In this document: positions 1 to 32,136 of the stretch, in pieces
Numbering within the stretch: position 1 is the stretch's first letter
Layout of the letters: every line of letters starts with the position of its first letter
NCBI GenBank assembly: GCA_017353855.1
Contig: JAFMSA010000002.1
Location: 1-32,136 of the forward strand
DNA length: 32,136 bases
Direction: 5' to 3'
From: Alphaproteobacteria bacterium
GTDB lineage: Bacteria; Pseudomonadota; Alphaproteobacteria; ATCC43930; CGMCC-115725
Program-made: the position numbers and the translations under genes
Notes under the pieces: model-generated
Databases searched by the model: none
Seen by the model: only the letters and a program-made list of their open reading frames with translations
Told to the model about the DNA's origin: nothing

Positions 1-387
1 CGTTCATGGCCCACCCCCTGTGGGTCCAAACCGGCGCGAGCGTTTGAAGATCTGCGGGTATGGCAGAAGGCCCACCGTTTCGCGCTGGCGGTTTACGCTT
101 TCACCGCAACTTTTCCCAAACACGGGACCTACGGGCTGTCGCTGCAACTGCGTCGGGCAGCGGTGTCGATACCCGCCAATGTCGCCGAGGGAGTCCGCCG
201 TCGCAGCAAAGCCGCTAAGGCTCGGTTCATGAACATGGCCGAGGGATCCGTCGAGGAATGCCGCTATTTTCTGGTCCTCGCCAAGGACCTGGGCTATGGT
301 GACGCAGGACCGCTTTCCCCAATGCTGGAAGAAGTCAGCCGGCTCTTGAGCGTGTACGTTAACACCATTCTGGCTTCTGACTCCTGA
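1..387 (+). CDS. Four-helix bundle protein (S23 / 23S rRNA intervening-sequence protein family), 5' end uncertain or truncated by window edge
   Basis: Frame 1 is open from base 1: ...FEDLRVWQKAHRFALAVYAFTATFPKHGTYGLSLQLRRAAVSIPANVAEGVRRRSKAAKARFMNMAEGSVEECRYFLVLAKDLGY...; the F-x-DL-x-VW-x-KAH and SIPANVAEG motifs are typical of the family. The listed ORF 163..387 is only the C-terminal part. Confidence 0.85.
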   Translation, partial: RSWPTPCGSKPARAFEDLRVWQKAHRFALAVYAFTATFPKHGTYGLSLQLRRAAVSIPANVAEGVRRRSKAAKARFMNMAEGSVEECRYFLVLAKDLGYGDAGPLSPMLEEVSRLLSVYVNTILASDS

Positions 388-391
388 CTTC

Positions 392-424
392 ATATCCCGC
401 GGGGATATCAAGGGCGGAGCCCTT
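392..424. terminator. Two adjacent hairpins just after the S23-like gene
   Basis: atatccc-gcg-gggatat (392-408) followed by aagggc-gga-gccctt (410-424), starting 5 bp after the stop; no clear T tract. Confidence 0.35.
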
Positions 425-428
425 GGCG

Positions 429-472
429 GCCGGATTGCTGAACGTTTCATCCCGTGCGGGTCTGCCGCGCGC
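429..472 (+). repeat. 44-bp dispersed repeat, copy 1
   Basis: gccggattgctgaacgtttcatcccgtgcgggtctgccgcgcgc; 40/44 identical by eye to 11611-11654. Confidence 0.75.
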
Positions 473-568
473 GGCCCGGTGGAGAACTAATTAGAAGGCA
501 AGGTCCGGATAGCGCGCGGGGACGGATGCGGGGCATTTAATCATCCTCGATCCACTGGGGATGAAGCG

Positions 569-1047
569 ATGCCGAGCCGTATCGACAGCAGGACATATGG
601 GACCGTTAGCGCCGCCAATCAGAAGGAGATGACTGGGCTGCAATTTGTGCAGGGTCTGGCAGACGGGACGTTGCCGCTCAACACAATAGCCAGGACCTTG
701 GGTTACGATATCACCGAGGCGGAGCAAGGGCGCGTCGTCGTTATCGCAGAGGCAAAAGACGTTCACCTGAATCCCGCTGGCACTGTGCACGGCGGTCTCG
801 CAGCTACAATGCTCGACAGTTGCATGGGCCTCGCGATCCAATCGACCTTAGCGAAAGGCCTCGGTTCCACGACTTGTTCAAGATGTCATTTGTCCGACCG
901 ATTACGGCAGAGACAGGCCCGATCAAGGCCGAGGGAATGGTGATCAGTCGGGGTCGCCGAGTCGGCACCGCGGGAGGACGTGTCACGGACAGCAATGGGC
1001 GCTTGCTCGTCCATGGGACTACGACCTGCTTGATTTTTGAAAGCTGA
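569..1047 (+). pseudogene. PaaI-like hotdog thioesterase, frameshifted
   Basis: 569 frame gives ...LNPAGTVHGGLAATMLDSCMGLAIQSTLAKGLGSTT; the continuation FKMSFVRPITAETGPIKAEGMVISRGRRVGTAGGRVTDSNGRLLVHGTTTCLIFES is in the 820..1047 frame. Shift near 873-880. Confidence 0.85.
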
Positions 1048-1782
1048 TCGTGGCGTAAAGCGAGACGACCTTTTCGTTCGCACGGCGCCGGTATGCCGGT
1101 ACCGGCACCGGGGTGATTGCAGGCTGAGGCTTGCACACACCTACCGCATACACCGCCAAGAGCCGTACGATGCCACTCAATGAAAAGCCCCGAACCGGCT
1201 TCCCCGACGGTCGCCAATGCCGCTTCGGACCCCGCCGCGCGTCGCACGTCCGCTTCCTCCCCGCCCACGATTTCATCCCCGACGCAACTGCACCCGCACC
1301 CCGCAGCTGCACTCCAATGATTTTCGCTGCGCCAAGGCCGAAAATTTTTGGGTCTTGAGGTTCCTCATATCTGCCCGGTCGCAAAGTCTGCTTTTGCCTC
1401 TCAGTAGAGGTTGGAGCACTGCCCTCTGCCGGTATCACCGGCTTCTGTGGCGTTTGCCTACGGACCGTGCGCAGCGCAGTGGCGCGCCGCGCCTCTCGCT
1501 CGGGGAACGTCACTTCGGTCGGTTTCCTTCCGGGATCTTCGCAAGGATCCGGAACTTACACCGCAAATCGCTGCAATCCCAATCCCTCGAGCACGCCTTA
1601 TCGTAAAACCAGCACGCGGCTGGTATCGTGAACGGAAAAGAAGCGATGCCCGATATTGAGCACCTGAATGTGTCGCATCGATCCGGTCAGCGTGCCGACC
1701 GGCGAGACGCTACGAAAGTATCCAAGGGAGTCTCAGAGCAGATAAAAGGACAAAATCACACCGGATAACCGGAGGTCAAGGC

Positions 1783-1980
1783 ATGAACAGGCCATTGGTT
1801 AGAGCTCTTAGTGCTTCGAGCGGGCTTCTTGCATTGGTATTCATTGTAGCCGGGATTATACTTGGTGCGCTTGCAGGGGCGGGCCTTTTGGGCGCAATAG
1901 TCGGCTTCATTGTGGCCTCGATTGTGGCCCTGCCGCTGATCATCGCGGCGGTGCGGGCGTTCCGCGAGGGCAGCAGCTGA
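1783..1980 (+). CDS. Small hydrophobic membrane protein (65 aa, about two TM helices)
   Basis: GGAGG 7 nt upstream of ATG; LLALVFIVAGIILGALAGAGLLGAIVGFIVASIVALPLIIAAV. Confidence 0.6.
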   Translation: MNRPLVRALSASSGLLALVFIVAGIILGALAGAGLLGAIVGFIVASIVALPLIIAAVRAFREGSS

Positions 1981-2021
1981 TCGACGATTCGCCGCCAGTC
2001 AGTGGCAGGCAACGGCGTCGG

Positions 2022-2658
2022 TCAAGGACAAGCAGACCCGCCCTCCGGCAACCCCAGCGACCAGACCTTCACCCGATAGCGATACCGCACTACCGCCGGC
2101 TCCAACCCCCGCATCCGTGCGAGCTCGTATAATGGAACATCCTCACCCCGCCACTTCACCCTAATCCCCGCCCGGTAGCGACGCTGCTCCGCATCCGTCG
2201 ACCACCAACAGTTGCCGGGCCCGTAGTTCCCGTCCCGACCGATCCGGTCAATCGGATACTCCCGCCCAGGACGGTTGCCCATGTCCGCCAGAAAATCAGG
2301 AAACGAACGCCGTCACCGCTCGCAAATGCCCGATCCCGCGGGCCCCGTAGAGCCGACACTTGTAATTGCGCCAGTTGTAGCAGCGCTCGCGCATGTTCCG
2401 TCACGAGCCGTACGTCAGCCGATGCTCCACAACCAATGACTTACGCCGCGTCCGAGGCGGCCGAAGCGCATGCAGCAACGGACCGTGCGGCCCGTTGCAC
2501 GACCGCTTCTGACCCCGCCGTAATTACGTCCCCGCTACCTCAACAATCGTCCCGCAATTGCACTCGCAAACCCAAGTCGCGTACCTCCGCTCCGACCTGC
2601 CCGCGCGCTCTATTACACGCAGCTCTCCAAGTACTCGGCCCGTCATGTCTATGACCAT
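2022..2658 (-). pseudogene. HNH endonuclease-like gene (phage/mobile HNH type), decayed
   Basis: Minus strand, across frames: MIDMTGRVLGELRVIERAGRSERRYATWVCECNCGTIVEVAGT*LRRGQKRSC...MRERCYNWRNYKCRLYGARGIG/GICER*RRSFPDFLADMGNRPGREYPIDRIGRDGNYGPGNCWWSTDAEQRRYR. In-frame stops plus frameshift; IDRI-x-x-DGNY-x-PGNC-x-W motif retained. Confidence 0.8.
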
Positions 2659-2996
2659 CTGAAACGGCACAACATGATATTTGACGTCGTATTTAATACG
2701 CTTACCAGATATTACACAATTCACAGAGATATAATACGCCCCTCCAATAATGACCACGACCCAAAACGTCTGATCATCCTCCGAGGGAATGCCCGGATCG
2801 ACAGGCGTGCGATCGTGGCGCGCAAGTGCTCAATCGCACGCATCTCTCGTTCGGTCCGTGTCATGTCGGAGAGTAGATCCGCGTTTACGGTCCGCCTGGT
2901 GGCCCGAAACAGGATCAGGACGCTTACTGTGGCCCACCAGTCTGTCAAAAAAAGAGCAGGCGGATCAATCGGTGCCGTCCTGCTGTTCGTCCTACT

Positions 2997-3038
2997 GTCG
3001 ATCGGGAGGGGAAAGCAGTCGATCGGAAGGGGAAAGCA
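2997..3038 (+). repeat. 21-bp tandem duplication containing a Shine-Dalgarno-like sequence
   Basis: gtcgatcgggaggggaaagca / gtcgatcggaaggggaaagca, one mismatch, ending directly at the GTG start at 3039. Confidence 0.85.
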
Positions 3039-3320
3039 GTGTCATCCTTACGCGTCATCGAACAAGAATTTCGCCAAGCGTGCGAGGCATTCCTGAAAGA
3101 GGGTCGCGAGCTGTATTCCCGGGTCGACGAGCTCCTCGCTACCATTAACAACACACCACCCGGTAGCCTGGCCGATTGTGTCCGAAAACTACACCTGCTC
3201 GCCAACCGCGAGTTCGGCGGGGCCGCCGGCGATCGCGACGACGATATCACGTCGCTGCGCCAGGTAATAACATTCCTCGAGGATTTTCGACAATCGCTAC
3301 GGGATCTAGCGGCGGATTGA
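3039..3320 (+). CDS. Uncharacterised small protein, paralog 1 (93 aa)
   Basis: GTG start with purine-rich RBS; aligns over most of its length with the ORF at 3931 (YSRVDELLxTINNTPP...NREfGGAAGDRDDDxTSLRQVxxFLEDF). Confidence 0.75.
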   Translation: MSSLRVIEQEFRQACEAFLKEGRELYSRVDELLATINNTPPGSLADCVRKLHLLANREFGGAAGDRDDDITSLRQVITFLEDFRQSLRDLAAD

Positions 3321-3930
3321 AGGTCATGGGCCCGAGCCGGTCGCGAGAACGCGCCACCAGCTACCCCACTGCGGGCGGGCGCACTTTTTATCTTTTCAAC
3401 GAAAAAGGGGGAGGCCCGTCACACAACACGCACCCCCACCGACAAGGTTCTCGAAATTGGGGCGACGCAATCCCCGGGCTGGGACCCGGCGAGGCTAGTG
3501 TTAGAGGGGAGTCTCATACCGGCGAGAGGAGTAGTATCGACGGATAAATCCCGTCGCGATCCCCGGACCCGCCGTGCCACCCTTTGCCACGCCTGGCCGG
3601 CCTCGAGTTACTGTGCGTCCGACCTGCCGTGCCCGCGGATGATTCGCCATCTCAACCGCGACAAGGAGGAAGAGGTGTTTGTCGCAAACTGAACACTCTC
3701 GGGTAGGGTTATACGCCGCGGATAGGATACATGTGTGCAGCGCGTCACAATCCGAGATCTATACGCGCCCGATCCACGCCGGGGCCGCCTGATGGGGAAA
3801 TAGGGTCCGGCCTGCTTGTGCATGGGGCCCTACCCGCTTGTTTTCGTTCTCCCCCCATCAAAAACGGACGGGTCTGTGACGGTCCTGCGGTTATGGTCGG
3901 CGTCACGGGGATAATCGGGAGGACAACCGA

Positions 3931-4218
3931 ATGTCACGCTTGAGCGCGCTTGAGCACGAATTCCATAAAGCCTGCGCAGCGTTTCGCGAACCAGATCGCG
4001 CCGACGCCGCATACGACGCCATATACTCCCGCGTCGACGAACTCCTCGGTACCATCAACAACACACCACCCGCCAGTATTGGCGGCTGCGTCACAAAACT
4101 TCGCGCGCTCGTCAACCGCGAACTCGGCGGGGCCGCCGGCGACCGTGACGATGATGTCACGTCGCTGCGTCAGGTGCTCGCGTTCCTTGAGGATTTCGAC
4201 AGGCTCTACCGGAGCTAA
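3931..4218 (+). CDS. Uncharacterised small protein, paralog 2 (95 aa)
   Basis: ATG start with GGGAGGA upstream; strong protein and nucleotide similarity to 3039..3320. Confidence 0.8.
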   Translation: MSRLSALEHEFHKACAAFREPDRADAAYDAIYSRVDELLGTINNTPPASIGGCVTKLRALVNRELGGAAGDRDDDVTSLRQVLAFLEDFDRLYRS

Positions 4219-4745
4219 TCTAAGACGGCGAATCGAATAGCGTGAGAAATGCTCAGCCTTCGGTGCCTCGAGCAAGCCGCGGATTTCCTTCTCATGTGTG
4301 AGTAGCCAGGCTAACCGCTCTGGCGGTGGCCGCCGGGGTCGAAGCATCCCTCAATCCGCTGAAAGCGTTGCTGGCTCGTATACTCCACCGCTCGCGTATC
4401 TCCGGATTCGGCCAGGTGAATTCCTCGCGAGAGCACAGAGCGCCCCAGCCATTCAAGTGTCAGAGGCTCCAATAGGGCCGGTGGAACAAAGGGCGGCCAC
4501 CCGCCGCAGATGATATACTACCGTGCGCGCTCGGGCCGCTCAGTGGCGGATGGCGCCGTCGGTCCGGCATACTACCGTCGAATGTGCTCTCCGGTGACGA
4601 GCAAGGCCCGGTTGAGCTACCACCCGTGAAGAAGAGCCCGCTTCAAGCGCAGCAACGTCAGACGACGCAAGGCCACTCTCGCATCTTTACGGCATTTCGC
4701 ATTTCGGGCTCGTACCGCTGACACAACTTGGGCGTGGACCATTGT

Positions 4746-4995
4746 GAGATCGGCTTCGATAATCGGCTCCAACACGAGCTTCGTGGCTGTCATGCAAACC
4801 CGATCCTGCACGCTCGAGATGCTCAGCGGCCTGAGTTTGCCGTGGGCGTTCGGCATAAACACTCGTCTGATTGGCCCTGGCCGGTAGGTCTCCTGCCTGA
4901 GCGCGAGCGCCTGTTCGGCCAGCCACCACTCGGCCCCGTAGCCTCGATGTCGCAAAGTCCCCGCCGTCGATTCCCGGCGCGGCCTGTTGGAGCGG
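4746..4995 (-). pseudogene. Group II intron-type reverse transcriptase, N-terminal remnant
   Basis: APGIDGGDF in one frame, then WWLAEQALALRQETYRPGPIRRVFMPNAHGKLRPLSISSVQDRVCMTATKLVLEPIIEADL in the 4617..4955 frame; matches the conserved early RT region and then ends. Confidence 0.8.
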
Positions 4996-5045
4996 CCTAG
5001 TCATCCATCCCGGCGCCAACATCCACAGGTCGCAAAAATTCGCGG

Positions 5046-6128
5046 TCATCGCGTTGCCATTTGCTTCAGCGCCTCGACGATTTCCGCGGCAGTCTCCAGG
5101 TCTTCACGCGCATCGCGCAAAGTGTTGACTTGGGCGCGACCACGCGCAATCGCGTCGGCGAATTCTTGCCATTCGCCGACGAACTGGTCCTTGCCCCGCG
5201 ACTCATGGACCGCCCGGACCTCGTCGCCGACCGCATCGGTCAGAGTTATCACTAGCCTGGCCGGCAGGTGGCGGACATAAGGCAGTTGATAGTTTAGGCT
5301 CAACGTGCCGACGGCGCCGACCAGTTCGATACCGATCCGGCTCGTGCGCACGATGTTGAGACCGAGATCGAAGCGGCACACAAAATCCCCGTAGTCGAAG
5401 GTGGCGCCGAGGTAGGCCCCGTCGCAACGCGTCACGGCATGCAGCACCTTGCGCGGCCGGCCGAGCAGACCGCGCAAGGCCGAGAGATCGTGGCAGCCGA
5501 GTCGCAGTAGCAACTGATAGGCATTGCTAATCTCCGTTGTGGTCTCGCCGATCGCTTGCCGGATCATCACGGCTTCGTCCTGCATGAGGTTGAGCGAGGC
5601 AGGATCGGCCGTCGAATCGCGGATCAGGTCGGTCGTATCTGCGATCAGCTGCAGTCCGGCGTCGATTAGGTCGTACACTCGAACCAGGCGGATCGTCCCG
5701 ATTTCGGCGAGACGAGCGCGAGCAATCTCATAGCCGTGCGCAAAGCGCCGCATGTAGCCGACCTGCACGATGCGGTTGGCGCGCTGCTCGGCGGCGATCA
5801 ACTCGTCAAGATCGGCAAGCGACATCGCCGCGGGCTTTTCCACCAGCACATGCTTGCCGCCGGCCAGCGCAGCGGTAGCCGTGGCGGCGTGAAAGCGGTT
5901 GGGATTGCAGATCAGCACCGCGTCGATATCGGCGCTAGCCAACAGCGCGGCAGGATCGGTGGTCCAGCGATCGGCGCCCCAGCGTGCAGCAACCTCCCGA
6001 GCGACCGTAGTCGAGGCGTCGCACACCGCGACGATGCGCAAGCGACCGGACAGCTGCTGCAGACTGGGCAGGTGCAAAGTCTGGGTGGCTTTGCCACAGC
6101 CGATGATGCCGATGCCGATGCCCGCCAT
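5046..6128 (-). CDS. Gfo/Idh/MocA family oxidoreductase
   Basis: MAGIGIGIIGCGKATQTLHLPSLQQLSG...VCDAS...DIDAVLICNPNRFHAATATAALAGGKHVLVEKPAA: Rossmann GIGIIGCG and EKP motif. The 610-aa ORF call is over-extended; the natural start is at 6128. Confidence 0.9.
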   Translation of the reverse strand: MAGIGIGIIGCGKATQTLHLPSLQQLSGRLRIVAVCDASTTVAREVAARWGADRWTTDPAALLASADIDAVLICNPNRFHAATATAALAGGKHVLVEKPAAMSLADLDELIAAEQRANRIVQVGYMRRFAHGYEIARARLAEIGTIRLVRVYDLIDAGLQLIADTTDLIRDSTADPASLNLMQDEAVMIRQAIGETTTEISNAYQLLLRLGCHDLSALRGLLGRPRKVLHAVTRCDGAYLGATFDYGDFVCRFDLGLNIVRTSRIGIELVGAVGTLSLNYQLPYVRHLPARLVITLTDAVGDEVRAVHESRGKDQFVGEWQEFADAIARGRAQVNTLRDAREDLETAAEIVEALKQMATR

Positions 6129-6314
6129 GACGCCTCCTCCGCAACGGATGCAGAAGGTGACGCAAGATCGCGGCCGGCACAACGCTTTCGCGAATTTGCA
6201 GATGTCGGGATACCCGCCATTGCGGATCGCGCTTGACAGCGCTACGCGGCCCCTTGGATCGTCGGGTAAGCTCGTGGCCGATAAGCCGCACCCTTGTACC
6301 ATCATGGAACCGCC

Positions 6315-7139
6315 ATGAATCCTCACAGTTTCTCCTTTAATTCCGCGAACATGACTGGTTTGACTGCGGACCGGCTGACGGCCATCGAGGAAGCCGGCTT
6401 CGCATCGGCCACCCTGTGGCCGGCCGACCTGTTTGTGCATTTCGAGGATCCGGAGGCCATCATCGCGCTGATCCGCAGCAGCGCGGTCGCTGTGTCGGCC
6501 TATCAGTGCGTGCGTGACCTCGAAGGCTCGCCCGCCATCGTGAGGGGCCGCAAGATGGAACTGGCCCGCCAGTTCATCGACCAGATGAAACTGATCGGCT
6601 GCGACATGTTGGTGCTCTGTTCCAATGTCGGTGACAACGTCGACCGCAACTGGGCGCAGGCGGTCGCCGATCTGCAGGCCATCGGCGAGCTCGGCCGCGC
6701 CAACAGCGTCCGCATTGCCTTCGAACCGATCTGCTATGGCAGCTGGATCAATACGTATGTCAAGGGCTGGGAACTTGTGCGGGACGCAGACCACAGCCAC
6801 GTCGGTTTGGTGCTCGATGCTGCCCACATCTTTCTGCCCGAGAGCCCTTTGGAGCCGATCGAGCAGATCCCCGGCCACAAGATCTTCCTGGTCGAGCTGA
6901 GCGATTTCCCTACCGCGAGCCTGGATAAGCGCGAGCTGCTTCGTAATTATCGCATGTTCCCCGGTGAGGGGGTGAGGCCGCTGCGAGCGTTTGTGGATCG
7001 CGTCGAGGCCACCGGTTATGCCGGCCCGATCTCGCTTGAGGTGTTCAACGCGCGCTACCGTGCCTCAGACGCGAGGTTTGTCGCGCGTCGCGGGATGCAA
7101 GCACTGGAGGCACTGTTCGGCAGTAATCCGGCGGGGTAA
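6315..7139 (+). CDS. Sugar phosphate isomerase/epimerase-like (xylose isomerase-like TIM barrel)
   Basis: MNPHSFSFNSANMTGLTADRLTAIEEAGFASATLW...IAFEPICYGSWINTY...VGLVLDAAHIFL...GEGVRPLRAFVDRVEATGYAGPISLEVFN. Confidence 0.85.
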   Translation: MNPHSFSFNSANMTGLTADRLTAIEEAGFASATLWPADLFVHFEDPEAIIALIRSSAVAVSAYQCVRDLEGSPAIVRGRKMELARQFIDQMKLIGCDMLVLCSNVGDNVDRNWAQAVADLQAIGELGRANSVRIAFEPICYGSWINTYVKGWELVRDADHSHVGLVLDAAHIFLPESPLEPIEQIPGHKIFLVELSDFPTASLDKRELLRNYRMFPGEGVRPLRAFVDRVEATGYAGPISLEVFNARYRASDARFVARRGMQALEALFGSNPAG

Positions 7140-7154
7140 GCCGGGAGGGACCAC

Positions 7155-7982
7155 CTAAATCGCGCTGACCCCGCCGTCCGCAAACACGGTCGAGGCGGTC
7201 ACGAAGCTCGCCAAGTCGCTCGCGCAGAACAGCACAGCGCGGGCGACGTCGTCTGGGTGCCCGAACCGGTTGAGCGGAATGTTGCTTCGGATGCGTGCCT
7301 CCATCTCCTGAAAGCTGTCACTCCTGGTATCGCTACTCTGGGATGCCCGGCGTTGCTCACCCAACCCCGGGGTCTCGGTCATGCACGGCGACACTGCCAC
7401 TACGCGTACCCCGCGTCCCCCCAATTCCACTGCCAGCGACTTGGTGAGCCCGGCCACTCCATGCTTAGCTGCGCTGTAATGCCCGATCGAGGCGCGCCCC
7501 CGGTAGGCCGACACCGATGTAATGTTGACGATCACGCCGCGTCCGGCCGCGGCCATTCGCTTACCCGCCTCGCGGCAGCCGAAGAACGTACCGCGCAGAT
7601 TGACGTCGTGCACTGCGTCCCATTGAGCGTCGGTGGTCTCAGTCAGCATTGCCGGCGGAAAGACCCCGACATTGTTCACCCAGACGTCTATCCGTCCGAA
7701 CGTCGCCTCCGCCAGTGCGGCCAGCCGCGCCACTGAGGTCGAATCGGTCACATCCAGCCGGGTAGCCACCGCCTGCACCTGGAAGCGCTGCCGCGTCTCG
7801 CCGGCAACTGCGGCTGCGGTCGGCTCATTAATGTCGCCGATCGCCAAATTTGCCCCAGCCTCTGCGAACCGCCGGGCGATCGCCGCACCGATGCCACGCC
7901 CACCACCAGTAATCACCGCTGCCCGACCGCGCAGCGAGATGAGGTCGGTCAGCGATCGCGACGCAAGTCCTTCCGGGTTCAT
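7155..7982 (-). CDS. SDR family oxidoreductase
   Basis: AVITGGGRGIGAAIA, NNVGVF, YSAAKHG and a C-terminal ASTVFADGG. Confidence 0.93.
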   Translation of the reverse strand: MNPEGLASRSLTDLISLRGRAAVITGGGRGIGAAIARRFAEAGANLAIGDINEPTAAAVAGETRQRFQVQAVATRLDVTDSTSVARLAALAEATFGRIDVWVNNVGVFPPAMLTETTDAQWDAVHDVNLRGTFFGCREAGKRMAAAGRGVIVNITSVSAYRGRASIGHYSAAKHGVAGLTKSLAVELGGRGVRVVAVSPCMTETPGLGEQRRASQSSDTRSDSFQEMEARIRSNIPLNRFGHPDDVARAVLFCASDLASFVTASTVFADGGVSAI

Positions 7983-8548
7983 CCTCGCCTCATGCTCGGC
8001 TTCCTTCCTTCGCCCCTACTCCAGAATGGTCGGTACAGAGCAATGCCGATTGTGATGGCAACGATGCCCGGTGATGCCCCTACGGCGCGCGTCCACGGTT
8101 CTGGACCTATTCGGCTGGCGTCGCATGGAAGCTTCATTGCCCGACGAGCGCCGCAAACTCACGCCGCCGGGCGACCCCTCGCCGCCCGATGACCTTACTA
8201 ACATCAGAACCCCTGACCCCGACACCCTTCCTTCAGCCGCTTCGACCGGGCCGCCGAGGCGGACACCACGGTCACGATCCGGTGGCAATCAACGTGATCG
8301 CCGGTTCCAGCCGGGTAGGCAGGCGACCAGGAGCGGCGCCACGGCGCCTTGGTATATGCCAGCATGACCGCCGTTTGTCCCCTGCTCTGGCGGATCCACC
8401 GATTTTTGACGCCCTAATGATTCGATTCCCCCGCGATCTCAATCCGCGCGCCCTCATGCACCGGTATGACCCGCTTAACGGGACGATGACGCAAAAACCA
8501 CGCCGCGCCAGAGGCGGCTCCCGCTCATGCCGCGGTTTGAGCGGCGAT

Positions 8549-9652
8549 TTACGCGACACACCTCGACCGTGCAGCTGCGCGGCTGACAGTCGCACTGCGA
8601 TCGAGAACTCCGCGGATCCTCGGCATTACCTCTTCGCCGAACGCCCTCATCGAGCGCTCGACCAGGTCGTAGGGCATGGCGCCAAGCTTGAAGATCATCG
8701 CAAGCCCCATCAAATCGAGCTGGCTCGCTAGGCGGAGAATAGCCTTCGCCACCGTGTCCGCGCTGCCGAGGATCACCATGTCGCTCGCGACGATATCGTC
8801 GAAGCTCATCGCATGCAGCATCGGCGCCTGGCGCCGCCAGAAATCGTAGCTGTCCGGCAACTTTCCACCATGGGTGAACTGTGTATAGCGGTTCCAGAGC
8901 TCCCAATATTGCAGCAGATAAGGTTGGGCCTCAGCGCGGGCACGATCATCGCTGTCGGCCACATAGATCTCCCGCATTACATAAAGGCGCGACTCCGGCG
9001 GGTGCCCATGCGCCATCTGGACCCCGCGATAGAATGCCTGGTCGCGCTTCGCCTGATCGATCATTGAATCGATCTGCGCGAACGGGATATCGTGCTGGGC
9101 GGCCCAACGCAGCGTCTCCTCGCTCTGAGCGCTGACTAGGAACGGCGGATGCGGACGCTGCACAAGCGGCGGTGACAGCGGTGCGTCCTTCCGTACCGTC
9201 CAATACTTGCCCTGATGCTGAAAGTTCTCGTCGGCCCAGACCCGGCGAATGATGTCGAAGGATTCGAGGAACATCTCGCGCGACTGCTGCTGGTCCACGC
9301 CGAATGCCTCGAATTCGGGCGGACGCAGGCCCCGGCCGAGGCCCATATCGAGACGCCCGCCGGTGAGGTTGTCGAGCATCGCCGCCTCCTCGGCGACGAG
9401 CAGAGGATGCCGGAACGGCAGAATGTTGACCATGCTACTGAAGCGGATGCGGCGGGTCCTGCGCGCCGCGGCAGCGATTAAGAGGTTGGGCGACGGCACC
9501 GGCGCCGTGGGCTGGAGGTGGTGCTCGAAGAACCAGATCTGATCGATGCCGACGCGGTCTGCCAGCTCGACTTCCTCGAGCTGACGCTGGAACATTTCTG
9601 GATGCGTAGAATTTTCGCGTGGTGTCGTCGTCGACCAGATTGCAAGTCTCAC
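8549..9652 (-). CDS. LLM class (luciferase-like) flavin-dependent oxidoreductase
   Basis: GTG start with GGAGG upstream; DRVGIDQIWFFEHHLQPTAPVPSPNLLIAAAARRTRRIRFSSMVNILPFRHPLLVAEEAAMLDNLTGGRLDMGLGRGLRPPEFEAFG. Confidence 0.93.
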   Translation of the reverse strand: MRLAIWSTTTPRENSTHPEMFQRQLEEVELADRVGIDQIWFFEHHLQPTAPVPSPNLLIAAAARRTRRIRFSSMVNILPFRHPLLVAEEAAMLDNLTGGRLDMGLGRGLRPPEFEAFGVDQQQSREMFLESFDIIRRVWADENFQHQGKYWTVRKDAPLSPPLVQRPHPPFLVSAQSEETLRWAAQHDIPFAQIDSMIDQAKRDQAFYRGVQMAHGHPPESRLYVMREIYVADSDDRARAEAQPYLLQYWELWNRYTQFTHGGKLPDSYDFWRRQAPMLHAMSFDDIVASDMVILGSADTVAKAILRLASQLDLMGLAMIFKLGAMPYDLVERSMRAFGEEVMPRIRGVLDRSATVSRAAARSRCVA

Positions 9653-10460
9653 CGTGTTATCCTCCCTCAGTTAAGCGACGGCGAGCCGTGGCGATGGCTG
9701 CAGACGCGTAATCCTCGCTGTCGCTCGATCCGTCAATCGATAAGTCCACCGAAGAGCTGTTCGGTGGCTGTTGACCTCGTCAGTCAATTATTTGGCGCAG
9801 CTCGTAGCACACTATTAACTTTCAAACGATGCACGCGAGCGTCATCCTCCATGTTGCAACCGAAAGAGCAATACGCAGGTAACTCGTCGGGAACGAGGAT
9901 CTGTTCCACGGATCGCTTCCTGCGCTGCTCATTAGAATAATAGAAGCATCGCCCGCCGCCGTCAGGCGATTTCGGTGCCTCGGCATCATGCCCCGCGGAC
10001 TGGCGGTGCGCGCGGACCACGGCTTGCGATGGACAATGCATGCCGTCGGCTTCGTCGTCCGGAGTCCTGGCGCCTAGCTGCCGTCCTGCAACATTTACCA
10101 CGCGGGGTTGTTGGCTATTCCTGGCTACTTTCTGATCGCCACATCGAGTCCGAAGACAGGCTCGGCATCTCCTTTTCGAGCAGCAGATGAGTTCTCTGCA
10201 TCGGCGTGCCCGTCACGCGGAACCCGTGCTGGCAAGTCGGGCGCCGCCAGATCCGCCGACTGTACTTCGATCACCGCGCGTGACCGGCCGTGCCACAGCA
10301 CAGGCAGACTGGCATCGGGCAGTGCAGGCCTGTACGTATTGGGAAGCCGAGGTCGGCCGCCCTGTCCGCACCAGATGATAAGCCATCGAAATCAGCCAAG
10401 GACACAGCGTGGATGTCCGTCGCCGATTACTTCGGGAGCACCGTTTCCTAAGGTCCATTT

Positions 10461-10763
10461 CGATGACGCCCCCACGCCGGCGGCAGCAACGGCGGAGGGA
10501 GCGCAATGGATGTGATCTGGGCGGGTTGCCGGCCTGGACGCGCAGACGTGCACAAAGACGGTGGGTGCGCATCACGGTCGGCGCCAAAGTCGGGCGCGGG
10601 TGCCGGGACGGCCGGTCTGCGGGCCTTGCTGGCATGGTTGACCGAGGCCCGGTGCAGCCATGTGGCGAAGGCGATGTAACGTGGATCGCCGACCTGCTAG
10701 CCTGCGGGCTAATCTGCGGCCGCTTTGCGATCGGCGGGCGACCGACCACCATCGCTTCCGGCG
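10461..10763 (+). pseudogene. IS110-family remnant a: left flank + N-terminus with internal deletions
   Basis: gatgacgcc-cccacgccggcggcagcaacggcggagg..atggatgtgatct matches 12417 onward; joins directly to gtggatcgccgacctgct (cf. 12769) and then to gggcg.accgaccaccatcgcttccgg (cf. 13091). Confidence 0.8.
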
Positions 10764-10884
10764 ACTCTGCCAAGCAGCACCCAAATTCTGACTATCATTA
10801 CAAGCCAGGAGGCCATTCGCCTCGGCCGCAGTTTGGTCCGGAGCGTCGGCCATCCGGCCGACGAGTCTACAACCAGCATCTCGT

Positions 10885-11288
10885 CCGGGCATTCTGCCCG
10901 GGACACAAACCCATCCAGGCGACAATATCGCCTGCCGTCGCATAACGGCCCATGTCGATGCCGGTTTCCGCCAGGAGCCATGCCTGCCGACCGTTGATGC
11001 CGGGACGTTGCAGATCTCACGCGCGAAAGGGCGCCTGGCCGGCAGGCTCCCGCTCGTGATCTATCCGGGCAATCATCGTGCGATTTTGGCGCCCACGGCG
11101 CTGATCGCATCATCGCATCTCGAGGGTGTCGTACTGCTCCAGGTCGTACTACTGCAGGTCCGTTGACATCCGTCTTTGTGCCCGGGACGTTCTTGATGTG
11201 CGCGATGTTCGCGACGATCCAGCTCAAACTCGACGTCGCTCAGGATATTCCACACCGGTTTTCAGTAAACCCGATAACCTCCGAATAT
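10885..11288 (-). pseudogene. IS110-family remnant b (inverted): central region joined to C-terminal domain
   Basis: Minus strand: YRVYWKPVWNILSDVEFEL / VANIAHIKNVPGTKTDVN joined to ISAVGAKIAR...IDHERE.AGQAPFRA..EICNVPGING..AWLLAETGIDMGRYATAGDIVAWMGLCPGQNA. Confidence 0.82.
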
Positions 11289-11292
11289 CCAC

Positions 11293-11555
11293 GAGTTGCG
11301 CACGCTGCAACCGACCCGCAAACAGCTGGTACGCGGGCAGACAAGCCATGTCCAGCGGCTGCAAAAGACGCTGGAGGAGGCCAACATCCAGATCGACTCG
11401 GTCATTCCCGATGGCACGGGCCCCTCTGGTCGGGCGATGGACAAAGAGCAGCTATTTCGCGCCGCACTTCCAGCGCCTCAAGGCCGGCCGCGGCGACCCA
11501 AAAGCCACCTGCGCGGTGGCCGTATCGCTGCTCACCACGATCTGCCACGTGCTCC
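11293..11555 (+). pseudogene. IS110-family remnant c: central region joined to extreme C-terminus
   Basis: ELRTLQPTRKQLVRGQTSHVQRLQKTLEEANIQIDSVIPD, then by frameshift QLFRAALPAPQ / SYFAPHFQRLKAGRGDPKATCAVAVSLLTTICHVL (cf. SYFRAQFRRLKARRVAPKPSARWPHPLLTTIYHML at ~12213). Confidence 0.82.
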
Positions 11556-11610
11556 CATATATAGACCGACCTCCGTGCCGACGGCCGGCAAAGGCAGGCT
11601 ACATCAACCC

Positions 11611-11654
11611 GCCGGATTGCCGAACGTTTCGTCCGGTGCGGGTCGGCCGCGCGC
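11611..11654 (+). repeat. 44-bp dispersed repeat, copy 2
   Basis: gccggattgccgaacgtttcgtccggtgcgggtcggccgcgcgc; lies between IS110 fragments. Confidence 0.75.
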
Positions 11655-11701
11655 CGCCGGTGCGGGACTAGGAAGAAACAAACAATCGAAGCGCGGGCGA
11701 T

Positions 11702-11788
11702 CAGGCCATCACGCAGCCCGCCGCAACCCGCAACCGGCCGAAGATCTGCCTCATAGCCGAGCTTGGCAAGTTGAGTGACGAGCCGGGT
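11702..11788 (-). pseudogene. IS110-family C-terminal tail fragment (inverted)
   Basis: Minus strand RLVTQLAKLGYEADLRPVA, cf. HVAQLATLGYETNLRPVA at ~13190 (+). Confidence 0.6.
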
Positions 11789-11849
11789 GGGTTGTGAGCG
11801 TTTGTCAAAGTGATTGTCCCCAAGATCGCGATTCGCGGTGCCGTCCTGG

Positions 11850-12402
11850 CATCTGCATCTGCATCTGCAGCAGTACGATGCTGCGACCATGCGATCAGCG
11901 CCGTGGTCGCGGAAATCGCGACGGTAAATGGCCGCATCGATCACGAGCGGGAGGCTGCCGGCCAGGCACCCTTTCGCGCGCTGAGCCGTGAGATCTGCAA
12001 TGTCCCCGGCATCAATGTCCGGTCGGCAGACATGATCCTGGCGGAAACCGGCCTCAACATGGGCCGCTTTGCGACGGCAGTCCACATTGTCGCCTACACG
12101 GGTTTGTGCCCCGGGCAGAACGAGAGCGGCGGCAAACGAGAGCCCGCGCAACGGCGCTCCGTGGCTCAAGACCACGCTGGTGCAATGCGCGGTCCCGCCA
12201 TCAAGAAAAAGGACAGCTATTTCAGGGCGCAGTTCCGGCGCCTCAAGGCCCGCCGCGTCGCCCCCAAGCCATCTGCGCGGTGGCCGCATCCGCTGCTCAC
12301 CACAATCTACCACATGCTTAAGGACGGCACCGCGTATCGCGACCCTCGGAGCCGCTCACTTTGACGCTGAGCCCCGGTGAAGAAGGTCAACCGGCTCGCG
12401 TT
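11850..12402 (+). pseudogene. IS110-family remnant d: C-terminal (Transposase_20-type) domain
   Basis: ISAVVAEIATVNGRIDHEREAAGQAPFRALSREICNVPGINVRSADMILAETGLNMGRFATAVHIVAYTGLCPGQNESGGKRE...YFRAQFRRLKA...LLTTIYHMLKDGTAYRD.GAAHFD..VKKVNRLA. Confidence 0.88.
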
Positions 12403-12412
12403 TGTTAGAGTG

Positions 12413-13256
12413 TTTTGATGACGCCACCACGCCGGCGGCAGCAACGGCGGAGGGGACGCAATGGATGTGATCTATGAGCGGGTTGCCGGCCTGGACGTGC
12501 ACAAGAAGACCGTGGTTGCGAAGGTGCGCGTCATGGTCGGCGCCAAGGTCGAGCGCGAGTGCCGGACGTTCGCAACGACGACGGCCGGTCTGCGGGTCTT
12601 ACCGGCGTGGCTGACGGAGGCGCGGTGCAGTCATGTGGCGATGGAGGCTACCGGGTTTACTGGAAACCGGTGTGGAACATACTGAGCGACGGCGAGCTTG
12701 AGCTGATCGTGGCGAACGCCGCACACATCAAGAACGTTTCGGGCAGAAGATGGATGTCAACGACGCGACGTGGATCGCCGATCTGCTGGCTTGCGGACTG
12801 ATCCGCAGCAGCTTTGTCCCGGACGAGAAATTCCAGGAGTTGCGCACGCTGCAACGGACCCGCAAGCACCTGGTGCGCGAGCAGACCAGCCATGTTCAGC
12901 GCCTGCAAAAGACTCTTGAGGAGGCCAACATTAAGTCAAGCTTGACTCGGTCATTTCTGATGTCATGGGCGTTTCCGGCCGGGAGATGATCGAAGCCCTG
13001 ATCGCCGGTGAAAGCGACCCCCGGCGGCTTGCCCGGTTGGCCCACCGGCGGATCAAGGCGACCCGGCGGGCGCTTTGCGAGGCGCTCGATGGGCGGGTGA
13101 CCGATCACCATCGCTTTCGGCTGCGTCTGCATCTGGGTGCGGCAGAGCCCGTTTCCCAGTTGGACCCGGGGTCGAGGCAATGCTCCCGGAGCACGTCGCT
13201 CAGCTCGCCACCCTCGGCTACGAGACAAACCTCAGGCCGGTCGCGCACACCGCGTG
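12413..13256 (+). pseudogene. IS110-family remnant e: left flank + DEDD N-terminal domain + tail, lacking the C-terminal domain
   Basis: MDVIYERVAGLDVHKKTVVAKVRV...ATTTAGLRVLPAWLTEARCSHVAMEATG / YWKPVWNILSDGELELIVANAAHIKNV / MDVNDATWIADLLACGLIRSSFVPDEKFQELRTLQRTRKHLVREQTSHVQRLQKTLEEANIK / MGVSGREMIEALIAGESDPRRLARLAHRRIKATRRALCEALDGRVTDHHRF; several frameshifts. Confidence 0.92.
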
Positions 13257-14068
13257 ATGCCCGTGCCTCCCATTGGCTTATTTGTTGTTCGGCTCGCGGG
13301 TCTCGTCCCGACGCGTGGGGATTTCGCGATCACAACCAAGGGAATCCGCCAGCGCGAAAAAAGCGATATAGCAGCGCCTTTACCGGGCCGGTTGTGGGGA
13401 TGACTTACGTGCTTCCCCGGCATTATGCTCAAATCCAAGCTGCGCGAGACGCCCCTTGCGGGGCGCCCGCTTTGGCCTGCACCCCTGAATTTATGATTCC
13501 CCCAATCGCTACGTCAAAAGGCGCTCAACCGTTTGCCAAAGAGAGGGAAAAAAGCAAGTGAGACGTTTTTCTACAAGGCTGTTTCCTTGCGAGCGTTGCC
13601 GAAGAGCGACAGTAGCTTCACCTAGCCACCCGAGAACGTTTTTCGTATAAACCAGTAGTTAGGCTATCCAGAGTTCCTACAACCGTTCACTCGTTTACAG
13701 GGCCCCGTAACGAACGGTGGCTTTCGTGCTCGAGCCTCGTCCACGGCAGGAATGGAAGCTAGCCCGCAAATGAATTTTAGCAGGCTGAGCTCCACCGGGA
13801 TCAACGGCGCTCCAAGACCGCGCTTTCCCGGCGGGCCTGCTTCAAGACCAACTTTCGAATGGATTCCTCAGTTCTTCGAATCGATGCGGTCAGAGACCAA
13901 AAGGACCGGCGCGGGAGTCTTCGCCAACTCACGCGCTTCGGTTTGAGTCTTGTGGGCCAAAAAAATTCGCTCTTGTGAACGACCCGTTGCGTCCAGGTAA
14001 CTCAGGGGATAATCGTGCCACAAATGGGCAAGTCTGACTGCGCCTTTTTCCCTCGGTGAGATATCGGA

Positions 14069-14527
14069 CTAGGCTTTGGGCGGGACAACCTGACCGCGGA
14101 TCTCGCCGGCCGGATGCGCTTGGGTGTGAACATTGATATACCACTCGCCCGCCGTAAATTGCTGCGCCTGCTGTGGGGTCAGCGTCGCTTCGCCGGTGAT
14201 GGGGCTCGTCAAAGCACTTCCCTGCTTGCTCAACCAGACGACGGGGGGGCCATTTTTGCCTTGGGCCGCCGGGCCGTGAAAATGAGCCATCGTGGCCGGG
14301 CCTGAAAGGCCGTTGTAGGTCACTGACCAGGTTACGGTCCGCGTGCTCGGGTCGTAGGTGAGCTCGGCCGTGCCGCTCCCGCTGGTCTGCACCGGCGGCA
14401 CTTGCTGCGTACCGGACAGTGGCACCTTGAACGATACGGGTGCGGCCTGCGCCAATCCGACGCGCCAAACAGCCCATCCCAGAGCGGTGGTGGTCATCGC
14501 TGCCCGCCGCGACAACGTCTTACCCAT
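14069..14527 (-). CDS. CHRD domain-containing secreted protein with possible Tat signal
   Basis: MGKTLSRRAAMTTTALGWAVWRVGLAQA...SFKVPLSGTQQVPPVQTSGSGTAELTYDPSTRTVTWSVTYNGLSGPATMAHFHGPA...WYINVHTQAHPAGEIRGQV. Start at MGKT preferred over 14572. Confidence 0.92.
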   Translation of the reverse strand: MGKTLSRRAAMTTTALGWAVWRVGLAQAAPVSFKVPLSGTQQVPPVQTSGSGTAELTYDPSTRTVTWSVTYNGLSGPATMAHFHGPAAQGKNGPPVVWLSKQGSALTSPITGEATLTPQQAQQFTAGEWYINVHTQAHPAGEIRGQVVPPKA

Positions 14528-14720
14528 GCTTACCTCCTCCCGTTTGACGACTGTTCCGTATGAATGGATCATAAGACGACACGCGCTGCGCAGCTACAAT
14601 CACCATTCGGTATTGCCTGCGTTGCGCGCGCAGAACATTCGATACGCGTGCTCACATCGGCGATGTACCTCGAGCTTCTTCAGCTGCTCGCTGCCGGTGG
14701 CTGCTTGCAGGTCCGTTAGG

Positions 14721-14752
14721 GTGCGTCGGTGCGTCGGTGCGTCGGTGCGTCA
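14721..14752 (+). repeat. 8-bp tandem repeat, four units
   Basis: gtgcgtcg x3 + gtgcgtca. Confidence 0.9.
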
Positions 14753-15174
14753 GCGTGCAGCACCGTGCTCGCCACCCGCCAGAACGTCATCGCGGTCGTG
14801 ATGACCTCGCCCGTTCAGCGGAACATCGAGGGGAAGTTGGGAGAGATGCAGTAGGGCAGTGCACAAACTGGTTGCAATCGCACCCTGTTGGGGCAGACGG
14901 CCGTTTCCATTCGACCAGCTTTGGGTCCGTGCCGACCCGGCGCCTGCTTGGCCATCCGATGACCGGAGCGCCGAAACCGCCAAAACGCCCGCGCAATCGA
15001 ACCGGGATACCGCTCTCGATCGCCGTTACACCTTGTCCTCCGTGCCTCCGGTTCTGGCCGATCGTCTTCAGGACGAGCCGGTCATTCGACTTTCAGTAGG
15101 GTGGAGCCCCGGAAATCGGGCGACCGGTCTGCGCCATGAGAAGCAGACGAAACCGCGACGCGGATATCTGCCGT

Positions 15175-15623
15175 AACCGCCGCTTACGTGCCGACGCAGC
15201 TCACCGTCGCTGATTACCCCGCGCTCGTGCCGGGGGACAAGCCGATCGATACGGTCCGGTGGGGACCGTACTGATGGCCGCCAATCTCCAGGCGGGCTCC
15301 GACCGCTACCGAAACTTGGTGAATTTCGTCGACGCGTTTTTCACCGGGTTTCAATCGCTGCTCGAGCCGGGCACCATCCGAAATGGCGTGAGGTGAACAT
15401 CGCCGCGGAGCTTCCGGGCTGGCGACGCTTCTCGCCGGCCGAGCAGTGGCTGCAGCGTAATATGCAGCTCGCTGGCGCCCCCAATCCGCAGGACCTGAAG
15501 GAGGTCTTCTCGCGTTTCATCGACGAGCGGCAGCAGGCATCCGGCGGCGCGCCATTGACGACCGAACTGAAGAACGAGCTGTTCGGACAGTTCGAGCTCT
15601 GGCTAGAAGGCCAGCTCCACTGA
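15175..15623 (+). pseudogene. TAXI family TRAP transporter solute-binding protein, C-terminal remnant
   Basis: Across frames: AYVPTQLTVADYPALVPGDKPIDTV / VGTVLMAANLQAGSDRYRNLVNFVDAFFTGFQSLLEPG / HHPKWREVNIAAELPGWRRFSPAEQWL...; at least two frameshifts. Confidence 0.75.
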
Positions 15624-15734
15624 ACGGATTTACGTGAAGGCATCGGGCATTGGCGGCGTGCAAGCTCGGCCCTCTCTCCCGAACCGAGCCAGGTGCGGCT
15701 TCTGACTCTTCCCGCAGGCGGCCGCAGGCCGGGC

Positions 15735-16475
15735 GAGGTGCAACACCAAGCGCCCGTCCTTCACCGACGCGCGGGTGCGGCGCGCGCTTTCGCTCGCAAT
15801 CGACCGGTGGGGTGCCGCAGCAAAGCTGCAGCGTACGACTTCTTCAAATATGTGGGCGGCGTGATGCGGCCGGGCTCGAACATGGCCCACCCCCGAATCC
15901 GAGCCGGTCACCGTAGAAGTCGCCCGAAAAATCGAGTGCCACGTCGAACTCGCCGCTGTCGATCACCTTTTGCCAATCCCAGATGTTGCGCCCGTCCTGA
16001 GTTGTGGTGACCCCGAGCGTCCGCCAACTCTCGGCCAAGAGGTCGGCGCCGGCGTAATGCGGCATCGGGATATCGCGAACCATAAGGTTGAGTTTGAGAT
16101 CGTGGATCCCGGCCTCGTCGAGAAGCCGCTTGGCCTCCTCGCGTGAGGCGGCAATGTCGCGCGAAATGCCGGGTATCGACGACCCGACGATACAATTGAC
16201 CAGATACGTCTCGCATGACCTCTCCCCGGTATTACTCCGGGTCCACCGACCGCGTTCTCGACGCGCTCTACATCGGACAGGCAGTGACCGGCGATCCGCG
16301 CAAGCGTGCAAAGACCGTGCGGGATTTCGAGCGTCACGCTCTGACCGAGGCCTACACGGTTCCTCGCTTATGGTGGAACCGCATTGTCGCAACCTCGGCG
16401 AGCCTCAAGGGTGGAGTATCAGGCCAAGCCGATTTCATCGGCCAGGATCTGAGCGATGTCTGGCTCGAGCGTTAA
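15735..16475 (+). pseudogene. ABC transporter solute-binding protein (family 5, peptide type) with an internal inverted segment
   Basis: Plus: FTDARVRRALSLAIDRWGAAAKLQRTT / FFKYVGGVMRPGSNMA; minus (15908-16177): PGISRDIAASREEAKRLLDEAGIHDLKLNLMVRDIPMPHYAGADLLAESWRTLGVTTTQDGRNIWDWQKVIDSGEFDVALDFSGDFYGD; plus again: DDPTIQLTRYVSHDLSPV / YYSGSTDRVLDALYIGQ...ADFIGQDLSDVWLER*. Confidence 0.85.
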
Positions 16476-16507
16476 CCAAACGGTCCAACGTCCCGTGAGT
16501 AAAAGGG

Positions 16508-16525
16508 TCCCGACAGAAGTCGGGA
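16508..16525 (+). terminator. Hairpin downstream of the solute-binding protein pseudogene
   Basis: tcccgac-agaa-gtcggga; weak T content after it. Confidence 0.4.
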
Positions 16526-16647
16526 GCCTTATGGTGGGATAGCATGTTTCCTAAATCGGGACGGTTTACCCCGCCCCGTGAGCGCCCGTGAGCGTTGCTA
16601 GCTGCGCGACTGGAGCTCCCGGTCTAACCCACGGTAAAGATACTTGG

Positions 16648-17136
16648 ATGCTCAACGAGTTGGATGTGATGGACTGGGGCATTGTGGCGCGGGCCATTCA
16701 CGTTCTCGGGGTCGTCATCTGGATTGGCAGCGTGTGGCTCGTGACTACGGTGCTCCTGCCAGGAATGAAGGAAAAGTCGCGAGCAAACTGGGTTCGAGAA
16801 TTCGATGCGATCGAGCATCGCTTCGCGCCGCAAGCCCGAATTGCTGTACTGTTGGTCCTGCTCAGCGGCCTCTATATGCTCTATTACTACGACCTATGGG
16901 ACCGGTTCACACAGGTCGAATACTGGTGGATGGACCTTATGATCGGTGTATGGGTACTGTTTGCCGCACTGCTGTTCCTCGTCGAGCCATTCATCTTCCG
17001 CCATATCGTTCACAGTGGCGCCGGGCGTGCCCCCGAAGAAACTCTGGACCTGATGCTGTGGCTGCACCGCGTCATGTTGGCCCTTTCCCTGCTAGCCATC
17101 TTCGCAGCGATCGGTGGAAGTCATGGGCTTTTTTGA
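16648..17136 (+). CDS. CopD-like integral membrane protein
   Basis: MLNELDVMDWGIVARAIHVLGVVIWIGSVWLVTTVLLPG...; about four hydrophobic segments. ATG at 16648 preferred over 16588. Confidence 0.75.
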   Translation: MLNELDVMDWGIVARAIHVLGVVIWIGSVWLVTTVLLPGMKEKSRANWVREFDAIEHRFAPQARIAVLLVLLSGLYMLYYYDLWDRFTQVEYWWMDLMIGVWVLFAALLFLVEPFIFRHIVHSGAGRAPEETLDLMLWLHRVMLALSLLAIFAAIGGSHGLF

Positions 17137-17844
17137 TCGAGGCCAGCCACGAAGTACGAGAGCATCACGGAAGAATCGATCGGCGCGCGCTGGTGGCACG
17201 CTCTTATGCCAATGTCCGCCGCGATGGTGCCCGCGCCGATCTTCGGGAGCGCCTTGGCTGGGCGCGGGGATACTCCTATCGCCAAGAAGCATGAATTCTG
17301 GTGCTCCGCTCGGCGCGTGAGCGTGAGTATCGCGACGACATGCTCGCCGCGCATCAGAAACTCGGCGCGCTGCCGCGATCACTTTTCCGCGCTGGCTCGC
17401 TCTCTTTCGAGAGACAGTCGCGGAATGGTTCACGGAACCGCCCATCAACATCATCGATTGTCGCGCGCTGAAGGCGGCACGCAATCTCTCAAGCGCACTC
17501 GCCCACAGCGGCGAAAATGCAGCGTCCCGGGTACAATCGAATGGTCAATAATCTGAGGCTCGCCGGCCTCGAGGGAGCCGCGGCACCGCCTATATGTGAG
17601 CCCTTACGCCGCAATCTCAGAGACGAGAGTCAGGATCGCGCAGCGAAAGACGCGCGGAGGCCCGCTAGGGTTGCGGCCGGGAAACACGCCCAAGGGGCGA
17701 CCGAGCCGCGCTCGCCAGAGGTAAATTCCTCGTCCGTGGTCATAGGTACGCTTTCATGAGCGTTGCCTGCGATCGGTGTGTTGTCGAGAGACCCCAAACC
17801 CGCAATGCCGAGATCGGGAGAAAGGCCGGCTCCTTCCCTCTAGC

Positions 17845-18146
17845 CGAGGCCCACTTCTGCAACATGCGGGAGCTGAAATTCTCGATCACGATGTCGGAAA
17901 TCGCGATCGCCGCCGCTAAGGCTCTTTTGTGGACATTCGTGTCATTAATCCCGACGTGTTCAGATTACCCTCGAGATCCTGCGGCGTCGTGGTACCCGGC
18001 AGCCTGCCGCGCTTGTGTCCGGCCACTCGACTTTTATGATTCTCGATCCCAAGAAGAGCCCCGAGCCAATACGTGGCCCACAGGCCAGCACGTGCTGAGC
18101 TGACGTCCGCTCCGCGAAAATTTCTCGAGGGCTCGCGGACGAAAGC
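17845..18146 (-). pseudogene. CaiB/BaiF-type CoA-transferase, N-terminal remnant
   Basis: Minus strand across frames: NFRGADVSSARAGLWATYWLGALLGIEN / IIKVEWPDTSAAG / PQDLEGNLNTSGL..NDTNVHKRALAAAIAISDIVIENFSSRMLQKWA; resembles the family's N-terminus (..IVIENF..). Confidence 0.7.
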
Positions 18147-18228
18147 GTCGGTCTCCTGCTTGAGGGTAGCCGAGGAATAGCGCTCCGCGGGTGTCTGACG
18201 GTCTGCACGGCTTATCGCGTGCGCCCCG

Positions 18229-19731
18229 TCATCGGCGAGCCACTGACACCGCTTCCGGTTTGACGAGCGTAATGCGGACAAAGCGGAACATCAGCAGCGC
18301 GGCGAGCCCGAACGGGATGCAGCAGAACATATACACGGCGGTGACGGCGTCGCCGACCGCTCCGGGCTCGATAGCGTCCCCGAGCCCGGCAATGTTCGCT
18401 ACCACCCCGGCAATCGCCGCCCCGAACGCGGTTCCGATCGAGCGTACCGAGGTCAAGGCGGAGGCGGTGCTGCGATGTTCGTCGGAACCCACGCTGTCCA
18501 TTGCCCGCGCGACGAGGTGTACGTTGTATCCTCCGATACCGATCCCCATCGTGAACGCGCTCAAGGTCATCAGCGTGAGCCCGGGCATCAAAGCCACCGC
18601 CGTCAGACAGGCGAGCCCGGTCGTGGCAATGATCGGCCCGGATAAGAGCGCCAAGCGCTCACGCCTCCCCGACCACCCCGAAACCGTGAAGGTGGCGGCA
18701 GTCCAGCCCATCGAAATGACGATGCTAAGGAAGTTGATCACAATCGGGGACACCCGATGCACGACCTGCAGCAGCAGCGGCAGGAACAAAGTCACCGAGG
18801 TCTGCGTCATCCCGTGCAAAGCGAGAATCCACAGCGCCAGCCCGATCGGCGCACCTAACGCCAGAGCGCGCCGAGGAAAGAGGTTATCGGCGGCCCTCCG
18901 GTCGAGCCGGAAGGTCAGACCGACAAGCGTCACGGCTGCCGCTATCAGCAGGACGCGAACTGATATCCCCGACACCGACCCGCTGGCCGCGACGCACAGC
19001 ACGCCGGCGGCCAGCGTTGCGAACCGAATAAACGGCACTCCGGCAAGCCGGTTGCGTTCGGCCCCGCGGCTGAAACGGTCCGGGATCTTCCAGTAGGCGA
19101 GCGCCGCAAAGACCAGCATCAGCGGCGCCATCATCCAGAACGAACCGCGCCACCATTGCATCTCCGCGAACATACCGCCGACGATAGGTCCACTCAGATG
19201 GCAGGCGGTGAAGGTACCCTGTGAGATCGCAATGATACGGGTACGCAATCGTGAGTCGAACGCGGTGGTGATCAGCGCCATGCCACTTCCCGAGACGAGT
19301 CCCCCGGCCCACCCCTGCACGCCACGCGCGGCGATCAGCGAGCCGATGTTTGGCGCCAAAGCGCAGCACGCCGTACCCAGCGCGAAGACACCGGCGGCGA
19401 GCGTATAGGTGCGCCGCGCACCAAGACGAGACCATAGGGTACCTGTTGAGGCGCCGCCGAGGATTGCACCGATCGTGTAGAGCATCGCCGCCCAGGTGTA
19501 GAAATTCGCCCCACCGATATCGCGGACGATGGTCGGCATTATGATCGCGATGACCAGCATCTGCGTTGCGTTCATCGCGATGCCGCCGATTACCAGCGCC
19601 GAATAAAGGCCGAGGCCGTTCCGGAAAATCTCGCTCCATGAGCCTTTGGCGATAGCCGGATCGATCGTCGTTGCGCGCGCGCCCTGCATGCGATGAAGAT
19701 AGCCGAGGGCGACCATCGTCTGATGGCGCAT
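18229..19731 (-). CDS. MFS transporter (500 aa)
   Basis: Many hydrophobic segments; GSWSEIFRNGLGLYSALVIGGIAMNATQMLVIAIIMPTIVRDIGG..., LWSRLGARRTYTLAAGVFALGTACCALAPN. Confidence 0.92.
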   Translation of the reverse strand: MRHQTMVALGYLHRMQGARATTIDPAIAKGSWSEIFRNGLGLYSALVIGGIAMNATQMLVIAIIMPTIVRDIGGANFYTWAAMLYTIGAILGGASTGTLWSRLGARRTYTLAAGVFALGTACCALAPNIGSLIAARGVQGWAGGLVSGSGMALITTAFDSRLRTRIIAISQGTFTACHLSGPIVGGMFAEMQWWRGSFWMMAPLMLVFAALAYWKIPDRFSRGAERNRLAGVPFIRFATLAAGVLCVAASGSVSGISVRVLLIAAAVTLVGLTFRLDRRAADNLFPRRALALGAPIGLALWILALHGMTQTSVTLFLPLLLQVVHRVSPIVINFLSIVISMGWTAATFTVSGWSGRRERLALLSGPIIATTGLACLTAVALMPGLTLMTLSAFTMGIGIGGYNVHLVARAMDSVGSDEHRSTASALTSVRSIGTAFGAAIAGVVANIAGLGDAIEPGAVGDAVTAVYMFCCIPFGLAALLMFRFVRITLVKPEAVSVARR

Positions 19732-19900
19732 TTTTGGGCATCAGCCGCGCGCCTTTACTCCCCGGGACGAGATCAGAGGGAGCAGGGTAAGCGGGTAAGC
19801 GGTAGGCTGGACAGATCTGGCAAAGGCGTTCTCTAGGCCCGTTCCTGGTCGCGATCCTGCAAAAATCCCAACGCGGCGCGCAGCGCAAGGGAGGACGCGC

Positions 19901-20420
19901 ATGCCTGACGACGACTACACATCATCGTGGATGGCGGTTCCGCTGGCCAACAGGCTCTCCGAGAACCCTGCAGGCGCGGCTCCTGTTGCTGAGGGCGGCC
20001 CGCCCGATGATTCACGACCCTGAGCCGAGCCTCGATGCCGCTCGCGACCCTATGCCACGAGACAAGACCCTCCGCGGATCGGGATCGATAAACCACATGG
20101 TGTACGTGCAGCAATCCGCTCGACTATGACACCTGGGCACAATTCGGGAACCGGGTTGGTCCTAATGAAAGGGCGCTTGTCGTATTTCAAAAGATCGGAC
20201 GCGGCGGACCCTTCGATCTTTCCGCTTTGGGCGACCGCGCAGAACTAGCTGATGCATTTATTTGAGGCCGCAGTGGCCGAGGGGTTCCCGTATTATCTGG
20301 ATTATGACAATGGCAACCAGGAAGGTTTCGGCTACTTCCAAAATGGCCGCCTCTGGTCGCCGGCGCGCCTTTCGATCCGGTGCAGCGTCGCCCAATCTCG
20401 GGCAATACCTCAGAGGAGAG
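19901..20420 (+). pseudogene. GMC family oxidoreductase, N-terminal remnant
   Basis: Across frames: GGAGG + ATG; GGSAGQQ / LANRLSENPAG..., LRGSGSINHMVYV, NPLDYDTWAQFGN, PGWS, PFDLSALGDRA, FEAAVAEGFPYYLDYDNGNQEGFGYFQNGRLWSPAR; stops and frameshifts. Confidence 0.75.
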
Positions 20421-20597
20421 GGTGACACACACGTCCGGCAGGCGCTCACGGATTGATGCCGCTTATTGCGGAGGTCGGCGCCGGCAGCGCCAGCGTCTTT
20501 TTCTGGCGCTGCGGGCGCGATTTTGCCATTGCCCAACTCGTTCGAAAAGCGCGATCCTGGGCGCGGAACCGGCGCCGACTCAGCGAATGTCCACTCA

Positions 20598-21617
20598 ATG
20601 GTAGATTCCCGAAGAATTGGCATTGCATTCTCGGGAGGTGCTAGCCCGTCCGAGATCGTCGACTGTGTGAGGCTTGCCGAAAGCCTTGGTTATGAGTCGG
20701 CATGGGTAGCCGAAGGGCACGGCGGGGATCAATTCGCAGTTCTTGCCGCTTGCGCGGCGCAGACCTCACGCATTCTTTTGGGAACGAGCATCACGAGCGT
20801 CTTCGTCCGCACTGCCCCTACGATCGCCATGGCGGCCTTGACTGTCGACGACCTGTCGGGCGGCCGGTTTATCCTGGGCATCGGGTCCAGTCACAAAGTG
20901 CAAGTCGAAGGCGAGCACGGAGTGCCCTACGCCAAGCCACTGACCCGGGTGCGGGAAACGGTGGAGTTGATACGCCGTTTGGCCCGGGATGGCCGAGTGC
21001 GTTTTCATGGGGAGACGTTCAGCACCGAGAAGTTCGACCTATGGTTTACCCCCCGGCGGCGCGCGCTCCCAATTTATGTGTCGGCCGTGTTCCCAAAAAT
21101 GGCAGTCCTCTGCGGCGAGATCGCTGATGGCATCATACTGACCCGCAGCACTCTACACACGGCCGCCGGGATCAGAAGTCACTTGGCTGAAGGGGCGCTG
21201 CGGGTCGGTCGGCAGCCAGGCGAGGTGACCGTGACATCGCTGCTGCCGATCGCTGTTGGCGACACCCGCCAACAGGCGCTCAATGCGCTGCGCCCCGGCT
21301 TGGCCTTCTATGCGGGCTTCTTTCCGCGCTACAACCGCCTGATCGCCGCACACGGCTTCACTAACGAGGCCGCAGCTATCGCCGCAGCCTGGGCGCGCGG
21401 CGATCAGAACGCTGCCGAGCGGGCCGTTAGCGATGCGCTGATCGATGCCACCAGTATTGCCGGAACGCCGCAACATTGCCGCGAGCGGGTTGAAGCATAT
21501 CGCCGATCCGGGATCGACCTGCCGATTGTGAGCCCATTCGCCCGCGGGCCAGGAGCTAAAGCGAGGTTTGAGATGGCAATCCGAGCCTGCGCACCTTCAC
21601 ACGACAAGGGGCGCTGA
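20598..21617 (+). CDS. LLM class flavin-dependent oxidoreductase
   Basis: MVDSRRIGIAFSGGASPSEIVDCVRLAESLGYESAWVAEGHGGDQFAVLAACAAQTSRILLGTSITSVFVRTAPTIAMAALTVDDLSGGRFILGIGSSHKVQVEGEHG. Confidence 0.93.
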   Translation: MVDSRRIGIAFSGGASPSEIVDCVRLAESLGYESAWVAEGHGGDQFAVLAACAAQTSRILLGTSITSVFVRTAPTIAMAALTVDDLSGGRFILGIGSSHKVQVEGEHGVPYAKPLTRVRETVELIRRLARDGRVRFHGETFSTEKFDLWFTPRRRALPIYVSAVFPKMAVLCGEIADGIILTRSTLHTAAGIRSHLAEGALRVGRQPGEVTVTSLLPIAVGDTRQQALNALRPGLAFYAGFFPRYNRLIAAHGFTNEAAAIAAAWARGDQNAAERAVSDALIDATSIAGTPQHCRERVEAYRRSGIDLPIVSPFARGPGAKARFEMAIRACAPSHDKGR

Positions 21618-21716
21618 GCAGGACCTCAGTGATGCGCGCCTGACAATGCCGGTTTTTTTTAGGCTCTGCTCGCAGATCTGGCGCAGATTACGCGGATCAC
21701 ACTCCGCCGCAGCACT

Positions 21717-22205
21717 GCTTCTGAGCTGTCGCGATTGCATCATGCCCACAACCCCCGTGGGGTAAATAATCGCGAAATCGAGGCCGATTTCGTCGAGCCG
21801 CCGGGCGAGGAGGCACGCGGACAGCGCGGGCGCAAGATCCTTCGTGCTTTTGCACGGACGGCCCCAGCACGCTGCACCGATTCGGCACGATCCCTCGATA
21901 AAGACCGGGCGTAGCGATCCAGTGCCCGTCGGCGTGGATGCCGCCGGTCGGCACCGACAAGGCCCGACGCGCAGCCACCCGCGCCTACCACATCGCCACG
22001 GTCGAGTATCTCCGCCCGTTCGCTGACGTTAACATGGCATTCCTCGAAGGCGGCGCCGGCTGGTCTGCTTCATGTATGAGCGCTTGATCATTGTGGAAAA
22101 GTGCAGGCTCACAGGCTTGGAAGAGTTCGACCCCCCGTAGTACTGGCGCGACGTCTTCGTGACCCCGTTCTATTTCGACTGCGAGGCCGACGAACCCTCG
22201 AACGA
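21717..22205. pseudogene. Amidohydrolase (Amidohydro_2 type), N- and C-terminal parts in opposite orientation
   Basis: Minus (21717-21955): IHADGHWIATPGLYRGIVPNRCSVLGPSVQKHE / LLARRLDEIGLDFAIIYPTGVVGMMQ; plus (21961-22205): ARRAATRAYHIATVEYLRPFAD / NMAFLEGGAGW / MYERL...EEFDPP*YWRDVFVTPFYFDCEADE. Confidence 0.75.
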
Positions 22206-22793
22206 TGCCGCCGGTCAATTTCTCCCTGCCGGGGAAGAATTGCGCGGCTTGCCGCGTCGGCAAACGCTTCCCCCACTGTAGTTCTCTGGGAAGTCCAGCA
22301 GCATGCCACTATCGATATTGCGAACGTTTGGACCTTCAATGCACGCGCCAATCCATTAGGCGCTAGGCTGAATGCGATCTCGGCCAGGATATGATCGAGG
22401 TCGTTCCCGAGGCCTGCGAGATGGTCGAGGACGGGCGGACAAGTGCCGATTTTTCGCGATTTCACCGCCGCGATTGACCGCCAGAACCCTCGTTCCCGCG
22501 TGCTGCCGCAGCTGAGCGGTGCTGCACGAGGCCACTGCGCCGGCGAGGGGCGCCGCCGAACAACGGAGCTACTAAGCTGTGTGGCCTTCGCAGCGCGGCT
22601 TGCGGGGCGTGCGGCGGACTCGCGTCGTCGCACGCAGCAGGCGGATTTTACCGCATTGAGCTGGACCGCCATCCTAGCCGCAGCACACCGTCCGCTTCGG
22701 GGGTAGCGGGCAGCGCGCATTTCTGAAAGATTGTGCTGCACAGACGGAGCCGAGAGGCGGAATCCGATGCAAACATCGTATGGATGATTAGGA

Positions 22794-23546
22794 ATGCGCA
22801 AGCTCGAAGGGAAGGTCGCACTGGTCACCGGATCGGGACGCAATATCGGCCGTGCGACTGCGCTGAGGCTGGCCGGCGAAGGGGCGCATGTCGTGGTCAA
22901 CGCGCGCTCCAATCAGCAAGAGGCTGAGAGCGTAGCGCGTGAGGCCCGGAATCTGGGGGTCAAGGCGCTCCCTATTCTCGCCGACGTCGGCAAAAAGGCC
23001 GATGTCGAGGCGCTGGCCGCCAGGGCGCTGTCCGAGTTCGGCCGGGTCGACATCCTGATCAACAATGCTGCGATCCGGCCGCACAAGCCATTCACTGAAA
23101 CGACCGATGCGGATTGGGAGTTGATCCGGAGTGTGGTTCTTGACGGGCCGCTCTACCTGACGCGCGCCCTGATCGAGCCAATGGTCAGGGATCGCTACGG
23201 GCGCATTCTGTTCTTCGTCGGCGACGGCGCGATTTCCGCTCGCGGCAGTGGTCGCAGTCATTTGTCTGCGGCGAAGATGGGGCTGATCGGCATGGCGCGC
23301 GGACTCGCCTCGGAGCTCGCTCCCCATAACATCCTCGTTAACGTCGTTTCGCCCGGAAGCATCGCGACGCGACGCGACAACCCGGAGTGGTATCAAGGTC
23401 ACCTGCCGAACGCCGCCGGCGTCCCGCTCGGGCGGCAAGGCAGCGTCGATGAGATTGCCGCGACCTGCCTCTTCCTGGTCAGTGAAGATGCCGGGTTCAT
23501 CACCGGACAGACGATCCACGTCAATGGCGGCGCACACTATTACTGA
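22794..23546 (+). CDS. SDR family oxidoreductase
   Basis: ALVTGSGRNIGRATA, NNAAIR, C-terminal GFITGQTIHVNGG. The usual active-site Tyr position reads SHLSAAKMG. Confidence 0.93.
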   Translation: MRKLEGKVALVTGSGRNIGRATALRLAGEGAHVVVNARSNQQEAESVAREARNLGVKALPILADVGKKADVEALAARALSEFGRVDILINNAAIRPHKPFTETTDADWELIRSVVLDGPLYLTRALIEPMVRDRYGRILFFVGDGAISARGSGRSHLSAAKMGLIGMARGLASELAPHNILVNVVSPGSIATRRDNPEWYQGHLPNAAGVPLGRQGSVDEIAATCLFLVSEDAGFITGQTIHVNGGAHYY

Positions 23547-23914
23547 TTTACGGCCTTACGCCTCCAGCGTTCGGCTGGTTCCTCGGCTTCGCAAAACTGG
23601 CGGCTTTGGCCGCGCGAGCCGCGCCGGATCGCTTGCTCCATCTGTTCCAAGGTGCAGAGGCGGAACTCACCGTTCGCCGCCTTGGCAGGCCCCCGATGTA
23701 GCGACCAGCCACCGTATCGCCGAGGATCGATGCGGAAAACGGGCAAGCGACGCGCATCGGCAGACTATCGGTCTCGCCACCCGGCTGACGCTATGCGGCC
23801 GCGAGACGGCCCTCAATCGCGCCAAGCGGCGCCGGCACTGGGTTGTGGGATTACAATCCGGAAAGATGGGCCGCTTGAGCCAAGCGAGCGAGGTCGGCCC
23901 ATCCCACCGGCGTG

Positions 23915-23936
23915 GGTACCGCTGCGGGGCGGTACC
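23915..23936 (-). terminator. Perfect 8-bp stem hairpin just after the VOC gene stop
   Basis: ggtaccgc-tgcggg-gcggtacc; no T tract. Confidence 0.35.
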
Positions 23937-23941
23937 GGTCC

Positions 23942-24298
23942 TCAGACCTTCTCGATCAGCTCCATCTGCGCGCCGTCGGGCGCGGCAACCCAGCACACAT
24001 GCCGCCCGTTGTTGACGCGCTCTTCGAGGATCTGCGCGCCGTTCTTCTTGAAGTTCGCGAGCGTGCCGGCGTAATCGTCGGTTTCGATGGCGATGTGCTC
24101 GATGCCGACATGCTGCTCATGGTTCTGATCGGCGATGATCGTCGTCACATTGAGCTGCACACCGTGCAGGTCGAGCTGGCAGCCGCGGCCGGGAATTTCC
24201 CGTTTCACCGTCGCGCCGAAATTGTCGATGTAGAACTTCGCGACCTTCTGCGGATCCTCTCTGGTCTTGATGTGGACGTGCCCGAGTTGCATGGCCAT
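23942..24298 (-). CDS. VOC family (glyoxalase/dioxygenase-like) protein
   Basis: MAMQLGHVHIKTREDPQKVAKFYIDNFGATVKRE...GIEHIAIETDDYAGTLANFKKNGAQILEERVNNGRHVCWVAAPDGAQMELIEKV. Confidence 0.93.
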   Translation of the reverse strand: MAMQLGHVHIKTREDPQKVAKFYIDNFGATVKREIPGRGCQLDLHGVQLNVTTIIADQNHEQHVGIEHIAIETDDYAGTLANFKKNGAQILEERVNNGRHVCWVAAPDGAQMELIEKV

Positions 24299-25163
24299 GC
24301 CCGTCTCCTCCCGCCGGGATTTACTACGGGGCGCCGAGGCGGCGCCTGCGGCTCACAGCTTGACAGCACGAGCATAGGAACTCAACCGGCAATCGTCCGA
24401 TTTCCGCGGTTTCGAGAGCAGGATTTCGGCCTCGTCGGTCCTGCATCACCGCCTCGGGCAATGCAGGCTTGCCATCCTCGACCTGCGGGACCGCCTGCTG
24501 AGGCGGCCGGTTGGAGATCATTGGCGTGCGCGATGGGACCTTCGGCCCACCAGTCCATCGAGCGGGCGAAGCCGGCCAAGTGGAGCGCCGGTCCTAACAG
24601 ATCCCTGGCAATGTGGGCGCGGCTCAGATGCGGGGTGCGTGCCATGACGAACAGGCGCGGTTGTCGTACATGATGGCAGACCTATTGCTTTTTAGCACGC
24701 GATTCCGGTCTATGGATCATGAAACCCGATGCGACCCGTTGACGCTTGCCGAACGGCAACGGCGATTGGATGGGCGGCCGCGGCGAGGAATGCGCTGATA
24801 ACGCAAGATCTGATGTCTTGTGCTCAAAAGCAATAACCCCCATTGATGAATCAACAGTGGGATTTCGCCCCGCTCCGGCGTCGTAATATCGAGTCGCCGT
24901 CGGACTGGGGCGTCCAGTCGGCTGCTGCGCTTGCGTGCAGTGTCCCGACGCTGATTACCCAGTCTTCATCTTTGATCTTTGCCCGGTCAGTAGATTTAAG
25001 ATTACCCATCTCAAGCCTGTCTAAAGACTTCATGGACGCGGCAGCGTCGCAAGCACATCGCGCACATGCGGGTGTTGTTCGATCAGCGTGTGAAAATTGT
25101 GCAGCGATAAGATAGGCTCTGGGTTTGGGCTCCCCGAACGGATCTGCTCGCCGGATCCCGGGG

Positions 25164-26042
25164 CTAACTCGCCGCAGCGATACCGAGATGCGCCGCGATC
25201 AGCTCATTGACGCGCAGCCGCATCTCCACTTCGGGGAGGTGGCCGCATCGGGCGAGCGTCACCAGCCGAGCCTCCGGGACCACCTTGGCGAGCCGCTCGG
25301 CATTGGCGGCGGCCGGGGTGACCCGGTCCTCCGCACCCTGGATCATCAGCAGCGGCATCGTCAGTCCGCTGCCGAGCGGCGGCATATCGCCGCTCGCGGC
25401 GAAACGGGCGGCCTGCATGAAGCCAGCGGGGTTGGTGGCACGCAACGTCTCCTGCACCAGGGCGACCGTGGTGACCGATACCGTCGATCCAAGCAGTGCC
25501 GCCGCGCGCTCGCCAAAGCCGTAGCCGCCGCGGGCGATCATCCGTGCCCGCGCTTCGAGCCCGTGGACGCGCTCTTCCGGCGGCGTGCCTTCAGCGAGGC
25601 TAGTGCCCGTGAAGACGGCGCGACCGATCCGCCCAGGCTGGCGATCGGCGAAGCACTGCGCCACTCTGGTGCCGAAGGAATTCGCCACGACATCGAAGTC
25701 GGCGATGCCGAGTGCCGTCAGGAAATCATCGAGCGCGTCGGCGTAATCGCGGCCGCTCGGGGTCTCGGCCCGTAAGGCGTCGCTCAAGAGATAACCCGGG
25801 GCATTCCAGGCGACGAGCCGCCAGCGGACGGCAAGGTCAGCGAACTGCCAGCGCCAGTGAAGGGAATTGGCGCCGATGCCGTGCAGCAGCACCACCGGCC
25901 GCCCTTCGGGCGGCCCCGCTTCCATATAGCTGAACCGATCGCCGGTGTAGCGCGGTCTTGATATTGCTCGGATCTCGGCAAAACGCAGCTCGGGGAGCGG
26001 CGGGACCTCCCGCTGGCCCCCTTCCCTCGTAGCTTCGTCCAT
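25164..26042 (-). CDS. Alpha/beta hydrolase
   Basis: VVLLHGIGANSLHWRWQFADLA..., nucleophile elbow VVANSFGTRVAQ, PLLMIQGAEDRVTP, CGHLPEVE. Start at 26042 has GGAGGG upstream. Confidence 0.92.
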   Translation of the reverse strand: MDEATREGGQREVPPLPELRFAEIRAISRPRYTGDRFSYMEAGPPEGRPVVLLHGIGANSLHWRWQFADLAVRWRLVAWNAPGYLLSDALRAETPSGRDYADALDDFLTALGIADFDVVANSFGTRVAQCFADRQPGRIGRAVFTGTSLAEGTPPEERVHGLEARARMIARGGYGFGERAAALLGSTVSVTTVALVQETLRATNPAGFMQAARFAASGDMPPLGSGLTMPLLMIQGAEDRVTPAAANAERLAKVVPEARLVTLARCGHLPEVEMRLRVNELIAAHLGIAAAS

Positions 26043-26089
26043 GATCCCTCCGACAAAGAAAATGACGACGCTCATAGCTCTTCGGGCGA

Positions 26090-26132
26090 CGGCCCCTCAC
26101 CCCAACCCTATCCCCGCGAGCGCAGAGAGGGG
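26090..26132. repeat. Degenerate copy of a common intergenic repeat (ctcaccccaaccct..tccccgcgag..agagaggg type)
   Basis: ggcccctcaccccaaccctatccccgcgagcgcagagagggg, an imperfect palindrome resembling short repeats widely seen between proteobacterial genes. Confidence 0.45.
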
Positions 26133-26429
26133 GGCCCGCGAGGCCGAGGTATGGGGCGAACGCGCCGAATATCGCTGTTCATCGGGACAGAGCCTAGCGA
26201 AAGTCGAAATTTCTCACCCAAACTGTGCGTACCCCTTAATTTGCGCGGGCGCCGCTACGCCGTCGTTGCGCGGCGCTGATCGGACCGCGTGGTGATTTCG
26301 CGCATTAAGCTGCCGGCACGCCGCTGCTTACCTCCATCCGTAGGAATTCCCCTCCGGAATAATAGCCCCAACAGACCGGGGATCGGTTTCCGGGTTCATG
26401 CCGGCTCAGCGGCCAATAGTTACAATCAC

Positions 26430-26570
26430 CAGCGTCCAGGCTGTCGCTGCCGCGGGGCCGGCAACCCCTTCCACCGCCCGATCGGCAGCATGAATGCGAT
26501 GCTCGCATCGTCAGCCAATCGCGCCAGTCCGACGCAATCGGGTCGGCTTCCGAGCGCTTCACACCGTCGT
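26430..26570 (-). pseudogene. Possible LLM oxidoreductase N-terminal scrap
   Basis: Minus strand frame reads CEALGSRPDCVGLARLADDASIAFMLPIGRWKGLPAP, reminiscent of the 'A-x-A-F-x-LP-x-GRWKG' N-terminus of some LLM enzymes. Confidence 0.35.
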
Positions 26571-26771
26571 GACGGCGCGGCCGGAGAAAGCAGTTGGCGC
26601 GGAAAGCAGCTTTAGCCAGTCGGCACTCCCCATAGCGTCGCGCTAACGGTTTTCGAGTTCGACTTTCAAGTCACAGCCGCGAGCTGTTCTTGCCCCGGCT
26701 CGAATCGCCCTCGGTTGTCGGGGATGCGGCCAACGGCTTAAACTGTGGTCGGTAAGAATCGGGGGTGAGGC

Positions 26772-28232
26772 GTGATATCTGATCGCAAATTTCGGGTCGT
26801 CGTCGCCGGCGCGGGGGTTTCGGGCCTATTCATGGCCGAGATGCTCAGGCGTGCTAGCATCGATTTCACCGTCTACGAGAAGGCCGGCGACGTTGGCGGC
26901 ACCTGGAGGGACAACACCTTTCCCGGGCTTTTCGTGGATGTCTTATCACGCCAATACGAATTTCCCTTCCAGCCTAACTACAACTGGTCGCGCAAATATG
27001 CGCCGGCGAGCGAGATCTGGGCCTATGTCAAGAAGGTCGCGGACGACCGCGGACTAACGAAATTCATCCGCTTCAACGAAGAGATCGTCGGGGCGCGGTT
27101 CGCGAACAGTTGCTGGCAAATCGAGACCGCCAAGGGGACCACGGATGTAGCCGATGTTCTCGTTTGCGCCACCGGCTTTCTGCACACGCCGCTGTTTCCG
27201 GACATCGCGGGTCGCGAGACTTTCGCCGGCCCATCGTTCCACTCCGCGCGCTGGGATCACAGTGTTTCATACGATGGCAAGCGCTGGGGCGTCATCGGCA
27301 GCGGTGCCAGCGGCGTGCAGATTACAGAGGCGTTGGCCTGGGCCGGTTGCGATGTCACCCAGTTCATCCGCCGCGCGCAGTGGGTCCATATTCGTGAAAA
27401 TCCGTACTCGACCTGGCGTGAGCGCTTCCGGCTGCGACTGCCAGGCGGCTACCAACGCGAGCAGCGTCGGCTGTGGCAGATGATCAACGAAGGCGATGCC
27501 TGGCGCCTTTATCCCGGACCGCAGCGCGAGGCCATGGAGCGCGAGTACCGGTCCTATCTCGATTATATCAAGGATCCCGAGCTGAAACGGAAGCTCACAC
27601 CCGACTACAATCTCGGCTGCACCCGCATTCCCAAATCGGACAAGAACTATTATGAGGCGGTGCAGCTCCCCAATGCCCATATCGTTAAGGGACGGATCGC
27701 CCGTATTATACCTGACGGCGTCGTCATGGCGGACGGAAGCCATGTCAAGCTCGACGTTCTCGTCTATGCCACGGGCTTCGATGTGCACGCTTATATGCGC
27801 CCGATGAGGGTGACGGGCCTGAACGGCATGACAATCGACGAGGCGTGGAAAGAGACGGTTTATTCTTACGGTGGGATTGCGCTGCCGGGGTTTCCCAACC
27901 TCTTCATGCTCTATGGTCCGTTCGCCCCGGTGAACAATGTACCGGTGCCGTTGGGCCTCGACCAGGAGATTGGCTGTATTATGAGGCTCATTGCGCAGGC
28001 ACGGGCCCGCCGGGCGGCGCTCTCACCGACCGTGGCCGCGACTGAGAAGTTTCTCGCGCGGCTCGACACCGCCTTTCCGGGGACGGTTTGGGTTGGCGGC
28101 TGTAAGAATTGGTATACTGGTGAGCAGCCGACGCCCGTCCTGTGGCCGTTCCCGCAGAGTGAGCACAAAGCGTTCTTCGAGCGGATTTCCCTTGAAGACT
28201 TCCAGTTCATTCCCACCGGACACAGAGGCTGA
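26772..28232 (+). CDS. Flavin-containing / Baeyer-Villiger-type monooxygenase
   Basis: Two Rossmann motifs (VVVAGAGVSGLFMAEML; WGVIGSGASGVQITEAL) flanking FAGPSFHSARWD, which fits the FxGxxxHxxxW(P/D) fingerprint. GTG start. Confidence 0.93.
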   Translation: MISDRKFRVVVAGAGVSGLFMAEMLRRASIDFTVYEKAGDVGGTWRDNTFPGLFVDVLSRQYEFPFQPNYNWSRKYAPASEIWAYVKKVADDRGLTKFIRFNEEIVGARFANSCWQIETAKGTTDVADVLVCATGFLHTPLFPDIAGRETFAGPSFHSARWDHSVSYDGKRWGVIGSGASGVQITEALAWAGCDVTQFIRRAQWVHIRENPYSTWRERFRLRLPGGYQREQRRLWQMINEGDAWRLYPGPQREAMEREYRSYLDYIKDPELKRKLTPDYNLGCTRIPKSDKNYYEAVQLPNAHIVKGRIARIIPDGVVMADGSHVKLDVLVYATGFDVHAYMRPMRVTGLNGMTIDEAWKETVYSYGGIALPGFPNLFMLYGPFAPVNNVPVPLGLDQEIGCIMRLIAQARARRAALSPTVAATEKFLARLDTAFPGTVWVGGCKNWYTGEQPTPVLWPFPQSEHKAFFERISLEDFQFIPTGHRG

Positions 28233-28689
28233 CTGCGCGGCCCTCCGACGGCGCAGCTTCGGTTTGAAGCCGATATCGTGTGATCTCGCAGGCCTGCTCG
28301 CGATTGACCGTCATTCGACAAAAATGACGGAGAGACGTAATATCTACCGCGGCGCAGTTTCCACAAAGGCGGTCTTCCGGTCCATCGTCCCCCCGCGTGC
28401 TCACACGCCAAGGCGCTGCGAAACACAAGCTGGCGCCCGGCCGCCCACCGCCAAGTTCAGCTAACGTTTCGGTCTCTTGACCGCTTCCGCGCGCTCCGGG
28501 ATCCTTTAGCATCGCTCGATCCAAGCTGCATTCTGACGCATCGAGCGCCAAAGGTGGCCAGGGACGCGCATCCAGCCAGAGGCCATCAGGTAGCCGGCAC
28601 CGAACTGAAATGCTGCTTGGCAGGCCTCTAATGCGACCTGGCTCCACTGAAAGCATCCACGTGTCGGGTAAGTGAAAGTGGACGGCATC

Positions 28690-29060
28690 AGGTCGATCGT
28701 TTGAGCGGCGTCTCGAACGGCTGTATGCTGTATGGGATGCGCGCGCTATCGAGAGCAAACCGGGCAACGATTCTCAAGTCGGCCGCCGAGAGAGGGTTTT
28801 GAAAAGCTTCCTCCGCGAACCGAGTCCCGCTGTGCCGACGTCCGTTGGTATTTACGGGAGGCTTTCGCGAAGAGAGGCAGATACGGGCGCAACCAGTCGA
28901 GCGCGGCGCGGCCCGTCCGAAACCGGCCGAGCCAGAGTCCGGCACAGCGCCCGGAGCAGGCCCAGCTTGTAGGCGGCGCTCTTCGGATCATTCAGAAGGA
29001 CATGCCGAAGCAACGGTAGTGCGCCTGTTCCATCGTCCGGCATCCGGAGCGCCACATTGA
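28690..29060 (-). pseudogene. Decayed uncharacterised gene with an '...LLRHVLLNDPKSAAYKLGLLRALCR...' block
   Basis: Minus strand across frames: DDGTGALPLLRHVLLNDPKSAAYKLGLLRALCR / ALDWLRPYLPLFAK / RFAEEAFQNPLSAADLRIVARFALDSAR. Reading continues through at least two frame changes. Confidence 0.5.
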
Positions 29061-29066
29061 ACCACA

Positions 29067-29130
29067 AGTTCGTTATCCGATCCTTCTGCTTCCGGATGTG
29101 ATAAAGGCGATCGGAATTAGCCTTGAAGGG
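29067..29130 (-). pseudogene. IS5-family transposase N-terminal scrap
   Basis: PFKANSDRLYHIRKQKDRITN resembles the N-terminus of IS5-type transposases, then joins unrelated sequence. Confidence 0.5.
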
Positions 29131-29770
29131 CACGGGCGGGCATCCTTGGGGTTGCAGACGGGGATCGCGCCCTCCTATGTCGGGATTTGCCACCTAAGGC
29201 AAGCCGCCCAGCGGCTGACCCGTGCAACAAGATCGCGCTCACCTCTCTCATCGGGAACGATCTTTGATAGTCGCAAGCTCGCCGCTCGCCCGATGGCCGC
29301 CTCGCAGTCTTGCGCCTCCGCCGGCCAAGCCATGTTCGAGACCATTTGGCGATCTCGGACGTAGCCCATCCCAAAACCGCACTCGTCGTTGGCCGGCGGG
29401 ACACTTCTTGTAGAATGCTCACGGGCCGCCACATATCAGGTGTCGACTATTGGTTCGGCTCGCTTTTTCGCCAGAGCGCTGGGCCGGTTTGCGTCCAAAC
29501 CGACGGTTGACATGACACGTTGAGGTGCGTGCCGGTTCCTGGACCTGAAAGGCTTCCTATGGCTACCGGAACCGTGAACCGGTTCAATTCCCCAGGAGGA
29601 CTATGGATTTATTCAGTCCGATGACGGATCGTAGGACTGTTCGTTCATGTCTCGACCGTCGACCGCTCGGGTATAGGCTATCTGAATGGAGAGCAAAGGG
29701 GTCAGCTACAAGCTAGAGAGCGGTCGGAACGGCTAAAGCCCCCCTAAGCGCTTAAGGCGCAATTAGTCCA

Positions 29771-29799
29771 GAACGGCGCCGCTCGGAGTTGCGCCGTTC
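29771..29799 (+). promoter_or_regulatory. Leader hairpin upstream of the small-protein operon
   Basis: gaacggcgc-cgctcggagtt-gcgccgttc, 9-bp perfect stem ending 6 nt before the GGAGG of the GTG start at 29816. Confidence 0.6.
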
Positions 29800-29815
29800 C
29801 TTGTTGGAGGCAACG

Positions 29816-30007
29816 GTGGCACAACATAAATATTCAGAGGGCCAGACTGTGAGGTTTACCCCGGATCGCTACACCGACGCGAGCGCACGGGGCGTTTATA
29901 CGATTGTGAAAACGCTTCCCGAAGCCGGCGGCATCCTACAATACCACGTCAAAGCGAAGATCGATGGTCGTGAGCGCGTGGTTCGCGAAGACCAGCTCGA
30001 TCTATAG
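29816..30007 (+). CDS. Small conserved-looking protein (63 aa)
   Basis: GGAGG + GTG; VAQHKYSEGQTVRFTPDRYTDASARGVYTIVKTLPEAGGILQYHVKAKIDGRERVVREDQLDL. Confidence 0.8.
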   Translation: MAQHKYSEGQTVRFTPDRYTDASARGVYTIVKTLPEAGGILQYHVKAKIDGRERVVREDQLDL

Positions 30008-30013
30008 CGGGAT

Positions 30014-30238
30014 GTGAAAGAGCATCCATACTCCGAAGCGATCTACGAAGTCGTCCGGCTCGACGCCGGTGGATTCGGCGTGAAGGTTTCGATACCGGAC
30101 GCCAATCCGACGACGGTCAGCACTTTCGACACCGAGGCTGCGGCCAAGGCCTGGATTGCTTCGCACAAAAGCCGCATACAGGCCCAGTCTCAACCCGGAA
30201 CAATTTTTCGGAGATTAAAACCTAAGACCGCCCGGTAG
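30014..30238 (+). CDS. Small conserved-looking protein (74 aa)
   Basis: GTG start 6 nt after the previous stop; VKEHPYSEAIYEVVRLDAGGFGVKVSIPDANPTTVSTFDTEAAAKAWIASHKSRIQAQ. Confidence 0.8.
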   Translation: MKEHPYSEAIYEVVRLDAGGFGVKVSIPDANPTTVSTFDTEAAAKAWIASHKSRIQAQSQPGTIFRRLKPKTAR

Positions 30239-30241
30239 AAG

Positions 30242-30415
30242 ATGGGCGCATGCGCAACCCAATTACACTACCGATTTGAACGCGCCGAGCGAGACCGAAT
30301 GAAGCAGGCCAAGAAGGAAGAAAAGGCGCGGCGCCAACAAGAACGGGCGTTCCAACCAAATCTGGGAAACCGGATCACCCCCCTCCCACACGACCAGGAG
30401 CGAACCGGAAGGTGA
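30242..30415 (+). CDS. Small basic protein (57 aa), below the ORF-track length cutoff
   Basis: ATG 3 nt after the previous stop; MGACATQLHYRFERAERDRMKQAKKEEKARRQQERAFQPNLGNRITPLPHDQERTGR*. Confidence 0.65.
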   Translation: MGACATQLHYRFERAERDRMKQAKKEEKARRQQERAFQPNLGNRITPLPHDQERTGR

Positions 30416-31218
30416 CGGAAGGCCGGCCATCGTGCACCCTATGAACTATCCTTCCCTTGTGAGCACGCTTGGTGAAGGTTTCGCGGGGCTGACACCTCGT
30501 CGACCAGTTCCGCAAAGATGCGTCCGTGTTCGTTTGTCGGTTTTGGTTTTGCGGCGATCCTGCATCGCCCCACCGGCACCGGATTGTCAAAAAGGCGTGA
30601 CGTGAACATTGCTGGAACTGACGACGGAGTAAAATCACGCAACCCGTCGCAGCGAGGGCATCAGCTCATCGGCGCGCCGGGGTTGCTCGCCGCGGCCGCC
30701 GGATGCCGTTCACCGGCTTCCGACAGTGGCCCGGAACGCTAGGGTTTGCCGGGATGCACCACGGACCGGTGCAGGAACGGGAAGGGGAACGGGAACGCGT
30801 AATTGTGCAAGGGATTCGCGACCACATTGCCACCTTCACCGTCAAGAGATCGCCGGAACTTTTCGAGGACCTTTCGGCACGAGCGGGCGCGCATATCGTC
30901 GCTTCCGCCAATTTTGCAGCATCAAATTACAGGCTCAACGAACGCTCCTTCGAGCGGGACGCACGCGCCAAACCTATGCCAACTTCGAATCCGATGAGGC
31001 ACGCGAGCACGAACCCTGATGGTGCATTTCCGCAGTCTATACGCCGGTCGTCAGGCGAAGCCGGCCCTCCCACCACGCGATCATGGTCGGGGATGGCCCG
31101 CCACGACTCAATTTCGCGATGCGGGACCAATACCTCGCCCGATGCGGCGAATGCCTATTCAACTGTCCTTGGGTTCCCCGTCAGCGCGCTTATTGAGTGA
31201 GTTGAGGAATCACGATAG

Positions 31219-31953
31219 ATGCCAGACGATACTCTCCGCCTCGCCGTACTCATCGATGCCGACAATGCGTCCGCTGCGGTTGTAGGCGACATACTCAGTG
31301 AGATCGCGTCGCTGGGCACAGCCAGTGTCAAACGAGTATATGGCGATTTTACAACATCAAGCTTGAGTGGTTGGCGCAAGGTGCTATCGGAGCTTGCGAT
31401 CCAGCCTGTCCAGCAATTCCGCAATACTATCGGGAAGAATGCTAGCGACAGCGCGCTGATTATCGACGCAATGGATTTGCTGCATACGCGGGAATTGGGA
31501 GGTTTTTGCCTCGTTTCCAGCGACAGCGACTTCACACGCCTTGCCACTCGTATCCGAGAAGACGGCCTCATTGTCTATGGTTTTGGCGAGGAAAAGACGC
31601 CCAAATCCTTCATCAGCGCCTGCGACCGCTTCATTTACACCGAAATCTTCAAAGCCAAACCGATCGGTCCTTCGAAAACGGTGCCGTCCAAATCCGAACC
31701 ACTCCGTGATTTAAATGATGACGAAGCGTTTCGAGCAGCGCTTGATCAATCGGTTGAAGCAGCTACAAAGGACAGTAACCGTGCACATTTGGCCGCGGTA
31801 GGCAATCATCTGCTGAAGCTGCTGCCGGACTTCGACCCGCGGAACTACGGCTTTCGGAAGCTGAGCGAGCTTGTGGAGAAGACTCCATCTCTGAATCTGG
31901 TCCGGGAAAAGACCCCCGGAGGTATGCAGGTCTTTTACGTTGAACGGAAGTGA
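31219..31953 (+). CDS. NYN domain protein with C-terminal OST-HTH/LOTUS-like domain
   Basis: LAVLIDADNASAAVVGDILSEIASLGTASVKRVYGDF...NASDSALIIDAMDLLHTRELGGFCLVSSDSDFTRLATRIREDG (acidic PIN-like residues), then LLKLLPDFDPRNYGFRKLSELVEKTPSLNLVRE...GGMQVFYVERK. Confidence 0.93.
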   Translation: MPDDTLRLAVLIDADNASAAVVGDILSEIASLGTASVKRVYGDFTTSSLSGWRKVLSELAIQPVQQFRNTIGKNASDSALIIDAMDLLHTRELGGFCLVSSDSDFTRLATRIREDGLIVYGFGEEKTPKSFISACDRFIYTEIFKAKPIGPSKTVPSKSEPLRDLNDDEAFRAALDQSVEAATKDSNRAHLAAVGNHLLKLLPDFDPRNYGFRKLSELVEKTPSLNLVREKTPGGMQVFYVERK

Positions 31954-32136
31954 CGCAGCGTAGTGAGCCATCACGTCCGTACGCTGAGGCCAGCGGCCCT
32001 ATCCTACTGAACCGCCTATGCCAGCCGGTGCTTCGAGGTCGGCATTTGCGCGGACGTAAGGGTCAATGAACTGCCAGACCCGCACAAGTAAACGAGTAAA
32101 CTGAGTAAACGGCGATAGAAGCGTGCCACAAGGGCG

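What the first reader, a model, noticed from the sequence alone, without database searches (positions are those of the whole stretch)
3039..4218. Tandem pair of unrecognised ~94-aa paralogs under apparent purifying selection
ORFs 3039..3320 and 3931..4218 share YSRVDELLxTINNTPPxS...CVxKLxxLxNREfGGAAGDRDDDxTSLRQVxxFLEDF. In two blocks compared codon by codon (16 codons YSRVDELL..TPP and 20 codons RE(F/L)GGAAGDRDDD(I/V)TSLRQV), I count about 10 synonymous and 3 non-synonymous differences. That pattern implies protein-level selection, although HNH, RT and thioesterase remnants surround the pair. I recognise no family for it. The Asp-rich GDRDDD turn between likely helices could be a ligand or metal site (inference).
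Basis: partly seen in the sequence, partly recalled or inferred. Interest (0 to 1): 0.62.

Follow-up and report, generated by a model that had tools for sequence, protein, structure and literature searches.

The report
Small helical satellite-linked protein pair
Two neighbouring genes make a small four-helix protein that no family library names; its relatives sit again and again in prophages and virus-like "satellite" elements of the soil bacterium Azospirillum, so the pair is probably a cell-resident offshoot of mobile-element genes whose exact job is still unknown.

Summary
ORFs A (3039-3320) and B (3931-4218) are 60% identical paralogs.

The pair is not alone. The same genome has two intact two-domain paralogs (contigs C892, C117) and a frameshifted remnant (C494). 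None was found in 38 genomes of the same family. No library (Pfam, NCBIfam, PHROGs, PADLOC, PDB) names the domain.

Distant homologs occur in 20 of 45 Azospirillum genomes. There, 14 of 33 loci lie within 10 kb of an Arm-type integrase (0.23 expected). Four loci lie in 15-16 kb, att-bounded islands laid out like capsid-forming phage satellites, where the family genes open the rightward operon, divergent from an XRE-like regulator. Others lie in tailed prophages.

With homologs, AlphaFold gives a confident four-helix model (pLDDT 84) with no PDB match. The GDRDDD stretch is not conserved, so a metal site is unlikely; the loop T-x-P-x-[ST]-x-x-D is.

Best reading: an unnamed mobile-element early-region domain, kept here as orphan genes, probably binding another protein. 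The window copies themselves are in no recognisable element, and molecular function is untested.

The parts
3039..3320 (+). ORF A, 93 aa, single TPP...D four-helix domain, GTG start
   Evidence: open frame; found by HMM built only from Azospirillum domains, E=3.9e-9; dN/dS 0.24 against B
3931..4218 (+). ORF B, 95 aa, paralog of A, ATG start
   Evidence: Azospirillum-only HMM E=1.2e-10; AlphaFold model with homologs pLDDT 84.1, pTM 0.73
2997..3038 (+). 21-bp tandem repeat (gtcgatcgggaggggaaagca / gtcgatcggaaggggaaagca) that carries the Shine-Dalgarno-like sequence of ORF A
   Evidence: sequence read directly; function inferred
3917..3923 (+). GGGAGGA Shine-Dalgarno-like sequence, 7 bases before the ATG of ORF B
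   Evidence: sequence read directly; function inferred
3147..3179 (+). approximate span of the conserved loop region of ORF A, NNTPPGSLADC: T-x-P-x-[ST]-x-x-D between helix 2 and helix 3
   Evidence: P47 28/30, D52 28/30, T45 21/30 over 30 domains (B numbering); helix limits
4057..4089 (+). approximate span of the same loop of ORF B, NNTPPASIGGC (the conserved Asp is Gly here)

Best explanation
A and B encode small, all-helical proteins (about 95 aa, four helices) of an unnamed domain family whose relatives are carried by integrative elements: prophages and phage-satellite-like islands. SHOWN: paralogy, past purifying selection, paralogs elsewhere in the genome, homologs in Azospirillum, and the position of those homologs as the first gene(s) of the rightward operon, divergent from an XRE-like regulator and upstream of HTH regulators and capsid/packaging genes, inside att-bounded islands. 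INFERRED: the copies in this genome are element-derived orphans that multiplied (single-domain pair, two-domain fusions, one pseudogene) and were kept by the cell. INFERRED and least certain: the protein works by binding another protein, through the conserved T-x-P-x-[ST]-x-x-D loop between helices 2 and 3, as an early accessory or regulatory factor of the element (switching off the regulator, or interfering with a helper phage or competitor), not as an enzyme or metal binder.
For: Paralogs on C892 (202 aa) and C117 (308 aa), each with two copies of the domain. A profile from four domains of this genome finds an Azospirillum gene at E=2.6e-6; that gene alone finds others at about 1e-13; the joint profile finds 36 matches in 20/45 Azospirillum genomes. 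Reverse test: an HMM of 27 Azospirillum domains hits A, B, C892 and C117 (4e-9 to 4e-15) and nothing else among 1358 frames. 14/33 loci lie within 10 kb of an Arm-type integrase, 0.23 expected. Four islands of 15-16 kb: int, divergent XRE-like gene, family gene(s), HTH genes, portal, protease/capsid, HNH, TerS, TerL, att repeats of 20-59 bp, three at tRNA genes. Other members lie beside the integrase of a contractile-tail prophage. Homologs lie on IMG/VR contigs of 14.6, 15.1, 15.5, 36 and 45 kb. Adding homologs raises AlphaFold confidence from pLDDT 65 to 84.
Against: The window copies are in no recognisable element: 24 element proteins (integrases, portal, capsid, terminases and others) hit nothing on the window, C892, C117 or C494 except the family protein itself. 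Identity to the Azospirillum members is only about 20-30%. The Asp most kept in the loop is Gly in B. Genes at that site in satellites can be unrelated cargo, so position does not prove a regulatory role. No partner, expression or phenotype is known.
Confidence: 0.55

Rival explanations
1. The family is an ordinary fast-evolving chromosomal family of Alphaproteobacteria that islands and prophages picked up as cargo; in this genome A and B serve a host function with no tie to mobile elements.
For: The copies here lie among ordinary metabolic genes: window flank genes, and an ion-exchanger-like gene beside the C892 copy. 19 of 33 Azospirillum loci are not within 10 kb of an Arm-type integrase. 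A genome of another family (G389) has a possibly related tandem pair (TPA..KLR) beside housekeeping genes.
Against: Patchy presence: absent from 38 genomes of the same family including 8 congeners, 20/45 in Azospirillum; strong integrase enrichment; a constant place in four islands. Loci without an Arm-type integrase may use other integrases or lie further from one; that was not tested.
Confidence: 0.25
2. A and B are decaying leftovers: open frames that have not yet been broken, without present function.
For: They sit in a 5-kb stretch with broken RT, thioesterase-like and HNH-like fragments; one relative (C494) is frameshifted; the sigma-70 scan found no promoter-like site, although it covers one promoter type only.
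Against: Both frames are intact and dN/dS 0.24 shows constraint for most of the time since duplication; two further paralogs are intact.
Confidence: 0.15
3. The domain is part of a toxin-antitoxin or anti-phage defence module carried by satellites.
For: Place between integrase and replication/packaging genes beside an XRE-like regulator; islands often carry accessory genes (PMC6092414).
Against: No PADLOC match; no catalytic-looking conserved residues; the XRE-like gene is divergent, not in the same operon as an antitoxin partner would normally be; A and B have no such neighbour.
Confidence: 0.1
4. The GDRDDD stretch is a metal or ligand site.
For: Identical in A and B; lies just before helix 4 in the model.
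Against: Not kept in relatives: acidic in 5-7 of 21 residues per position; lowest model confidence around there (block mean pLDDT 61).
Confidence: 0.03

Closest known systems
Capsid-forming phage-inducible chromosomal islands (cf-PICIs), as elements that carry the homologs
   Same: Azospirillum islands with int, regulators, portal, protease/major capsid, HNH, TerS and TerL, 15-16 kb, att repeats, three at tRNA genes, no tail genes seen before the att; matches the description in PMC10690885
   Different: Helper-dependent induction untested; XRE-like and MerR-like genes in place of a clear AlpA (HTH_17 score below cut-off); the window pair itself is not in such an element
TPA/TPP...KLR hypothetical proteins of other Alphaproteobacteria (G389, locus L062)
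   Same: Similar size, helix-TP-x-S-helix-KLR pattern, again a tandem pair; profile-profile probability 85%
   Different: Very low identity, aligned over 58 columns only; one of the four profile rows was itself found with the window profile, so the test is not fully independent
UPF0149 / PRK04758 (YecA/YgfB-like helical proteins)
   Same: Weak match of the C892 paralog (20.1 bits against cut-off 25; 18.8 against 196)
   Different: Below both cut-offs; no such match for A or B; no structural match among the best hits listed
CC0731 family (NF052665)
   Same: 17.7 bits over 30 residues of A
   Different: Cut-off is 130 bits; B does not match

Membership tests
Azospirillum-type island/prophage domain family (unnamed) | Significant profile match in both directions | tested here: met
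   Window-genome profile to Azospirillum E=2.6e-6; Azospirillum-only HMM to A 3.9e-9 and B 1.2e-10, no other frame
Azospirillum-type island/prophage domain family (unnamed) | Four helices with T-x-P-x-[ST]-x-x-D loop between helix 2 and helix 3 | tested here: met
   Model H3-18, H25-43, H50-61, H73-94; loop conservation; B has Gly at the Asp position
cf-PICI (for the islands that carry homologs) | Integrase and att direct repeats | tested here: met
   PF00589/PF13356; repeats of 21, 59, 32 and 20 bp, random-pair 95% = 15 bp, maximum 21; tRNA-Leu/Ser at three ends
cf-PICI (for the islands that carry homologs) | Portal, protease/capsid, HNH, TerS, TerL, without tail genes | tested here: met
   absence of tails judged by reading the ORFs between TerL and att in G368 and G352 only
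cf-PICI (for the islands that carry homologs) | AlpA-type regulator | tested here: inconclusive
   HTH_17 18.6 and 19.9 bits against cut-off 27
cf-PICI (for the islands that carry homologs) | Induction and packaging by a helper phage | not testable with these tools
   needs experiment
cf-PICI (for the window pair) | Lies in such an element | tested here: not met
   No element protein other than the family domain hits the window, C892, C117 or C494
UPF0149 (PF03695) | Score above curated cut-off | tested here: not met
   C892 paralog 20.1 against 25; A and B no match
CC0731_fam (NF052665) | Score above curated cut-off | tested here: not met
   17.7 against 130
Known anti-phage defence proteins (PADLOC) | Profile match | tested here: not met
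   0 families for six family members

The most novel reading that the evidence does not exclude
The domain is a dedicated early control or interference protein of a so far undescribed group of capsid-forming phage satellites in Alphaproteobacteria (the first product made once the XRE-like regulator lets go), and this genome has kept and multiplied copies as a cell-owned means of controlling satellites or phages.
Probability: 0.15. Interest if true: 0.68.

Novelty: new member of a known kind. Interest (0 to 1): 0.45.

Why it matters
The pair leads to a protein domain that is common in Azospirillum mobile elements yet absent from the family libraries, and to att-bounded satellites in a plant-growth-promoting genus that are laid out like capsid-forming islands. 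A conserved first gene next to the regulator is a natural place to look for how such satellites are switched on or interfere with phages. If the copies in the window genome act on phages or satellites, it would be a case of a bacterium keeping a satellite protein for its own use.

Tried and rejected
Two genome-contig scans and one viral scan with the window-genome queries found nothing; since homologs do exist, that reflects the need for conserved short words, not absence. tblastn of B against plasmids and phages was empty or chance. Weak library matches (ASA5, VMAP-M0, CC0731, UPF0149, phrog_34607, phrog_36505) were rejected as below cut-off or chance-level. G284 and G416 hits were rejected: the first lies in a leucyl-tRNA-synthetase-like frame, the second in an unrelated-looking protein. 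Hits of the 202-aa paralog in G094, G108, G302 and G314 (E about 1e-3) were treated as chance. A profile of the broader TPA..KLR type found nothing in 289 genomes; no genome known to match was reported in that sample, so the empty answer shows nothing. The first AlphaFold model (two sequences, pLDDT 65) was too weak for fold comparison; the second (seven sequences, pLDDT 84) found no PDB match at E<=0.001. Contamination as the source of the contig was considered: an 81% match of a flank gene in congener G007 argues against it.

Full report
WHAT IS THERE. ORF A (3039-3320, GTG start, 93 aa) and ORF B (3931-4218, ATG start, 95 aa) are open and on one strand, 56/94 residues identical. Over 89 codons dN/dS = 0.24, bootstrap 0.09-0.44, with changes at codon positions 20/21/40. 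That is the mark of protein-level constraint in this frame. The duplicated unit is essentially the gene; the flanks do not align beyond short stretches. The sigma-70 and terminator scans found nothing, but both genes have a Shine-Dalgarno-like sequence; that of A is tandemly repeated, 2997-3038.

THE SAME GENOME. The window is contig C835 of a 5.1-Mb, 937-contig assembly. Protein search finds two more intact genes: C892 (202 aa) and C117 (308 aa). Each holds two copies of the domain in one chain; the first copies were picked up by a profile made only of second copies and A/B (E = 3e-7 and 1e-3). C494 holds a short frameshifted piece, about 80% identical in DNA. No match was found in 8 congeners or 30 further genomes of the family. 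The contig belongs to the genus: a flank gene (8549-9652) is 81% identical in congener G007.

NO KNOWN FAMILY. Pfam, NCBIfam, PHROGs, PADLOC and PDB sequence searches give nothing above cut-off for A, B or their paralogs, nor do Pfam, NCBIfam and PHROGs for the Azospirillum relatives tested.

RELATIVES. The four-domain profile finds one gene in an Azospirillum genome (E = 2.6e-6; the genus is inferred from a homolog of that gene on A. lipoferum 4B plasmid AZO_p1). That gene alone finds others in the genus at about 1e-13, and the joint profile A5 finds 36 matches in 20 of 45 genomes, several with two domains in one chain. As a reverse test, an HMM from 27 Azospirillum domains with no sequence of the window genome hits A (3.9e-9), B (1.2e-10), C117 and C892, and no other of 1358 frames, with E-values scaled to 300,000 sequences. 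Domain selection used A5, so this is not fully independent. Adding five homologs from IMG/VR contigs to the two window proteins lifts the AlphaFold model of B from pLDDT 65 / pTM 0.55 to 84 / 0.73, which also speaks for true homology.

SHAPE AND CONSERVATION. The model is four helices (3-18, 25-43, 50-61, 73-94). No PDB match reaches E<=0.001; the first, weaker model also had none among viral models. Over 30 domains the kept positions are F11, A14, I42, T45, P47, D52, L57 and G66. The GDRDDD run of the window pair is not kept: positions 71 and 73-75 are acidic in 5-7 of 21 Azospirillum domains. A metal or ligand site there is therefore unlikely; the loop T-x-P-x-[ST]-x-x-D before helix 3 is the better candidate for a functional surface (inference).

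NEIGHBOURHOODS. Arm-type integrases are rare in Azospirillum: 87 in 45 genomes. Yet 14 of 33 family loci lie within 10 kb of one, against 0.23 expected (the calculation ignores relatedness of loci, so the P of about 1e-22 is too small). An all-against-all comparison of 23 neighbourhoods shows a recurrent integrase (12 loci), HTH genes (8 and 6 loci) and two further unnamed proteins (11 and 9 loci). In four species the family gene(s) sit in islands of 15-16 kb bounded by direct repeats of 20-59 bp, three of them at tRNA-Leu or tRNA-Ser genes (random-pair 95% limit 15 bp). Their order is int, XRE-like gene (divergent), family gene(s), HTH genes, portal, protease/capsid, HNH, TerS, TerL. This is the content described for capsid-forming PICIs (PMC10690885; general PICI layout in PMC6092414). 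No tail genes were seen between TerL and the att in the two islands read through. IMG/VR holds homologs on contigs of 14.6, 15.1 and 15.5 kb, the size of such islands, and on 36- and 45-kb contigs. The 45-kb case is a contractile-tail prophage in which the family gene overlaps the integrase tail to tail; a second species has the same pair.

WHAT THE WINDOW PAIR IS. By homology A and B belong to this domain family. They do not lie in such an element: 24 element proteins give no hit on the window, C892, C117 or C494 except the family protein. Around them are an RT fragment, a truncated DUF4442 gene and an HNH-like fragment (by eye). The simplest account is element-derived genes that outlived their element and multiplied; cargo picked up by elements from a chromosomal family is the main rival.

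MECHANISM. Shown: small protein predicted to be helical, past constraint, first-gene place in islands. Inferred: protein-protein binding through the conserved loop, early in the element's cycle. Whether the partner is the XRE-like regulator, a helper-phage protein or a host protein cannot be told from sequence. I put about 0.55 on the element-derived, protein-binding reading as a whole, much less on any one partner.

LIMITS. The genus sample of the window's own relatives is mostly incomplete assemblies; absence there is soft. Selection today on A and B could not be measured for lack of orthologs. The G389 tandem pair may be a further branch (hhalign 85%) but is not used in the argument.

Noticed in passing
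L099+L116 (G368), L097+L117 (G338), L101+L118 (G352), L096+L119 (G363): Four att-bounded 15-16 kb islands in Azospirillum with the gene content of capsid-forming phage satellites; worth a report of their own.
   Followed up: partly
L125 (IMG/VR UViG_3300022742_000121, 15.5 kb): A metagenome-derived viral contig that looks like the same satellite type, with integrase, family genes and portal.
   Followed up: partly
window 163-387 (+): Short 23S rRNA-intervening-sequence-type protein (PF05635, 57 bits).
   Followed up: no
window 569-943 (+): DUF4442 (hot-dog thioesterase-like) gene that appears to continue in another frame at 820-1047: likely frameshifted.
   Followed up: partly
window 2022-2757 (-): HNH-like fragments split over two frames; relatives of this DNA on contigs C155 and C315 of the same genome (67-72%).
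   Followed up: no
window 4617-4955 (-): Fragment of a group II intron reverse transcriptase/maturase.
   Followed up: yes
window 427-489: A stretch of about 62 bp repeated on contigs C607 (89%) and C848 (83%) of the same genome; possible dispersed intergenic repeat.
   Followed up: no
L062:5631-6343 (-): Tandem pair of TPA..KLR proteins in another alphaproteobacterium; the upstream one begins with what looks like a twin-arginine signal peptide.
   Followed up: partly
Azospirillum loci L105-L110, L113-L115, L058: Two unnamed proteins (about 180 and 250 aa) recur beside the family gene in 9 and 11 loci and match nothing in Pfam.
   Followed up: partly
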